This document shows, in pieces, positions 1 to 64,000 of a stretch of DNA of 64,000 nucleotides. The position numbers were made by a program, and so were the translations under genes. The notes under the pieces were generated by a model, which was not told the origin of the DNA, ran no database searches, and worked only from the letters and a program-made list of their open reading frames with translations. Numbering within the stretch: position 1 is the first letter of the stretch; every line of letters starts with the position of its first letter. Source of the stretch: Pontiellaceae bacterium B1224 (lineage in GTDB: Bacteria; Verrucomicrobiota; Kiritimatiellia; Kiritimatiellales; Pontiellaceae); the NCBI GenBank assembly GCA_029432815.1, contig JAROBA010000018.1:1-64000 (forward strand), in the 5' to 3' direction.

Positions 1-112
1 CATCAATCAAAAAATGCACGATATGGTTATCCGGAATCCAATCACGAAGATCCGGTGGTAGAAGCATCGGGGTATTGCGATCCAGATTTTTAAGTAGAGT
101 AGCCATAGACAT
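1..112 (-). mobile_element. IS1182-type transposase, N-terminal fragment at window edge
   Basis: Reading the minus strand from an ATG at 112 gives 37 residues that run off the left edge. They include LLPPDLRDWIPDNHIVHFL, which matches the typical opening of IS1182-family (DDE) transposases, where a PxxLxDWLPxDHL motif precedes the catalytic domain. Only this N-terminus is in the window, so whether the gene is intact cannot be judged. A second in-frame ATG lies two codons downstream. The insertion sequence end and its inverted repeat should lie to the right of 112, but I could not recognise them. Family call from motif only. Confidence 0.7.
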
Positions 113-679
113 ATTCCGTTAAGACTGGATCAGTCTAGCATAGTATTTGTTAACTGAAAAAGGATAAGTCCGACAGACTGCTAGGTCACATCGGTACCGA
201 CATACTGCGCTTAACCCCGATTTTAGGACCACCGGCTCACGCGCCACAACGCGGGCATAATTCATGCGTGTCGGAACCTGCTGTATCAAACGGCGGCACC
301 AACGCGTCCAGCATATTCGATCCGACCAAGGCCTTCTCGGAACCGACGAAATACCGTAGCGCGTATTCATTGATGAATTGAATGGTCCAGCCCGCGCAGT
401 GCAACGCGAGAAGTATTACGAAAGCGTCACTACTTGATTCGGACAGAGTACACCTATGTCACGGAAATGAATACTGGTCTCATAAAACTGTATTCATGTA
501 TTTTCTAAAGTAATCAGATGTCACGGTTTCAGCTTGCAGGTGGTACTAAATGGCAAGTACGGCATATGCATAGCCAGGTCAGGCACAAAGAGCTTCCTCA
601 ATAAGCATATCACACTTTGGTGAAAGGCTTTATAAAAGGCTGTCTAAAAGCCTGCCCATCTCCCACCACCATCTTACCC
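113..679. other. Unassigned region between IS fragment and terminator
   Basis: No convincing intact gene was found here. On the minus strand, an open stretch ending at a TGA at 237-239 reads ...NEYALRYFVGSEKALVGSNM..., which looks protein-like but has no good start codon and meets a stop upstream near 460. It may be a decayed gene fragment next to the insertion sequence. The 480-680 part is AT-rich and ends at a plus-strand terminator, so a short untranslated transcript is possible but not shown. Confidence 0.3.
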
Positions 680-715
680 CCCCCGGCAAACATAATGTTA
701 CCGGGGGTTTTATTT
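680..715 (+). terminator. Rho-independent terminator
   Basis: CCCCCGG (680-686) pairs with CCGGGGG (701-707), and the inner AACAT/ATGTT extends the stem. TTTTATTTT follows at 708-715. The T-run is on the right only, so it serves a plus-strand transcript ending here, although no plus-strand gene is recognised upstream. Confidence 0.75.
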
Positions 716-800
716 TGCCCGTACATAGGGCTTTTTCTCTCCTACAAAGAGGAGGGCATACTGCTCCATCAGGCCTTAACAGGCTCAATCGCTTTCGTAT

Positions 801-1121
801 CTATTTCGAGTGGAAAGCAACCATATGTTTACGCATGTTAATGACGTGATTGACCGCATCATCATAATCCATGATGTAAATTTCATCAGACAGTTTTGCG
901 CTGTAAGTCGCTGCCCCAAATTCACCGCATTCCTGCAAAACAATCTTCCGGTTAATGGCCACACATTCGAGTACCGCATCATACTCTTCAGCCGTCCAGT
1001 GCGATAAATTTGCAGGTGCTGATGTTGCAGTGCCGCCGTTATCCCAGTTTTGTTTCTGTTCCGAAGATGTGATGCATCCGACAATAAATAGCGTACAAAA
1101 TAATCCCAGCACTAGTTTCAT
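801..1121 (-). CDS. Small predicted lipoprotein, function unknown
   Basis: A 106-residue protein with a lipoprotein signal peptide: MKLVLGLFCTLFIVGC, where IVGC fits a lipobox and the cysteine at about residue 16 would be lipidated after signal peptidase II cleavage. The start at 1121 is chosen over an ATG 21 bases upstream because GGGAGTG lies just before it and because the signal peptide begins exactly there. The mature part is short and polar (WTAEEYDAVLECVAINRK...) with no motif I recognise. It stands alone between a plus-strand terminator and the fucosidase operon terminator. Function not assigned. Confidence 0.6.
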   Translation of the reverse strand: MKLVLGLFCTLFIVGCITSSEQKQNWDNGGTATSAPANLSHWTAEEYDAVLECVAINRKIVLQECGEFGAATYSAKLSDEIYIMDYDDAVNHVINMRKHMVAFHSK

Positions 1122-1298
1122 TTTCACTCCCGCATTAGCCACACGGTCTCCCGCGCCACGAATTCTTATAGTTCTGACAATTTAAATTGTGCCTCACATT
1201 CCCATTTTCATTCAACCAGAAACCCGCAATCGATTTCACCAAACCTCTGTGTTGTTTCATCAATTTTTAAATCAGAATCTCAATTCCTCTGGGAATAC

Positions 1299-1331
1299 AA
1301 AAAACCCCGGCGCCAAGTATGGCTCGGGGTT
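1299..1331 (-). terminator. Terminator of the fucosidase operon
   Basis: AACCCCG (1303-1309) pairs with CGGGGTT (1325-1331) with an inner GCCA/TGGC stem. On the minus strand it is followed by a run of six T residues. It lies about 30 bases beyond the stop codon of the fucosidase at 1360-3126. Confidence 0.85.
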
Positions 1332-1359
1332 GGTTCCTCATCTCTGAGTTGCTGGATTA

Positions 1360-3126
1360 TTATCTCACAGGTATGAAGCGAATGGCCTTCAGGCTCGCAA
1401 GTTCCGAATCACCTTCAAGGCAGGAAACAGCCACTTTATATTTTCCAGGGGTTGGAAAGTTAATCCAGCCGATTGGAAATTCCTGATAGTTGTGCGAGGA
1501 GTTCTGTTGATTCTGAATGTGTTCCCCCCCGACGACATCAATGCCCCACACGAGGCGGCCTTCGCCGGCATAGGTCAGATCAACATTATAGTCGCCGGCT
1601 TTAAGCACATTCACCTCGAAGGTTGCTGTTCCATCGGGCTCCCATTTATGCACACGTGTAATCCGCTTCCATTCACCGAATTTTTCCATCCAGCGTTTTT
1701 CCGACTGCTCCGCACCTTCAACTTCGGCAAACTCGGCCAGGATTTCTGTTCCCGTATCAGGATCAATCCCGAAGGTCGGATCGACCTTCGGCGTACCGGC
1801 CAGTTCAACTTCAATGACGGACACCAGTTTTTCGGGTGCCCGCGGCGGCAGTTCAAAAACGGTCCAACCATTGGAAGTATTAAATTCAAGCGCTTCCGGC
1901 TTTCCATTAACGAGCAGTGACGCTGAATTGATTTTAGTTTGCAATCCGGGGAGATAAAGTTTTCCGGATGCCGGCCATTCAAAGACGGAAAAAATCAGCT
2001 TGTTTCCGTGCACCGTAATGTCGCCCCAGGGCAACGCATGTTCCCAAGGTGACGGACCGGCATTATAGACCACCTGCGGGTAGCGGTGAATCCATTCGCC
2101 GGATTCGCGCAGTGATCGGGCAGCGCGCTCGGGTACGGCACCCGCTCCATCCGGACCGATATTCAGCATATACGTTCCGCCGCGGCCGACGGTGGCAATC
2201 AGGCGACGCAGGATTTCCTTTGGCGTTTTCCAGTAGTTATCGTACCAGGCATAGGCCCACGAATCGTTGGTTGTGTCCACACTTTCCCACAATCCGGCCA
2301 CATTTTTATGCGGCACTTCCATATCGCCCAGCGACTGGTAATCGCCCAGGTTATGGCCGGCCCGGCCGGAAATGAGCGCATCCGGCTGGTTTTTGCGCAC
2401 CACTTCCACCAGCTGCTGTACATATTTTTTCGGCATCTTGCCGGGCGTATCGAACCAGACCATTTCGATCGGTCCATACTGCGTTGTGATTTCTTCCACC
2501 TGCGGCAGGCACTTCTTTTTAAAATAATCGTCAAAGTCGGCCGGCTTCCCGTTCTCATCCACCGCAGGTCCTCCTCCGCCACCGGGAAAGGTCCAGTCCT
2601 GATTATGTGAATAATAGAAACCGAATCCCAGCCCTTCGGCCCGGCACGCTTCGGCCAGATCCAGCATGGGATCTTTCGCCCACGGCGTTGTTTTTGTGAT
2701 GTTGAAATCGTTAGCCTTGGAATCATACATCGCGAAGCCATCGTGATGCTTACTGGTGATGATAATGTATTTCATCCCAGCATCCTTCGCCAGTTTGGCA
2801 ATCGCTTTGGCATCGAATTTTTCAGGATTAAAGGTCCCCGCCAGCTTTTTATATTCGTCACTCGGTATCCCGGCCATACGCGGGTTCATGATCCACTCGC
2901 CGATGCCGTAATAGGTTTTCCCATCCACTTTATTTGCGAGCTGAGAATACAGCCCCCAGTGAATAAACATGGCATAGTTGCCCTCGTCAAACAGCTGGCC
3001 GCGCTTTGCATTTTCGGCACGGAGCTTGATGGTGCTCTCGCCCCACATGTCATCCATTTCTTTTTTCTCAGCCATGCCCTGCATCGCCAGAATCCCCACT
3101 AAACCTAAAACTAAAATATTTTTCAT
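1360..3126 (-). CDS. Secreted alpha-L-fucosidase, GH29
   Basis: A 588-residue protein that should remove terminal alpha-L-fucose from glycans. A signal peptide covers residues 1-19 (ends GMAE). GH29 catalytic features are visible: FIHWGLYS near 54-61, SKHHDGF at about 125-131, and VWFDTPG with the predicted nucleophile Asp226. The C-terminal 200 residues look like beta-sandwich modules (GH29 C-terminal domain, then a carbohydrate-binding-like module). It is the last gene of a minus-strand operon sulfatase > esterase > fucosidase and is followed by a terminator. A TTCCAGGGGTTGGAA palindrome lies inside the gene at 1443-1457 and encodes FPTPGK. The family is clear. The exact linkage preference is unknown. 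Confidence 0.95.
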   Translation of the reverse strand: MKNILVLGLVGILAMQGMAEKKEMDDMWGESTIKLRAENAKRGQLFDEGNYAMFIHWGLYSQLANKVDGKTYYGIGEWIMNPRMAGIPSDEYKKLAGTFNPEKFDAKAIAKLAKDAGMKYIIITSKHHDGFAMYDSKANDFNITKTTPWAKDPMLDLAEACRAEGLGFGFYYSHNQDWTFPGGGGGPAVDENGKPADFDDYFKKKCLPQVEEITTQYGPIEMVWFDTPGKMPKKYVQQLVEVVRKNQPDALISGRAGHNLGDYQSLGDMEVPHKNVAGLWESVDTTNDSWAYAWYDNYWKTPKEILRRLIATVGRGGTYMLNIGPDGAGAVPERAARSLRESGEWIHRYPQVVYNAGPSPWEHALPWGDITVHGNKLIFSVFEWPASGKLYLPGLQTKINSASLLVNGKPEALEFNTSNGWTVFELPPRAPEKLVSVIEVELAGTPKVDPTFGIDPDTGTEILAEFAEVEGAEQSEKRWMEKFGEWKRITRVHKWEPDGTATFEVNVLKAGDYNVDLTYAGEGRLVWGIDVVGGEHIQNQQNSSHNYQEFPIGWINFPTPGKYKVAVSCLEGDSELASLKAIRFIPVR

Positions 3127-3242
3127 TACCTACCTCGTTATGGCTGTTGTTATATCGGTTTCAGCATGCCGACTTCATTTAAGCTATCATTTGCTGAACA
3201 TTCTCCCATCCCCTATTTACGGGATGCCAAAAGACGAAGAAC

Positions 3243-4490
3243 TTATTCAGCGGTATCCTCGACATTCGACACCTCGCGATAACCTGAGCTTACTGTCAAA
3301 CCTCCGGAGCGCACATTAAAAAACCAGGCCGTGGTTCCGGTCGGCAGTTTGGCACGAACGTACCAATGCTCTTCGCCTTCATCTGTAAGTTCTGCAACCG
3401 ATTCTATCCAATTCCTCGATCCGGTCACACCGGAATCCGTGGTTGAAATCAAGACAGCGTTTTCTAAAGGTTTCGCACATTCAAACATGGCTTCTGCTGT
3501 GTTATCGACCACGTTAATATCCTTGGCACGAAACCACGGAGATCCCTTTTCAACCACACTTTTGGCGAAAGCATAACTGTCGGGCGGGTTCCAGCCGGCC
3601 CCGTGCCCATGTCTCATGCCGGGAATGAGCGACACCATGAATGGACCCGACATACCTTCATAACAGCCCGCCTGTTTATCTAAAGGAAAGTGGGCATCGG
3701 CCGGCCACGAAAGCCAGAGCGTCGGCATCGCGGCATTTTTGATCCGCACCATCGGATCCCACACCTGTTTATATATCTCATTTTTACCGAGCGCTTTTCC
3801 GTATTGATTTTCAGCCATCGCCAGATTCCCGCATCCATAGGTTGGAATCGCAAAGGCAAAGCGATTATCGATTCCGATCACGGTACTGGTGATCACCCCG
3901 CCCCATGAGATCCCCATCACCCCGACTTTGTCCGGATCAACTTCCGGCAAAGAACGGATCAAGGAATTGGCAAGAATCGTATCGGCCACGGCATGATACA
4001 TCCACTGATCCTTCAGCGGCACATCGGAGTCGCCATAAATCCCGTCCCGACGCGGACCGGGCCAATTATGCTGCTTCCATGATTTTGCCCGATCAACCGA
4101 GTTCGTGTCTCTTATATCGACCTGTCCTTCAACGGCGATGGAAATGGCGGCAAACCCCTGATCATTCCATTTCTTCACCCATTCCTTGAACGCCGTGCCG
4201 CCACCCCCATGCACGAGCACAACACCGGGAACTTTGCCCTCGCTCTTTTCAGGAAGTCCCAGCCAGGCAAATACCTTTGTTGCTTTTCCGTTATAGTCAA
4301 GCGCATCAAAATAGATCGGTTTAACGGCCCCCTCTGCAGCAAACTCTTTCGCATCCATCATAACCGGAGCATCTGTAAGTTGGCCTAATGCGAGCACCTG
4401 CTCTTTTTCGGACGAAAAGTCATCCGCCCAGGCCAAACCAGCCGCCATTACAACTACAACACAGCTCATTAATATATTTCGTTTCATCAT
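3243..4490 (-). CDS. Secreted alpha/beta hydrolase (acetyl esterase-like)
   Basis: A 415-residue protein with a signal peptide (residues 1-22, ends GLAWA). The alpha/beta-hydrolase fold is shown by the oxyanion strand VVLVHGGGGTAF (about 91-101), the nucleophile elbow GISWGG with Ser195, a probable acid Asp near 265 (WPADAHFP) and a His in GMRHGHGAGW (about 294). It resembles dienelactone-hydrolase and acetylxylan-esterase-like proteins of glycan loci, so it may remove acyl groups from the glycan. The last 90 residues form an extra beta-rich domain. Its start overlaps the sulfatase stop by 4 bases (ATGA), which supports translational coupling. The substrate is unknown. Confidence 0.85.
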   Translation of the reverse strand: MMKRNILMSCVVVVMAAGLAWADDFSSEKEQVLALGQLTDAPVMMDAKEFAAEGAVKPIYFDALDYNGKATKVFAWLGLPEKSEGKVPGVVLVHGGGGTAFKEWVKKWNDQGFAAISIAVEGQVDIRDTNSVDRAKSWKQHNWPGPRRDGIYGDSDVPLKDQWMYHAVADTILANSLIRSLPEVDPDKVGVMGISWGGVITSTVIGIDNRFAFAIPTYGCGNLAMAENQYGKALGKNEIYKQVWDPMVRIKNAAMPTLWLSWPADAHFPLDKQAGCYEGMSGPFMVSLIPGMRHGHGAGWNPPDSYAFAKSVVEKGSPWFRAKDINVVDNTAEAMFECAKPLENAVLISTTDSGVTGSRNWIESVAELTDEGEEHWYVRAKLPTGTTAWFFNVRSGGLTVSSGYREVSNVEDTAE

Positions 4491-6382
4491 CGAGTTCCTT
4501 TCCCATCGGTCACTGACAGTGCATTAACCGAATACTTTTCTTTGCGAGATCCGATCATGTCGACCATTTCCGGATAGCTGATGAGAAAGTTATTTTCATC
4601 AATCAAATTTATTACGTAGTGCGAGGTCCCTTCGGGCAGTACAGCGGAAACTTTATTTCCGGGCAGAATTTTCGCAGGCAAACGGAACCACTCTTCGTAG
4701 CGATGCCCGCCGTTGAGGGTGTACAGCAACTGAGCACGCTGCACCTTCGCTCCGTGCTCCTTATACCGAAACAGTACGGTATTCCCTTTTTTCTGATGTG
4801 AGACGACCGACGGCACCATTTCCTTGCCCGGGAGCTCATTCTTATGTGCTGGATTATAATAGGGATAGCTTGCTTTCATTTCGGTAAGGATTTCAGTTAG
4901 CTTCCGGTTCATGGCCTGCGCCTTTTCGGGCATGGCAGCCGCCAGATTTTTTGACTCCTCAATATCGCCACGCTTCTGCTTTCCGCCTTGGATTTCATAC
5001 AGTCGGTAGAGCTCCAGTTCAGGCGAATTTGCATTGTTCACATAGTCATAGTTTCGCACGAGTTTATAGTCGCCGATGCGGATGGTGCTTTCCAGCGCAA
5101 GGCTGTTCGGGAAGTGCCATATCATGGTATCGCGGACAGAACCATCGGCCGCCTTGACTAAATCAGGATTCGACGGATCTTTAATCAGCAAGCGGGCCAG
5201 ATCGCTGCCGTCGAATGATTTTCCTTCGGGGCGCTCACTCCGGGTTAGCGTCAGCAGGGTCGGGTAGAAATCGAGCCCGTTCACCATCACGTCCGACTGT
5301 ACACCTGCAGCAATGCCGGGACCGGTAATAATCAGCGGGACGCGCGTGCCGCCTTCCATCGCGGAGATTTTACCGCGGGCCAGCGGATAGTTATCCGTAA
5401 TGATTTCGCCGGGATGCTGCTCCATGCCGCCGTTGTCGGATGTGAAAATGAGATATGTATTTTCACTGAGTTTATGTCCTGGCCAGCGCGGATCTTCGGT
5501 GGTTTCCAGATACTGGAAGAGTTGTCCGACATAATAATCCAGCTCCTCCACCATGGCGCAGTAGAATGGATTGGTCTGCCCCTCGCCCTTCCACTCTTCC
5601 GGATTTTCAGGACGCTCGACGCCAAGCTTTTTGCAGTATTTGTCGAGAAGCCGTTCGTTCCGGGTATGAATCGGTGAATGCACCAGCCAGGTGGCATAAT
5701 ATAGAAAGAATGGTTTATCTTTATTCTCCTCCACAAACGTCAGCGCATCGATGCTGTTCTGATGCGTGCAGAACCCGTTTTCATCCAGCTGGTACGGATC
5801 ATCCGTTTGATCCGTTGCAAAACCGGCCAGGCGGTTCGGGCTCATCTTTTTTGTGGTTCCGAGGTTATGACGCGTCCAGTCGAAGCCCTGATCTTCCGGT
5901 TGCGGAAATGCATTGTGGTTAATCGCCATATGCCACTTGCCGCAATGCCCGGTAGTATATCCGTTCTGCTTCAGCGTGAGTGCAAGCGTCTGCTCATTTT
6001 CCGGCATGCGACCGCTGTACCAAGGCGGCATCATCCGGTGCGCGGTTTTATTGTATGGCGTTGGCGGACCTCCGCCGATCACATGGGTTTTCTGGGCGCG
6101 GGCCGGATGATTTCCGCTCATGATTGCACATCGGGAAGGCGCACAGGTTGGTGCCGGGGAATAAGCCTGCCAGAACATCACGCCTCTCTTTGCCAGCGCA
6201 TCAATATTCGGAGTTTCCATCGGCGAGGGTTCGTCAATGTCGTAGCACTTCACATCCTGCCAGCCCAGATCATCGGTCAGCAACAGGATCACATTCGGTT
6301 TTTCGGGTCGTGCGCTATCTGCACTGAACGCATTCATTCCGCACATCAACGCGGTAAAAGCAACGGGCCAACTCAACTTCAT
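4487..6382 (-). CDS. Secreted formylglycine sulfatase (S1 family)
   Basis: A 631-residue sulfatase that hydrolyses sulfate esters, presumably on an algal or animal glycan. A signal peptide covers residues 1-21. The alkaline-phosphatase-fold start is visible as NVILLLTDDLGWQD (metal-binding Asp pair at 37-38), and the activation motif CAPSR gives Cys80 as the residue converted to formylglycine. GKWHMAINHN and IFTSDNGG supply further active-site residues. It is the first gene of the sulfatase-esterase-fucosidase operon and is transcribed away from the 815-residue secreted protein. Maturation needs a formylglycine-forming enzyme, which is not in the window. The family is certain; the substrate is not. 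Confidence 0.95.
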   Translation of the reverse strand: MKLSWPVAFTALMCGMNAFSADSARPEKPNVILLLTDDLGWQDVKCYDIDEPSPMETPNIDALAKRGVMFWQAYSPAPTCAPSRCAIMSGNHPARAQKTHVIGGGPPTPYNKTAHRMMPPWYSGRMPENEQTLALTLKQNGYTTGHCGKWHMAINHNAFPQPEDQGFDWTRHNLGTTKKMSPNRLAGFATDQTDDPYQLDENGFCTHQNSIDALTFVEENKDKPFFLYYATWLVHSPIHTRNERLLDKYCKKLGVERPENPEEWKGEGQTNPFYCAMVEELDYYVGQLFQYLETTEDPRWPGHKLSENTYLIFTSDNGGMEQHPGEIITDNYPLARGKISAMEGGTRVPLIITGPGIAAGVQSDVMVNGLDFYPTLLTLTRSERPEGKSFDGSDLARLLIKDPSNPDLVKAADGSVRDTMIWHFPNSLALESTIRIGDYKLVRNYDYVNNANSPELELYRLYEIQGGKQKRGDIEESKNLAAAMPEKAQAMNRKLTEILTEMKASYPYYNPAHKNELPGKEMVPSVVSHQKKGNTVLFRYKEHGAKVQRAQLLYTLNGGHRYEEWFRLPAKILPGNKVSAVLPEGTSHYVINLIDENNFLISYPEMVDMIGSRKEKYSVNALSVTDGKGTR

Positions 6383-6554
6383 ACAATATATTCCGGTTAG
6401 TGAATTTAAGAAGAGATGTTAACACGCCTACATTGCATAGAAATCCCCTATATACACGATGTTCACTCACTCCTCTTTCAGTATAAACTTCTTTAAATCA
6501 GGTAAAGAATCGGCCGGCTGACTAAGCGGTATAACAAATAACCGGATCACTTTT
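6383..6554. promoter_or_regulatory. Divergent promoter region of the fucan-type locus
   Basis: 172 bases separate the minus-strand sulfatase operon from the plus-strand 815-residue gene, so both promoters should lie here. I could not pick a convincing -35/-10 pair and saw no TTCCAA palindrome. Confidence 0.45.
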
Positions 6555-9002
6555 ATGAAAAATACGTTATGGCTCTCTGTAATCACGTTGCTGACCTGCG
6601 CCCCGGGAATGCTCCAGTCTGTCACTGCGGAAACAGCGGACTCACCTTCTGCACCCGTGTCCTCTTTGGAAAGGCTGGCGCCCCTCGCCCCTGCAAATTT
6701 TTCCTACGCCTACTGGCTGAATGGATGGCGAAAAAATCTGAATGATACGTCGGCTGAAATCCTCTGTTTTGAAACCGGGCACTATGGGTTAACGATTGAC
6801 CTATCCAATTTTTCCAACACCCATTTCGGCTTAATTGACGATATCTCCAGTTATGTGGAGGCGGCACACACTGACACCCAGCGAATCAAAGAACTCGATC
6901 CCGCCGAACTCGTATTAGAGATAAGCGTGAACGGAAAAATTTACCGCGCCACCGCCTGCCAGGCGGGTATTGATAAAGGCACAAAAAAACTTCAGACCGC
7001 CCGTTTATGGGAATCGGGACAGCTGGTCCAGCATTTCGACCTGATTGGACTCATTTTTAAAGACAAGGCCGGCACGTTGCTGGAGTGCGACGGCACACTC
7101 GATATTGTGGTCTGGCCGGATACCCTCACCCTGAATCTGGAACTGGCTCCGAGCCAGAAAACATGGTCCAATGCAAAAATAAGTATCCGCCTTAACGATT
7201 GGTACACCGATAAAACGGTTTCCAATGATTGGAAGTCCGGGAAAAATGAAAAGCTGACGCTGACCTGCAACCTGCAGGAACCGGGCTATTCTAAAAACAC
7301 GATTTCGATGAAGCTTCAAGCTTCGGAAAATCAAACGTTCCCCGTTCAGTTTGATGAAGCCTATAACTGCTTCTCGACCAAGATCGGCAAACGGGAACTC
7401 AAGCGCAGCTTTAAAACCGGCTATACCGACATCCGTGATTACGATGAATTTGACATCACCATCGAAAATCAGTTGGGCAACACCTACGTGCCCTTTCAGC
7501 TTGATTTAAGCAGCCCCGGAAACATCACAGGGCTTTGCCCCATCCTTTGCGAACCGGACGGCACACCGACCGGCATTCCGGTACAGCTCAGCAAAAACTG
7601 GCATCATGCAGGCCTTGGTTCCTACCTCCGCGCCTATGCGCTGATCCCTGCCGCAAAAGGCACATCATCCTACAAACTGCGGATCGTCTATGGTTTTTAC
7701 GGCACCCTGCCCTCGGCCAGCCACTCCCAGCTTTCGCTGGTCGGATACGGCAAAGATGGGGCACACGGTAATAACGGTCGGTGGGATCAACTGGCGATTG
7801 GCTGCTGGGGCGAAACCATCTGCTTTGATATGGACCAAAGTTGCGTGGATAACGTCGTCACCGATGTTCGCATGCTGATGGTCCGCAACGGGCTGGACGG
7901 TAAAAAATGGAGCTGGACCGACGGTGGCTGGGGCGGCGACTGGCTGAACCTGAGAGATGACCGCGATCAGAAACTCTATTTCACGGAACTGAAGACGGCC
8001 TATGTTTCGCAGGGGCCCTGCCTGACCGAAGTCCACTACGACGGCTATTACGGAAGTGAACGCGAAGTCGACTTAAAGGCAGTTGTTCGAACCTTGCGTA
8101 CGGACGATTATGCACGCACGTTCCAAACCTTTACATACACCTTCACGAAAACCGTTTCTGCAGCGGATTGCTGGTTGTTCAAAATGGGTAAAACCAGAAG
8201 CCTGATTACGCCCGAAATTGCATACGGCAACGACTCGGGATTACTCAAAGAACATAAGGTTCCGAGCGGACTGGATGCCGGCGAGGTCTACCAACGGGAT
8301 ACCGAGCTCACCGGCAGCGCCCCTTGGTGGATTGCCTTCCCCGGTGCCTATAAAAGTGACGGCAAGGAATGGGGCACTGGAAGCCGGGCGCTGATCATCC
8401 GCTCATACCTCGCGAAAATCGGTGACAAAACTTTTACCAACCCCACGGTTTCTTTCCCGGTGTATCGCGTGGAATCCAAGGGCAATATTAATCTGGATAT
8501 GATTATGACTCCACCGACAGGCGTGACCGAATTTCATGCCGGCGACACCATTGCATTCGAGGTCGTATGGATCACCCTGCCCCGCGTGGCCGACGACTAT
8601 TACGGCCCAAATGAAAGCTTCCGAAACCACCTAAAAAAATATCCCCGTTCCTGGGAAAGCGTCTATCGCGAGGCCCTTGGAAACGACCTCGAAATCCAGA
8701 TTGTCGGCGGAACGGTTAAGAACAAGTATCCCATCATTATTGAAACCACCCGCCCGGATGACATTCAGGTGAAAATAACCGGCGGAGTCGGCGTGGTTCC
8801 GATTCGTTTTGAAGGGCTTGCTTCCCCGGACTATGCCCTGTATCAGGTAAAAGGAAATAACCGTATCAAGCTCGATCAAGCGGTACACGGGAACGATTTC
8901 TGGCAGACACTTTACGACCCGTCATCGGATACCTACAGTCTCACCTATAACCTCCCGCTCGACGGTGTGCGCACCTCCGGCTGGGTTCTCATGGCCGAGT
9001 GA
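6555..9002 (+). CDS. Large secreted protein of unknown function in glycan locus
   Basis: An 815-residue protein with a clear signal peptide (MKNTLWLSVITLLTCAPGML..., cleavage near TAETA). I do not recognise the family. The sequence is rich in aromatic and beta-strand-like segments across its whole length, with tryptophan-rich stretches (KKWSWTDGGWGGDWLN near residue 450) and repeated acidic DGYYGSE/DDYYGPNE motifs, as in carbohydrate-active beta-sandwich proteins. It is read divergently from the sulfatase-esterase-fucosidase operon and is followed by a second fucosidase on the other strand. That context suggests binding or cleaving the same glycan, but no catalytic residues can be named. The palindrome at 7220-7234 encodes SNDWK. 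The ribosome-binding site is weak. Confidence 0.8.
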   Translation: MKNTLWLSVITLLTCAPGMLQSVTAETADSPSAPVSSLERLAPLAPANFSYAYWLNGWRKNLNDTSAEILCFETGHYGLTIDLSNFSNTHFGLIDDISSYVEAAHTDTQRIKELDPAELVLEISVNGKIYRATACQAGIDKGTKKLQTARLWESGQLVQHFDLIGLIFKDKAGTLLECDGTLDIVVWPDTLTLNLELAPSQKTWSNAKISIRLNDWYTDKTVSNDWKSGKNEKLTLTCNLQEPGYSKNTISMKLQASENQTFPVQFDEAYNCFSTKIGKRELKRSFKTGYTDIRDYDEFDITIENQLGNTYVPFQLDLSSPGNITGLCPILCEPDGTPTGIPVQLSKNWHHAGLGSYLRAYALIPAAKGTSSYKLRIVYGFYGTLPSASHSQLSLVGYGKDGAHGNNGRWDQLAIGCWGETICFDMDQSCVDNVVTDVRMLMVRNGLDGKKWSWTDGGWGGDWLNLRDDRDQKLYFTELKTAYVSQGPCLTEVHYDGYYGSEREVDLKAVVRTLRTDDYARTFQTFTYTFTKTVSAADCWLFKMGKTRSLITPEIAYGNDSGLLKEHKVPSGLDAGEVYQRDTELTGSAPWWIAFPGAYKSDGKEWGTGSRALIIRSYLAKIGDKTFTNPTVSFPVYRVESKGNINLDMIMTPPTGVTEFHAGDTIAFEVVWITLPRVADDYYGPNESFRNHLKKYPRSWESVYREALGNDLEIQIVGGTVKNKYPIIIETTRPDDIQVKITGGVGVVPIRFEGLASPDYALYQVKGNNRIKLDQAVHGNDFWQTLYDPSSDTYSLTYNLPLDGVRTSGWVLMAE

Positions 9003-9021
9003 GTTTTTCCAATCTCTGAAA

Positions 9022-9155
9022 AACGCGCCCAACCGACGGAAACGCGCCCTCCACTTCGTGGAGAGGCACGTCCTACAAAGCGATATGACTACATAAACGT
9101 GGGTTTGTTATTTCAGGTTGTAGGACGCGGTTCTTTCGGAACGAAAGGCCGCGTA
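9022..9155. repeat. REP-like element, copy 1
   Basis: The segment contains ACGCGCCC blocks, then CTTCGTGGAG...CACGTCCTACA (to about 9077) and an inverted TGTAGGACGCGG with TTCTTTCGGAA (from 9119). A second copy of the same arrangement begins near 9390. The inverted GTCCTACA/TGTAGGAC arms are typical of paired REP elements. Confidence 0.7.
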
Positions 9156-9204
9156 ATCCGCACGCCGCGCTCAATACCGTATCGGAACAATCGTGCCCTG
9201 AAAC

Positions 9205-9219
9205 TTCCAATCATTGGAA
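9205..9219. repeat. TTCCAATCATTGGAA palindrome
   Basis: Intergenic copy of the dispersed 15-bp palindrome, located between the two REP-like elements. A further copy lies at 9346-9360 (TTCCAATGGTTGGAA). Confidence 0.85.
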
Positions 9220-9389
9220 CATTTCACCAGGCCGGCTCGTATTGGATTTTCGCGGACATAATTCCACTTTTCCGAATAGCTGTCGGCACTGCGTAGGATG
9301 TGGTCGAAGGATGACGTTTTTCCATGCCGAAAAGTTTAGTGAGGGTTCCAATGGTTGGAAGATTTATTCAGAGTTTTTTTCGGCACAAA

Positions 9390-9513
9390 TTACGCGCCCG
9401 ATCCTCCGAACACGCGCCCTCCGCTTCGCGGAGAAGCACGTCCTACACCGTGTATTGTCTAAACTCAACGTCAGTCAATCACCCAACATTGTAGGACGCG
9501 GTTCTTTCGGAAC
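9390..9513. repeat. REP-like element, copy 2
   Basis: This copy repeats the order seen at 9022-9155: ACGCGCCC blocks, CCGCTTCGCGGAG, CACGTCCTACA, a short spacer, then TTGTAGGACGCGG and TTCTTTCGGAAC. The two copies differ by compensated changes in the CTTCGTGGAG/CTTCGCGGAG stem. Confidence 0.7.
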
Positions 9514-9564
9514 ATAATTGGAAGTGAATAACGACCAATTTGCCGCGTGATTCCCGCAACGTGC

Positions 9565-10986
9565 TTACTTCTTTTTTCCAGCCATTGGATTGACCAACGT
9601 GTCATGCTGTTTTTTTGGGGCCCCATCTTCAACCTTAATCAGGGCGAGTTCCGGGCCATCGGCGAGCGTGAGTTTTACTACGCTGTGCACGGTGCGTTCT
9701 TTTCCACCTTCGAGGCTCAGCACCAGGCCGCGCTCCGTCTGCTCAAAACTGACCGGTTCACCACCGAGTTCCTCACAACGAATCACTTCACGCGGAAGCG
9801 CGGGAAGTGCAAGCTCATCATTCAACCATTGGAAAACGTGCAGATAGATCACGTTATCTTTGGTGCAGGAACCGCCCCACTGCCCGCTGATGTACGGACC
9901 GCCTTCGGTGCCGTAGATGCTTTCGCCGTAGGTTTCGATCCAGGGTTTAAACTGCTTCAGATTTTCCAGCTCTTCCGGGCGGAGTTCGCCGGTAGACATC
10001 GGCCCGACATTCAGCAGCATGTTGCCGCAACCCGTCACGCAGGCTGAAAGCATCTTTGCGCATTCCTCAAAACTCTGGGTGGTTGCATCCGGACGATAGG
10101 ACCACCCGCCCCCATCGACTCCGTGCGACATCGGCATGCAGGTTTCCCATGGATCGTCTTTGCGGAAGACCCCGATCTTTCCTTCCGGCGTTTCGTAATC
10201 GCCTTTGGTCAGTTCAACCAGTTCAGGATCCGGCGTTCCGGCTTTACTTCTGAATACAAAGCGGGCTGCCCGATTGTTAATGATGATGTCAGGTTGCAGC
10301 TCATAGATCATATCAAACAGTTCCTGAAAACGGTATTGATCCCAGCGGCCCGAAACATGGTCGAACCAGAGCACATCAACGTCTCCATAGTTGGTCAACA
10401 GTTCCCGGAGCTGGCCGTGATAATAATCGTTGTACGCACTATTGTCGCCCACCAGATAATCGGGATGGGTCCAGTCGCGGGTTGAATAATACCAGCCGAG
10501 CTTGAGGCCGTGCCGATGAACCGCATCGGCCAGTTCTTTGCAGATGTCCCGTTGATACGGCGTGTTCATGATGTTGTAGTCGGTCAGTTCGGTTGCCCAG
10601 TTACAAAAGCCGTCGTGATGTTTCGCCGTGAACACGATGTATTTCATACCCGCTGCTTTTGCAGTCCGCACCAGCGCATCGGCATCGAATTCTACCGGAT
10701 TAAAATTTTCATAGAGCACGTCGTATTCGGCATCCGATATTTTTTCCAGCTTGCCCGGATGATCGTACGGATGGGTTGCACGCGCCCAGCTGATTTCCAC
10801 TCCGGCAAGGCTCGACGGGCCCCAGTGAATAAACATACCGAACTTATCATCCAGCCACCAATCCAGCCGCGCGCTATCGGCAATACGCTCTTCAGCGATG
10901 GAAACAGACTCCGCTGCCAGGCTGTTCAGCGGGTTTAAGGATGCGAGAATCGAGGCAATCGTCAAGGTGGATAACAGCTTATTCAT
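9565..10986 (-). CDS. Secreted alpha-L-fucosidase, GH29 (second copy)
   Basis: A 473-residue GH29 enzyme. The start at 10986 is chosen because it begins a signal peptide (MNKLLSTLTIASILASLNPL, cleavage near LAA) and has AGGAAC upstream; an in-frame ATG at 11040 would put the signal inside. Catalytic features are KFGMFIHWGP (48-57), AKHHDGF (121-127), and VLWFDH with the predicted nucleophile Asp209. It lacks the extra C-terminal module of the fucosidase at 1360-3126 and is clearly a different subgroup, so the two enzymes may cut different linkages. It is monocistronic, with decayed sulfatase sequence just upstream. Confidence 0.93.
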   Translation of the reverse strand: MNKLLSTLTIASILASLNPLNSLAAESVSIAEERIADSARLDWWLDDKFGMFIHWGPSSLAGVEISWARATHPYDHPGKLEKISDAEYDVLYENFNPVEFDADALVRTAKAAGMKYIVFTAKHHDGFCNWATELTDYNIMNTPYQRDICKELADAVHRHGLKLGWYYSTRDWTHPDYLVGDNSAYNDYYHGQLRELLTNYGDVDVLWFDHVSGRWDQYRFQELFDMIYELQPDIIINNRAARFVFRSKAGTPDPELVELTKGDYETPEGKIGVFRKDDPWETCMPMSHGVDGGGWSYRPDATTQSFEECAKMLSACVTGCGNMLLNVGPMSTGELRPEELENLKQFKPWIETYGESIYGTEGGPYISGQWGGSCTKDNVIYLHVFQWLNDELALPALPREVIRCEELGGEPVSFEQTERGLVLSLEGGKERTVHSVVKLTLADGPELALIKVEDGAPKKQHDTLVNPMAGKKK

Positions 10987-11141
10987 AATCGGTGTTCCTG
11001 TGAGTTTACGGTCATAGTTCAAGCCCCAGTATATCCGCATATATTATTAAGCCTATCGTTCGTATGAAGGATACGAATTACGGCCATGGGCGGAGAGAAT
11101 CGTGGTTTCCCGGGGATCAATCGCCCGGCTTGATTCCGTTC

Positions 11142-11258
11142 CTACGAAAAATACCTGAGGTGCCATTTTCCAAAATAGGCCGTTTGGTATCCATCCTTTC
11201 TTAAGAGCTGAGGCAAGGTGACGTCATTGCTTTTCAAATGACAATAATGACGGGCGGG
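11142..11258 (-). pseudogene. Sulfatase fragment
   Basis: The minus strand in this interval reads LKSNDVTLPQLLRKDGYQT followed by AYFGKWHLR and then a stop at 11142-11144. DGYxTAxFGKWHL is the conserved N-terminal sulfatase motif. No CxPSR signature or downstream catalytic half is present, so this is a remnant of a third sulfatase gene. It is fused out of frame to the broken gene on its right. Confidence 0.75.
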
Positions 11259-12138
11259 CAACCATCGACACACCCCGTTTCTGCAGGGAATTCTAACGGT
11301 CGGAATCGCAGACCGGTCCCACCAAAATGCAGATGCCCCACATTTATCTCGTTGAGAAAGTCTCCGTATTCTCCGCAGATTTCTTCGGCAACGCTATTGG
11401 GCATGCCAAAATCGTCCTCAAAATTAAATGAACGATTGATGAAAACACACCCTGCCATCTCGGCACCCGCTTTATGAGATTTAGCGACGCTTCCTCCGTA
11501 GCCCCGCGTGCAATTTTCCAGCAGCCACACATTCTCATCTTCACGCTTTATCTCTTTCGCAGAAATGATCTCATCCCCAATACGCATAAACACATCTTTT
11601 TGCGTCTCGAGGATTTGCCTGCCTAGACGGAAACGTATGCTGGTGGCGGAAGAATTGATGTCCTCCGCCAGCCCGCCGGTGGCCTGCACTCGATGCGCTT
11701 GTCAACAAAGGTGGGGGAAATATATTTGCTGTTATCTCTGTCAATCTGGGGACTGAGACTCTTGAGCTGCAGATGGATGCCTTTGGAATCCAGATAATCG
11801 CTATAGGCTAATAGATCCGCTTTCCCTTTTGGAAAAACCGCGGGATTTACCCCCGTCATGCCCTGGCTTCTGTCTCTCCAGACATTGCTGAACAGATAAA
11901 CACGGTTGCCCCGCTGGGATTGACGTAGGTATCCGTCATTTCATAAAGTTCCTCCAGATTCCCGGCAGCAACACTTACCTTGGCAATGGTTGAAAACTTC
12001 GCCACCCAGTGCTCAACCCAGCACCAGCTTCGACGGCCGGGCGGAACGATCGAACGTAAGCTCCGAGTCGGCAAAGCCCATTTCCGACAACACCAGACAC
12101 AACACGCCAATCATGAGACTACTTATATTCACATTCAT
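11234..12138 (-). pseudogene. Broken secreted-protein gene with several frameshifts
   Basis: Coding starts at an ATG at 12138 with a signal-like leader (NISSLMIGVLCLVLSEMGFA). It then jumps frame near 12020, again near 11860 and again near 11690, and ends at 11234. The joined pieces read ...STIAKVSVAAGNLEELYEM, ...GVNPAVFPKGKADLLAYSDY, and ...GGLAEDINSSATSIRFRLG. They are protein-like with plausible codon use and together would give about 300 residues of a secreted protein. I do not recognise the family. Neighbouring fucosidase, sulfatase remnant and porin suggest a lost glycan-degradation gene. Confidence 0.65.
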
Positions 12139-12360
12139 AGTGCACATCCCATTTCCATACGCTTCTACGTGCGCCCCCAATTTCCTGTCTTAGAGACCAC
12201 GTCATCCAAAACAATCCTTTCCCGAACTCCGGACTACGACGGGTCACAATGGTCACATTCTTAAATTCAGCACTTTGCGCATTACGAATATATGCCCCCG
12301 AGAGCAACAACTAATTCCTTATTGACGTTCTCTCCAACATAACGATTGTAAAACACGACA
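12119..12360 (-). pseudogene. Further decayed coding fragments
   Basis: Two short minus-strand reading frames look protein-like but lack intact context: one ending near 12295 (VVFYNRYVGENVNKELVVAL then a stop) and one from 12310 (IRNAQSAEFKNVTIVTRRS). They overlap or abut the broken gene on the left. They may be C-terminal scraps of other glycan-locus genes. Identity not known. Confidence 0.3.
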
Positions 12361-12628
12361 TAAAAACAGGTCTAAAGCGCTATTACATCCTCTATTTGTA
12401 TGTCGATTAAAATAACCGGGTCTACTCAAACATACATTAATCAAAGTCATCTCTAAGGATTGAAAAGGGAATGGAGATCGTTCTGCGGATAAAGTCTCTG
12501 CGTTATTGAAGCAACATCAGTTTGCTCAACACTTCGAACGGTCAAAATGAATTCATACAGTTACGGAGCTGAACTCTACCCTTTAAAATAACCATACAAT
12601 TCTTGTAAAAACCTATTCTTCTACTAAA
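12361..12628. other. Upstream region of the porin gene, nothing identified
   Basis: AT-rich non-coding sequence upstream of the porin, presumably holding its promoter. No palindrome of the dispersed family, tRNA or clear promoter pair was found. Confidence 0.35.
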
Positions 12629-12655
12629 ATGTTCGTACTAACTGGGAGGATGATT

Positions 12656-14107
12656 ATGAGAACACTTGTTACGTTTCTATGGATAAGCTGCTTGGTGATT
12701 TCCACTCTGGCAGATGAATCTACCGATAAACTGCGACAGGAATTCCTTGCCTATAAAACGGCATCCGATGCGCGCATCCAATCCTTGGAAGATCAGCTCA
12801 CAAACCAAACCAGTCTCACCCAATCGGAAATCGAGGGTCTGCGAATGCTGAATGAGCGCGGCACATTTGATTTTGAATTCCACGGCTATCTGCGATCCGG
12901 TTACGGCATTGCGGCAAACGGAGCATCGCAGGTCACCTTTCAGGCCCCCAATGCCAACGCAAAGTATCGACTGGGCAACGAAGCGGAAACCTATCTTGAA
13001 ACAACCTTTATGGCCAAAACACCCGAAGATATCACCGGTTCCCCGGATAAAAAGTTCACGACCATTCTGACGATGGCCTACGCCGTTGAAACAGCGAACA
13101 GTGGAAACTTTGACACCCAGCTTTCCCTGCGCGAGGCCTACGGAAAAGCGGAAGGTTTAATTCCCGACAACCCCACGGCAACCTGGTGGGCGGGACAGCG
13201 TTTTTATTCACGTATTCAGGTTCATATGACTGACTTCTGGTATCGTGACATGAGCGGATACGGCGGTGGCATTGAAAATGTCACCATCGGGGATGATGCT
13301 ATGCGACTGGGGTTTGCCTGGATCGGAGGTTCCATTGATGAACTGAATGCCAATGGAACGATTGCCACGCCCGGAACCGTTTTCCGGAAAGACAGTTTCG
13401 ATCTGGATCTTACGAAAATTTCATCCCTAGGCGGGGAATTCAGAACACAGCTGACCTACTCCTATTTCCATGGTCAAACAGTTGATACAGGTGGTGGGAA
13501 TACCGTCGAGCTGACCGACAGCCACGGGGCATCCATTAACTTATTTCAGATTAATGAGTTTGAGAACGGCATAAACAACACGGCCGTTCTACAGCTTGGC
13601 TATGGCGCGGCATTCAACTTCCTGGGGCAAATGACGATGCCCAATGGAGTGGATCTCACAACTGTACCGAACGGAACCGTTTTTGATACGGAAGATATTC
13701 AGCAGGTTCGATTCGTCGAAGATCTGATTTATGACAACGGCGGAAAAGTTTCAGCATCAGCGACAGCGGTTTATCAATATTCCGATGCCAACATTCCAAT
13801 GGGGCAGGTTCACTGGACATCGCTCGGGGTCCGCCCGGTTTATCATTTCGACCGAAACTACTCCATTGCAACCGAGGCTGGCTGGGACTACACCGATCAG
13901 AAAGACGGTGAAAGCGGATCGCTGTTTAAACTGACATTCGCCCCGCAGATTACGCCACAAATGTCTGTTTTAAGCCGTCCCGCACTTCGCCTCTTTTTCA
14001 CCTATGCCTGGTGGAGCAATGAATTTGAGGGCCAGGTTGGAACCCCGGCTTACTCAACAGACACAGCGGGATTTTCAACAGGAATTCAGCTCGAAACCTG
14101 GTGGTAG
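12656..14107 (+). CDS. LamB-like maltoporin-type outer-membrane channel
   Basis: A 483-residue outer-membrane beta-barrel for sugar uptake. The start at 12656 has GGGAGG six bases upstream and begins a signal peptide (MRTLVTFLWISCLVISTLA). Residues about 20-60 form a coiled-coil trimerisation segment (IQSLEDQLTNQTSLTQSEIEG region), followed by FEFHGYLRSGYG, the typical first strand of maltoporins, and alternating amphipathic strands (WWAGQRFYSR, GGGIENV, TEAGWDYTDQ). The protein ends in LETWW, and an aromatic C-terminus is usual for barrels inserted by BamA. It follows the fucosidase/sulfatase genes and could import released sugars. Substrate inferred only. Confidence 0.88.
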   Translation: MRTLVTFLWISCLVISTLADESTDKLRQEFLAYKTASDARIQSLEDQLTNQTSLTQSEIEGLRMLNERGTFDFEFHGYLRSGYGIAANGASQVTFQAPNANAKYRLGNEAETYLETTFMAKTPEDITGSPDKKFTTILTMAYAVETANSGNFDTQLSLREAYGKAEGLIPDNPTATWWAGQRFYSRIQVHMTDFWYRDMSGYGGGIENVTIGDDAMRLGFAWIGGSIDELNANGTIATPGTVFRKDSFDLDLTKISSLGGEFRTQLTYSYFHGQTVDTGGGNTVELTDSHGASINLFQINEFENGINNTAVLQLGYGAAFNFLGQMTMPNGVDLTTVPNGTVFDTEDIQQVRFVEDLIYDNGGKVSASATAVYQYSDANIPMGQVHWTSLGVRPVYHFDRNYSIATEAGWDYTDQKDGESGSLFKLTFAPQITPQMSVLSRPALRLFFTYAWWSNEFEGQVGTPAYSTDTAGFSTGIQLETWW

Positions 14108-14131
14108 CCGGGAAGAGTTAAGGAGAAGAAG

Positions 14132-14155
14132 GCCGGCCTCGCACCGGCTTTTTTT
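14132..14155 (+). terminator. Terminator of the porin gene
   Basis: GCCGG (14132-14136) pairs with CCGGC (14144-14148), followed by seven T residues. It lies 25 bases after the porin stop. Confidence 0.8.
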
Positions 14156-14159
14156 AGTG

Positions 14160-14226
14160 GTGTGGTGCAGACGTTCCTGTCTGCGCTCCTATTGCGCAAT
14201 ATGGGCAGACAGGAACGTCTGCCCCA
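14160..14226. repeat. Paired REP-like palindromes (BIME-type)
   Basis: GCAGAC-GTTCCT-GTCTGC (14167-14184) and GGGCAGAC-AGGAAC-GTCTGCCC (14203-14224) are two hairpins that are inverted copies of each other, separated by a short spacer. A related GGGCAGAC...GTCTGCCC pair lies inside a gene at 56486-56537. Confidence 0.8.
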
Positions 14227-14252
14227 CAGGGTTTGCCTGTTGCACTCTCTTT

Positions 14253-14669
14253 TTATTCCCCGATAATCTTAACCAGTGCGCGCTTTTTACGCAGCCCGTC
14301 GAGCTCGTAGTAAAAGATGGCTTCCCACGGTCCAAAATCCAGCTTGCCATTGGTAACAGCAACCACCACTTCGCGCCCCATCACCGTACGTTTCAGATGC
14401 GCGTCCGCATTGTCTTCAAAACCATTGTGGGCATATTGATCGTACGGTTTTTCCGGAGCCAGTTTTTCCAACCAGCGCTCATAGTCGGAATGCAGCCCAC
14501 CTTCGTTATCGTTAATAAATACCGAGGCGGTAATGTGCATGGCATTTACTAAACATAGCCCTTCTTTAATTCCGGACTCTCGCAGGCAGTCTTCAATCGT
14601 CGGTGTGATATGGATGATTTGCCGGCGCTGCGATGCTTCAAACCAAAGTTCTTTACGATACGATTTCAT
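14253..14669 (-). CDS. yjbQ: YjbQ/UPF0047 family protein
   Basis: A 138-residue protein of the YjbQ family, for which secondary thiamine-phosphate synthase activity is reported in E. coli; the biological role is unsettled. Family features are [19 protein letters not shown] (about 36-54), the conserved [19 protein letters not shown] block with metal-binding-type His residues, and the closing [20 protein letters not shown]. Length is typical. Its ATG overlaps the stop of the upstream LpxC-like gene by 4 bases, so the two are co-transcribed and probably coupled. Confidence 0.9.
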
Positions 14670-15718
14670 GAGTCTCCTTTGTAGTCATCTAACGGAACAA
14701 GCATTTCATTCAGATAAAGTTGTTTCATCAGCTCACAATCGAGTCGATGCCCGGCTTTGTAGGATTTAATTTTCCCGACAAAGATGCCGTTCGGAATCAG
14801 CGCAATCGCTGCCAGCAGATCCAGCACCGAACGATGCCAAACGGCTTCGAGCGCTTTACCTTCATGAATCAGCCGCGGTTCGTTGACGTATTTCTTTTTG
14901 CTGGCAATGGAAACGTTGGTTTTGTTGTAGCCCAGATTCCGCACATCCGCGAAAAGCTTCCCGATCGTTTTGCAATAGAGCACTTTGCCATAAGAGGTGT
15001 TGGTTCGAGCCACCGAAGCCATTTCAGCCAGCTCTTTGCAGACTGGAAAAATAATGCGCTGTTTGCCCAGAGCCGTATTAAAACTGATCGCCGCATCCAC
15101 AAGCAGCTGTGGGTTCGCAGGATCGTCCGGCGGGGCCAGTGTAACGAAATCGCCATAGGTCCCGCCCACGGTAACCGGTTCCTTTACAGTAAAATATTTC
15201 ACCGGCTGATCGATTGTTTTGGTGCCACAGGAATTCAGCGCTTCCACCACATCGAGACTGCCCTGTTCGAAAAGCGGCGGATCGCCGGAATCGAGCTTAA
15301 TGACGAGATTATCAATGCCCATGCTCATACGCAGCGAAATCAGGTGCTCCACCATACGCACATAGTTATGCGGATTGCCTGAGCGCAACACAATGTTGCT
15401 CACAATCTGGCCCGTGGTCCAGACATTGGCAATGCCCACCCGGATCGGCAGTGAACCCGGCAGATCGGTGCGGTCGAGCCACCAACCTTCAAGGTTTGTC
15501 GGTTCGAATGTGATGGTGCGGGTGGCCTTGCGCAAAAACGTACCCGGACCGGAAATCGTTGCCGCCCCATCAAGCGTAGTCTGCATCTTCCGCATGGGCT
15601 CAACCACCTTATCACTGAGATCCCAATCAACCGGTTGGTTGTTCATCTGTTCATACGAAGCTTTGATTGCTTCGTCATCACCCATCAAAATGGTGCCTGG
15701 ATTTGTCATAAATTGCAT
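14666..15718 (-). CDS. lpxC: Divergent LpxC-like deacetylase
   Basis: A 350-residue protein resembling UDP-3-O-acyl-N-acetylglucosamine deacetylase, the committed zinc-dependent step of lipid A synthesis. Supporting motifs are [15 protein letters not shown] (His125, first zinc ligand region), a GDPP segment, and the C-terminal WHRSVLDLL...SYKAGHRLD, which parallels the RHKMLD...AYKSGHALN block of LpxC. It is longer than usual in the middle and divergent at the N-terminus. The second zinc motif reads H-x4-D (His295, Asp300) instead of H-x3-D. It could be a paralogue with a changed role. Followed by yjbQ with a 4-base overlap. Confidence 0.72.
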
Positions 15719-15805
15719 TCCGTTCTGTTTTGAACTGCTGATTTGAATAACATATCTTTAGTTTTTTCACGCAGTGAACGCAATCAAAACCAAAGGGGTA
15801 CTGTA

Positions 15806-17380
15806 TTGAAGGACGGGAAAGTTATTCGCGCAGCCGGAGTGGTCGGAAGCTTTACGCTCCTGAGCCGTGGTCTCGGCATGCTGCGCGACATCATTATTGC
15901 CTACCACTTCGGCACCTCCATCCTGGCCTCGGCCTTTTTTGTGGCGTTCACCCTGCCGAACCTCTTCCGCAGACTCTTCGGCGAAGGGGCACTTTCCGCG
16001 GCCTTTATTCCTGTTTTCATAGAAACCCGCACCAAACAGGGCAATGACGCTGCCTGGGATATGGCCGCAAAAGTCGTAACCATGACCGCCGCCCTGCTTT
16101 CAACCATTGCCATTGTTGGCGTCCTGCTCTTTTCCATTTTCCTGAAATTCCCCTGCTTTTCTGAAAAATGGCTTACCACCTTTGATCTTTCACGAATCAT
16201 GTTCCCGTATGTTTTGTTCATTTGCCTGGCAGCGCTTTCGATGGCGGTCCTAAATTCCTTTAAACACTTTGCCACCTCCGCCTTTGCCCCCTGCCTGTTG
16301 AATATTATTCTGATTGTGGTGATGCTGGTCGTATTTCCATTGGTTGGAAACGAGCAGTCGGTTCAAGCCAAAGCCCTTGCATGGGGCGTTCTTCTGGCAG
16401 GCATATCACAGGTTGCAATTCAGCTTCCGGCCCTGAAACGTTTCGGTTGCCCATTCAAATTTTCCAACCATTGGAACGATCCGAAAATACGCCAAATGCT
16501 GCTGCTGATGGGCCCGGCCGCACTCGGCATGGCAGTCACGCAGTTCAACGTACTGATCGACCGCATGCTGGCGATGGCCATCGGCGGCTGGGCTCCGGCG
16601 GCACTCTACTACAGCGAGCGGTGGATATACCTCCCGCTCGGTGTCATTGCCACCGCCATGAGCACGGTCCTGCTACCTACCTTTTCCGGGCACGCCGCAG
16701 AAAAAGACCACCATGCAATGAGCGAAACCCTCTCCGATTCCCTGCGGCACCTCGCCTTTATTATGACCCCCGCCGCACTGGGCATGCTGGCCCTGGCACC
16801 GCTCATCCTGCAGACCCTCATGGAATGGGGCGGGAATTTTGATGCTCAATCCACGATGCTCTCCACCCGCGCACTGGTATTCTACGCCCCCGGCCTGATT
16901 CTCTTCAGCGTCACCAAAGTGTTTGTTCCGGCCTTTTATGCCCAGCAAGACACCAAAACCCCCGTCCGTGTCGGGTTCATAACCATCGGGATCAACCTGA
17001 TCCTGAATATTGTCTTTATCCTGACCCTGCCGGAATATTGGAAACATGCCGGCATGGCCTTCTCAACGGTACTGTCAGCCGGAATCAACATCGCTATTCT
17101 CGGTAGCATTCTGAACAAGAAAATTAACGGGATTCAGTGGCAGACCATCTTCCGGAGCTTCATCCGTTGCGTGACCGCTTCGCTGATCATGGCCTTCGTT
17201 GCTTGGCTGACCGCAACTCTTCTCTTTCCAATCATTGGAAACGCGGTCCCCGCGAAATTTGCTCAAATGGCAACCCTGTCGATCGCCATCGCGGTCGGCG
17301 CACTGAGCTATTTCAGCCTCGCCGTTGCCCTCAAGTTCCCCGAACTGCGCGAAATCAAATCGGCCCTTACACGGAAATAA
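15806..17380 (+). CDS. murJ: Lipid II flippase MurJ (MviN family)
   Basis: A polytopic membrane protein of about 524 residues that flips lipid II across the inner membrane for peptidoglycan synthesis. It has about 14 hydrophobic segments and family motifs SRGLGMLRDIIIAYHFG, FAFTLPNLFRRLFGEGALSA-like (residues near 45-65) and FYAQQDTKTPV. A TTG start at 15806 is preferred because AAAGGGG lies six bases upstream; the ATG at 15743 gives an unusual leader and no ribosome-binding site. Two perfect copies of the dispersed palindrome lie inside (16462-16476, SNHWN; 17226-17240, FPIIGN). One base separates its stop from ttcA. Confidence 0.93.
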   Translation: MKDGKVIRAAGVVGSFTLLSRGLGMLRDIIIAYHFGTSILASAFFVAFTLPNLFRRLFGEGALSAAFIPVFIETRTKQGNDAAWDMAAKVVTMTAALLSTIAIVGVLLFSIFLKFPCFSEKWLTTFDLSRIMFPYVLFICLAALSMAVLNSFKHFATSAFAPCLLNIILIVVMLVVFPLVGNEQSVQAKALAWGVLLAGISQVAIQLPALKRFGCPFKFSNHWNDPKIRQMLLLMGPAALGMAVTQFNVLIDRMLAMAIGGWAPAALYYSERWIYLPLGVIATAMSTVLLPTFSGHAAEKDHHAMSETLSDSLRHLAFIMTPAALGMLALAPLILQTLMEWGGNFDAQSTMLSTRALVFYAPGLILFSVTKVFVPAFYAQQDTKTPVRVGFITIGINLILNIVFILTLPEYWKHAGMAFSTVLSAGINIAILGSILNKKINGIQWQTIFRSFIRCVTASLIMAFVAWLTATLLFPIIGNAVPAKFAQMATLSIAIAVGALSYFSLAVALKFPELREIKSALTRK

Positions 17381-17381
17381 A

Positions 17382-18143
17382 ATGGCACGTGATGATTTCG
17401 CAAAACTCTGCCACCTCGCCGGGAAGGCCATCATCGATTACAAGATGATTCAGGAGGGCGATCGTCTGCTGGTCGGCATCAGCGGCGGTGTGGATTCGAT
17501 GATGCTCATGCACGTGCTCGACCGCCTGCAGAAACGCGCCCCCGTTGGCTTCGAACTCTTTGCCGTGAATATCAACGAAGGATTTGAAGGCCTCAACCAT
17601 ACCCCGCTCGCAGACTATGCAACAGAACAGGGCTGGAACCTGAAAATTATAGACGTCCCGATTGCTGACCTGATCATCGATAAAAAGGCTGAAGGCCGGC
17701 CCTGCGGACTGTGTGCACGCTTGCGCCGCGGCTACATTCACCGATACGCCGACGAAATCGGAGCCAACAAACTCGTGCTCGGCCACCATCGCGACGATCT
17801 ATGCGTCAGCCTGCTGATGGGCCTCTTCCGCGGTACGGGGCTCAAAACCATGTCGCCCAACGCCCCGGCCGACCACGGAACCAAACGCGTTATCCGGCCG
17901 CTCTGCTATGCCCCGAAAGCTCTGATTGAAACCTGCGCCGAGGCCTATGAATTTCCAGACCTTGGAAAATGCGACTATGCCGACCAGCTCGAAGAATCCG
18001 GCGATCGCGCCCGGCTCGAACGACTACTCAAAGAACTGGAGTCCGACTTTCCAAACCTTGGAAATCACATGCTGCATTCCATGCAGGATGTCCGTCCGGG
18101 GTATCTGCTGGACCCAAAATTCCTGAATCCCGATAATCAGTAA
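17382..18143 (+). CDS. ttcA: tRNA 2-thiocytidine synthetase TtcA-like
   Basis: A 253-residue PP-loop ATPase likely to thiolate C32 of tRNAs. The ATP-binding PP-loop SGGVDS is at 34-39; CGLCARLRRG gives Cys108 and Cys111, and Cys175 in RPLCYAPK is the third ligand for the iron-sulfur cluster, the TtcA pattern. The start at 17382 follows the murJ stop by one base. Two palindrome copies lie near the 3' end (17953-17967, FPDLGK; 18049-18063, FPNLGN). It ends before a bidirectional terminator. Confidence 0.88.
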   Translation: MARDDFAKLCHLAGKAIIDYKMIQEGDRLLVGISGGVDSMMLMHVLDRLQKRAPVGFELFAVNINEGFEGLNHTPLADYATEQGWNLKIIDVPIADLIIDKKAEGRPCGLCARLRRGYIHRYADEIGANKLVLGHHRDDLCVSLLMGLFRGTGLKTMSPNAPADHGTKRVIRPLCYAPKALIETCAEAYEFPDLGKCDYADQLEESGDRARLERLLKELESDFPNLGNHMLHSMQDVRPGYLLDPKFLNPDNQ

Positions 18144-18151
18144 TCACAAAA

Positions 18152-18181
18152 AAAAACCGCAACTCGAAAGCTGCGGTTTTT
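18152..18181. terminator. Bidirectional terminator
   Basis: AAAAACCGCA (18152-18161) pairs with TGCGGTTTTT (18172-18181), with A/T runs on both sides. It lies between the convergent ttcA and purQ genes and can serve both. Confidence 0.88.
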
Positions 18182-18185
18182 GAAG

Positions 18186-18200
18186 TTCCAGTGTTTGGAA
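18186..18200. repeat. TTCCAGTGTTTGGAA palindrome
   Basis: Intergenic copy of the dispersed palindrome, wedged between the bidirectional terminator and the purQ stop codon. Confidence 0.75.
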
Positions 18201-18203
18201 ACT

Positions 18204-19001
18204 CTATCGGTTGATAAAATTTACGGCATTCCGGAACAGCTTCAGTCCCAGCCCCTGTTCCGGCAGATTGCCGTCCAGTTTCTGCTGGTCCCAGTTCGGA
18301 TGGTTTTCCGGGAAGAGGTAGGCTTCTGGGTGCGGCATCATCCCGAAGATCCGGCCCGTTGGATCGGTCAGACCGGCAATCGCATTCAGCGATCCGTTCG
18401 GGTTTTCGGGAAACTCCTGCGTCGGATTGTTGCCGGCATCCACATATCGGGCCGCAACACACCCGTGCGCTTCCAGTTTTTCCAGCAGCTCATTATCCAG
18501 CGTGAAAATCTTCCCTTCACCATGACGGATCGGCAGCGGAATAGTTCCCAGCCCTTTCGTGAATACACAGGGGGAATTGCCTTCAAAACGGATGTCACAC
18601 CAGAAGTTCTGGAAGGTTCCGCAATCGTTCTGCATCAGCGAAACGGTCGGCTCGAAATAGTTGCCGTCCAAACCGGGAAGCAGCCCCATCTTGGTCATCA
18701 CCTGGAACCCGTTGCAGATTCCCATAATCAGCTTGCCATCATCAATAAACTGCTGAAGCTGCGTCTGCATGTGGTGTTTCACCCGCAAGGCAAAAACATG
18801 CCCGCTGGTCATATGGTCGCCATAGGAAAATCCGCCGATAAACATCATCGACTGGAAATCGGAAAGCTGATCGGGATTATCCAGCAGATCGTTCAAATGC
18901 ACCAGCTTCGGTTCAGCCCCGGCCAGCTTCCATGCATGGGCCGACTCTGCCTCGCAGTTCACCCCATACCCCGTAATTATCAAAACCTTTGGTTTACTCA
19001 T
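18204..19001 (-). CDS. purQ: Phosphoribosylformylglycinamidine synthase, glutaminase subunit
   Basis: A 265-residue class I glutamine amidotransferase that supplies ammonia for the FGAM step of purine synthesis. GGFSYGD (about 56-62), the nucleophile elbow GICNGFQ (Cys near 94) and the catalytic MPHPEAY (His/Glu near 226) are all present. At 265 residues it is longer than many PurQ proteins and resembles the glutaminase domain of large PurL. It lies 8 bases downstream of pyrF, so purine and pyrimidine genes share a transcript. The PurL/PurS partners are not in the window. Confidence 0.9.
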   Translation of the reverse strand: MSKPKVLIITGYGVNCEAESAHAWKLAGAEPKLVHLNDLLDNPDQLSDFQSMMFIGGFSYGDHMTSGHVFALRVKHHMQTQLQQFIDDGKLIMGICNGFQVMTKMGLLPGLDGNYFEPTVSLMQNDCGTFQNFWCDIRFEGNSPCVFTKGLGTIPLPIRHGEGKIFTLDNELLEKLEAHGCVAARYVDAGNNPTQEFPENPNGSLNAIAGLTDPTGRIFGMMPHPEAYLFPENHPNWDQQKLDGNLPEQGLGLKLFRNAVNFINR

Positions 19002-19009
19002 TGTTTCCC

Positions 19010-19702
19010 CTACTTGTTCATATCTTCGAGCATCGCGGTTGCGGCGGCGGTCGGATCTTCGGCGTGCATGATCGGGCGGCCAATCACCAAATGAGTCGCG
19101 CCCTGCTCCACTGCAAACGACGGAGACGCCACGCGTTTCTGGTCGCCCACATCGCCATCCGGCATACGGATGCCCGGCGTCACCAGAATGGCATCCGGAA
19201 ACGCTTCGCGCAGTGCTTTGGCCTCGTGGGCACTGGTCACCATGCCGTCAATGCCGGACGAAATTGCCAGCTCGCCCAGCGCAACCGCCTGTTCTGAAAC
19301 CGTTCTGTTGATTCCCAGATCTTTAAAATCGGCTTCGCTCAGGCTCGTCAAGGTAGTGACCGCCACAATTTTGGGCGGATTGGCGCATTCTTTGGCGGCA
19401 GCGGCAGCGGCTTCCAGCATGGCTCGTCCGCCGATCGCGTGAACAGTCATCAGGTTGACGCCATGACTTGCCGCCGTTTTCACCGCGTTGGCCACCGTCT
19501 GCGGAATATCATGCAGCTTGAGATCCAGGAATATTTTCTTATTCCGTTTTTTAAGCGGTTCCAGCACCGCCGGCCCTTCGGCGCAGAAAATTTCGAGCCC
19601 GACTTTGTACCATTCAATAAAATCCGGCAATTCCTGCAGTTTTGCTTCCATGGCTTCAACGTTCGGCACATCGAGCGCCACGATTAAATCTGCTTTATTC
19701 AT
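19010..19702 (-). CDS. pyrF: Orotidine 5'-phosphate decarboxylase
   Basis: A 230-residue TIM-barrel enzyme catalysing the last step of UMP synthesis. The opening LIVALDVPN, the active-site DLKLHDIPQTVANAV (Asp-Lys-x-x-Asp pattern near residues 60-65) and the phosphate-binding TPGIRMP and LVIGRPI motifs are visible. The start at 19702 has AAGGA upstream; an ATG 24 bases further upstream lacks such a site. It is the first gene of a two-gene operon with purQ, read divergently from polA. Confidence 0.95.
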   Translation of the reverse strand: MNKADLIVALDVPNVEAMEAKLQELPDFIEWYKVGLEIFCAEGPAVLEPLKKRNKKIFLDLKLHDIPQTVANAVKTAASHGVNLMTVHAIGGRAMLEAAAAAAKECANPPKIVAVTTLTSLSEADFKDLGINRTVSEQAVALGELAISSGIDGMVTSAHEAKALREAFPDAILVTPGIRMPDGDVGDQKRVASPSFAVEQGATHLVIGRPIMHAEDPTAAATAMLEDMNK

Positions 19703-19720
19703 ACAAAATTCCTTTCTGCG

Positions 19721-19797
19721 TTCCAAAGTTCGGAAACCTAGCAGAAAAGTTCCAAGGGCTGGAACATTTTACGGAGCGTTTTTTCCAGACATTGGAA
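19721..19797. repeat. Cluster of palindromes in the pyrF-polA promoter region
   Basis: The divergent spacer holds TTCCAAGGGCTGGAA (19750-19764) and TTCCAGACATTGGAA (19783-19797), whose starts are 33 bases apart, plus the imperfect TTCCAAAGTTCGGAA (19721-19735). Their place between two divergent starts fits either regulatory sites or REP-like elements. Confidence 0.75.
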
Positions 19798-19854
19798 AGC
19801 GGAGCCTGTAGCGTTCGTATTTCATATTTGAAAAGCATCTCGAAGGAACTCCCT

Positions 19855-22644
19855 ATGGAAAAGAAACTCTTTCTGATTGATGGCATGGCCATCATCTACC
19901 GTGCCTACTTCGGCTTCATCCGCAACCCCCGCATTAACTCCAAAGGCGAAAACGTCTCGGCGGTCTATGGCTTTGTTAACACGCTGCTCGACATCATCCA
20001 CACCTACGAGCCCACGCACATCGCTGTCGCGCTCGACGCCTCCGGCCCCACCTTCCGGCACGAGGAATTCCCGGAATACAAAGCCACGCGCGATGAAACG
20101 CCCGAGGGCATCCGCACCGGCGTGCCGCACATCAAGAATCTGCTGAAAGCCTTTAATATTCCCATGCTCGAATATCCCGGCTTCGAGGCCGACGACGTGA
20201 TCGGCACCCTCGCCCGACAGGCAGAAAAAGAGGGCTTCGACACCTATATGGTCACGCCCGACAAAGACTATGCCCAGCTCGTCGACGAACACACCTTCAT
20301 GCTCAAACCCGGCCGCGGCGGGGGCGACGCCGAGTTGCTCAAAGTGAAAAATATTCTCGAGCAGTGGAATATTGCCAAGATCGAACAGGTCATCGATATC
20401 CTCGGACTGGCCGGCGACACCGCCGACAACATTCCCGGCGTTCCAGGCATTGGACCCAAAACCGCCCAAAAACTCATCGCCCAGTTCGGTTCGGTGGAAA
20501 ACCTGCTCGAGAACACTGACCAGCTGAAAGGCAAGCAGAAGGAAAAGGTCGAAGAAAACAAAAATCAGGCCCTGCTCTCCAAACGACTCGTCACCATTAA
20601 ATGCGACGTTCCCGTAAAAGAAGATCCCGAAAGCCTGCTCCGCGGCAAACCGAACGACGACGACTTGAAACTGCTGTTCACCGAACTCGAATTTAAATCG
20701 ATAATCAAGCGGCTGTTCGGCGAATCCCCCACCGCAGCCTCCGTTGCCGTGGCCGCCGCCAGCTCCGGCCAGAGCGACCTCTTTGAATTCGCCGCGGCCA
20801 CCCAGCCGGAAATGACCGAGCCCGCGCCGGGCTTCAAAACCATTAAAGATATCAAGCACACCTATCATCTGGTCACCACCGCCGCCGAACGCGAGGCGCT
20901 GGCTGAAACAATGAAGGATAACTACGAAATCTGCTTCGACACCGAAACCACCGGCCTCGATGTCCGCACCGCTGAACTGATCGGCATTTCCTTCTGCGTC
21001 AAACCCGGCGAGGCCTGGTACGTCACCCTGCCGCCCGATCGCAAACAGGCCTTGCTGGCGCTCGAACCCTTTCTTCCAATCCTGAAAAGTTCCGATGTTC
21101 GGAAAGTTGGCCAGAATCTGAAATATGATCTCAGTGTCCTGAAATGGCATGGCATCGAAGTCAAAGGTCAATTGCTCGACACGATGCTCGCGCATTATCT
21201 CATTGATCCCGACCAACGTCATAATATGGATCACATGGCCGAAACTTTGTTGAATTATTCTCCCGTCCCGATCGGTGCGCTGATCGGCGAAAAGAAGAGC
21301 GAACAAAAATCCATGCGCGATGTCGATCTCGACGAGCTCTGCGAATATGCCGCCGAAGATGCCGACATCACCCTCCAGCTCTGGCACAAGCTCAAACCGA
21401 TGCTCAAAGAGCGCGGACAGGAACGCGTCTTTTACGAAATTGAAACGCCCCTGCTCCCGGTCCTCTGCCAAATGGAATACAACGGGATCAATCTCGATGT
21501 CGCCAATCTCGAAGCCTATTCCGTCGAACTCGGCGAAAAAATCCAGACCCTGGAAAAATCCATCTACACCCGCGCCGGTATGGAATTCAACCTCAACTCC
21601 CCGAAACAGCTCGGTGAAGTGCTATTCGATCTACTGCACCTCGTGGACAAACCGAAAAAGACCAAAACCGGCCAATATAAAACCAATGAAGAAGTCCTTT
21701 CCGGACTCGCTCACGAACACGAAATCGTGCGCGAAATCCTCGAATACCGTGGACTGACCAAGCTCAAGAGCACCTATGTGGATGCCCTGCCCAAGGAAGT
21801 TTTTCCAGACACTGGAAGAGTGCACACCACCTTCAGTCAGGCCATCACCACCACCGGACGTCTTTCATCCGTAAACCCCAATCTGCAGAACATTCCGATC
21901 CGCACCGAAGAAGGCCGCGAAATCCGCCGCGCCTTTATTCCGCGCGAAGGATTCACCCTGCTCGCCTCCGACTATTCCCAGATCGAGCTACGCATTATGG
22001 CCGAGCTCTCCGGCGATAACGGGCTGCGCGAAGCCTTCATTCACGGCGAAGATATTCACACCGCCACCGCCGCCCGCGTTTTCGGGGTGGAAAAAGGTGA
22101 CGTCACCCGCGAAATGCGCAGCAAAGCCAAGATGGTCAACTTCGGCATCATCTATGGAATCTCCGCCTTCGGCCTCTCGCAGCGACTCGGCATTCCGCGC
22201 AAAGAAGCGCAGGAGATTATCGAGCAATACCGCGCCAACTATCCCGGCGTGCAGGACTACCTCGACACCACCATCGAGTTTGCCCAGAAAAATGAATACG
22301 TCGAAACCATCGCCGGACGCCGCCGCTACATCCGCGACATCAACGCCCGCAACCAGATGGTCCGTTCTGGCGCAGAGCGCAATGCGATCAATGCCCCGAT
22401 CCAGGGCACCGCCGCCGACATGATCAAAATCGCCATGATCGCCATCCAGAACATGCTCGAAGAGCGGAAGACCAAAACCAAACTCCTCCTCCAAGTGCAC
22501 GACGAGCTCGTCTTCGACCTCGCCCTCGACGAAGCCGACCAGCTGATCCCCCTCATTGAAGAAAAAATGAAATCCGCCATCCCCATGGAAATCCCGATCC
22601 TAGTCGAAAGCGGAACCGGAACCAACTGGTTGGAAGCGCACTAA
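19855..22644 (+). CDS. polA: DNA polymerase I
   Basis: A 929-residue polymerase with all three classical domains: 5' nuclease (1 to about 290, LFLIDGMAIIYRAYFG, FEADDVIGTLA, GVPGIGPKTA), 3'-5' exonuclease near 362 (DTETTGLD, motif intact), and the polymerase domain with DYSQIELRIMAE (about 705), MVNFGIIYGIS and HDELVFD (about 881). The start at 19855 has AAGGA upstream and matches the usual N-terminus; upstream in-frame ATGs lie in the promoter region. A palindrome copy at 21803-21817 encodes FPDTGR. An accessory island begins 5 bases after its stop. Confidence 0.97.
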   Translation: MEKKLFLIDGMAIIYRAYFGFIRNPRINSKGENVSAVYGFVNTLLDIIHTYEPTHIAVALDASGPTFRHEEFPEYKATRDETPEGIRTGVPHIKNLLKAFNIPMLEYPGFEADDVIGTLARQAEKEGFDTYMVTPDKDYAQLVDEHTFMLKPGRGGGDAELLKVKNILEQWNIAKIEQVIDILGLAGDTADNIPGVPGIGPKTAQKLIAQFGSVENLLENTDQLKGKQKEKVEENKNQALLSKRLVTIKCDVPVKEDPESLLRGKPNDDDLKLLFTELEFKSIIKRLFGESPTAASVAVAAASSGQSDLFEFAAATQPEMTEPAPGFKTIKDIKHTYHLVTTAAEREALAETMKDNYEICFDTETTGLDVRTAELIGISFCVKPGEAWYVTLPPDRKQALLALEPFLPILKSSDVRKVGQNLKYDLSVLKWHGIEVKGQLLDTMLAHYLIDPDQRHNMDHMAETLLNYSPVPIGALIGEKKSEQKSMRDVDLDELCEYAAEDADITLQLWHKLKPMLKERGQERVFYEIETPLLPVLCQMEYNGINLDVANLEAYSVELGEKIQTLEKSIYTRAGMEFNLNSPKQLGEVLFDLLHLVDKPKKTKTGQYKTNEEVLSGLAHEHEIVREILEYRGLTKLKSTYVDALPKEVFPDTGRVHTTFSQAITTTGRLSSVNPNLQNIPIRTEEGREIRRAFIPREGFTLLASDYSQIELRIMAELSGDNGLREAFIHGEDIHTATAARVFGVEKGDVTREMRSKAKMVNFGIIYGISAFGLSQRLGIPRKEAQEIIEQYRANYPGVQDYLDTTIEFAQKNEYVETIAGRRRYIRDINARNQMVRSGAERNAINAPIQGTAADMIKIAMIAIQNMLEERKTKTKLLLQVHDELVFDLALDEADQLIPLIEEKMKSAIPMEIPILVESGTGTNWLEAH

Positions 22645-22763
22645 GAAAAATGGACTGCAAGCTCGAAAAGCAATTCAGGGAACGCGCCGTTGAACTCGGA
22701 AACTCCGGCGATCCGAATATGTTGCCTGAGTTGATCTAGCTGACTCGCTCCCCCGCCGCCAAT

Positions 22764-23516
22764 GTGCGGCGACTCGCGGCGTCGGCCATCAGGAAACTTG
22801 CTGGATTGGCGAATGGGGAAAAGGCTGTCTCCGCTCTCGTTCCGATGCTCCGCGACGCCAAGCCGCAGGTGAGACAATATGCCGTGAAAGCGCTTAAAGC
22901 ATACGGAACGGCTTCGAAGTGTGCCCTATCCGATTTGCGCGATTTGGCAATCAGCCCGGTTGAACCCGAATACAATAATCGCGATGCAAAACTGGCGGTT
23001 GAAACAATTGAGGAAGCATTGCGTATCGCAGAGAAGCAAGCGGTTCACTGTTGCCAGCGCTGCGGCGTCGAGCTGGAGGCCGATGAGTTTGCCCGTTCGC
23101 AAAAAGCGTTTCAGCGCCCCTTCTGCGCTTACTGCTTCGATGAAGTTTTTCTGGAACGCCGCAACTTTGAAACCAAAGGCGAGCTGCAAAAGAAGATCCG
23201 CTCTAAGGATGGAACCTGGGTGCAGTCCGGTGGCGAACGCCTGATTGCCGAAATACTTGCTGAAGAAAACATCCGCTATCGCTACGACGAACGCTTTCGC
23301 ATCCTCGATGGCTACGCCATCCGGCCCGATTTCTACCTCCCCGAATTCGACATCTACATCGAATACTGGGGCATGACCACCGCCGACTATAAAATCGGCA
23401 TGCTCAAGAAACAGCAACTCTATCAGCAGCAAGGCAAGCGCCTCATTTCGCTCTACCCCGAAGACCAACCCCGCATGAAGTCCGTGCTGATGACCAAGTT
23501 GGAGCAGTATCGGTGA
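22764..23516 (+). CDS. HEAT-repeat / zinc-ribbon / nuclease-like protein, possibly interrupted
   Basis: The open part encodes about 250 residues: HEAT-like helices (RRLAASAIRKLAGL, AKPQVRQYAVKALKAYG), a zinc-ribbon-like pair (CCQRCG and CAYC), then a C-terminal PD-(D/E)XK-like nuclease region (SGGERLIAEILAE, RPDFYLPEFDIYIEYWG, then QGKRLISLYPED). The same frame is open upstream from an ATG at 22650 except for a TAG at 22737-22739, where homologous HEAT sequence would suggest CAG. The listed GTG start may therefore be an artefact of a nonsense mutation. It lies 5 bases after polA by the upstream ATG. DNA cleavage or repair is plausible, not shown. Confidence 0.65.
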   Translation: MRRLAASAIRKLAGLANGEKAVSALVPMLRDAKPQVRQYAVKALKAYGTASKCALSDLRDLAISPVEPEYNNRDAKLAVETIEEALRIAEKQAVHCCQRCGVELEADEFARSQKAFQRPFCAYCFDEVFLERRNFETKGELQKKIRSKDGTWVQSGGERLIAEILAEENIRYRYDERFRILDGYAIRPDFYLPEFDIYIEYWGMTTADYKIGMLKKQQLYQQQGKRLISLYPEDQPRMKSVLMTKLEQYR

Positions 23517-24295
23517 CTTCTCCGTCAACTACACAGGTTCAAGAAATGAAAATCGCACGAGAAATAAGTCCATCTGTAAAACTTCCTGAGGATTTAACTG
23601 CCAAAGTATGGCATTATATGGACTTCTGGAAATTCGAATCCCTTCTACAAAACCGATGCATCTATTGTTGTCGGTCAGATCTATTCACAAGCGATCAATA
23701 TGAGGGCAGGTTTTCGCAACGCCAAAAAGACGCACGCAACAAATGGCTTGAACGAAAAGGTTGCCCAGAGCTGGTTGCCCAGCACGATAAGCGCGATGAA
23801 AAAAATAGAAAAAAAGTTTTCATCAATTGCTGGTGCATGAGTGATTACGACCTCGACCTCATGTGGAAATCATACACAAGTAGCACCGAGGACTCTATCG
23901 CAATCCAAAGCACAGTCGAAAGATTGATTAAGGTTGCGGACGATGCAGAAGAAAGGCCTCTTGACATAAGCACCGTTACCTATTTTAGGCGCACAGAAGG
24001 GCAGTTTGTTGAAGAAATGGGAATACTAAATCCTTTCATCCACAAAGATGTATACTTCGAATTGGATCAGGAAATTCGCATTCTCTATTGGCCTAACATA
24101 GGAGAACCGATTCCCGAAGGCTTAAGCATTTCAGTTGACCTTAACACTCTAATCAAAAGAATCGTCCCTAATCCACATTGCTCATCTAAATCGATTGAAA
24201 AAATCCGCAAGCTTGCAAAGAATGCAGGATTATACGATGGCATTATCAGCTCCTCTCGATATTGTGCCCCTATTCAGTCCGATACCACGAATTAG
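23513..24295 (+). CDS. DUF2971-type protein
   Basis: A 260-residue protein with the DUF2971 pattern: WHYMDFWKFESLLQN near the start, CIYCCRSDLF, INCWCMSDYDLDLMWKSY and then IAIQSTVERL. Members occur in accessory and defence-like islands, and their biochemical function is not established. The GTG start overlaps the upstream stop by 4 bases (GTGA); an alternative ATG is at 23546. The gene is visibly more AT-rich than polA and its other neighbours, which suggests horizontal acquisition. It ends in intergenic DNA before a VapBC pair. Confidence 0.75.
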   Translation: MTSPSTTQVQEMKIAREISPSVKLPEDLTAKVWHYMDFWKFESLLQNRCIYCCRSDLFTSDQYEGRFSQRQKDARNKWLERKGCPELVAQHDKRDEKNRKKVFINCWCMSDYDLDLMWKSYTSSTEDSIAIQSTVERLIKVADDAEERPLDISTVTYFRRTEGQFVEEMGILNPFIHKDVYFELDQEIRILYWPNIGEPIPEGLSISVDLNTLIKRIVPNPHCSSKSIEKIRKLAKNAGLYDGIISSSRYCAPIQSDTTN

Positions 24296-24438
24296 CCTAT
24301 AAGCCTCCTGTTAGCGCATCAATTGCATTTGGTGCCTGTTTTCAGAAAGAAAGACTAGATATATGATAGGCGTTCCCAAAGTCCGCCAGTCCTATAGAAC
24401 GCGACACAGCTTTATGCGTCTCCATTCTGCATGCACCC

Positions 24439-24469
24439 TTGACACACCCACCCATTAAACCCATATATA
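24439..24469 (+). promoter_or_regulatory. Candidate vapBC promoter
   Basis: TTGACA at 24439-24444 is a perfect -35 consensus. A TATATA at 24464-24469 (19-base spacer) or CATATA at 24462-24467 (17-base spacer) could be the -10. The ATG of vapB follows at 24475, so the transcript would be almost leaderless. Confidence 0.5.
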
Positions 24470-24474
24470 CCCAT

Positions 24475-24669
24475 ATGAAAACGACGTTAAATATTGATGA
24501 TCAGATTATGGCGGAAGCGGCTCGTTTGACGGGGATTAAGGAAAAAACAACGCTGGTGCGAAAGGGGCTTGAAGCGTTGATTGCTCAGGAAAGCAGCCGT
24601 CGGCTTGCGGCATTGGGCGGAACGGAAAAGGATCTTAAACCGATACCGCGCAGTCGGAGCGCGGCCTAA
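24475..24669 (+). CDS. vapB: VapB-type antitoxin
   Basis: A 64-residue antitoxin with a ribbon-helix-helix-like N-terminus (MKTTLNIDDQIMAEAARLTG followed by IKEKTTLVRKGLEALI) that would bind its own promoter, and a charged C-terminal tail that would wrap the toxin. The start at 24475 is chosen because it matches the usual family N-terminus; an upstream start at 24439 would overlap the candidate -35 box. The stop overlaps the toxin ATG by one base, the usual arrangement of type II modules. Confidence 0.88.
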   Translation: MKTTLNIDDQIMAEAARLTGIKEKTTLVRKGLEALIAQESSRRLAALGGTEKDLKPIPRSRSAA

Positions 24670-25028
24670 TGGTTCTGGTTGATACCTCTATTTGGATCGA
24701 CCACCTTAATTCGGGCAACAAACAACTCACCGAACTCCTTCATGGCGGCAAAGCTGCCATTCATCCTTTCATTATCGGCGAACTGGCTTGCGGAAACCTG
24801 AAAAACCGCAAAGAGATCATTTCTCTGCTGCATGCCCTGCCCCACATCAAAAAAGCTGATGACGATGAAATCCTCTTTTTCATTGAGAAACATAAACTGA
24901 TGGGACAAGGCATTGGTTTGATTGATATTCATCTACTCGCTTCCTGCAAGTTGGAAAAAGTCAAACTGCTTACTCGGGATAAACGATTGAAACAGGCAGG
25001 TCAAAAACTGAATCTAATAGCTAACTGA
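24669..25028 (+). CDS. vapC: VapC-type PIN-domain toxin
   Basis: A 119-residue PIN ribonuclease. Acidic residues expected in the metal site are present: VDTSIWIDHL (Asp5), IIGELACGN (Glu near 38), and GLIDIHLLASC (Asp near 84), followed by LLTRDKRL with the fourth acidic residue. It would cleave RNA, often initiator tRNA or rRNA, when freed from VapB. The whole module is intact. It lies in the accessory stretch between polA and gatCAB. Confidence 0.9.
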   Translation: MVLVDTSIWIDHLNSGNKQLTELLHGGKAAIHPFIIGELACGNLKNRKEIISLLHALPHIKKADDDEILFFIEKHKLMGQGIGLIDIHLLASCKLEKVKLLTRDKRLKQAGQKLNLIAN

Positions 25029-25123
25029 CCCATTTAGCTTCTCAAAATAAATTGATCACAGTTTCGGGGTCAGGAATGCAGACTGAATGCGTTATAAAGG
25101 AGACCAACCTTTCAGGAGCAAAA

Positions 25124-25258
25124 ATGGCTAAACCGAACTATTCATACGAGAAACGTCAGAAAGAGATCGCGAAGAAGAAAAAGAAGGAAGCAAAACGCCT
25201 GCGTAAACAGGGCGGAAATAATTCCGCAGAACAGGAAACTCCAAAGCAACCTGAGTAA
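25124..25258 (+). CDS. Small basic conserved protein
   Basis: A 44-residue, very lysine-rich protein (MAKPNYSYEKRQKEIAKKKK...). The start at 25124 has AGGAG upstream. Very similar short MAKPNYxxEKRQKE proteins occur widely in proteobacteria and PVC bacteria as unannotated small proteins. The strong charge suggests nucleic-acid or ribosome association, which is only a guess. Confidence 0.75.
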   Translation: MAKPNYSYEKRQKEIAKKKKKEAKRLRKQGGNNSAEQETPKQPE

Positions 25259-25263
25259 ATGCA

Positions 25264-25626
25264 GTGAAAAAAAAGCTATCCGCTCGCATACCCATTTATC
25301 TGTCTGCCTTCGGCTTTCCAGGGCTTGGACAATTTATGCAGAAACGCTGGCTGGCAGGTCTTCTGTTCACGACAATCTTTCTGGTAGGCTTTTTCTGGAT
25401 CATCATCATAGCCGTTCATAATATTATTGAACTCTATTCCATGGCGTTCAGCTCCGACCTGTCTTATGAGCCCATGCCCATTCCTCTGACGGCTTTTGTT
25501 GAACCATTGATCATTGTAGCCATTTCTTATTTCATCAGTCTATTCGACGTTTTTCTTGCGCAGCAGAAAATTGCAACTCGTCTACATGAAGAAGAATTTT
25601 TAAAGGCCCATGAAACCGCCGATTGA
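25264..25626 (+). CDS. Small membrane protein (TM2-like)
   Basis: A 120-residue protein with about three hydrophobic segments (around 8-25, 30-55 and 78-100). It contains FGFPGLGQFMQKRWLAGLLF, resembling the PGxGxFYxG core of TM2-type domains. It begins with GTG and follows the small basic protein by 5 bases; the ribosome-binding site is weak. Function unknown. Its 3' end overlaps the next gene by 17 bases. Confidence 0.65.
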   Translation: MKKKLSARIPIYLSAFGFPGLGQFMQKRWLAGLLFTTIFLVGFFWIIIIAVHNIIELYSMAFSSDLSYEPMPIPLTAFVEPLIIVAISYFISLFDVFLAQQKIATRLHEEEFLKAHETAD

Positions 25627-26266
25627 TGATGCGTACGAAGCGGTGTTTGACCGGTATGGCAAACAGCGCTGGTGGCCGGCGGAAACGCAATTCGAAATGA
25701 TGCTCGGGGCCATCCTTACGCAGAACACGGCATGGACCAATGTGGAGAAGGCGCTTTCCAATCTTCGGAAAAACGATGCCCTCAACTTCCAATCCTTGGA
25801 AAAAGCTTCGCGGGAACAGATTGCTGAATGGATTCGACCGGCAGGATATTTCAATCAGAAATCCGGCTATATCAAATCAATGATCGAAACGATTCGTGAT
25901 CGGTTTGATGGATCGCTCGATCAACTGTTTTCCCTTGAAACGTCCAAGCTTCGGAAAGAGCTGCTCTCGTGGAAAGGCATTGGGCCGGAAACCGCCGATT
26001 CGATTATTTTGTATGCGGCCAAACACCCGGTCTTTGTGGTGGATGCCTACACGAAACGCATCTGCTCTCGGCATGGGTGGATTGACGAAAAAGCGACCTA
26101 TGATGCTGTGGCTAAACTCTTCACCGACAACCTTACCTCAGATGTTCAGCTCTTCAACGAATACCACGCGCTGATCGTCCGGGTCTGCAAAGACCACTGC
26201 AACTCCAAACCAAAGTGCGAAGGTTGCCCATTGGAATCTTTTTTGCCCGCAGATGAACGCAGATAG
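25610..26266 (+). CDS. Endonuclease III-like HhH-GPD DNA glycosylase
   Basis: A 218-residue base-excision repair glycosylase. It shows the helix-hairpin-helix WKGIGPETADSIILYA (about 123-138), the catalytic aspartate in FVVDAYTKRI, and a C-terminal [4Fe-4S] motif C-x3-C-x5-C-x2-C. In Nth the hairpin carries a catalytic Lys (GRKTAN); here that position is Glu (GPETAD). This suggests a monofunctional glycosylase resembling MagIII (3-methyladenine type) rather than a true lyase. A palindrome copy at 25787-25801 encodes FQSLE. The tail PADERR comes from a repeat that follows. Confidence 0.88.
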   Translation: MKPPIDDAYEAVFDRYGKQRWWPAETQFEMMLGAILTQNTAWTNVEKALSNLRKNDALNFQSLEKASREQIAEWIRPAGYFNQKSGYIKSMIETIRDRFDGSLDQLFSLETSKLRKELLSWKGIGPETADSIILYAAKHPVFVVDAYTKRICSRHGWIDEKATYDAVAKLFTDNLTSDVQLFNEYHALIVRVCKDHCNSKPKCEGCPLESFLPADERR

Positions 26267-26296
26267 ACACAGATTTTTTTGTCTGTGTTATCTGCG
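26258..26296. repeat. Hairpin repeat between convergent genes
   Basis: CGCAGATAGACACAGA (26258-26273) pairs, with one bulge, with TCTGTGTTATCTGCG (26282-26296) around a seven-T loop. The left arm includes the stop codon of the glycosylase gene. It may act as a weak terminator between the convergent genes; similar ACGCAGATnnACACAGATT repeats are common intergenic elements. Confidence 0.6.
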
Positions 26297-26304
26297 GGAT
26301 AAAA

Positions 26305-27729
26305 CTACGCGTCGAGCTTTTGTTTGAGCATCTGCATGACGGCGCCGGGATTGGCTTTACCGCGGCTGGCCTTCATCACCTGCCCCATCAGGAAATTGAT
26401 GGAAGCCGGGTTGCCGGCTTTATATTCTTCGACCGGTTTCGGGTTGTTAGCGATGGCTTCGTCGGCCCAGCCTTCGAGCGCGGAGTCGTCCGAAACCTGT
26501 GCCAGCCCTTTGGCTTCCATAATTGCTGCTGGGTCGCCACCTTCATTAAAGATGGTTTCGAAGATCTGTTTTCCGCCACCGGTGCTGATGGCTTTCGCAT
26601 CGATCAGCGCGATGATTTCTGCCAGCTTTTGCGGCGTGACTTTGCTATCAGCAATCGACAGTCCCTGCTCAGAAAGCAGACGCAGCATTTCGCCCATAAT
26701 GAAGTTGGAAACCGCTTTGGCATTTTTGGTGTGCTTCATGGTTTCTTCAAACCAGTCGGAAACATCCATGGAAGCGGTCAGCACACCGGCGTCGTATTCC
26801 GGCAACCCCAGCTGCTCGACATAACGCACCCGGCGCTGAGCCGGCATTTCCGGCAGTTCGGAGCGCCACTGCTCAACCTGTTCTTTTGACACCTTCACCG
26901 GCATCAAGTCAGGCTCCGGGAAATAGCGATAGTCGTGCGCATTTTCTTTGGTGCGCTGCGTGAAAGTTTCGCCGCGATCCGGGTTATAGCCGCGCGTTTC
27001 CTGCACCACGGTTCCTCCGGATTCCAGCACGGAAATCTGACGATCAATTTCGTATTCGATGGCATCCTGAATGAAGGCGAACGAGTTCATGTTTTTGATT
27101 TCGACCTTTGCGCCGAGTTCCTTCTGACCGACCGGTTTCACGGAAACATTCACGTCGGAACGCATCTGCCCCTTTTCCTGGTCGCAGTTGGAGATTCCGC
27201 CGTACTGCATCACCTGCTTTACGTGGGTCATATAGGCCAGCGCATCGGAGGCAGAACTCATGCACGGATCAGAAACGATTTCCATCAGCGCGGTTCCGGC
27301 GCGGTTATAGTCCACCAGACTGGCACCAGCCACATGGGTATTTTTTGCGGCATTTTCTTCCTGATGAATGCGTTCAAGCGTGAAGGTTTTCATTTCGCCT
27401 TCCACCTCAACCGTAACTTCACCGCCCAGACAGAGCGGTTCATCGGCCTGTGTGATCTGGTAGTTTTTAGCCATGTCCGGATAAAAATAGTTTTTGCGGT
27501 CCCATTTACTGTAAGGGTTGATTTCGCATCCCAACAGCAGGCCGGCTTTGCAAATCAGTTCGATGGCCTTTTCGTTCATCACCGGCAGTGCCCCGGGATA
27601 GCCCAGACACGTCGGACAAACGTGGGTGTTCGGTTCCGCGCCGTATTCATATTTACAGGAGCAGAACATTTTCGTGTTCGTCTTCTGCATCACGTGTGTT
27701 TCAAGGCCAATGGTTGCTTCGTATTTCAT
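26305..27729 (-). CDS. gatB: Asp-tRNA(Asn)/Glu-tRNA(Gln) amidotransferase subunit B
   Basis: A 474-residue subunit that activates misacylated Glu-tRNA(Gln)/Asp-tRNA(Asn) in GatCAB. The opening YEATIGLETHVMQKTNTKMF, the zinc cysteines (CSCKY, CPTCLGYPG), and the core segments NYFYPDMAKNYQITQ and YRYFPEPDLMPV are typical. The tail domain ends MQMLKQKLDA. The start at 27729 is chosen; an upstream in-frame start would translate an intergenic TTACGAATTACGG-type repeat. It lies 26 bases downstream of gatA. Confidence 0.96.
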   Translation of the reverse strand: MKYEATIGLETHVMQKTNTKMFCSCKYEYGAEPNTHVCPTCLGYPGALPVMNEKAIELICKAGLLLGCEINPYSKWDRKNYFYPDMAKNYQITQADEPLCLGGEVTVEVEGEMKTFTLERIHQEENAAKNTHVAGASLVDYNRAGTALMEIVSDPCMSSASDALAYMTHVKQVMQYGGISNCDQEKGQMRSDVNVSVKPVGQKELGAKVEIKNMNSFAFIQDAIEYEIDRQISVLESGGTVVQETRGYNPDRGETFTQRTKENAHDYRYFPEPDLMPVKVSKEQVEQWRSELPEMPAQRRVRYVEQLGLPEYDAGVLTASMDVSDWFEETMKHTKNAKAVSNFIMGEMLRLLSEQGLSIADSKVTPQKLAEIIALIDAKAISTGGGKQIFETIFNEGGDPAAIMEAKGLAQVSDDSALEGWADEAIANNPKPVEEYKAGNPASINFLMGQVMKASRGKANPGAVMQMLKQKLDA

Positions 27730-27755
27730 GATTCGTAATCCGTAATTCGTAACAA

Positions 27756-29219
27756 TTAAAGTGACGGGTGCCGTTTGTGCCATTCGGTGGATTGCTCGTA
27801 GGCGTGGCCCACTTTCAGAATGGTTTCTTCCTGGAAGTCGTCACCGATAATCTGAAGACCGATCGGCATGCCGTTGGATGCAAAGCCGCAGGGCAAAGAC
27901 AGCGCGCAGTTACCTGCCAGATTCGTCGGTGTGGTGAGAATGTCGTCCAGATACATCTTCAACGGGTCAGCCGTCTTCTCCCCTTTCTTATAAGCGGGGG
28001 TAGGAGTAACCGGTGCGAGAATGGCATCGCATTTTTTAAAGGCTTCCGTGAAATCGTTACGGATCAGCGTACGGACCTTCTGCGCCTTTTTATAGTAGGC
28101 ATCGTAGTAACCGCTGCTCAGCACATAGGTGCCGAGAATGATGCGGCGTTTTACTTCCTGACCGAATCCGGCGGAACGGGTTTTTGCGTAGAGATCGGCT
28201 GGATCTTTTCCGTCGACCCGCATGCCGTATCGAATACCGTCGAAACGGGCCAGATTGGCGGAAGCTTCAGCAGTCGCAATGATGTAGTACACAGCAATAG
28301 CGTATTTGGCATTCGGCAGGCTGACGTCCACTATTTCAGCACCGAGACTTTTGCAATGCTCAACGGCATCGCGGACGGATTTTTCAACTTCCGGATCCAT
28401 GCCTTCCACAAAAAATTCCTTTGGCAGGCCCAGCTTCATGCCGGCCAGCGAGGTATCAGTGCTTAATTCTTTTCCAAAGGCTGGAACTTCGATCTCAATG
28501 GACGAGGAATCCATGGCATCGTGACCGCAGAGGGTTTCGAGCAGAATCGCGGAGTCCTTCACGGTTTTGGTAATCGGCCCGATCTGATCGAGCGATGAGG
28601 CAAAGGCGGTGAGTCCATAACGGGAAACGCGGCCATAGGTCGGCTTCACACCAACACATCCGCAAAAGGCGGCGGGTTGACGAATGGAACCACCGGTATC
28701 GGAACCGAGTGAAGCAATGGCTTCGTCGGCCGCAACGCAGGCGGCCGAACCACCGGACGAACCGCCGGGAACGTGATCGAGGTTCCAGGGATTGGAAGTT
28801 TTGCCCAGCGCCGCATTCTCGGTGCTGGAGCCCATGGCAAATTCGTCCATATTCACGCGGCCGAGCAGAATCGCCCCGGCTTCGCGTAATTTTGAAATGA
28901 CGGTCGCGTCGTAGGGCGCAACATAGCCTTCGAGAATTTTTGAAGAACAGGTGCAGGGTTGTCCTTTCACATTGAGCAGGTCTTTAATCGCCACCGGAAT
29001 TCCAAGCATTGGAAGCGAGGAGCCTGCCACTCGTTTTTCGTCGGCCGCTTTGGCCTGCGCCAGTGCATCTTCACGGTCGATTGTCAGATAGGCCCCGACG
29101 TTGCCGTCGTTGGCATCAATGGAAGCAAGTACATCGTTGACGATGTCAACCGAAGTACAGTCACCGGAAGCGAGCTTCTCGGAGAGTTCAGATATAGTAC
29201 ATTTATTTAAATCAGCCAT
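27756..29219 (-). CDS. gatA: Amidotransferase subunit A (amidase)
   Basis: A 487-residue amidase-signature protein that releases ammonia from glutamine for GatB. The Ser-cisSer-Lys triad is supported by IPVAIKDLLNVKG (Lys near 80) and GGSSGGSAACVAA (serines near 155-180), with DTGGSIRQPAAFCG following. The start at 29219 has AGGAA upstream. Three copies of the dispersed palindrome are embedded (28472-28486, 28783-28797, 29000-29014), giving VPAFGK, SNPWN and LPMLGI. It is the middle gene of gatC-gatA-gatB. Confidence 0.96.
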   Translation of the reverse strand: MADLNKCTISELSEKLASGDCTSVDIVNDVLASIDANDGNVGAYLTIDREDALAQAKAADEKRVAGSSLPMLGIPVAIKDLLNVKGQPCTCSSKILEGYVAPYDATVISKLREAGAILLGRVNMDEFAMGSSTENAALGKTSNPWNLDHVPGGSSGGSAACVAADEAIASLGSDTGGSIRQPAAFCGCVGVKPTYGRVSRYGLTAFASSLDQIGPITKTVKDSAILLETLCGHDAMDSSSIEIEVPAFGKELSTDTSLAGMKLGLPKEFFVEGMDPEVEKSVRDAVEHCKSLGAEIVDVSLPNAKYAIAVYYIIATAEASANLARFDGIRYGMRVDGKDPADLYAKTRSAGFGQEVKRRIILGTYVLSSGYYDAYYKKAQKVRTLIRNDFTEAFKKCDAILAPVTPTPAYKKGEKTADPLKMYLDDILTTPTNLAGNCALSLPCGFASNGMPIGLQIIGDDFQEETILKVGHAYEQSTEWHKRHPSL

Positions 29220-29226
29220 GGGATTC

Positions 29227-29523
29227 CTACTGGTCGATGATTTTGGGGACACGGACATGACCATCGGTCGCGGAGGGGAAGTTTGCAATGACATCGTCGT
29301 GATTCAGACTGGTGCCGACTTCGTCCTTGCGCAGGACGTTATAAACCGGGATCGCGTGGGCCGTCGGCTCGACATTGGAGACATCCAGTTCGTTCAGTTG
29401 CTCGACATAGTGCAGTACCTGATCGAGCTGCCCCTGAAAAAGCGTTGTTTCTTCATCTGTCAGATCGATGCACGCGAGCTTTGCGACATAGCCGACATCC
29501 ATACCTTCATGTGTTTCGGACAT
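29227..29523 (-). CDS. gatC: Amidotransferase subunit C
   Basis: A 98-residue linker subunit that stabilises GatA-GatB. Family features are VGYVAKLACIDLTDEE, the helix FQGQLDQVLHYVEQLNELD and VEPTAHAIPVYNVLRKDEV. Length is typical. It is the first gene of the gatCAB operon, 7 bases before gatA, and is preceded by the exosortase operon terminator. Confidence 0.95.
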   Translation of the reverse strand: MSETHEGMDVGYVAKLACIDLTDEETTLFQGQLDQVLHYVEQLNELDVSNVEPTAHAIPVYNVLRKDEVGTSLNHDDVIANFPSATDGHVRVPKIIDQ

Positions 29524-29540
29524 TTCTTTTCCTCAATTTC

Positions 29541-29576
29541 CAAAAATAAAGCCCGCAGTATAAATAAACTGCGGGC
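29541..29576 (-). terminator. Terminator of the exosortase operon
   Basis: GCCCGCAGT (29551-29559) and ACTGCGGGC (29568-29576) form a perfect 9-bp stem with an 8-base loop. Read on the minus strand it is followed by TTTATTTTT. Confidence 0.88.
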
Positions 29577-29585
29577 TCGCGCAAC

Positions 29586-29600
29586 TTCCAAGGGTTGGAA
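29586..29600. repeat. TTCCAAGGGTTGGAA palindrome
   Basis: Intergenic copy of the dispersed palindrome, between the EpsI stop codon and the terminator hairpin. Confidence 0.85.
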
Positions 29601-29603
29601 GAT

Positions 29604-30398
29604 TTATTCTCCGTAGGCCTTCTCGAGCATTGTTTCAGTTAAAACGTACGGATATACCTGCTGAACAAAGTCGATAATTTCCGCTTCGTATTCCGTTCCT
29701 TCCGCTTCGCGTTCGCCCTGCACAGCGATGTAGGCCCAGCGGTTGGCTTTACTGCGCACCACACGGTCCCAGGCGAGCCAAAACATGCGGGAATAATGCG
29801 AGGCCGTTTCCCGATCCTGCCCCACAAACCAATAGGCGTAGAAGGAATAGTATGGTACCTCGCCTTCAGCGGTCCGGAATGTGCGGGAGGTTTTAATGAC
29901 ACGAACCGTCAGAGGATCACGCCCTTCCAGCGGAACTTTGAGATTATATTCGCCATCGAGACTATTGCCCTGCCCCTTCAAACAACGCTGCGGACGGTGA
30001 ATGGAGTCACGGGCCGTGCCCGATAAGACGATGGAAGTGAATAACCGCGTGCCAGCGGCATTGGTGAAAGCGGATTTTACAAACTCGGTATCATCGGGAA
30101 GCTGTTCTTTTTCAGCCCGGGCCATGTTGTACAACTTGCCACCGCAGACCGGACAGATATCCGGAAATTCCAGATCATTGATATAGAATGATGCATCCTT
30201 GTAGCCCTCTGCACAGAGATCCGGGTTATGACAGAATTTGAGCTGATTTCCATGCCACCCCTCTACATCTTCAGGAAGCTCCATCTTAACTCCGGGTACG
30301 AAGTCAAACTTTACGTCCGTGGTGAAAGCCAATGCCACTATAGAAAGCAGCATCAGAACGACAATCGTTATGAATGGTTTAAATAGGCTTTTTTCCAT
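29604..30398 (-). CDS. EpsI/DUF3485-type exosortase-associated protein
   Basis: A 264-residue protein with one N-terminal membrane segment (about 8-26) and an extracytoplasmic domain of the EpsI/DUF3485 type, shown by HRPQRCLKGQGN and YYSFYAYWFVGQDRETASHYSRMFW. Such proteins accompany exosortases and extracellular polysaccharide systems; their exact role is not established. Unusually, an insert near residues 55-95 carries four cysteines (CHNPDLC and CPVCGG), resembling a zinc ribbon. Its start lies inside the exosortase gene (31-base overlap), so the two are coupled. Confidence 0.83.
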   Translation of the reverse strand: MEKSLFKPFITIVVLMLLSIVALAFTTDVKFDFVPGVKMELPEDVEGWHGNQLKFCHNPDLCAEGYKDASFYINDLEFPDICPVCGGKLYNMARAEKEQLPDDTEFVKSAFTNAAGTRLFTSIVLSGTARDSIHRPQRCLKGQGNSLDGEYNLKVPLEGRDPLTVRVIKTSRTFRTAEGEVPYYSFYAYWFVGQDRETASHYSRMFWLAWDRVVRSKANRWAYIAVQGEREAEGTEYEAEIIDFVQQVYPYVLTETMLEKAYGE

Positions 30399-31387
30399 GT
30401 CTTGAAAAGCTCCCGGTAATTAATATCAAGTAGTTTTCCGAAACCGACCATCAAACTGATCGCCACGGTGAACAGAACGTATCCAGACCAGTCATGGTGC
30501 AATCCAGCACCGAATTTTTGGCCGGTGGTAACGGAGACAAGGGCAATTGAAATGATGCGCCCGATATTTCCCGCCACTGCGATCGGAATCGATGCTAGAA
30601 ACAACACCCATTTTTTCACTAAGGTTTTCTGCGTATAATAGGCGTAAACCGCCGACAGGGCCGTCATTGCGAGCAGCGACCGCAGACCGGAGCAGGCAGC
30701 CTCAACATTCAAATCGAAAAAAGGCGAGCGCAACATGGTTCCTACACGAGTGCATTCGATTCCCATTCCGTCAATAACAGTATATCCCGCAGTGGTTGCA
30801 ATGCGTTGCAACGGTCCGGAGAGTGCATCCAGAAAGTTCAGAGGAACACAAAATATTAAATAGGAACATGGGAAAATAAGAAGCTTTGCCACTTTCCATC
30901 CGTAAAAATAGAACGGGATACCCCAGATCAGAAATATCAGAGCCATCAACGAAATACGCGTTTGTTGCATCTTAGCTCCCAGCCAATGCATAGCCAACGC
31001 CATCACAATAACAGCCAGTCCCCATTTACAAACCTGCTTCGGTGCCGCAAAGAACTCTTTCTGTTTAGACCAAATTACCCACAGGCTCACGAAAGGAATT
31101 AGGTACCCATGCGAATAGTCAGCACCAAATGAAATTTTATCGCTCCAACGGGAAATCATCCAAGAGAAAGCCGACCTGTTTCCAACATTGTCCACCGTAT
31201 TCCCATAGAGATGGAACAATATAAAAAGAAATCCAATGATAACGGATACAAAGCCGATATTCATCAGTTCGCTTTTAGATAACGCTCCAAGGCGCCAGCG
31301 GTCGCTCCAGATCAAGGCATTGCTGGTTTTTACATCTTCCATAATCAAATTATCCATTAATTCCGCAAAAGACGTATTTTGTATCAA
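30368..31387 (-). CDS. Exosortase
   Basis: A 339-residue polytopic membrane transpeptidase that cleaves PEP-CTERM-type tails and helps deliver proteins to the surface. The catalytic triad is visible: EAACSGLRS (Cys232), GNIGRI (Arg277) and LHHDWSGY (His297 or 298). About eight membrane segments are present. The start is uncertain; in-frame ATGs follow at codons 11 and 16. It is the first gene of a two-gene operon with the EpsI-like protein. No PEP-CTERM substrate was recognised in the window, so the targets must be elsewhere. Confidence 0.92.
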   Translation of the reverse strand: MIQNTSFAELMDNLIMEDVKTSNALIWSDRWRLGALSKSELMNIGFVSVIIGFLFILFHLYGNTVDNVGNRSAFSWMISRWSDKISFGADYSHGYLIPFVSLWVIWSKQKEFFAAPKQVCKWGLAVIVMALAMHWLGAKMQQTRISLMALIFLIWGIPFYFYGWKVAKLLIFPCSYLIFCVPLNFLDALSGPLQRIATTAGYTVIDGMGIECTRVGTMLRSPFFDLNVEAACSGLRSLLAMTALSAVYAYYTQKTLVKKWVLFLASIPIAVAGNIGRIISIALVSVTTGQKFGAGLHHDWSGYVLFTVAISLMVGFGKLLDINYRELFKTWKKAYLNHS

Positions 31388-31443
31388 AGCGATCCTGAAA
31401 TTTCAAGAACGGTTCAACATGGGTGTTGCATGTGAACAGTGAC

Positions 31444-31479
31444 GGCAAAAAACAAAGAGCCACCCAACCGAGCGGCTCT
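31444..31479 (-). terminator. Terminator of the phosphohexomutase gene
   Basis: AGAGCC (31456-31461) pairs with GGCTCT (31474-31479); on the minus strand it is followed by TTTGTTTTTT. It lies 29 bases beyond the stop. Confidence 0.8.
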
Positions 31480-31508
31480 ATGGACATAAAATCACTTCTA
31501 CAGCACTG

Positions 31509-32987
31509 CTAAAGAGTCAGACCGTTATACCCGGAAATAAAAGAAGTAACCCTATCTTTCAGAGGATTGACTCCCCCGCATTCATCGCTTTCAATATTGA
31601 TCGGCATTTGCGGATCGTGAAGCGACTTGCGAACTAGAATCCAGCCGCCGGGTGTCGTCACATGTACGCCCTCGAAATTATTCGGCGTCAGCGACCAACC
31701 CTCCTGCTGCTCAACAAAGGCTGAGAATCCTTCAAGCACGGTATCAGCATAGGCTGAAAAATCGTCCACCAGAATCTGCGGACGGAATTCAATGGCTTCG
31801 GCCGGTTCGGGCAGTTCGGCAATAAGTTCGTCGACGGTGCCTCCGCCCGCCGCTTTGAGCTGCGCAATCTTGATCAGGATTTTGGCAATCTGATAGGCGC
31901 CGTCGTCGAGGAAATAGTTTTCCTTCAGCGCACCGTGCCCGGAAGTTTCCAAGGCCAGGAAACTGGGTGTGCCGGTTTCGTTCAGGCGGATCGCTTCGTT
32001 GATCACGTTTTTATAGCCGCGCTGGAAACGATGATGCACCCCGCCCAGCTTTTCCTCGATATACCACTTGAGTCCACTGGATGTGACCGAATCAGTAACG
32101 ATCGTTGATCCAGGATGCTCGCCAAGCACAATCGTCGCCATCAGCGCAATGAATCGGTTGCGATTAATCGGTTTGCCGTTTTTGTCCACTGCTCCGGCAC
32201 GGTCTACATCCGTATCGAAGATAATACCGAAGTCAGCACTGTTTTCCTTAACCGCGGAAATGATGGCATCCATCGCATCCTTATCTTCTGGGTTCGGAAT
32301 GTGGTTCGGGAATGATCCGTCCGGATCGAGGAACTGACTTCCGGTTGTATCCGCACCGAGAGGGTTCAGTACTTTTTCAACAAAAAAGCCGCCGGCGCCG
32401 TTGCCGGCATCGACCACAATTTTTAATCCGTCCAGCGGGCGTTCGCTTCCGGCCCCTTCGCGAATGATCTGCACCAGATGATTCGAATAGTCATCCATCA
32501 AAGCAATCTTCCGAACGTTGGAAGTTTCCAAGGGTTGGATTTCGCCGGCTTCCGTAGCCAGCGTCAGGATTTCAGTGATATCCTGTTTACCCAGTCCGCC
32601 TTCGCGAGTGAAAAACTTTAATCCGTTGCGATTAAAAGGCAGATGACTGGCCGTCAGCATGATCGACCCGTCGTAACCGTGGTTTTCAAATACGGTCGAC
32701 ATAAACATGGCCGGTGTGGAAGAGAGTCCGCTGTCGAAAACCGCACAGCCCCCTTTTTCCAATCCTTGGAAAACGGCCGTTTTTATAGCTTCAGCAGAAA
32801 GCCGCGAGTCGGTGCCAACCGCCACGCTCAGCTCGGATTTACCGAGTTTCTTTTCCAACCATTGGAAAAAAGCATAGCCGATTGTTCGCGCAATCTCGGG
32901 AGTCAGATTAACCGCTTCGCCTTCCACGCCTTCAAGCGCAATGCCGCGCACATCGCTGCCGTTCTGTAGTTTAAAATAGGTGTCCAT
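31509..32987 (-). CDS. Phosphomannomutase/phosphoglucomutase family enzyme
   Basis: A 492-residue alpha-D-phosphohexomutase that moves phosphate between C1 and C6 of hexoses. The phosphoserine loop TASHLPFNRNG, the metal loop DTDVDRAG, the sugar-binding ETSGHGA and the C-terminal phosphate-binding domain are all present. The start at 32987 has AAAGGA upstream. Two perfect palindrome copies lie in the gene (32757-32771, FQGLE; 32854-32868, FQWLE). It stands between two terminators and is probably monocistronic. Substrate preference (glucose, mannose or both) cannot be told from sequence. Confidence 0.92.
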   Translation of the reverse strand: MDTYFKLQNGSDVRGIALEGVEGEAVNLTPEIARTIGYAFFQWLEKKLGKSELSVAVGTDSRLSAEAIKTAVFQGLEKGGCAVFDSGLSSTPAMFMSTVFENHGYDGSIMLTASHLPFNRNGLKFFTREGGLGKQDITEILTLATEAGEIQPLETSNVRKIALMDDYSNHLVQIIREGAGSERPLDGLKIVVDAGNGAGGFFVEKVLNPLGADTTGSQFLDPDGSFPNHIPNPEDKDAMDAIISAVKENSADFGIIFDTDVDRAGAVDKNGKPINRNRFIALMATIVLGEHPGSTIVTDSVTSSGLKWYIEEKLGGVHHRFQRGYKNVINEAIRLNETGTPSFLALETSGHGALKENYFLDDGAYQIAKILIKIAQLKAAGGGTVDELIAELPEPAEAIEFRPQILVDDFSAYADTVLEGFSAFVEQQEGWSLTPNNFEGVHVTTPGGWILVRKSLHDPQMPINIESDECGGVNPLKDRVTSFISGYNGLTL

Positions 32988-33017
32988 CGTTCGTTCCTTT
33001 CGTAGGTGGTCAAAAAT

Positions 33018-33060
33018 AAAAAAGCCGAAAGTCAAAGGTCGTAGTAACCTCAGACTTTCG
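33018..33060 (-). terminator. Terminator of transketolase
   Basis: CGAAAGTC (33026-33033) pairs with GACTTTCG (33053-33060). Read on the minus strand a T-rich run (TTTTTTATTTTT) follows. A second, overlapping pairing (GTCAAAGGTC with GACCTTTGAC) is also possible. Confidence 0.75.
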
Positions 33061-33088
33061 ACCTTTGACGTTCAGACCTTAGACCGGT

Positions 33089-35068
33089 TTAGCCCAGCAG
33101 ATCTTTGGCAACGTTGTAAACGTTTTCGGGGGTGAAACCGAATTTTTCTGCAAGTACGCCGCCCGGTGCTGAAGCACCGAAGGTATCTTTACATACAGTT
33201 GCCCCGCAGCGTCCGATATATTTTTCCCATCCGAAGGAGGTGCCAGCTTCAATCACCATGCGCTTGGTGCATCCGTCGGCCATCACTTCGCTCTGATAGG
33301 CTTCATCCTGCGCTTCGAAGATTTCGCGGGAAGGCATGGCGACCACGCGGACATTCGTGCCTTCAGCAGCAAGCTGTTCAGCAGCATCGATCGTAGTTTT
33401 CACTTCAGACCCCGTGGCAATCATCAGCAGGTCGGGTTGCCCTTCTCCGCTTTGGAAGATTGTATAGGCTCCTTTCGCGAGCTGACCATCTATGTTGTAT
33501 TTTGTGCGATCAAGCACTTCAAGGTTCTGACGCGTCAGGCATAGCACGCTCGGTCCGCTGGTGTTTCTCAGTGCCGCTTCCCAGGCGCATCCGGTTTCTT
33601 TCGGATCGCTCGGACGGAAAACGGTTACGTTAGGCATCATACGCAAGCTGGCGATCGTTTCGATCGGCTGATGAGTCGGACCATCTTCACCCACCCAGAA
33701 GCTATCGTGCGTCAGAACATAGATGACCGGCAGGTTCATCAGTGCAGCCACGCGGAGCGTCGGGCGAACGTAATCGGCGAAAACGAGGAACGTGGCTCCG
33801 TAAACACGGAATCCGCCGTGTACCTGAACGCCGTTCATGATGGCTCCCATTCCGATTTCGCGGACGCCATAGTGGAAGTTACGTCCGTCAAAAGCGTCTT
33901 TTCCGATATCAGTGTAGTCGTTGAGATGGGTCATGTTCGAGCCGGCGAGGTCGGCCGAGCCACCCACGAGGAAGGGCAGCTCTTTGGCAAGCTCCTGCAG
34001 CACATTTCCTGAAGCAACTCGTGTGGCAAGTGCTTTGTCGAAGACAGGCATTTTGTCCGCAAGGTCAGCAGGAATTTCCTGATTCATGTGCACATCCCAC
34101 TGAGCGGCGAGCGCTGCGTTTTCCGTGCGCCATGCGGCGAAGTCTGTATTCCAAGCGGCTTCTGCCTTCTTCATTTCTTCGAGGCGGGCCGCGAAGAGGT
34201 CACGAACGTCTTGCGGAACGAAGAATTTGTCTTCGGGCATTCCGAGCGCTTTTTTCGTGAGAAGTACTTCTTCTTCACCAAGCGGGGCACCGTGACAACC
34301 GTGGGTACCCTCTTTGTTCGGAGAACCAAACCCGATTTTGGTTTGGCAGACGATGAAGGAAGGCTTTTCCGTTTCCGCCTTTGCGGCTTCAATGGCGGCC
34401 TGAATTTCTTCATAATTGTGTCCGTCAATGCGTTGGACCTGCCATCCGTAGGCTTCCATGCGCTTGTCGACATCGTCGGTATAGGTGATTCGAACATCGC
34501 CTTCAATGGAGATGAAGTTTTCATCGTAGAACACAACCATTTTATTTAGGCCGTGGTTGCCGGCGAGGGAGAAGACTTCGTTGGAGATGCCTTCTTCCAG
34601 TTCGCCTTCTGAGCAGAAGACGTAGGTGTTATGATCAACGATTTTTTTGGATTCGGTGTTAAAGCGTGCCGCGAGCATTTCTTCAGCAATCGCCATTCCA
34701 ACGCCGCTACCAGCACCCTGACCGAGCGGGCCGGTGGTGGTTTCCACACCGATGGTGTGGCCGTATTCGGGGTGACCGGCGGTTTTGCTGTCCCACTGGC
34801 GGAAGTTCATGAGTTCTTCCATCGGAAGATCGTAGCCGGAGAGATGCAGGAGCGAGTAGATCAGCATCGAACCATGTCCGCAGGAAAGGACGAAGCGGTC
34901 GCGGTCGACCCACTGCGGGTTTTCCGGGTTGTGTTTAAGATACTGTGTCCAGAGCACAGCAGCGACATCAGCCATCCCCATCGGCATGCCCGGGTGTCCT
35001 GAATTAGCGGCCTGTACGCCGTCCATCGAGAGTCCACGAATTGTGTTTGCTACAAGTTTAAGGTCCAT
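33089..35068 (-). CDS. tkt: Transketolase
   Basis: A 659-residue thiamine-diphosphate enzyme of the pentose-phosphate pathway moving two-carbon units between sugar phosphates. Typical features include NSGHPGMPMGMAD (about 22-34), SCGHGSMLIYSLLHLSGY, a GEGELEEG-like CSEGELEEGIS, the ThDP region through ISIEGDVRI, and a C-terminal domain with LTHDSFWVGEDGPTHQP. Length is normal. It lies between the phosphohexomutase and rhamnulokinase genes on the same strand, with a terminator after it. Confidence 0.97.
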   Translation of the reverse strand: MDLKLVANTIRGLSMDGVQAANSGHPGMPMGMADVAAVLWTQYLKHNPENPQWVDRDRFVLSCGHGSMLIYSLLHLSGYDLPMEELMNFRQWDSKTAGHPEYGHTIGVETTTGPLGQGAGSGVGMAIAEEMLAARFNTESKKIVDHNTYVFCSEGELEEGISNEVFSLAGNHGLNKMVVFYDENFISIEGDVRITYTDDVDKRMEAYGWQVQRIDGHNYEEIQAAIEAAKAETEKPSFIVCQTKIGFGSPNKEGTHGCHGAPLGEEEVLLTKKALGMPEDKFFVPQDVRDLFAARLEEMKKAEAAWNTDFAAWRTENAALAAQWDVHMNQEIPADLADKMPVFDKALATRVASGNVLQELAKELPFLVGGSADLAGSNMTHLNDYTDIGKDAFDGRNFHYGVREIGMGAIMNGVQVHGGFRVYGATFLVFADYVRPTLRVAALMNLPVIYVLTHDSFWVGEDGPTHQPIETIASLRMMPNVTVFRPSDPKETGCAWEAALRNTSGPSVLCLTRQNLEVLDRTKYNIDGQLAKGAYTIFQSGEGQPDLLMIATGSEVKTTIDAAEQLAAEGTNVRVVAMPSREIFEAQDEAYQSEVMADGCTKRMVIEAGTSFGWEKYIGRCGATVCKDTFGASAPGGVLAEKFGFTPENVYNVAKDLLG

Positions 35069-35183
35069 TTCAATTTCCTTGGGTTAACTTCCCTATGTTC
35101 AAAAGAGCGGCGACATTTCCAGATTCATGCGCGCCCCACCACTTAATAATTTCTAAAAACCGATCTGTTCCAGCAGATATCCC

Positions 35184-36638
35184 TTATGCTTTACAAATCT
35201 TTCTCCATTTAGCCAATGCGGTCTTCCAGGCCTCGGAATTTTCCGGTTCGAATTCGCGCGTTTCTTCAGCAAAGGAATTTCGGATAATTTCGCGCCCTTC
35301 CGCCAGCGATTTAATATCGCCCATCGCAAGCATCTGCATAATCAGGTTTCCGGTGGCGGTTGCTTCCGTTGGCCCGGTGATGACTTTGCGGTCGAGCGCA
35401 TTGGATGCCAGCTGGTCCAGCAGGATATCCTTACAGCCCCCGCCGACAATGTGAAGTGTTTCGTAGGTTCGGCCGGTTACGGTTTCCAATGATTGGAATA
35501 CATCCGCATACAGTAGCGCCAGACCTTCGTAAGCCGCGCGCAGGATTTGAGCATGTGTTTCCGGGCATCCCTGACCGGTGCGTTCACAATAGTCCTGAAT
35601 TCGTTTGGGCATATCACCGGGTGCAATGAACGTTTCATCGCTTGGATCAACACAATATTCAAACGGTTTGGCTTCAAGCGCCATGTGTTCCATGGCCTGC
35701 CAGGAATAGTCACATCCCTGCTCATTCCAGTTCCGTCGAAGTTCCTGGGTCATCCAGAGTCCAGAAAGACTCTTCAGAAACCGAACGGTATCGCAGACGC
35801 CAACTTCATTGGTAAAGTTAGCTTTCTGCACAGCTTCCGTAATCACCGGTTCCGTCAGTTCGGTTCCGAGCAGCGACCAGGTTCCGGAGCTGAGGAAAGC
35901 ACACTGTTCCCCTTCTTTAACGGGAACTGCGGCAAATGCACTGGCTGTATCGTGTCCACCAACAGAAACAACCGGAAGGCCGTCAGTTTCGCCAAGCACA
36001 GTGCCCGGATCAACCAGATCAGGCAAAATATCTGTGCGAATATTCAGTTTTTCAAGCAGATCATAAGCCCAGTCTTTGGTCGCCGGATTGTAGAACTGCG
36101 ACGTACTGGCAATACTGCGCTCCGCCACCATATTACCCGTCAGCCAGTAGCCCAGCAGGTCTGGAGAAAACAGCAGTTTTTTTGCACTGCGGTATTGGAA
36201 AGAATCTTCCAGAGAAAGAGACATCAGCTGATAAAGCGTATTCAGTTCCATGAACTGAAGGCCGGTTTGCGCAAAGACCTCGTCCTTTGAAACCTTTTCG
36301 AACACCTTTTCAAACATGCCGGCGGTACGGCTGTCACGATAATTAACCGGATTACGAAGCAGTTTACCATCTTCATCAAACAGGCCGAAATCGACTCCCC
36401 ATGTGTCAACGCCCATGGACACGAGGCCATCGCCGAATTCTTTTTTCGCGAGAGCAATGCCTTCTTTGATGTTGCGGTACAGATGGACAAAATCCCAATG
36501 GAGTGTCCCGCGAACCTCGGTCGGACCGTTCCAGAAACGGTTCATTTCTTTCAGTGTCAGTTTGCCGTTATCCAGCGAGCCAACGATAGTGCGTCCGCTC
36601 GATGCCCCCAGGTCCACTGCTAAATAATGCTTTGCCAT
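35184..36638 (-). CDS. rhaB: Rhamnulokinase-like sugar kinase (FGGY family)
   Basis: A 484-residue FGGY carbohydrate kinase closest in pattern to rhamnulokinase, phosphorylating L-rhamnulose (L-fuculose is also possible). Visible motifs: YLAVDLGASSGRTIVG at the N-terminus, GVDTWGVDFGLFDEDG (about 75-90), NYRDSRT, and a C-terminal HIVGGGCKDILL nucleotide-binding motif. The start at 36638 follows a GGGGG ribosome-binding site. Isomerase and aldolase partners are absent from the window. Palindrome at 35484-35498 encodes FQSLE. Confidence 0.88.
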   Translation of the reverse strand: MAKHYLAVDLGASSGRTIVGSLDNGKLTLKEMNRFWNGPTEVRGTLHWDFVHLYRNIKEGIALAKKEFGDGLVSMGVDTWGVDFGLFDEDGKLLRNPVNYRDSRTAGMFEKVFEKVSKDEVFAQTGLQFMELNTLYQLMSLSLEDSFQYRSAKKLLFSPDLLGYWLTGNMVAERSIASTSQFYNPATKDWAYDLLEKLNIRTDILPDLVDPGTVLGETDGLPVVSVGGHDTASAFAAVPVKEGEQCAFLSSGTWSLLGTELTEPVITEAVQKANFTNEVGVCDTVRFLKSLSGLWMTQELRRNWNEQGCDYSWQAMEHMALEAKPFEYCVDPSDETFIAPGDMPKRIQDYCERTGQGCPETHAQILRAAYEGLALLYADVFQSLETVTGRTYETLHIVGGGCKDILLDQLASNALDRKVITGPTEATATGNLIMQMLAMGDIKSLAEGREIIRNSFAEETREFEPENSEAWKTALAKWRKICKA

Positions 36639-36718
36639 TGTAACCCCCATATTCTCAGTTAATTTGCAACGCCCACTTTGCAATAATCACCTCGGCAATT
36701 AAAGCTTCCATGAAGCAT

Positions 36719-37330
36719 TTATCCCCCATACATATCTTCATAGTCTTCGCAGGCCGCCTTGATCACGTCCCTGGCCCGGGAAGCGTCATAGCGTTCGACG
36801 ATTTTTACATCTGCACCACGACTCGGTGTAGACTTATACGTCTCAAAGTAGTGATAAAGCCTGTCGATCAGAGCTTTCGGCACCTGATCAATATCATTCA
36901 CATCTGCCCAGAATCGGTCTTCGTGCAGCACGGCAATGATCTTGTCATCCGCAAAGCCGGCATCCACCATCTGCACCCCGCCAATCACCCGGGCGCGCAG
37001 AATGACCTCGCCCCGGTTGATCGGCCGTTCGGTTATCACACAGATATCGAGCGGATCCCCATCGCCATGCTCAGACTTCGGCGACATCGCCTGCACTCGC
37101 GTACCGCAATAGGTACGCGGCACAAAACCATACAGCATCGGCGGCATTGACGAAGTGAGCTGCGGCCGATCGACCCGCAAATATCCGGTGGCTTTATCCA
37201 CCTCATATTTAACGGCGTCGAACGGCGTCATCTCAATATAGGCATTCACCACATCGGGCGCATTACTGCCAAGACCAAGGCCGTGCCAAGGATGCGGCCG
37301 CCAGCGATAGAATGTTTTCGGGAATGCCAT
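36719..37330 (-). CDS. ppa: Inorganic pyrophosphatase, family I
   Basis: A 203-residue soluble pyrophosphatase hydrolysing PPi to two phosphates. The family signature [12 protein letters not shown] (metal-binding aspartates near residues 90-95), the opening HPWHGLGLG, the phosphate-binding [10 protein letters not shown] and the conserved Lys/Tyr in LYHYFETYK are present. It follows the zinc dehydrogenase by 9 bases and seems to be the last gene of the sugar-phosphate operon. Confidence 0.93.
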
Positions 37331-37339
37331 AATTCAATC

Positions 37340-38611
37340 CTAGATGGACGGCGCGTTAGCGAGCAGATACTTCTCTGCTTCCGGACTCCACAGGCCGTTA
37401 TGTTTTTCCACGATTTCCGCGAGACCCTGATAGAGGTCGCCTTCCATGCTCTTTAGATCGTCCAGCGCAACCAGCGGCATGCTGATGTTGTTGTAAACGA
37501 GCTTTTTGCCGCCCGGAATATTCGGGAGGTTCAGCGTGGTTTCAATCACCGCATCCAGACCGCCGATGTGCGTCAGCATGGTCGATGGATTCAGTTTGCC
37601 TTCCGCCATCAGCTTCAGCGATTCAATCATGTCGTCGGTGTTACCACCGCTGGTTCCAACCACGTGCGTTGCTGCGTAGTGGACGTTGTAGAAGTTGAAT
37701 TCCGCCGCAAAGCTCGGATCGGTTGGGCCTGCAAAGAAGTTCAGACAGCCGTCAAAAGCGAGGAGTTTATCGGCCTGCTCAACAACCGGACGAACCGGTG
37801 CATATACAAACACATCGTTGAAGCCTTCGCCTTTCGGAGTGAGCGACTTGAGATAATCAATGCCCTTGCCTTCTTCAGCGGTATTCACATAGACCAGCTC
37901 AACGCCATTGGCTTTAGCTTCTTCCACCGTGTAAATTGAAGCGGCACGTTCCAGACGGGCGTTGTCGATATCAGTTACTACCAGCAATCCCGGCTTGCGG
38001 TCACAGTGCATGGCATAGTCAATCGCACCGAGGCCCATCGGACCAACGCCAGCCAACAGCGCCATGGCGCCACCTTCGACAATGCCCATTTCATGAACAT
38101 AGCTGCCCGGTTTGGTGTGGTAGTTCGCGTGAAATCCGCCCACAACGCACGACATCGGTTCCGCCAGGGAACCCATATAGTAGGAGTCACCCTGGTAGTC
38201 GAGCAGGCAGTCGTGTTCCATCACTTCGGCAGGGATGATCACATATTGTGAGTCACCGCCGATAAACTGGTAGGAATATCCCGGAGCCGACAGAATGCCC
38301 ACCGGGCCGCCTTCATAGTTGAGGGCCGGCTGGATGGAAAATTTATTGCCTGCACTGAACTGGTCCGCCCATTTGGAGCCCACTTCCACAATTTCGCCAC
38401 AGAATTCATGGCCCATAATGATCGGATTTTCCGCCACGTCGTTCGGGACACGTTTATGTTTGATGCCCTGCGATGACGATTTATAGGACGACATGCAGAT
38501 GGAGTCGGAAATAATTTTCGCGAGAATCTCATCTTCTTTGATGGCCGGAAGTTCGAACTCTTCCAGACGCAAATCTTTTTCGCCGTACATTCTTACTGCT
38601 TTAGTTTTCAT
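37340..38611 (-). CDS. Zinc-type dehydrogenase, SorE-like
   Basis: A 423-residue medium-chain dehydrogenase with NAD(P)-binding domain. The zinc/GroES-like part has MGHEFCGEIVEVGSKW (about 66-81) and the nucleotide fold LLAGVGPMGLGAIDYA followed by VVTDIDNARLERA. Length above 400 and the KSSSQGIKHKRVP segment resemble L-sorbose-1-phosphate reductase-type enzymes, so a sugar phosphate is the likely substrate. It lies between the SDR gene and ppa in one minus-strand operon. Exact substrate unknown. Confidence 0.83.
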   Translation of the reverse strand: MKTKAVRMYGEKDLRLEEFELPAIKEDEILAKIISDSICMSSYKSSSQGIKHKRVPNDVAENPIIMGHEFCGEIVEVGSKWADQFSAGNKFSIQPALNYEGGPVGILSAPGYSYQFIGGDSQYVIIPAEVMEHDCLLDYQGDSYYMGSLAEPMSCVVGGFHANYHTKPGSYVHEMGIVEGGAMALLAGVGPMGLGAIDYAMHCDRKPGLLVVTDIDNARLERAASIYTVEEAKANGVELVYVNTAEEGKGIDYLKSLTPKGEGFNDVFVYAPVRPVVEQADKLLAFDGCLNFFAGPTDPSFAAEFNFYNVHYAATHVVGTSGGNTDDMIESLKLMAEGKLNPSTMLTHIGGLDAVIETTLNLPNIPGGKKLVYNNISMPLVALDDLKSMEGDLYQGLAEIVEKHNGLWSPEAEKYLLANAPSI

Positions 38612-38666
38612 GTTTTATCCTCCGGATAAAGTTTTCAGTTAATCGTTAATGTTCGTTTTATTTAAC

Positions 38667-39740
38667 TCAGTTAAGCATGACCTGTCCACCGGTAACGGGG
38701 ATGGCCTGGCCGGTTTCGTATTTCTGTTCCACGGAATAGAGAATTGCTTTTGTGACGTCATCGCCATCGCAACCACGGTTCATCGGAACCTGTGCTTCGT
38801 AGAAACTTTTCACATCTTCAACCGTTTTAGCACCGGGCACTTTGCCCGTATTCAGATACTGAACAAACAGTCCACGATCCGGATCGCTCCAGAGCGGACC
38901 ATCGAAAAAGTTACCCGGACAAACCGTATTCACCTTCGTGTTATCGGTCACCAGCTCTTTGGCGAAACTCTGCACGAGACCGACAGAACCGAATTTGGAA
39001 CCGGCATAAGCACCGTTTTTATTGGAACCTTCCAAGGCTGACTTGGAACTGACGGTAACAATGTCGGTGAAGTATTTGCCCGTCGGTTTGTTCATGGCTT
39101 CCATGATTGGAGCAACATGCTTCGTGCAAAGGAAGAAGCCGATATAGTTTACGTCGGTCACGAACTCAAAATCTTTGAGCGACATTTCCTTCACGCTGCC
39201 CGCTTTCAGGACGCCGGCATTGCTGACAAACAGATCGATGCCACCGACGGTATCCACCACTTCGCCAACCATCTTCAGCACGGACTCTTCGTCTGTCACA
39301 TTAACCGCAACACCGAAAGCGACGGTGCGTCCGGCTTCTTTGTTGAGGTTGTCAGCCAAACGGTTAGCACCATCGACATTCATGTCAGCAATAAAGACGA
39401 GTGCGCCTTCGGCAATCAGCGAACGCACAATGCCTTCACCAAATCCCTGCGCTCCGCCGGTAACCACGCATACTTTATTATTGATCACGCCGGCACGGCC
39501 CTTAACTTTCCGAGCATTGGAAGTTCCGTTCAGTGCGTCATCATAATCTTCGCCCAGCAGAAATCCGCCGACGCCTTCAACCATGACCGAGCGTGTGCCC
39601 ATAGTGAATTTTTCCGCCAGCTCAGCTGCTGTACACGTCAGTTCAGGCTGTTCGATCGTTTCACGGGTGATAACAATATCGCCCTTCTCCCCGTCAAATG
39701 ACAGGCCTCTCAATTGAGGTGCAATTCCAAGTGTCTTCAT
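38667..39740 (-). CDS. SDR-family sugar-phosphate dehydrogenase with N-terminal extension
   Basis: A 357-residue short-chain dehydrogenase. The Rossmann motif VTGGAQGFGEG is near residue 92, SNAG near 170, and Ser/Tyr/Lys catalytic residues are in VSSKSALEGSNKNGAYAGSK. It resembles sorbitol-6-phosphate 2-dehydrogenase. The first 85 residues precede the Rossmann fold and contain VEGVGGFLLGEDYDDA, like the PGVGxFxxGKDxxxA end of the class II aldolase half in bifunctional rhamnulose-1-phosphate aldolase/dehydrogenases. Its ATG overlaps the PHP gene stop by 4 bases. Specific substrate not proven. Confidence 0.83.
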   Translation of the reverse strand: MKTLGIAPQLRGLSFDGEKGDIVITRETIEQPELTCTAAELAEKFTMGTRSVMVEGVGGFLLGEDYDDALNGTSNARKVKGRAGVINNKVCVVTGGAQGFGEGIVRSLIAEGALVFIADMNVDGANRLADNLNKEAGRTVAFGVAVNVTDEESVLKMVGEVVDTVGGIDLFVSNAGVLKAGSVKEMSLKDFEFVTDVNYIGFFLCTKHVAPIMEAMNKPTGKYFTDIVTVSSKSALEGSNKNGAYAGSKFGSVGLVQSFAKELVTDNTKVNTVCPGNFFDGPLWSDPDRGLFVQYLNTGKVPGAKTVEDVKSFYEAQVPMNRGCDGDDVTKAILYSVEQKYETGQAIPVTGGQVMLN

Positions 39741-41038
39741 ATTAATTCAACCGCCTTTTCGGGTTTAGTGTGGTCCATACGTTTTCCAATATCCGCATAC
39801 TTGGCTAAACGTTCATCCAGGCTCATCGAGGCCATCGGATTTTCCGGACTGAACAACGCAAGTTTCGGATCCTGCGCCGCCAGTTTTTCGTGGGCAATCA
39901 GCGCCCAGGCCGCATCGGCCAAATGTTCAAATTCCGGTTCGAGCAGAATCGGGCAGTTGAACGACTGCCGCGAACTGTTGATGTCTACGCCGCTGATTTC
40001 CATCAGGCCGTTTTCCTTGCACAGCTTTTGCAGACGAGCCAGCTGCTCCCGTGTGTTGCGCGGAGGCATATACGTGATCGCCTGAAAACCGATCTTCGCC
40101 AGTTCAGGAATCAGGTCATCCAGAAAATCATCTTCAAATTTTTCAGCTTTCTTATCTCCGGTTGGCGATTCGCCCACATCGCCCAGATAGGCATACGCCG
40201 GAATGGCGCCGATTTCATTGGCGAATTCAACCGCCTTATACACCGTCATACATTCTTCATAGCTCGACTGCAGGAAGAACTCCGGTACGAGCGACGATTT
40301 AAATGCACCCAGCAGGTCATAGGCATAATGCGGGTTATAGACTTCCAGCAAAACATCCCGCAGACTTCCAGACAGTGGAATTTTCAACTGGTTTTCCACG
40401 AAATCAACCAAAGGCTGCCCTTTGCCGCACTTTTCAATCAGCTTGAGAGAAAGCGCATAAAGAATGTGACGTTCGGTAATCGATCCACCGTTTGCCGCCT
40501 GAGAAATCGGCACGACATCTTCATCAAAGTCCAGCAACGGAGCACCGCGCTCCTCCAGTACCCGATTCAGTTTTTCCACTTCCTTCCGGTCGCGGCGAAT
40601 GCGGGCCTCGTGAATCGGTTTCAGGAAATTTTCCATAGCCTGGAACTTATCGGCCGGAATTCCATGAAACGCAATATAGGTAATATTCGCTTCATCAGGG
40701 TTATTCGTTTTCCGCCCCTGCATGATGGTGTCATCCATGTTCACCCGGATTTCACAACCCGCTGTGCTGGCAATGTTCACCACCTTTGCGGCTTCAAGAA
40801 ATTCAGCACAACCCGACACCGAATCGTGGTCCATAATGCCCACGGTCCGCAGGCCGGCTTCCGCCGCTTTCACCGCAATCATTGTCGGCGAATATGGACT
40901 GAAGGAATAACAGGAATGAACATGATTGTTCACTTCCTCGGTCTGCTTCACACCCTGTTTGCAGCGATCCTCACCCAGTTCACGAACCGCCGCGAGGCGG
41001 GCTCCGACTGTGGAGGCGTTTAAATCTTCATAACCCAT
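39737..41038 (-). CDS. PHP-domain phosphoesterase-like protein
   Basis: A 433-residue protein with a PHP metal-dependent hydrolase core: NNHVHSCYSFSPYSP (HxH motif near residue 40), GIMDHDSVSGCAEFLEAA (second metal motif) and GCEIRVN, with a C-terminal SGVDINSSRQ. Such proteins hydrolyse phosphate esters or act in histidinol or DNA metabolism; this one is a non-polymerase family of unknown substrate. The start at 41038 (MGYEDLNAST) is preferred over an upstream ATG inside repeat-like sequence. It sits between the dehydrogenase-complex E1 and the SDR, with a 4-base overlap to the latter. Confidence 0.85.
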   Translation of the reverse strand: MGYEDLNASTVGARLAAVRELGEDRCKQGVKQTEEVNNHVHSCYSFSPYSPTMIAVKAAEAGLRTVGIMDHDSVSGCAEFLEAAKVVNIASTAGCEIRVNMDDTIMQGRKTNNPDEANITYIAFHGIPADKFQAMENFLKPIHEARIRRDRKEVEKLNRVLEERGAPLLDFDEDVVPISQAANGGSITERHILYALSLKLIEKCGKGQPLVDFVENQLKIPLSGSLRDVLLEVYNPHYAYDLLGAFKSSLVPEFFLQSSYEECMTVYKAVEFANEIGAIPAYAYLGDVGESPTGDKKAEKFEDDFLDDLIPELAKIGFQAITYMPPRNTREQLARLQKLCKENGLMEISGVDINSSRQSFNCPILLEPEFEHLADAAWALIAHEKLAAQDPKLALFSPENPMASMSLDERLAKYADIGKRMDHTKPEKAVELI

Positions 41039-41063
41039 GATTAAACCTTTGGTTTCGTGATGA

Positions 41064-41099
41064 GTGACGATTGAAACGTGATTACGCCTCAATCGTCAC
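41064..41099. repeat. 11-bp inverted repeat between E1 and PHP genes
   Basis: GTGACGATTGA (41064-41074) and TCAATCGTCAC (41089-41099) form a perfect hairpin with a 14-base loop inside the operon. No T-run follows, so it is more likely a REP-like or processing hairpin than a terminator. Confidence 0.7.
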
Positions 41100-41109
41100 G
41101 CTTCACTCG

Positions 41110-43563
41110 TTACACACCCAGACGTGCGATGCGCTGCATCTCGCCGTTGGTGTAGTTGTGTTGAACCACATGACCTGGCAGCGGAACCACACGTTCGTGA
41201 ATCGCGTCGATGATCCAGCTCGCCTGCGGGAAGTAATCCGTTTCCATTTCCGCAGCAGGTGAGATCCAGTTCTTCGCACCGATTACAACCGGCGGCGCAT
41301 CGAGGTAGTCGAAGCACAGGTTGGTCAGGTTCGCCGCAATGTTGTGCAGGCAGGAGCCACGCTCAACCGAGTCGGAAGCCAGAACAACACGTCCGGTTTT
41401 CTTGATGGACTCAACCAGCTTGTCGTAGTTCAGCGGATTCACGAAACGAAGGTCGATCAGTTCGACATCCATGCCGTACTTCTCTTTCATTTCGTCGACC
41501 ACTTTCATACCACTGTAGAGAACCGGGCCGAGGGTGATCAGCGTCAGATCTTTACCCTGTGTGCGTACTGCTGGTTCGCCTTCTTCGGTTTCGAAGTAGC
41601 CTTCCGGAACACCGGCTTTTTCGAACAGCTCGCCCACACCGTAGGTTTTCTGCGATTCGAAGAAGATCACCGGATCCGTTCCGGCCAGCGCCAGGTTCAA
41701 CATGCCTTTGGCATCGTTGGTTGTTGCCGGATAGTACACTTTCAGACCCGGGATATGGTTAACCATAGCGGTCCAGTCCTGCGAGTGCTGAGCACCGTAT
41801 TTGTTACCAACCGACACACGCAGCGTCAGCGGCATTTTCAGGATTCCGGCCGACATGGACTGCCACTTGGAAATCTGGTTGAAGATTTCGTCACCGGCGC
41901 GGCCCATGAAGTCGCAATACATCAGCTCAGCCACCACGCGGCCGCCGCTCAGGGCATACCCACAGGCGGTACCCACGATTCCGCCTTCGGAAATCGGAGA
42001 GTTGAACAGACGATGGTAAGGCAGCAATTCAGTCAGGCCATTGTAGCAGGCGAATGCACCACCCCAGTCGCGGTTTTCTTCACCGTAAGCGATCATGGTC
42101 GGGTCCGTTGTGAAACGGTGCGCCATGGCTTCGAAGATACCGTCGCGGTAGGTGTAGAGCTGGTTGGCTTTGTAAGGAGCACCATTTTCATCAAACGCAT
42201 AACGCTGTTTGCGTTTCAGTTTTTTAACACGTGCATTGTCTTCCAGCTTTTCGAGCAGTTCCGGCTCACGGTCGTCAAACTTTTCAACCTTGCTGTTAGA
42301 GAACATCATGCCTTCGATCTGGTTGACGTCGGAATACGGGGAAACCGTTTCGTCGATGGAAAGCTTCATCGCTTTGGAAACCTTGGCAACCACCTTGGCT
42401 TTCAGCGCTTCCGCGTCGGCTTCCGTGAGAGCACCATTGCTGATGAGGTATTCACCGAAGTTGCGAACGCAATCCGCTTCTTCCCACATTTCCATTTCTT
42501 CTTTTGAACGATAGGAAGAGGCATCGGAAGGAGAGTGACCGGACATACGGTAGGTAATGATGTCGAGCAGAACCGGCCCCTTACCGTCTTCGAGGATCTT
42601 CTTCTTGCGTTCGGTTGCATCCGCAACGGCCAACGGGTTGTAACCGTCGACGCGCTCAGCGTGCATCTGGTCCGGGTTAACACCGGCACCGATACGGGCA
42701 GCAAACTTGTAGCTCATGGTTTCACCCACGGTCTGTCCACCCATGCCATACTGGTTGTTCATGATGTTGATCATTACGGGGGGATGTCCAAACTCTTTGT
42801 CCCAGAGTTCAACATACTGGTCCATCGCAGCCATCCAGATGCCTTCATACACCGGTCCGCAACCCATGGCTGCGTCACCGATGTTGGCAATCACGATACC
42901 CGGTTTGCGGTTGATCAGCTTGTTCATCGCAGAACCAACGGAGATGTCGGCAGAGCCGCCCACCAACGCATTGTTCGGCATGGAGCCGAAAGGAATAAAG
43001 AAGGCATGCATGGAGCCGCCGAGACCTTTGTTGATACCGGTCTGACGAGCAAAAATTTCCGCCAGTGTTCCGTAGAGGATGAAGTCCTGAGCCAGATCCT
43101 TGACACTATCCTGCGATCCGTCTTTAACAACGTTCAGTGTGGCGCCATCGAAGAAGTCTTCCATGATGGTGTTCAGTTTGTCGTCGTCCAGCTTATCGAT
43201 GGCAGAAAGACATTTCGCCATGATTTCACCGTGTGAACGGTGCGAACCGAAAATGTAGTCATCGGTGTTGAGGTGAACAGACTGACCAACTGCGGCGGCT
43301 TCCTGACCGATAGACAAGTGAGCCGGTCCGGGGTGATTATATTCCATACCTTCGTAGGAACCCTGAACCTTAATCTGGTTCAGCATGGTTTCGAACTCAC
43401 GGATGATGAGCATGTCGTAGTACATCTTAACGAGACGATCTTTACCGTATTTCTTCTCTTCCTTCTTGTAGTCCGATTTGTACTGGTTGATCGGAATCGA
43501 TTTGAAGGTGACTTCCCCTGCTTTACGGGATTCTTCTGGACGTATTACTTGATCTTTAGGCAT
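41110..43563 (-). CDS. 2-oxoacid dehydrogenase E1, fused alpha and beta subunits
   Basis: An 817-residue protein carrying both E1 halves. The alpha half (to about 450) has [25 protein letters not shown] and the thiamine-diphosphate motif GDAAMG...[12 protein letters not shown]. The beta half (about 480-817) has [29 protein letters not shown] and the C-terminal transketolase-type domain with [15 protein letters not shown]. It decarboxylates pyruvate or a related oxoacid and acetylates the E2 lipoyl arm. Fused E1 is unusual but known in some anaerobes and PVC bacteria. E3 and E2 lie just upstream in the operon. Confidence 0.92.
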
Positions 43564-43586
43564 TGGTTTTCTCCTGATTAATTCTA

Positions 43587-45305
43587 TTAAAACTGAAACA
43601 TGGTTGAGCGGATAACTTCTCCAACGGTTGGATGCGGGAAGACAATTTCCTGAACGTCTTCAACGCGCAGACCAGACTCGATCAACGCGGCAGCCCCCCA
43701 GATAAATTCTGAACAATAAGCACCGAAGGCATGAACACCGAGCAGCGCACGGGTATCGGAGTCGATCACGACTTTTACTGAACCCGGCCCCTTCTTACCG
43801 TTCTCAGCCAGAAAACGTCCGCTCATAATCAATGGAAGTTGAGCAGATTCAACGTTATGCCCAGCTTCCTTCGCCTGTTCTTCGGTCATTCCGCAACCGG
43901 CAATTTCGGGGATGGAATAAACGGCCCACGGAATCGCGTTCGTACGGAAACAATCTTTCTTACCGAGAATCGTATTCAGCGCAACCTCACCCATGCGGGT
44001 GGCGGAGTGCGCGAGCTGCGACTTACCGGTCACATCGCCGATCGCATACACGTTCGGCAGATTCGTACGCATCTGATCGTCGGCTTTAATTCCGCGGCGA
44101 TCAAAGTCCAGACCGGCTTCTTCAAAGCCCATGCCTGAAAGGTTCGGCGCACGACCGACCGACATCAGAACGATATCGGCGTTAACCGATTTTTCTTCGC
44201 CCGACTTCGTGGTGTATTTCACGTCGTGGCCATCAATAGCCGTTACGCGGCAGCCGAGATTGAAATTAACCTTACCCTTAAGGGCTTTACGGAAGGCCTG
44301 TGCTTGACCGTTGTCCATGAAGGGGATGATTTCGTCGAGCATTTCAATGATGTCGACCTTCACGCCGAGACTACTAAAGAAACTGGCGAACTCAACACCG
44401 ATCACACCGCCGCCGATAACGGCCAACGACTTCGGCATTTCTTCAACGCTCAGAATTTCCTTACTGGTCATCACGTGCGGCTGATCAGCACCGGGGATCG
44501 GCGGAACAAACGGCGAACCACCCGTGGCAATAACCACGTTGTCACCTTCGTAAACCGTTCCGGCCACTTCCACCTTGCGGGATCCAAGCAACTTGGCTTC
44601 ACCATACAGAACTTCGACCTTATTCTTCTTCATCATGCCGGCAATTCCGCCGCGCAGTGTTTCAATCACGTCCTGCTTCCAGGCCATGACTTTCGGAAGG
44701 TCAAAACTGACATCGCCCGTAGTAACGCCGAATTCCGGAGCTTCTTTGGCGTGTACATAATGTTTGGCCGAGTTGAGCAGGGTCTTCGTCGGGATGCAGC
44801 CCCAGTTCAGGCAGACACCGCCGAGATATTTCTTTTCGACCAACAGAACCTTCTGGCCCTTATGTGCCGCGCGTTCAGCCATTTCATAGCCGCCCGGTCC
44901 GGCACCGATAATGATGATGTCGTATTGAGCGCCGGTGGAAACTTTCGCAACCGGAGCAGGAGCAGCGGCGGGTGCCGGAGCAGCCTTTTCTTCAGGTTTC
45001 ACATTTCCAGTTTCAGGTTTCGCAGCAGCAATCGCGTCCGCAGGACGAAGATTGCTGATGTCTTCACCGGGAGCGCCGATGACAGCAATTACTTTGAGAA
45101 CTTCAACGTCGGCGTCGGCCGGATAGAAGATGCCCAGCACCGTTCCATCCGCCGTGGCTTCCACTTCAAAGGTCGCTTTATCGGTTTCCACCTCACAGAG
45201 CGCCTGCCCTGTTGTAACGGTATCGCCTTCCGCAACTTTCCATTCGATAATGATACAGGACTCAACAGACTGTCCCTGTCTCGGCATTAATACTTCAGTA
45301 GCCAT
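43587..45305 (-). CDS. lpdA: Dihydrolipoamide dehydrogenase (E3) with lipoyl domain
   Basis: A 572-residue flavoprotein with an N-terminal lipoyl domain (1 to about 80, [13 protein letters not shown] with the lipoylated Lys near 43), an Ala/Pro-rich linker, then FAD binding ([18 protein letters not shown]), the redox disulfide [18 protein letters not shown] binding ([14 protein letters not shown]) and the C-terminal [13 protein letters not shown] with the catalytic His. It reoxidises dihydrolipoamide. The lipoyl domain closely matches that of the E2 gene next door at protein level. Confidence 0.95.
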
Positions 45306-45316
45306 TGTTTTCTCCT

Positions 45317-46663
45317 TTATCCAGCCAGAGTCAATTCGAATGCAGCGAGTTTCTGACGCATACTCGCGAGGAAACGAGCAGCCGGTGCTCCGTCTGCGGC
45401 AGCGTGGTCGAACGTGAGCGAGAGGCCCATGTGCGGAACAAAGTCGGCACCGCCGTCTTTATTCATCACCGGTTTCGGCTGAATCGCGCAAACACCGAGG
45501 ATACCGACTTCCGGAGCATTCAGTACCGGCGTGAAACTTTCGATTCCCATGGCACCGAGGTTGGTTACCGTGAAGGTACCGCCGCTCAGGGCATCCGGAT
45601 CAATCGTACCGTCGATGCAAGCCCCCGCCAAACGTTTGGTTTCGGCAGAAAGCTGCTTGAGGGTCATCAGGTTGGCGTAGCGAATCACCGGAACCATCAG
45701 GCCGCGCGGGGTATCGACTGCAACACCGAGATGCACATTTTCGAACTCAACAATTTTTGTGCCGAGCATATGCGCGTTGAGTTCCGGGAATTCGATGAGC
45801 GTTTTGACCGTGGCATAAAGTACAACATCGTTAATCGTGATCCCACCAACACCGACTTCTTCCGGAGCATTCTTACACTTGGAGCGATATCCGAGAACGG
45901 AGCGGGCATCGGCTGACGTGTTGAGCGTGAGCTGTGCTGTGCTCTGCAGTGAGTTGAGCATACGACCGGCAACCACTTTACGAACACCCTTAACCGGAAT
46001 CTCTTTAACGTTACCCGGGAAGTCCATCGAAGCAACGGCTTCGCCGACCGCTTCCGGAGCAACCGTCATCAGATCGGCCGCAACAACGCGTCCGCCCATT
46101 CCGGTTCCAACGGCTGGAATCGTGAGTCCTTCAGCAGCGGCTTTCGCGGCGGCGGCTGGCGTAACGGCCTGCGCGGCTTCAACGTCGCGTTCAATCACGC
46201 GGCCATTCGGGCCGGAACCCGCGAGTGTGGTCGGATCAATCCCCTTCTTCGCGGCCAAATTCTTAGCGCGGGGTGAAACGCCGGTACTTGAGTTTGAAAC
46301 TTGAGACGTGAAACTTGAAACGGGTGTTTCCTGAACAACTGGCTTTTCTTCAGGTTTCACATTTCCAGTTTCAGGTTTCTGTTCAGCGCTTTCGTCCGCA
46401 GGACGTAAAGCGCTGATGTCTTCTCCCGGTTCACCGATAACGGCGATGACTTTCAATACTTCAACATCGGCGTCGGCGGGATAAAAGATTCCCAGCACCG
46501 TTCCGGATGCAGTGGCTTCCACTTCAAAGGTCGCCTTATCAGTTTCCACTTCGCAGAGCGCCTGCCCCTCGGTGACTATGTCACCTTCGCTTACGCTCCA
46601 TTCGATGATGATGCAGGACTCTACAGATTGTCCCTGCCTCGGCATTAGCACTTCAGTAGCCAT
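45317..46663 (-). CDS. Dihydrolipoamide acetyltransferase (E2)
   Basis: A 448-residue acyltransferase: N-terminal lipoyl domain (1 to about 80), flexible linker, peripheral-subunit-binding domain (SPRAKNLAAKKGIDPTTLAG then GPNGRVIERDV, about 130-165) and a catalytic domain ending in the HxxxDG motif LTFDHAAADGAPAARFL. It transfers the acyl group to CoA. It is the first gene of the complex (E2 > E3 > E1). Palindrome at 46105-46119 encodes IPAVGT. Substrate is probably pyruvate, but branched-chain or acetoin-type cannot be excluded. Confidence 0.93.
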   Translation of the reverse strand: MATEVLMPRQGQSVESCIIIEWSVSEGDIVTEGQALCEVETDKATFEVEATASGTVLGIFYPADADVEVLKVIAVIGEPGEDISALRPADESAEQKPETGNVKPEEKPVVQETPVSSFTSQVSNSSTGVSPRAKNLAAKKGIDPTTLAGSGPNGRVIERDVEAAQAVTPAAAAKAAAEGLTIPAVGTGMGGRVVAADLMTVAPEAVGEAVASMDFPGNVKEIPVKGVRKVVAGRMLNSLQSTAQLTLNTSADARSVLGYRSKCKNAPEEVGVGGITINDVVLYATVKTLIEFPELNAHMLGTKIVEFENVHLGVAVDTPRGLMVPVIRYANLMTLKQLSAETKRLAGACIDGTIDPDALSGGTFTVTNLGAMGIESFTPVLNAPEVGILGVCAIQPKPVMNKDGGADFVPHMGLSLTFDHAAADGAPAARFLASMRQKLAAFELTLAG

Positions 46664-46704
46664 AATATGATTCTCCTGTTAGTCGAATGAACCAAAGATG
46701 AGAG

Positions 46705-47217
46705 GAACCGTAGATAACTGAACAAGGAATAATGAATTTCGAAGGTACAACACACCCTTTTCATTCTTTGGTTCCATGATCGTTTGTCTACGATTCATTA
46801 TTTCATCAACGGACCCCATCCTTCTTTATATTCTGTTTCGCTGTCTTAATTGAGGTTACAAAAATTGATATGAGCTCATTTGCTTCATCAGCCAATGGCT
46901 GAAGTTTTTCGGCATTGAGCATCTCGGCTTTCATTACGATTTTAAGGCAGATACGTGTCTCACGAAGTTCTTTTAGAGAAACGCTCATCTTATGCACAAA
47001 ATCCTTGCGAGATTCTGCGCCCTGCGCTTCACCGTAGTTCAATGCAGGAGACGATCCGCTACGACAAAGCTGCCCGGCAAGGTGTTGACCGGCCTTAGTC
47101 AAAGGCAATGAATCTGACACCTTGATGCATCGGGCAGCAAACCCGACCAACCGGTCTTCCAGATCAAATGTTTTTTCCTTCGACATTTACTATTCCTTAT
47201 TCGTTACTCTGCGGTTC
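46705..47217. mobile_element. Four-helix-bundle cassette flanked by 41-bp inverted repeats
   Basis: The sequence from GAACCG to GAAGG at 46705-46745 and its inverted counterpart at 47177-47217 match at 32 of 41 positions without gaps. They enclose the four-helix-bundle gene (46806-47186), whose start codon lies in the right arm. Related genes are known as intervening sequences in 23S rRNA genes. An insertable cassette is an inference from the symmetry. Confidence 0.55.
46806..47186 (-). CDS. Four-helix-bundle protein (23S rRNA IVS-type)
   Basis: A 126-residue helical protein of the family found in 23S rRNA intervening sequences and elsewhere. Typical segments are LVGFAARCIKVSDSLP near the start, GQLCRSGSSPALNYGEAQGA (about 34-53) and SLKELRETRICLKIV. 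Members form ring-like oligomers and some act as accessory proteins of diversity-generating retroelements, but most have no known function. It is inserted between deoR and the E2 gene, inside an inverted-repeat cassette. No reverse transcriptase lies nearby. Confidence 0.87.
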   Translation of the reverse strand: MSKEKTFDLEDRLVGFAARCIKVSDSLPLTKAGQHLAGQLCRSGSSPALNYGEAQGAESRKDFVHKMSVSLKELRETRICLKIVMKAEMLNAEKLQPLADEANELISIFVTSIKTAKQNIKKDGVR

Positions 47218-47218
47218 T

Positions 47219-47974
47219 TCAGGCTTTTACAACGCGCACATCGGCGGTCGTCAATTCGGTTTCAAACTCTTGGGTTAATTCATTATCTGTCACGAGTGTA
47301 TCGATTTCTTCGAACGGCAGAATGCGTGCAAAACCGGGTTTCCCGAATTTGCACGAATCAGAAAGAACAATCACCTGATCGGCCTGCTCAGCCATCTTGC
47401 GAACCAGATCCGCACTTTCAACAAAGTGGGCAGTGAAGCCTTGTTTCGCGGATGCGCCATCGATGCCGATAAAGGCTTTCGATACATAAAACTGTTCTAT
47501 GGCCTGCAAGGCCATCGGTCCAACCACGCCCTCTTCCTCCGGGCGAAATTCACCACCGACCAACGACACCCGCACCTGCGGATTCGTGCGGGCATAGGAA
47601 AGAAGCAGTGTATTGTTGGTGACGATATGGATGTTTTTTTTGCCCAGCAGATATTTGGCAATCAAGGCTGTTGTGGTTCCGGCGGATACAATAATGGTGT
47701 CGCCATTTTCAATCATGGCGGCAGCTTCTTTTGCAATGGCGCCTTTAACCCCTTTTTCGGCCTGCATACGTGCCATCATTTTGGGGTGCTGCGACGGAAG
47801 CGCACCGCCATGGGTGCGGACAAGAAGTCCTTCTTCTTCAAGAGTTGCAAGATCAGCACGGGTTGTAACCACCGTCACATTCAGCCGCTTTGCCAGCTCG
47901 GACACGCTGACACTCCCCTCCTCCATTAGAAGGTCGAGAATGACTGTTTTTCGTTCTGCGAAGGTTTTACTCAT
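47219..47974 (-). CDS. DeoR-family transcriptional regulator
   Basis: A 251-residue regulator with an N-terminal helix-turn-helix (RKTVILDLLMEEGSVSVSEL, then RADLATLEEEGLLVRTHGGA) and a C-terminal sugar-phosphate sensor domain (IVSAGTTTALIAKYL, FIGIDGAS, VLSDSCKFGKPGFARI). DeoR members usually repress sugar-catabolic operons until a phosphorylated intermediate binds. The start at 47974 has AAGGG upstream. It is divergent from the aldolase at 48229 and heads the strand that carries the dehydrogenase complex, so either or both may be its targets. Confidence 0.92.
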   Translation of the reverse strand: MSKTFAERKTVILDLLMEEGSVSVSELAKRLNVTVVTTRADLATLEEEGLLVRTHGGALPSQHPKMMARMQAEKGVKGAIAKEAAAMIENGDTIIVSAGTTTALIAKYLLGKKNIHIVTNNTLLLSYARTNPQVRVSLVGGEFRPEEEGVVGPMALQAIEQFYVSKAFIGIDGASAKQGFTAHFVESADLVRKMAEQADQVIVLSDSCKFGKPGFARILPFEEIDTLVTDNELTQEFETELTTADVRVVKA

Positions 47975-48228
47975 CAATTCCCTTAAACGCTCGATTTACT
48001 TTGTAATTCCTATCTAAGCGCTTTGTTTTATCTTTCCCTCTGCTTTGTTTCAAGTTGTTTTTTGCTTTTTATTTCGAAAAAGCAGGCATATCTTTGGACA
48101 CATCAAGAGCCCAATAACGTAAATATTCGTTAAAAAGCCTCATTTTCAGTAATAAACCAGAAAATTTAAGAGCCCGCTGTCATAGAAAAAGACAAAAACC
48201 AACCACTAAACCCACAAGGAGCAACCCC
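47975..48228. promoter_or_regulatory. Divergent deoR / aldolase promoter region
   Basis: A 254-base AT-rich spacer between divergent start codons. The aldolase start has AAGGAG at 48216-48221. I did not find a clear operator or promoter pair, nor any copy of the dispersed palindrome. Confidence 0.45.
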
Positions 48229-48894
48229 ATGATCTACATGGCTGATACTGCAAATATCGAAGAACTGAAGAAACTGTATTATTATTTTCCGCTGGCCGGT
48301 GTAACCACCAACCCCAGCATCCTGGCCGTAGAGAAAAAGCCGATTTCCGAAATCATCCCGGCTATTGCTGAAATCGTCGGCGACGGCATGCTGCACATTC
48401 AGGTTTCCAGCACGACGGCTGCTGACATGTTGCGCGAAGCAATCAAATACAAAGAACACTTTGGTCTGGGCGATAACTATTACTCAAAGATCCCCGTCAC
48501 CAAAGAGGGCCTCCGGGCAATGCGGATGATCAAAGACGCCGGCATCAATGTGACCGCCACCGCCATCTTCACCCATCAGCAGGCACTCGTTGCCGCGCAG
48601 GCAGGTGCAGATTATGTGGCTCCGTATGTCAGCCGTCTGGACAACATTTCATCGCACGGCATTGAAGTGGTTGAGCACATCACCAAAACACTGAATCATT
48701 TTGGCTATGAATGCAAGGTGCTCGCCGCCAGCTTTAAAACCGTCGACCAGGTTCACCGTATCGTAAAACGCGGCTGCCATTCCGCCACCATCAACTATGA
48801 GCTGCTGGAAGCCCTGCGCAGCCATCCGATGACCGATATGGCCGTAGATCGATTTGCCATTGATAGCCAAGGCATTTACGACATCGAGTTTTAA
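48229..48894 (+). CDS. fsa: Fructose-6-phosphate aldolase / small transaldolase
   Basis: A 221-residue TIM-barrel aldolase of the FSA/TalC group. The opening MADTANIEELKKL, GVTTNPSIL, the Schiff-base lysine in YYSKIPVTKEGL (about residue 88) and ASFKTVDQV near 165 are present. It may cleave fructose 6-phosphate to dihydroxyacetone and glyceraldehyde 3-phosphate, or act as transaldolase; the sequence does not decide. A good ribosome-binding site lies 7 bases upstream. It is divergent from deoR, which suggests sugar-controlled expression, and is followed by a double palindrome. Confidence 0.88.
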   Translation: MIYMADTANIEELKKLYYYFPLAGVTTNPSILAVEKKPISEIIPAIAEIVGDGMLHIQVSSTTAADMLREAIKYKEHFGLGDNYYSKIPVTKEGLRAMRMIKDAGINVTATAIFTHQQALVAAQAGADYVAPYVSRLDNISSHGIEVVEHITKTLNHFGYECKVLAASFKTVDQVHRIVKRGCHSATINYELLEALRSHPMTDMAVDRFAIDSQGIYDIEF

Positions 48895-48911
48895 GATCAA
48901 ATCGGCATGCC

Positions 48912-48945
48912 TTTCCAGAGATTGGAATTTTCCAATCTCTGGAAA
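48912..48945. repeat. Double TTCCAA palindrome forming a 16-bp hairpin
   Basis: TTTCCAGAGATTGGAA (48912-48927) and TTCCAATCTCTGGAAA (48930-48945) are perfect inverted copies with a 2-base spacer. Each arm contains one unit of the dispersed 15-bp palindrome. It lies between the convergent fsa and thiI genes and could act as a terminator, although no strong T-run follows. Confidence 0.85.
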
Positions 48946-48954
48946 TTTCGATCC

Positions 48955-50190
48955 CTACAGCAAATCGCAGATTTCGTCGGTGGTGTCTTCGTCCAGCGCG
49001 ATGGGCTGTCCTGCCTGAATGTCAATAATTTCAACATTGTCGATGCATTCCTGCACCAGCGGTTCCCAGTCGAACGCCTTTTCATAATCCTCGCACTTTC
49101 CTCTTCGGGGAGCAGTACTGGGCGCCTTCGGCACAAAAACCGTGCAGCAATCTTCGTGCGGACGGATGGAAATATCGTAGGTTCCGATCTCTCGGGAAAT
49201 ATCCATTATTTCAATCTTATCCATACAGGCCACCGGGCGGATAATCGGCATGGAAGTCACTGCATTGATCGCCCACATACTGGCCGGCGTCTGGGAGGCC
49301 ACCTGGCCCAGACTCTCCCCGTTTGAGAGCAATCGAATCTTGTGACGCCAGGCTACGCCCTCGGAAATACGATACATCATGCGCCGCATAATGGTCATGC
49401 TGTAACTCTCCGGCACACTCGCAAAAAGCTCCTTCTGCAGTTTGGTGAACGAAACCACATAGAGCCGAAATTTTCCATTCGGGAGAAAATGGGCCATCTT
49501 TTCAGCAAGATCATAGACCTTCTGCCGCGCCCGCGCCGTGGTGTAAGGCGGCGACTCAAAATGCAGACCTTCCAGCTGGAGACCCCGTTTCATCATCAGG
49601 TATCCGGCAACGGGCGAGTCCAAACCGCCGGAAAGCATCAACAGCGTTCGCCCGTTGAGCCCAATCGGCAACCCCCCGCTTGCGGAAACCACTTTGGAAA
49701 CCACCAGTGTATACTGCTCTTTGATCAAAATGCGCACGGCCAGATCCGGTTTCGCCACATTAAAGTTTATGGCCCCTTCAGGAGCGTGATTCCCGACATA
49801 TTCCGCCACCTTTTGAGAAACGGAGATGGACTCGTGCGGAAACCGTTTCCAACCGCGTTTGGTTTCAAATTTTATAGCCTGTCCGGACGAACAGGCTTCA
49901 ATCGAAACCGGCAGCGCCGTTTTGCAGATAGACTCCAGCGTACTTTCGCAGATCGTTCCCAAGGCGTAGGAATGAAGCCCGAAAACAAAATCGAGTTGCT
50001 TGAGTACCGCGCGATCTTCTGCTCCATTTAGCAGTACTAAAATATGATCGCGGGTCAGCTGAAGCTCCAGTTCAGGAAAGGCCTTCAGTTTATTTTTTAC
50101 CGTCTGGAACAACCGATCAATAAAGCGTTGTCGATTTTTCCCTTTTAGGAACAGCTCGCCGTAGCGGAGAATGATGGCATCGTACTGCAT
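48955..50190 (-). CDS. thiI: tRNA 4-thiouridine synthetase ThiI
   Basis: A 411-residue enzyme that thiolates U8 of tRNA. N-terminal ferredoxin-like and THUMP domains (to about 165) are followed by the PP-loop MLSGGLDSPVAGYLMMKRG near 185. The rhodanese domain of the E. coli protein is absent; this shorter form is common. Sulfur would come directly from the desulfurase encoded 11 bases upstream in the same operon. Confidence 0.93.
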   Translation of the reverse strand: MQYDAIILRYGELFLKGKNRQRFIDRLFQTVKNKLKAFPELELQLTRDHILVLLNGAEDRAVLKQLDFVFGLHSYALGTICESTLESICKTALPVSIEACSSGQAIKFETKRGWKRFPHESISVSQKVAEYVGNHAPEGAINFNVAKPDLAVRILIKEQYTLVVSKVVSASGGLPIGLNGRTLLMLSGGLDSPVAGYLMMKRGLQLEGLHFESPPYTTARARQKVYDLAEKMAHFLPNGKFRLYVVSFTKLQKELFASVPESYSMTIMRRMMYRISEGVAWRHKIRLLSNGESLGQVASQTPASMWAINAVTSMPIIRPVACMDKIEIMDISREIGTYDISIRPHEDCCTVFVPKAPSTAPRRGKCEDYEKAFDWEPLVQECIDNVEIIDIQAGQPIALDEDTTDEICDLL

Positions 50191-50201
50191 GATAAATATC
50201 C

Positions 50202-51344
50202 TTATTTCTTTTTAAAACGTAGTGACTCGATCACCGGCCCAAGCACGCTGCAGAGCGTTTCAATTTCGTCCCGTGTCGTGAGCGCCGACAAACTGATTCG
50301 AATACTCGTGCGGGCGCGTTCCTGACTGCCGGTGGTAGCCAGGACCACACTACTCTCCGCCACCTTCTGGGCAGAACAGGCCGAAACCGTTGAGATGTAT
50401 ATCTCTTTGTCCGCCAAACCATGCAACAGCGTTTCCGGACGCACGCCCGCCACCGAAAAGTTAATAATAAAGGGCGATGAATTTTCGAGCGTCCCATTGA
50501 GATCAACACCTTCAATTTCCTGCATCGTTGCAGCAATCGCTTCTTTATAGGACTGAACGCGGTCAAAAACCTCAGCCCGGTTTTCCAATGAAAGCCGCAG
50601 CGCTTTGGCAATGGCCGCTGCCCGCGCCGTATCGGCGGTGCCGGAACGAAGCCCAGATTCCTGCCCCCCGCCATGCAGCTGGGTCGACAGGCCCATTCGT
50701 TGTTTTATGATCAGCGCGCCAGCCCCTTTGAGCCCGAAAAACTTATGTGCCGAAAAGGTCAGGAGGTCGACCGGACCGCCGTCAAGCTCAAGGACATATT
50801 TCCCGACCGACTGCGCCGCATCGACGTGAAAAACGGCCGAGCTCTTTTCTTTGACGATGGCTCCAAGCCTTAGGATATCGTTCACAGATCCGGTCTCGTT
50901 GTTAACGTGCATCAGCGAAACCAGCGTTGTATCAGGGCGCAACGCGTCTTCCAGCACCTTCGGCTCAACGACGCCGTCACGGTTGACCGGCAATACCGTC
51001 AGCTCAAAATCCTCGTGGGCCAAAGCCTGACACACATAAAGTACCGAGGGATGCTCCGCCGCACTCGTGATAATATGACGACCCCGCTTAGCATAAGCAT
51101 GTGCAGCACCTTTGATGGCTAAATTGTTCGACTCCGTAGCCCCGCTGGTAAAAACACACCGGAATTCATTCGAGGATCCCAACAGACTCAGTACCTGCTT
51201 TCGCGACTGTTCCAGCAGCGATTCCGCACGCATACCCGGACGATGCAGGGCATGCGGATTGGCCCAGAAATCGCGGTTTACGGTATTAAATGTTTTAAGC
51301 ACGTCCTCATTCGGAGGCGTCGTGGCAGCATAGTCAAAATACAT
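50202..51344 (-). CDS. Cysteine desulfurase (NifS/IscS family)
   Basis: A 380-residue PLP enzyme that takes sulfur from cysteine. MYFDYAATTPP opens the protein; AEHPSVL and HVDAAQSVGK precede the PLP-lysine motif SAHKFFGLKGAGALI (Lys near 205), and the catalytic cysteine lies in VSACSAQK (about 323). The neighbouring thiI indicates a role as sulfur donor for 4-thiouridine, and possibly other thio-modifications such as that of TtcA. Group I versus II cannot be settled by eye. Confidence 0.93.
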   Translation of the reverse strand: MYFDYAATTPPNEDVLKTFNTVNRDFWANPHALHRPGMRAESLLEQSRKQVLSLLGSSNEFRCVFTSGATESNNLAIKGAAHAYAKRGRHIITSAAEHPSVLYVCQALAHEDFELTVLPVNRDGVVEPKVLEDALRPDTTLVSLMHVNNETGSVNDILRLGAIVKEKSSAVFHVDAAQSVGKYVLELDGGPVDLLTFSAHKFFGLKGAGALIIKQRMGLSTQLHGGGQESGLRSGTADTARAAAIAKALRLSLENRAEVFDRVQSYKEAIAATMQEIEGVDLNGTLENSSPFIINFSVAGVRPETLLHGLADKEIYISTVSACSAQKVAESSVVLATTGSQERARTSIRISLSALTTRDEIETLCSVLGPVIESLRFKKK

Positions 51345-51418
51345 ATTCAGTCCTTACGAAGCGCCCGAATATACACATTCATTGGCGCATTTCTATAAGA
51401 ATAGGTAAAGCGCTCTTT

Positions 51419-52840
51419 TCATTCCGATCGAAAGGCGAGCGCTCCGGTCGGGCAGATCTCAACACAGGCCTGAGCTGACTTTTTCAATGCCGATGCCAGC
51501 GTTTCATCAAAAGGAACCGCGAGCGTGGTATTGAAACCGCGGCCCTGAAAGGTCAGCCCCAGCTCTTCGCCAGCCTGCTTCGTGATTTTTATGCAGAGCC
51601 CGCATTTAATGCATTTGCCCGGCTCAAACACCACAGACTCGTTATGGCCTATCAACTGAATATGCCCGCGCTCATCCGCCGGAAAGGCCTTCTGATCCGC
51701 ACCATATTGCTCTGCATATTTTCTCAGTTTACACGTGACCGGTTTCCGACAGTCGCAATGCAGACACCGCGCGGCCTCAAGCTGTGGAGCAGACTTTCCT
51801 GCCGACTCTCCCGCCACGCAGTTTTTTTCCAGCTCCCGCACTTCCGACTGCCGCAATCGCCCCACTTTACTGTCAAACCGTTTTCCAATGGTTGGAACAG
51901 GTTCGCCGCTCAGCGATTCATCTAATTGAAGTGCCGCCTCTTTTCCATTGCCGATGGCCTTCACAGTCAGCACATGTTCCTGCGCATAAAAAGCATCGCC
52001 GAACAGCGTCACCGGCTTTTCCTTAGAAGCAAACACAACGCCGTCATATCCCCCGGCGATTTCCTGCAGCAAAAGAGGGTTCCCGAGTTTAAACGTAATG
52101 CCCGCGCGTTCCAGCCATTCAATTTCAGCATCGAGCACTTCAGCCGGAAGGTCCGCATGCTTCCGCAGATCGCCGCCGGCAAGCGGAGCCTCATCATAGA
52201 GCGTGCAGTCATATCCCAGCTGACAAAGTTTCCAGACACTGGAAAGTCCGGCCGGCCCGGCACCGATAATCGCCACCTTTTTTCCAAGGTTTGGAAAGTC
52301 GGCTTTCAATGATTGGAAGCTTTCAGCAGCCTGCCGATGGGCATTCTTTATTTTGAGCGGTGCATCCATTTCTTTGCGACGGCACCCTTTTTCACACGGA
52401 GCCGGGCAAACATAGCCCAGCGAAATGGGCAGGGCCAAATCGCGCCGGGCAATCCAGGCAGCGGCCTCATCGTTCCCCTGCTCGATTTCTCGCAGCATCA
52501 GCGGAATATCTAAATGCGCCGGACACACCCGCGTGCAGGGAGCTTCGCAGTCGCCCACGTGTTCGCTTAACAGTAGATTTAGAATATCCTGACGGGCCGA
52601 CTGCACCTCATCGCATTCGGTATCAATTTCCATACCCTCAGCAACCTTAGCAGAACACGCAGGAATCAGTTGCCCGGTTTTATTATTCTTCACCACGCAC
52701 AGCATGCACGATGTTTCCGGCTCGCATTCTTTCGCATGACAAAGCGTCGGAATTTCAAGCCCGATTTTTTCGGCAGCATCCAATACCGTTGTTCCGTCAT
52801 TCACTTCGACAGCCAAGCCATTTATTAACAATTTAGGCAT
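51419..52840 (-). CDS. 2Fe-2S / GltD-like / 4Fe-4S flavoprotein
   Basis: A 473-residue redox protein built from a NuoG-like 2Fe-2S domain (CHAKECEPETSCMLCVVK, about 34-51), a cysteine-rich helical region (CEAPCTRVCPAHLDIP), a GltD-like FAD/NAD(P) fold (KKVAIIGAGPAGLSSVWKL, near 188) and C-terminal cysteine clusters (CIKCGLCIK and CVEICPTGA). Such proteins accompany NuoEF-type subunits in electron-bifurcating formate dehydrogenases and hydrogenases. It lies just downstream of the NuoEF fusion. No hydrogenase or formate dehydrogenase large subunit is in the window. Contains three palindromes (51883, 52230, 52282). Confidence 0.82.
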   Translation of the reverse strand: MPKLLINGLAVEVNDGTTVLDAAEKIGLEIPTLCHAKECEPETSCMLCVVKNNKTGQLIPACSAKVAEGMEIDTECDEVQSARQDILNLLLSEHVGDCEAPCTRVCPAHLDIPLMLREIEQGNDEAAAWIARRDLALPISLGYVCPAPCEKGCRRKEMDAPLKIKNAHRQAAESFQSLKADFPNLGKKVAIIGAGPAGLSSVWKLCQLGYDCTLYDEAPLAGGDLRKHADLPAEVLDAEIEWLERAGITFKLGNPLLLQEIAGGYDGVVFASKEKPVTLFGDAFYAQEHVLTVKAIGNGKEAALQLDESLSGEPVPTIGKRFDSKVGRLRQSEVRELEKNCVAGESAGKSAPQLEAARCLHCDCRKPVTCKLRKYAEQYGADQKAFPADERGHIQLIGHNESVVFEPGKCIKCGLCIKITKQAGEELGLTFQGRGFNTTLAVPFDETLASALKKSAQACVEICPTGALAFRSE

Positions 52841-52859
52841 TTACCGATTCTCAGGTTGT

Positions 52860-52933
52860 GTTGACCGCAAAGACACAAAGAAGCGAAGATATCTTTTTCG
52901 CCTCCTTTGCGCCTTCGCGTCTTTGCGGTCAAC
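52860..52933. repeat. 15-bp perfect inverted repeat in an operon spacer
   Basis: GTTGACCGCAAAGAC (52860-52874) pairs with GTCTTTGCGGTCAAC (52919-52933), with an inner GCGAAG/CTTCGC pair. The spacer lies between the NuoEF fusion and the flavoprotein. Related ACCGCAAAGACG sequences recur at about 58260-58430. Confidence 0.85.
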
Positions 52934-52937
52934 ATAC

Positions 52938-55283
52938 TCATTTAATTACCACCGCATCCACCGGGCAGATATCTTTGCAGGCACCGCAGCGCACACATTT
53001 TTCTGAATCAATTTCAAATACCGAATAGGGTTCTCCCGAGATCGCCTCCACCGGACAGTCGACCGCGCATTTCGTGCAACCGATGCAATCATCATTAATC
53101 GAGAAGCTGATCAGCTTTTTGCATTTTCCCGCCGGACACTGCCCCTTGATGTGCGCTTCAAATTCATCGCGGAAATATTTAATCGTGGTCAGCACCGGAT
53201 TCGGCGCGGTCTTACCAAGCCCGCATAGGCTCTGGCCTTTCACTGTTGTGGCCAGCTTTTCCAGCGCCGCAATATCGCCATCCCGTCCGTTACCTTCACA
53301 AAGGCGCGTCAGGATTTCGAGCATCCGTTTCGTGCCCACCCGACACGGCGTGCATTTGCCACACGATTCACTCTGCGTGAACGACAGAAAATAACGGGCC
53401 ATTTCCACCATACAATCGGTGTCGTCGAGCACCACAAATCCGCCGGAACCCATCATCGCCCCCACTTCGGTTAACGCTTCAAAGTCAACCGTCGTATCAC
53501 CCAGCTCGGCAGGAATACACCCGCCGGACGGACCGCCCACCTGCACGGCTTTAAATTTCCGACCCTTGGAAACGCCGCCCCCAATCTCTTCTACCACTTC
53601 CCGAATGGTGATTCCCATCGGCACTTCGATCAACCCGCCCCGCTCGATCTTCCCTGCGAGAGAGAATACCTTGGTTCCCTTGCTGTGCGCTGTTCCGAGT
53701 TGCGCAAAGGCTTCGCCCCCGTTCCGAATAATCCATGGAAGCAACGAATAGGTTTCGGCATTATTTACCAGCGTTGGACATCCGTTCAGCCCCTTTTCCG
53801 CCGGAAATGGCGGCCGCATCGTCGGCATGCCACGCCGACCTTCCAGCGAAGCAATCAGGGCCGATTCTTCGCCACAGACAAATGCTCCGGCTCCTTCAAA
53901 GACGCGCAGCTTCAGGGAATGGCCGTTGCCCAGAATATGTTCGCCCAGCATTCCGGCCTGTTCCATATCCCGCAGAGCCATCCGCACCCGCTTTACCGCC
54001 AGCGGATATTCGGCACGCACATAAAGAATGCCCTCCGTGGCACCCACCGCAAAGGCGGCAATGATCATCCCTTCGATCACCCGATAGGGATAAGACTCCA
54101 TGATCATCCGATCCATAAAGGCACCGGGATCGCCCTCATCACCATTCAGGATAATATATTTTTTATCGCCGGGGGCCGCCCGAACCGCTGCCCACTTTCG
54201 AGCGGTTGGGAATCCGCCGCCGCCTCTTCCACGTAGCCCGCTTTTTTCAATGGTGGCGATGACCAGCTCCGGATCATTTTTGAAGAAAACACTCTTCAGC
54301 GCCTTGAATCCATCCCGCCGTTTATACTCTTCCATATCGGAAGGATTCAGCACTCCCCCGTGTTCAGTTGCAATATGCTGCTGACGTCCCAGAAAATCAG
54401 CCACCGGTTCGTCCCGAACATTCAAGGCATGCCGCTCGGGCACATTTCGCGCTTCGGGCGAATAAAGTTTTTTCAGCCAGCTTTCCGTTGCGGTTCGGAC
54501 TTTTATGAAGGGACGATTGGCAGAAAAATGGCGTTCGATAATTTCCGGAATATCACCGGCATCCACCTTGGCATACAGCACCGGCTCTTCGCCGGGTATC
54601 ACTACTTCGAGCAACGGCGTTCGATGACACATCCCGACGCATCCGACCGGCTTGATATCGACCTTGCATTTCAAGGCCGCCAGTTCATCTTCCAGGGCCT
54701 CTTTGATTTTAGCGCTACCGCCCGCCACACAACAGGAACCCAGCCCAACGCGCACCTCGCCCAGCGACTCACCCTCTTCCAATGATTGGAAAGTACGCGG
54801 CACCCGGTTGGCTTCATTTTCAAGGAAGTCCGTAATCATATCCGAAACGGTATCGGTGCGGACATGGCCATAGGTGGTTTCATCAATCTGAACGGCCGGA
54901 GCGAGCGTACAGCAACCGAGACACGCCACTTTCTGGACCGTAAAAAGGCCGTCCGCATCGGTATCGCCCTCGCGAATTCCCAGCTGGTTCAGTACGGAAT
55001 AATAGACGGCATCTGACCCTTTAACATGACAGGCCGTTCCATCGCACACACTGATCATATGATGTCCGACGGGGGTGCGCCGGAACTGCGAGAAAAAGGA
55101 CGCAACGCCTTCAATCTGTGCCGGCGTAATGTCTGTGATCTCACAGATACGGCGAAGCGCATCCTCCGGCAGATATTTATACACCTTCTGCACAGCCTGC
55201 AGAATCGGAATCACCGACGCTGCATCACGCCCGACCTCACCGACAATCCGGTCCACCTCTAAAATGTCTAAATCACTGTTCAT
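52938..55283 (-). CDS. NuoE-NuoF fusion with ferredoxin domains
   Basis: A 781-residue NADH-oxidising module. A NuoE-like 2Fe-2S thioredoxin-fold domain (1 to about 160; CDGTACHVKG, VACLGCC) is followed by a second thioredoxin-like cluster domain (GLGSCCVAGGS, VGCVGMCHRTPL), the NuoF-like FMN/NAD part (GRGGGGFPTARKW, GEESALIASLEG, then SESCGKCTPCRVG for a 4Fe-4S cluster) and two C-terminal ferredoxin clusters (CIGCTKCAVDCP, CVRCGACKDICP). This layout is found in electron-bifurcating hydrogenases and formate dehydrogenases. The palindrome at 54777-54791 encodes FQSLE. The reaction partner is not known. Confidence 0.9.
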   Translation of the reverse strand: MNSDLDILEVDRIVGEVGRDAASVIPILQAVQKVYKYLPEDALRRICEITDITPAQIEGVASFFSQFRRTPVGHHMISVCDGTACHVKGSDAVYYSVLNQLGIREGDTDADGLFTVQKVACLGCCTLAPAVQIDETTYGHVRTDTVSDMITDFLENEANRVPRTFQSLEEGESLGEVRVGLGSCCVAGGSAKIKEALEDELAALKCKVDIKPVGCVGMCHRTPLLEVVIPGEEPVLYAKVDAGDIPEIIERHFSANRPFIKVRTATESWLKKLYSPEARNVPERHALNVRDEPVADFLGRQQHIATEHGGVLNPSDMEEYKRRDGFKALKSVFFKNDPELVIATIEKSGLRGRGGGGFPTARKWAAVRAAPGDKKYIILNGDEGDPGAFMDRMIMESYPYRVIEGMIIAAFAVGATEGILYVRAEYPLAVKRVRMALRDMEQAGMLGEHILGNGHSLKLRVFEGAGAFVCGEESALIASLEGRRGMPTMRPPFPAEKGLNGCPTLVNNAETYSLLPWIIRNGGEAFAQLGTAHSKGTKVFSLAGKIERGGLIEVPMGITIREVVEEIGGGVSKGRKFKAVQVGGPSGGCIPAELGDTTVDFEALTEVGAMMGSGGFVVLDDTDCMVEMARYFLSFTQSESCGKCTPCRVGTKRMLEILTRLCEGNGRDGDIAALEKLATTVKGQSLCGLGKTAPNPVLTTIKYFRDEFEAHIKGQCPAGKCKKLISFSINDDCIGCTKCAVDCPVEAISGEPYSVFEIDSEKCVRCGACKDICPVDAVVIK

Positions 55284-55331
55284 ACTATTTTAAACACGAA
55301 GGCACTAAGTCATTCCTTCATGACCTTTGTG

Positions 55332-57044
55332 TTAATCATCTCCGATACAGAAGAGGTTTTCATCGCCGCGGATGTAGATACGCCCGTTCACAAAGGCCGG
55401 GGTTGTGTAGACCGGCTCACCCATTTCGATGGATGCAATTTCATGATAGCTTTCCGCCTCGGCATCAAAAATGTGTACGACGCCGCCCAGATCAATGGCA
55501 TAGACGTTGTTCCCCACTAAGATGGGAGACGCGTTAAAACCGTCATCACATTCCTGCTCCCATTTCACTTCGCCAGTCTGAATATCCAGACCAATCAGAT
55601 CGCCAACGGTGGTTGCAATAAACGCATACTTTTCGGTCACCAGCGGGCTGGCGATTTCCGGCAGATATTCATCGTATTGCCACAGGATTTCAGGAATGCC
55701 GCCGTTCAGTTTCAGTGCCGTGGCCTGCGCATATTCATTGGCCACAAAAACAATGTCTTTCCCGTTGAACGCAGCAGAAGGAGCCACTTCACCGCCCAGA
55801 CACTTGACCTGCCACAACTGTTTTCCAGAGACTGGATCATAGGCGGTCACATTTTCTTCATCGTTCAGAATCAGCTGCATGCCGGACTCCGGTTCAATCA
55901 GCACCGGACTGGACCAGGAAATATGGTTACGGGCGGTGCGCCACAGCTCATCGCCGTTGGCGACATCGAACGCCATGACTTTCTGTTCATCAGAATGATC
56001 GTATTGAACAAACAACCGCTGTCCGTCCGATATCAGTGAAGAGCCCATGCCATAGGGATTATCCGGTACCCCGATATTTTTCTGCCAGACGATCTTGCCA
56101 TCAAAGTCCAATGCTGCGAGATCGCCACTGGCAAAAATGGCAAAAACCAGCGTCCCGTCCGTCGCCATAGTTGGCGCCGCATAGCCGGTATCTTCGGACA
56201 CTTCGGGAAGCTCGCCCTCGGTTTCAATCGTGGTCGCCCAGAGTTCTTTTCCACTGTTCACATCGTGACAGAACACCTCCTGTCCCTCGTCATCAGCTCC
56301 CGACATAAAAATGCGGTCATTCCAAACAATCGGCGAATTAAAGCCGTGAACAAATACCTCCTCCTTCCAAAGCACCCCATCGCCCGTTTCCACATCCCAG
56401 CTGATGGGAGCTTCCGCCATCCGAGCGTGGCCGATTCCTCCCGGCCCGCGCAATGACGGCCAGTTGAATTTCATTTCACCGGAGAGGGCAGACTGGAAAG
56501 TCTGCCCCACAGGTGGAGCAGGCTTTCCTGCCTGCTCGTCGGCACGTTTAAGAACAACTGCCAAATCACTTTGCACCACGAATGCCAGAAAGAGCGAAAC
56601 AACCACCAAAAAGATTCCGGTTCCGGCCATGAGCTGTCGGAAAAGATTATTCAATTCCCAATGATCTGGATTTTCAGATTTTCCAACGGTTGGAAGTTTC
56701 GGTTTCCAATGATTGGAAAGTTTCAGCGCAACAAAACAAACCACGGCTCCACTCAACAACAACAGCCCGCCGGATCGGCGTTGTTCTTCATTGGCGAAAA
56801 AGGCCCGCCGCGCATAGAGATCATACGTCCTGATTTTCTCCACCACGGCATCGCTACTTTCAGCCGAATTCGCCAGTTCCGCCCGCAGCTCCAACAGAAC
56901 CGGATCATTCAGCGGATCCATTTTCAACAAACGTACATGATCCGCAATCAATAACACCGCCACCACAAACACCAGCACCGCCGCAACCAGCGCCACACTT
57001 TTGGAGATCAGTCCCATCAAAGGCTTTTGTTTAAACTCACTCAT
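55332..57044 (-). CDS. Membrane-anchored PQQ-like beta-propeller protein
   Basis: A 570-residue protein with about three N-terminal membrane helices (residues 13-35, 90-108, 140-165) and a C-terminal beta-propeller of PQQ-type repeats (GKELWATTIETEG, DGKIVWQKN, GDELWRTAR, GKQLWQVK, GEVKWEQE). Propeller outside, helices anchoring it, is the likely topology; no PQQ-enzyme catalytic site is evident. Between the two parts lies a stretch encoded by a REP-like hairpin pair (GKPAPPVGQTFQSALSGE), and two TTCCAA palindromes at 56681-56695 and 56704-56718 encode LPTVGK and SNHWK. It lies 3 bases after the NapH-like gene. Function unknown. Confidence 0.8.
   Translation of the reverse strand: MSEFKQKPLMGLISKSVALVAAVLVFVVAVLLIADHVRLLKMDPLNDPVLLELRAELANSAESSDAVVEKIRTYDLYARRAFFANEEQRRSGGLLLLSGAVVCFVALKLSNHWKPKLPTVGKSENPDHWELNNLFRQLMAGTGIFLVVVSLFLAFVVQSDLAVVLKRADEQAGKPAPPVGQTFQSALSGEMKFNWPSLRGPGGIGHARMAEAPISWDVETGDGVLWKEEVFVHGFNSPIVWNDRIFMSGADDEGQEVFCHDVNSGKELWATTIETEGELPEVSEDTGYAAPTMATDGTLVFAIFASGDLAALDFDGKIVWQKNIGVPDNPYGMGSSLISDGQRLFVQYDHSDEQKVMAFDVANGDELWRTARNHISWSSPVLIEPESGMQLILNDEENVTAYDPVSGKQLWQVKCLGGEVAPSAAFNGKDIVFVANEYAQATALKLNGGIPEILWQYDEYLPEIASPLVTEKYAFIATTVGDLIGLDIQTGEVKWEQECDDGFNASPILVGNNVYAIDLGGVVHIFDAEAESYHEIASIEMGEPVYTTPAFVNGRIYIRGDENLFCIGDD
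56486..56537. repeat. REP-like hairpin pair inside a gene
   Basis: GGGCAGACT-GGAA-AGTCTGCCC (56486-56507) and GAGCAGGC-TTTCCT-GCCTGCTC (56516-56537) are two perfect hairpins in tandem. They translate to EQAGKPAPPVGQTFQSA within the PQQ-like protein. The intergenic pair at 14160-14226 has the same GGGCAGAC...GTCTGCCC core. Confidence 0.85.
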
Positions 57045-57047
57045 AAT

Positions 57048-58427
57048 TTAACCCTTCACCGGACAGTATTTAAAACAACGGCCGCAGCTGTAGCAGGTGC
57101 CGCGGTCGGGTTCATAGCCATCGCGCTTCCGGAGGATGGAAACCGAGATCAGTTTGCAGCCGATGACTAATCCGATAAATGCGCCGAACCAGCGACTCCC
57201 TTGTGCAAAGCCGGCCTTTAATTCAACGGCCTCGGCATACAGGTCGGCAACCGGTTGGTCCGAACCCCGGAAGGCTTCCGATTCAATATTCGTTCCTTCG
57301 TAGCGCCCAAGCTCTTCGCCGGCCACACGTTCAGCCAATCGCACGGTTGGATGCATTCTGGAAAGCGGTTCCTTTAAGAGTCCTCCGGTACCAAAACCCA
57401 GCGCAATGAGAATGGGAAACATCAGCAATAGAATACCCAACCGCCAGGCGCCCTTAAGTCGGGGTTCGGGTTCTTTTTTTGCTGACGGCTCGTTGATCGC
57501 ATTATACGGGCAGGAATCGGCGCAGAGTTTACAGTCGATACACTCTGAGGGTGTGATCGTTGCATGTTTCCATGACAGCTTGGAACACCAGTTCAACAGC
57601 ACACCATACGGACAGAGGAACCGGCAATAAGGGCGGGCCACAAAGATGCCGATGAGCAGCATAAGCGCCCCGAATATCAGCATACTGAAGCTGGCACCGA
57701 GGCGGAAAAACCCGACAAAGGGATCGTACTGGCAAATAATGAATCCCGCATTCATTGCAACGCTGAGCATCGCCAGCCCCAAATAGATATAGGGAAAAAT
57801 GGACAGCACCTTTTCAACGGCCAACGGCACTTTGACCGGCTTAATGGCGACGGCTTCCTGAATGGCCCCCAGTGGACAGACGGCGGCACAGAAGACCCGC
57901 CCAAACAGAAGCGCAAAAATCAGCGGGGCGGCGAAGAAGATTAATACCGTGAGCGGTACGCCGTAATTGGGATCACAACAACCGGCCATAATATTCTGAA
58001 CCGAGCCGACCGAACAGACACAGCCGTTGCGTAGAAAACCGAAATAGATTACCGAAAAGAGCGTCAGCCAGAATATTTCTTTGCGTTTGCGCCGCTTCAG
58101 AACCAGGAAGGAGGCGAGACCCAAGGTCATGATTAATACCGCAACATCCCAGCCTACCATTGCGTTATTCGGGGCAGGCGTGTGCACGGCCGGATGTTCA
58201 TAGCCCGTGGAAAATTCAGGCATGGGAAAACGGAATTCGGCGTGCGCAGAAACCGCAACGAACACTAGCAGAATTATCGACCGCAAAGACGCTAAGGCAC
58301 TAAGATTTCTCATACCACGGAGACACTGAGACACAGAAAAAAGAAATATATTAATAACTCCGAGTCTCCGAGCCTCGGTGGTTAAAAATCTCGCATTCAC
58401 TTTGCGCCTTTGCGTCTTTGCTGTCAT
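57048..58427 (-). CDS. NapH-type membrane iron-sulfur protein
   Basis: A polytopic protein with four to five membrane helices and four cysteine motifs: CAAVCPLGAIQEA, CRFLCPYGVLL, CIDCKLCADSCPYNA and CYSCGRCFKYCP. This is the NapH/NosR/RdxA pattern, which passes electrons between quinol or cytoplasmic donors and periplasmic partners. The first 40 residues (AKTQRRKVNARFLTTEARRL and so on) are the translation of an intergenic repeat. A shorter start at 58313 (MRNLSALASLRSI) is possible, but the ATGA overlap with the preceding gene favours 58427. A signal-like segment follows (ILLVFVAVSAHA). Gene order suggests one complex with its neighbours. Confidence 0.83.
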   Translation of the reverse strand: MTAKTQRRKVNARFLTTEARRLGVINIFLFSVSQCLRGMRNLSALASLRSIILLVFVAVSAHAEFRFPMPEFSTGYEHPAVHTPAPNNAMVGWDVAVLIMTLGLASFLVLKRRKRKEIFWLTLFSVIYFGFLRNGCVCSVGSVQNIMAGCCDPNYGVPLTVLIFFAAPLIFALLFGRVFCAAVCPLGAIQEAVAIKPVKVPLAVEKVLSIFPYIYLGLAMLSVAMNAGFIICQYDPFVGFFRLGASFSMLIFGALMLLIGIFVARPYCRFLCPYGVLLNWCSKLSWKHATITPSECIDCKLCADSCPYNAINEPSAKKEPEPRLKGAWRLGILLLMFPILIALGFGTGGLLKEPLSRMHPTVRLAERVAGEELGRYEGTNIESEAFRGSDQPVADLYAEAVELKAGFAQGSRWFGAFIGLVIGCKLISVSILRKRDGYEPDRGTCYSCGRCFKYCPVKG

Positions 58428-58430
58428 GAA
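58258..58430. repeat. Nested repeat sequence at the start of the NapH-type gene
   Basis: ACCGCAAAGACGCTAAGGCA on the left faces TTTGCGCCTTTGCGTCTTTG on the right, with an inner pair CCACGGAGACACTGAGACAC / CTCCGAGTCTCCGAGCCTCG. The whole element is repeat-like and covers the first codons of the gene. Confidence 0.7.
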
Positions 58431-58984
58431 GAAATCCTTTTCTCCTGATCGGACTTCAGGAGATAGCCATCGGAGGCGGGCACGCGCTTAAAGGCGTCGG
58501 ACGGGCAGGCGTTCGAAATGGCGCATTGATTACAGTTCACACAAAGGTCGTGCTTGACCTGCAGATACATCGAACCGTTGCCGAATACATCGCACCCTTC
58601 CACACAGATACCGCAGCCGATGCAGAGGTCTTCATCGATTTTGTATTGGTAATACGGGGCTTCAATATAGGTGCGCGTAATCGCGGCGGTCGGACAGAGC
58701 TGATTTTCAGCACCGGTATTGCGCCCCTTGGCATCCGGCCGCAGGTAACCGCCGCAGAGATCGCAATAGCCGCAGATTGAGTAGGAGTGGAAACATTTCA
58801 CGGCCGACGGAGCCAGCACACAGTGCGTGGCACATCGACCGCAACGCGTACATTTTTCGGGATCGATCTGCCAAACCAGTTTCGGCGATCGACTGCGCGC
58901 GGCCGCAAGTACGGTCCCGCCGATCAGTGCCGCCGCCGCACCCCGCACAAAATTACGGCGTCCTCTGTTGCCCATTTCGCTCAT
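58424..58984 (-). CDS. NapG-like ferredoxin-type protein with Tat-like signal
   Basis: A 186-residue protein starting MSEMGNRGRRNFVRGAAAAL; the RRNFVRG is a twin-arginine-like motif. Four ferredoxin-type cysteine groups follow (CTRCGRCATHC; CGYCDLCGG; CIGCGICVEGC; CVNCNQCAISNACP). It resembles NapG/MauM-type periplasmic ferredoxins, which act next to NapH. The start at 58984 is supported by the ATGA overlap with the small protein upstream. It overlaps the NapH-type gene by 4 bases. An electron-transfer role is likely, partners unknown. Confidence 0.85.
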   Translation of the reverse strand: MSEMGNRGRRNFVRGAAAALIGGTVLAAARSRSPKLVWQIDPEKCTRCGRCATHCVLAPSAVKCFHSYSICGYCDLCGGYLRPDAKGRNTGAENQLCPTAAITRTYIEAPYYQYKIDEDLCIGCGICVEGCDVFGNGSMYLQVKHDLCVNCNQCAISNACPSDAFKRVPASDGYLLKSDQEKRISS

Positions 58985-59157
58985 TTTAATCCCAACCCGC
59001 ATTTTCCATTGGTCAACTTCGGACACTTTCCACATCGGGTGGAGCATTCAAACTTTTCCTCGCGGGTGGTCAGTACAAAACCGAAGCCAACGAGGCCGGC
59101 AAGTGCGCCGCCACGAATTGTGCCTTTCAGCATTTCTTTTCGAGTTAACGTTTTCAT
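58981..59157 (-). CDS. 58-residue cysteine protein in the redox operon
   Basis: A short gene: MKTLTRKEMLKGTIRGGALA continues with GLVGFGFVLTTREEKFECS and ends TRCGKCPKLTNGKCGLGLK. The hydrophobic stretch would anchor or export it, and the four cysteines (C-x3-C-x2-C-x8-C) could bind a metal or cluster. Its start and stop overlap both neighbours by 4 bases (ATGA at each side), strong support for translation. I do not recognise the family. Confidence 0.75.
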   Translation of the reverse strand: MKTLTRKEMLKGTIRGGALAGLVGFGFVLTTREEKFECSTRCGKCPKLTNGKCGLGLK

Positions 59158-60107
59158 TTGATCTCCTCGAATATCCGAACCTGATTCCGTGACGAATCAA
59201 GTACAACAATTTTTCCGTCAGAACCGACGGCAACATCCAGCCCTTCAGCATCGTCATCGAACTGATCGGGTGCGGCAACCACACAACGGAACGAGCCGTC
59301 CGCATTGTGAATCTTGACGCGGGGCAATCCTTTTTCAGCCGTCACAAACCCGCCATCGGCCAGCAACGCAAAGTGCGATGGATTACAGCACCCGCTGAAT
59401 CCCTCAATGCCCATCGAACTGGCCTCCCAGGTTGAAAGCGGCATGCCATCGGGGCGGAAGTTTTCAAATGCGTGATAGCCCGGGTTGACCGCCCAGAACG
59501 AACCGTCGAACCGGTTGATCGCCAAGTCGAAAAGCGGACTCGGAATATTGAAACCGCGGACTCCGTTGGCCCAATCTTTTTCCCCGATTTCAAACGGTTC
59601 GCCTCCCTCCTTTTTGTAGCGCCAGATTCGGCGGCTTCCGGCATCGGCCACGTAGACATACCAGTCATCCACATCGATCGAGGTGAGGTAGGCGTTTTCA
59701 GCAGGTGCATCCCATACCGTTTTTTTCCAATCTTTGGAAAAAACCGCCACATGATTCTGCATGCCGGCAAAGACGGTTCCATCTTCCGCCACCCTCAGAC
59801 AGGAGGGGGTTCCAACCATTGGAACTTTTTCCCCGCCGGGGAAAACTTCGATTCCATTTTCCCCGCCAACAAAGATTCGGTCGTCGGCAGACAATGCGAG
59901 TGCGCTGAGCTTTCCAAGGGTTGGAAGAATCGGTTCGAGTTCGCGATATTTAATCAGGGCCGGATCCACTTTGCGGTATTCATCGAGGGAATAGTCAAAG
60001 CTCTTTCCAAGTTCGTTGCGGCGGCTTTGCCCGAGATAGATTCCGAGACCGAGAATGACCGCCATGATCACGACAAACCAGACCCAGTTTTTACCGACAT
60101 TTTTCAT
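59154..60107 (-). CDS. Membrane-anchored NHL-type beta-propeller
   Basis: A 317-residue protein with one N-terminal membrane helix (WVWFVVIMAVILGLGIYLG, about 8-26) and repeated propeller blades (LALSADDRIFVGGENGIEVF, VAEDGTVFAGMQN, DVDDWYVYVADAGSRRIWRY, VAVGSDGKIVVLDSSRNQVR). NHL-type propellers usually mediate binding. It contains three perfect TTCCAA palindromes (59725, 59810, 59912). ATGA overlaps on both sides place it firmly in the redox operon. Binding partner unknown. Confidence 0.83.
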   Translation of the reverse strand: MKNVGKNWVWFVVIMAVILGLGIYLGQSRRNELGKSFDYSLDEYRKVDPALIKYRELEPILPTLGKLSALALSADDRIFVGGENGIEVFPGGEKVPMVGTPSCLRVAEDGTVFAGMQNHVAVFSKDWKKTVWDAPAENAYLTSIDVDDWYVYVADAGSRRIWRYKKEGGEPFEIGEKDWANGVRGFNIPSPLFDLAINRFDGSFWAVNPGYHAFENFRPDGMPLSTWEASSMGIEGFSGCCNPSHFALLADGGFVTAEKGLPRVKIHNADGSFRCVVAAPDQFDDDAEGLDVAVGSDGKIVVLDSSRNQVRIFEEIK

Positions 60108-61555
60108 TCCTTTTCTCCCACTTCAATGCAGACCATTCGGGTGGAGTCGCGCAGGAGCATGCGGGTGCCGACCAGCGCGATCGGGCCCCAAGCATCGTGG
60201 CCATCCAGGATGCGGTGCTGCGCGAGTTGTTGATAGCCGGTTTTGCTGAATGCCAGCATGGTCAGTGTACCGTCGTCATCGAGCACGAAAAATTTATCAT
60301 CGGCCAGAATAAACGGGCCGAGCCCGAACCGGTGTGTTTTACCGCTCGACCAAACCAGCTCGCCGCTATCGGGATTGAAGCAGACAAACTGTTGTTTCAA
60401 GGCACCGCCATCCTTGGGCATGATGCCGTAAAGCAGGCCGTCATAAACAATTGGCGTTTGCTGTTCGCAGGCCAGCCAGTCTTTCGGGCCGTGTTTGGCG
60501 ATCTCTTTGGCGGCATAGCCCGACGCGTCCTTTTCAATCTCCACCATCAAACTGCCCGATCCATATCCGGCTGTGATAAAGATCCGGTTTCCAGACACCG
60601 GAACCGGGGACGGGGCGATGACGGACGCGTTCCACGGAATCTCCCACAACAGATTCCCCTCTTTGGAAACACCGACCATGCCGCCGACCGCGGCATAGAC
60701 ATACATTTCTTCGCCGTGCAGCGTCAGAGGTAAAACGGAAGAGTGCGACATTTTCCAACCCTTGGAACTCGGCACTTTCCAGATGATTTCACCGGTCTTC
60801 AGATCGGCCGCCATCAGGAGAGCATCGGGAGCTCCCGGCGCAAGGATAACGCGGCCGCCATCAATCAGCGGACACTGTCCGGTGAACCACAGCGGCTCGG
60901 TGGTTCCGTATTCCTTCTGCAGATCTATGCCCCACCGGAAATTCCCGGTTTTGGTTTCAACGCAGGAAACATGACAGCGCGGGCCGATAGTGATGATATA
61001 CTCCTCGGTGACCGCTGGAATGGTGCGCGATAACCCGTGGTTACGCTTAGCCGGCAGCGCATAGGATCGACGCCAGATTTCCTTTCCGTTTTTCAGCGAA
61101 AAACAACGCAGGGCATCTGCCCGCTTCGTTTCATCGTAATCGAATAGATACACACAGCCATTCAATACGGCGGGGGCGGCATGACCTTCGCCCAGTTCAA
61201 CTGACCAGAGAACTTCAGGTCCATCGGCTGGCCATTGATCGGCGAGCTCAACGTTCTGCTTGGAAATATTATCGAAGTCCGCCCCGCGAAAACGCGGCCA
61301 GCTTCCGGGCAAATCGGAAGGAATACCATCGAACGTTTCCAATGTCCCGGCGAGGTTGACATTCAGGTCGCCGGATTGATCTCGTTCGGATTGCGGCGGT
61401 CCGCCATCCATCCCGGGAATACTGCGGGCGAGCGTGGGCGTAGAATCGTTGGCGAGCCAGTTGAAAATCAGCACAAGCGAAAGGGCCCCGCAACAGATAA
61501 TTACGGGAACGGCCACCATTAAACCGGCTGTTCGTTGCTTCACCCTGCCCCCCAT
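60104..61555 (-). CDS. PQQ-like beta-propeller protein
   Basis: A 483-residue protein with an N-terminal membrane helix (AGLMVAVPVIICCGALSLVL, about 10-29) and PQQ-type propeller repeats such as GPEVLWSVELGEGHAAPA, NGKEIWRRSY, TGNFRWGIDLQ, TGEIIWKV and SGELVWSSG, typical of extracytoplasmic beta-propellers. No PQQ-dehydrogenase catalytic acid or calcium site can be named. It is the first gene of the operon that leads through the NHL, small cysteine, NapG- and NapH-like genes. Palindrome at 60753-60767 encodes SSKGWK. Confidence 0.83.
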   Translation of the reverse strand: MGGRVKQRTAGLMVAVPVIICCGALSLVLIFNWLANDSTPTLARSIPGMDGGPPQSERDQSGDLNVNLAGTLETFDGIPSDLPGSWPRFRGADFDNISKQNVELADQWPADGPEVLWSVELGEGHAAPAVLNGCVYLFDYDETKRADALRCFSLKNGKEIWRRSYALPAKRNHGLSRTIPAVTEEYIITIGPRCHVSCVETKTGNFRWGIDLQKEYGTTEPLWFTGQCPLIDGGRVILAPGAPDALLMAADLKTGEIIWKVPSSKGWKMSHSSVLPLTLHGEEMYVYAAVGGMVGVSKEGNLLWEIPWNASVIAPSPVPVSGNRIFITAGYGSGSLMVEIEKDASGYAAKEIAKHGPKDWLACEQQTPIVYDGLLYGIMPKDGGALKQQFVCFNPDSGELVWSSGKTHRFGLGPFILADDKFFVLDDDGTLTMLAFSKTGYQQLAQHRILDGHDAWGPIALVGTRMLLRDSTRMVCIEVGEKE

Positions 61556-61675
61556 CCAGCATCCACCCCACGCGAATGTGCTGAGAAAACAGAGAAGATA
61601 GCCGAAAGCAATGCCCCCGTCTAGAGCCTTAGACGACCCTTTCGTCCCCGCAAAACATGATCAGCTAACAAGGCT

Positions 61676-63073
61676 TTACTTCGTCGTTTCAGCAACTGCC
61701 TCTGGATCATAATCGGGATTCAGTTCGGTGGGAACCGGCGCGTTTAATTCCGCCCGCCAATCGACAAGCAGCTTATGCATTGCGGCCGTTTTTTCTGGAT
61801 GAATGGCGGCAAAGTTCATGCGTTCGGCAGGATCGGCACCGAGATCGTAGAGCTCCAGCCGGCCGTCTTCAAAATATTCATGCAGCTTCCATTTTCCCAA
61901 CCGCACCGCCGAACCGGGCCGGGTACGGAAGTCGGCATCGTGCGCGCCATCTTCTTTCCCGGCATATTTCTCCAGATAGACCGGAAAATGCCAGAACAGC
62001 GGGCGTTCCGGAATCTCGCCCCATTTTTCAAACAACGGAACCAGACTGACTCCATCGAGCACCTTGCCTCTGGGCACCCGCAGTTCCGCCGCTTCAAGAA
62101 AGGTCGGATACAGGTCGATTCCGGAAACGGGAACTTCGCACAGGTTTGCCGCCGCCGCGTGCCCCGGCCAGCGCACAATCAGGGGCACCCGGATGCCGCC
62201 ATCAAAGTAGGAACCCTTTCCCGCACGAAAAGGTGCCTGGCTGGATGTGGAGCAAACGCCGCCGTTATCGGACGTGAAGACCACCAGTGTATTACTCGTC
62301 AGATGGAGCCGATCCAATGCTTCCAGAATCAGGCCGACCCCCTGATCCACTTTCTCAATCATAGATGCATAGGCCCGGTTGACCTTCGATCCATCATATT
62401 TGTTCACCATCTTCGGCACTTCCTCGAGCGGCGTATGAACCGAATAATACGACAGATGAATAAAGAACGGTTCCTCCCGGTGGATCTGCATAAAATTGAT
62501 CGCCTGATCCGTAAAAATTTCCACGCGGTGCGTGCCGGTCGGATAGCGATCGTTGAAAACCTTCATCGATTCCTGCGTGAACGGAGAAAAATATCCTCCC
62601 TTTGGGCTCCCGAATTTGTCGCCGCCCATATTGACATCGAATCCCTGCTGCGTTGGATCTTCGCCCAAATGCCATTTGCCCACATGCATCGTCGCATAGC
62701 CCCTCTTTTGGAGAACTTCGGCAATCGTCACATTATCCAACGACAGAAATTCGGTATTCTCCGTGGGAATCAGCTTCCGAAGATTGGAAGGGCCGCGCTC
62801 CGAACTGCCGACCGTGTAGACGCCGTGCCGAGGCGTGTATTGCCCGCTCATGACGCTGGCCCGGCTCGGCGCGCAGTTGGCCGCGGCCGCATACGCTTCG
62901 CTGAACACGGTGCCTTCCGCGCACAGCCGATAAAGGGACGGCGTTAAATAGCGCGTACTGTTGAAGCCCACATCCATAATGCCGAGATCATCGACCGTGA
63001 TATAAACAATATTCGGTCGGGCCATGGCTGAGCCGACCATTAACAGCAAAATCAGTCCTACGCATTTCATCAT
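61676..63073 (-). CDS. Secreted formylglycine sulfatase (second)
   Basis: A 465-residue S1-type sulfatase with a signal peptide (1-18, ends SAMA). The opening RPNIVYITVDDLGIMDVGF holds the metal aspartates, the activation motif CAPSR gives Cys67 for formylglycine, and HVGKWHLG and VFTSDNGGV supply further active-site residues. It is shorter than the sulfatase at 4487-6382 and belongs to a different subgroup. No glycosidase flanks it; its neighbours are the redox operon and tlyA. It needs formylglycine maturation. Substrate unknown. Confidence 0.95.
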   Translation of the reverse strand: MMKCVGLILLLMVGSAMARPNIVYITVDDLGIMDVGFNSTRYLTPSLYRLCAEGTVFSEAYAAAANCAPSRASVMSGQYTPRHGVYTVGSSERGPSNLRKLIPTENTEFLSLDNVTIAEVLQKRGYATMHVGKWHLGEDPTQQGFDVNMGGDKFGSPKGGYFSPFTQESMKVFNDRYPTGTHRVEIFTDQAINFMQIHREEPFFIHLSYYSVHTPLEEVPKMVNKYDGSKVNRAYASMIEKVDQGVGLILEALDRLHLTSNTLVVFTSDNGGVCSTSSQAPFRAGKGSYFDGGIRVPLIVRWPGHAAAANLCEVPVSGIDLYPTFLEAAELRVPRGKVLDGVSLVPLFEKWGEIPERPLFWHFPVYLEKYAGKEDGAHDADFRTRPGSAVRLGKWKLHEYFEDGRLELYDLGADPAERMNFAAIHPEKTAAMHKLLVDWRAELNAPVPTELNPDYDPEAVAETTK

Positions 63074-63143
63074 GTTCGCACCTTTAAATTAACAGCCCCA
63101 CTTTACTGCGAGTGCATCCCGCCGTCAATTGAGTGCGTGCAAC

Positions 63144-63158
63144 TTTCCAATCATTGGA
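63144..63158. repeat. TTCCAATCATTGGAA palindrome
   Basis: Intergenic copy of the dispersed palindrome in the divergent promoter region between the sulfatase and tlyA, about 50 bases before the tlyA start. Confidence 0.85.
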
Positions 63159-63207
63159 AACCTTTTTAAGTTGATTCACCCGCACGGGTTGACTGTAAAT
63201 AGCGGCT

Positions 63208-63939
63208 ATGCCGAAAATCCGATTAGATCAACTCCTCGTCCAACGTGAACTCGCCGACAGCCGGGAACAGGCCCAGCGCCTGATCCGCGCGGGTATGGTC
63301 AAGATTGGCGAACAGCTCGCCACCAAGCCGGGGCATCAGTTTAAAGACGATGTGCAGGTTTTTCTGAAGGAAAAGGAAAAATACGTCAGCCGAGGCGGCC
63401 TCAAGATTGAAGGGGCACACAAGGAATTCGGCTTCGACCTATCCGACGCCATCTGCCTCGACATCGGCTCCTCCACCGGCGGTTTTACCGACTTCATGCT
63501 CCAGCTCGGTGCGACCAAAGTGTATGCCGTCGACTGCGGCACCAATCAGCTGCACTACAAGCTGCGCGAAGATCCGCGCGTCGTCGTGATGGAAAACACC
63601 AACGCGCGCTACATTACGCCGGACGATATTCCCGACCCCGCCGACTTCTGCAGCATCGACACCTCCTTCATTTCCCTGACCAAAATTCTTCCGCCGCTTA
63701 AAAACCTGATGAAACCCGGTGGGCACATTGTCTCGCTCATCAAACCGCAGTTTGAAGCCGGCAAAGATCAGGTCGGTAAAGGCGGCGTCGTGCGCGATCC
63801 GGCGATTCATGAAGAAGTGATTGAAAAAGTCCGCAAATTCGGCACCGAAGAGCTCGGTTTCCAATGGTTGGAACTCTGCACCTCCCCCATCACCGGCCCC
63901 AAGGGAAACATCGAGTTTCTGGCGTATTGGGAAGTCTGA
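63208..63939 (+). CDS. tlyA: TlyA-type rRNA 2'-O-methyltransferase
   Basis: A 243-residue protein with an N-terminal S4 RNA-binding domain (IRLDQLLVQRELADSREQAQ, about 4-23) and an FtsJ-like methyltransferase domain. YVSRGGLKIEGAH joins them, LDIGSSTGGFTDFML is the SAM-binding loop and IKPQFEAGKDQVGKGGVVRD is the family signature. TlyA methylates 16S/23S rRNA, and some members act as hemolysins by report. Palindrome at 63859-63873 encodes FQWLE. It is the last complete gene. Confidence 0.93.
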   Translation: MPKIRLDQLLVQRELADSREQAQRLIRAGMVKIGEQLATKPGHQFKDDVQVFLKEKEKYVSRGGLKIEGAHKEFGFDLSDAICLDIGSSTGGFTDFMLQLGATKVYAVDCGTNQLHYKLREDPRVVVMENTNARYITPDDIPDPADFCSIDTSFISLTKILPPLKNLMKPGGHIVSLIKPQFEAGKDQVGKGGVVRDPAIHEEVIEKVRKFGTEELGFQWLELCTSPITGPKGNIEFLAYWEV

Positions 63940-63977
63940 TCAGGGCTTTATTCTTGATTGCGCTCTTCTCGATCTTC

Positions 63978-63993
63978 ACAATATATATATTGT
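63978..63993. promoter_or_regulatory. 16-bp AT palindrome at window end
   Basis: ACAATATATATATTGT (63978-63993) is a perfect palindrome followed directly by TTGACG at 63995-64000, which could be the -35 of a promoter for a gene beyond the window. Operator function is an inference. Confidence 0.4.
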
Positions 63994-64000
63994 ATTGACG

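Follow-up and report, generated by a model that had tools for sequence, protein, structure and literature searches.

A widespread, unnamed family of predicted beta-supersandwich proteins, probably glycan-active, with a member encoded beside fucosidase and sulfatase genes in Pontiellaceae bacterium B1224

What does a gene of no recognized family do among genes for fucosidases, a sulfatase, and an esterase? Endo-fucanase activity is attributed to few families, namely, GH107, GH168, GH174, GH187, and members of GH141 (PMC12786026), and the Pontiella authors stated that no model exists of the bacterial breakdown of fucoidan to monomers (PMC7356697). We analyzed a 64,000-nucleotide stretch of DNA from Pontiellaceae bacterium B1224 (contig JAROBA010000018.1; "the window" below). 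The original prediction had singled out in it an open reading frame (ORF) for a secreted protein that might belong to a new carbohydrate-active family. Our results show that the family is real, widespread, and unnamed. It is probably enzymatic and glycan-active, and on balance we favor the view that the protein encoded in the window is a secreted, all-beta, glycan-cleaving enzyme.

The ORF was found where it had been placed, with an ATG start and with its stop codon included in the interval, and it is genuine, since relatives are encoded across many genomes. Its parts and its neighbors are given in Table 1. The three genes to its left are all on the minus strand, as expected from the proposed divergence from a sulfatase-esterase-fucosidase group. 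A second fucosidase gene does follow the target gene in position, but because it is on the minus strand, it converges on the target gene and lies outside its operon. The best PDB sequence match of the sulfatase was a kappa-carrageenan sulfatase, S1_16, and the divergent GH29 protein very closely resembles the solved GH29 enzyme 9rzx (789 bits). Scans for promoters and terminators gave nothing beyond chance level. Two other ORFs lie nearby: a LamB-type maltoporin gene just past the fucosidase cluster (12629-14107; PF02264, 6.8e-85) and a small ORF (11234-11689) that matched PF23666 (Rcc01698-like C-terminal, E 1.1e-4) at a sub-threshold level.

TABLE 1 Positions in the window of the target gene, its parts and candidate residues, and its neighbors
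Feature	Positions	Strand	Basis
Target gene, secreted, unclassified family, 815 aa	6555-9002	+	Sequence, relatives, profile searches
Residues 1-25, probable signal peptide	6555-6629	+	Sequence; model helix 5-15; cleavage site inferred
N-terminal beta-supersandwich-like domain, residues ~45-290	6687-7424	+	PL26 Z 12.0 over residues 48-274
Linking beta region, six-stranded, GIPVQxSKNWH motif, residues ~291-384	7425-7706	+	Model, alignment; domain boundary inferred
K347-N348	7593-7598	+	100/104 and 101/104 relatives (inflated for L037-L116, see text); 11/12 and 12/12 distant
Central beta-supersandwich, proposed catalytic domain, residues ~385-712	7707-8690	+	PL26 Z 16.6 over 386-729
E420, candidate catalytic acid	7812-7814	+	104/104 relatives; 11/12 distant
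D437-V-R439, candidate catalytic acid and partner Arg	7863-7871	+	D and R each 104/104; 12/12 distant
D518..R521, candidate catalytic acid and anion-binding Arg	8106-8117	+	104/104 and 99/104; both 12/12 distant
C-terminal beta-sandwich domain, residues ~713-815	8691-8999	+	Model; fold type inferred from strands
Sulfatase, divergent neighbor	4487-6382	-	PF00884, 5.8e-45
AXE1/DLH-type esterase (possible deacetylase), divergent	3243-4490	-	PF05448, 6e-13
GH29 alpha-L-fucosidase, divergent	1360-3126	-	PF01120, 5.6e-71
Second GH29 alpha-L-fucosidase, convergent	9565-11040	-	PF01120, 7.9e-73

The description of the protein as of unknown family held up: the target had no match in Pfam or NCBIfam at an E value of ≤1 and, by phmmer, none among PDB sequences at an E value of ≤10. 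A profile of the family returned just two unrelated PDB chains (E 0.5 and 1.4). When the relatives themselves were scanned, no Pfam or NCBIfam model covered the family region, and there was no significant PDB sequence match. Plasmid records contained no match, and PHROGs yielded nothing under E 0.19. We know of no biochemically characterized member. Our literature search found no paper tied to the family, which, as subscription journals were outside its reach, is not proof of absence.

Relatives were present in 8 of 58 near genomes. In the phylum as a whole (Verrucomicrobiota), 27 of 387 genomes carried them, as did 6 of 246 in Planctomycetota, the phylum of Aporhodopirellula (L046), and 15 of 101 in Armatimonadota, the phylum of Fimbriimonas (L106). 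When named genomes were scanned by pattern, 299 stretches were returned; of these, 290 were confirmed as encoding relatives, and 80 were kept. These members are mostly from Verrucomicrobiota and Planctomycetota and also from Hydrogenedentota and Armatimonadota. The nearest relatives, 74 to 75% identical, are in Pontiellaceae, and many members come from bins with names suggestive of lake, soil, or groundwater. Profile searches added 12 very distant relatives (L177-L188; 825 to 1126 aa) from Armatimonadota and Planctomycetota that keep the charged signature described below; one of them, L179, is only 18 to 20% identical to four family members. A Pfam scan of 10 of the 12 gave no significant match. 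Five of the 12 distant relatives (L181, L182, L183, L186, and L187) carry an insert of their own, about 150 residues long and of unrecognized type. Some bin names look doubtful: the contigs carrying the members L044, L067, L112, and L084 are titled Akkermansia muciniphila or Candidatus Nealsonbacteria. Pontiellaceae bacterium B12219 has two members in head-to-head orientation (L037:7157-9574 and 9818-12367) that are only about 28% identical.

In the relatives scanned, several other domains are joined to the family region. A sulfatase is fused to it in L030, L034, and L032, an AXE1-type esterase in L031 and L071, and an alginate-lyase-like domain in L129. NPCBM is fused in L071 and L106 (L071 additionally carries BD-FAE), and LamG is fused in L122 and inserted after residue ~200 in L049, L058, L112, and L116. 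A span of more than 940 aa was seen in 31 of 104 members, which points to such an insertion; long extensions are present in 13 of 104. The first of the sulfatase fusions is in the genome of B1224 itself, where a second copy, about 31% identical to the target over the matched part, lies behind the sulfatase domain. That gene (G000:C122:20501-22828; L030:7085-12301) encodes a 1739-aa protein with an N-terminal sulfatase and a C-terminal distant family member. Within the first 50 aa, 18 of 104 relatives have a lipobox-like pattern, and several members are probably lipoproteins. A 1194-aa ORF at L048:8210-11791 combines GH2 domains (the catalytic barrel matched only over 1-196 of 302) with family residues 215-812; it may be a fusion or a chimeric gene.

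An AlphaFold2 model of the target, built with 48 aligned sequences (pLDDT 89.6, pTM 0.90), is a beta-supersandwich protein made almost entirely of strands, which agrees with the all-beta appearance originally reported; 23 of the 815 residues are tryptophan. Foldseek against the PDB placed MdoD, OpgG, and OpgD on top (E 6.6e-7 to 8.2e-5), with GH38, GH36, mutarotases, and chondroitin ABC lyase lower. In the VIA fold comparison, in which we treated rows within about 1 Z unit as tied, the best match was PL26 (Z 16.6, 252 residues, model 386-729). It was followed by MdoD (15.6), GH38 Ams1 (15.2), OpgD (15.1), FpGalactosaminidase (14.7), the aldose epimerase 3ty1 (14.1), the GH174 endo-1,3-fucanase 8jd7 (13.8), and 3mwx (13.6). 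Residues 42-384 folded alone gave a pLDDT of 92.5, and this N-terminal half by itself matched the PL26 supersandwich (Z 12.0, residues 48-274) and then GH36, mutarotases, LacZ domain 5, and GH174 (Z 8.1). We therefore read the model as two supersandwich-type domains in tandem. This reading is from structure alone, and hhalign gave no support for a duplication (E 0.2).

Most of the solved structures closest in fold are enzymes acting on carbohydrates or beta domains of such enzymes. No match turned up to a family of binding or adhesion proteins, the result that would have counted against the original prediction. Nevertheless, many of the matched supersandwiches are accessory, not catalytic (LacZ domain 5, the GH38 C-terminal domain, and the GH36 N-terminal domain), and a few matches are nonenzymes (the YidC periplasmic domain and an NDH subunit). 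Solved GH107 and GH187 structures were not among the fold matches listed, which is no test of those families.

Conservation was assessed in an alignment of 104 non-redundant full-length relatives. The only charged residues present in all 104 are E420, D437, R439, D518, and D664, the last of which is probably structural, in a GD turn. Q344, K347, N348, H350, R515, R521, and R611 are kept in at least 95%, although the two patterns used in the scan include portions of 338-349 and 410-419, which inflates conservation there (K347, N348, and W410) for L037-L116; E420, D437, R439, D518, and R521 are outside the pattern regions. Among the distant relatives, D437, R439, D518, R521, and N348 are kept in all 12, and E420, K347, and C423 are kept in 11; one distant relative, L185, has neither K347 nor E420. 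H350, W349, R515, R611, and W592 are not kept in this set, Y682 is lost, and the aromatics W187, W349, and W592 change. The original statement that the protein has no recognized catalytic motif is correct for named motifs, but comparison of the relatives reveals a strictly conserved charged set. The fold, the invariant acidic and basic residues, and the sulfatase, esterase, and lyase-like fusion partners all support the idea that the family is new and carbohydrate-active.

We propose the following mechanism. After export, the tandem supersandwich-type domains, the linking beta region, and the C-terminal beta domain would form one body. An anionic chain would be bound by the SKNW loop (346-349) together with a groove in the central supersandwich (~385-712), and its sulfate or carboxylate groups would be held by the invariant R439 and the near-invariant R521 and K347. 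Two of the residues E420, D437, and D518 would act as general acid and base, and water would cleave the glycosidic bond. The polysaccharide attacked in B1224 would probably be sulfated, acetylated, and rich in fucose. Opening its chain or taking off a branch would be the task of this enzyme, and the neighboring sulfatase, esterase, and GH29 fucosidases would trim the pieces. The substrate and the endo or exo mode are the weakest steps of this explanation. That the substrate is a fucose-containing sulfated polysaccharide is plausible at somewhat less than an even chance, and that the target is an endo-fucanase is doubtful.

We prefer hydrolysis to elimination by a fair margin, since the wide set conserves three acids and neither a His nor a Tyr. 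Elimination retains some weight from the match to PL26 and from the alginate-lyase-like domain and genes associated with members. A polysaccharide lyase would cut a sulfated fucan or rhamnan that contains glucuronate: the C5 proton of a uronic acid would be abstracted by K347 or a different basic residue, with N348 and the arginines neutralizing the carboxylate. Both halves of the model have PL26 as their best VIA match, an alginate-lyase-like domain is fused to one member (L129) and such a gene adjoins another (L037), and a Lys, an Asn, and two Arg residues are conserved. However, PL26 carries a C-terminal helical (alpha/alpha) toroid after the supersandwich, and by DSSP the target model has no helical barrel; the only helices in its C-terminal part are two short ones at 687-709. 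In addition, three invariant acids exceed what a lyase needs, no Tyr or His is invariant in the distant set, which lost both H350 and Y682, and a pure fucan has no C5 carboxylate. A lyase is therefore unlikely, though it is the strongest of the alternatives.

We give still less credence to a noncatalytic glycan-binding or scaffold protein of a polysaccharide-degrading machinery. Such a role would suit an all-beta, aromatic-rich protein with LamG insertions and fusions, supersandwiches are often accessory domains, and the probable lipoproteins among the members would fit as well. The pattern of conservation is of the catalytic type, however: the three acids and R439 are invariant over the 104 relatives and are kept in very distant ones, while the tryptophans W187, W349, and W592 vary. 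It is very improbable that the target is an epimerase or mutarotase-like enzyme, with the fold of galactose mutarotase, that works on chain ends or on sugars already released. The target shares the supersandwich fold of these enzymes, and 3ty1 and 3mwx were among the matches. But mutarotase catalysis depends on a Glu and two conserved His, and the family has no invariant His, the best candidate, H350, being present in 99 of 104 relatives and in none of the 12 distant ones. Export and the fusions to sulfatase, esterase, and LamG also favor polymer substrates.

Evidence about the substrate was sought in gene neighborhoods. Copies of the window's sulfatase lie near the family gene in L037 (83% identical), L038 (83%), and L041 (61%); of the 12 loci inspected, the remaining 9 had no such close copy. 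An 85% identical copy of the second GH29 gene is near the relative in L037, GH95, GH28, and alginate-lyase-like genes lie near the members in L037, L039, L044, or L052, and GH29 genes likewise lie beside near relatives. Across the family, there was no such association. Sulfatases made up 10 of 126 genes adjacent to the family gene and 11 of 102 genes more than 6 kb away, and GH29 genes made up 4 of 126 and 5 of 102, respectively; the distant genes are from the same contigs and so are not an independent control. Some members lie beside housekeeping genes (riboflavin kinase, 4/63; trigger factor, 3/63). Genomes with the family were not enriched for carriage of any GH29 gene (23/27 versus 269/360; P = 0.26). 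A GH29 load of at least 20 loose candidates did differ (7/27 versus 10/360 genomes; P = 4e-5), but we set this aside: the threshold was post hoc, the count was made by eye, and phylogeny and genome size were uncorrected. Neighborhood statistics across the family thus do not single out fucoidan. At the level of organisms, Pontiella sulfatireligans F21, which carries a 74% identical relative, is described as growing on fucoidan from four algal sources (PMC7356697), and P. agarivorans is reported not to grow on fucoidan (PMC10880615).

The family is widespread and unnamed, and its clear candidate active site narrows the proteins and mutants of interest to a short list; naming it would give a name to hundreds of proteins without a family model in these searches. 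In the broadest version of our proposal, which we consider improbable as a whole, these proteins would be the first members of a new family of glycoside hydrolases (or lyases) built on tandem supersandwiches. It would open the chains of sulfated fucose-rich polysaccharides in Verrucomicrobiota, Planctomycetota, and Armatimonadota and would include the fucoidanase of Luteolibacter algae H18. That verrucomicrobial enzyme is reported to be 112 kDa (PMC10094035) and is called unclassified in a review (PMC11943901). Fourteen large relatives have computed masses of 105 to 119 kDa, one of which, L072 from a Luteolibacter bin, ends at a contig edge; the comparison is by size alone, proves nothing, and is a lead only.

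How, then, does the family stand to known systems? The target has no Pfam or NCBIfam match to GH29, GH95, or the other Pfam-modeled families. The closest likeness in fold is to the exo-rhamnogalacturonan lyase of Penicillium chrysogenum (PL26; 5xqg/5xq3), whose supersandwich superimposes on the central one of the model at 3.7 Å, but the Pfam domains of PcRGLX are absent from the target. A link by sequence was rejected: with 30 PF19501 loci, hhalign gave E values of 0.06 to 0.4 over short stretches, which is not significant. One of these weak alignments paired the GP..V..G strand region (486-533) with the like region of PcRGLX proteins. The beta-1,2-glucan enzymes of GH186 (OpgD, OpgG, and MdoD) were the top Foldseek family and reached Z 14.6 to 15.6 over model residues 47-705 (MdoD, 250 residues), yet they have no sequence similarity to the target by phmmer, and the family profile likewise did not recover OpgD or OpgG. 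In OpgD, D388 is given as the general acid and D300 as the base, along with R359 (PMC10514313). The GH174 endo-1,3-fucanase 8jd7 shares with the target a sulfated-fucan context and the fold (4.4 Å over 264 residues of a chain of 510; model 50-712), but its fold score is lower than those of PL26 and GH186, and there was no sequence match at an E value of ≤10. For Fun174A, the residues given are D119, E120, and E218 (PMC11943901). The family is set apart by PDB, Pfam, and NCBIfam sequence, and a CAZy group that is recent or still unclassified may correspond to it. Within the reach of HMMER and hhalign, the family lies outside GH186, GH174, and PL26, and in the predicted model it resembles all three by fold.
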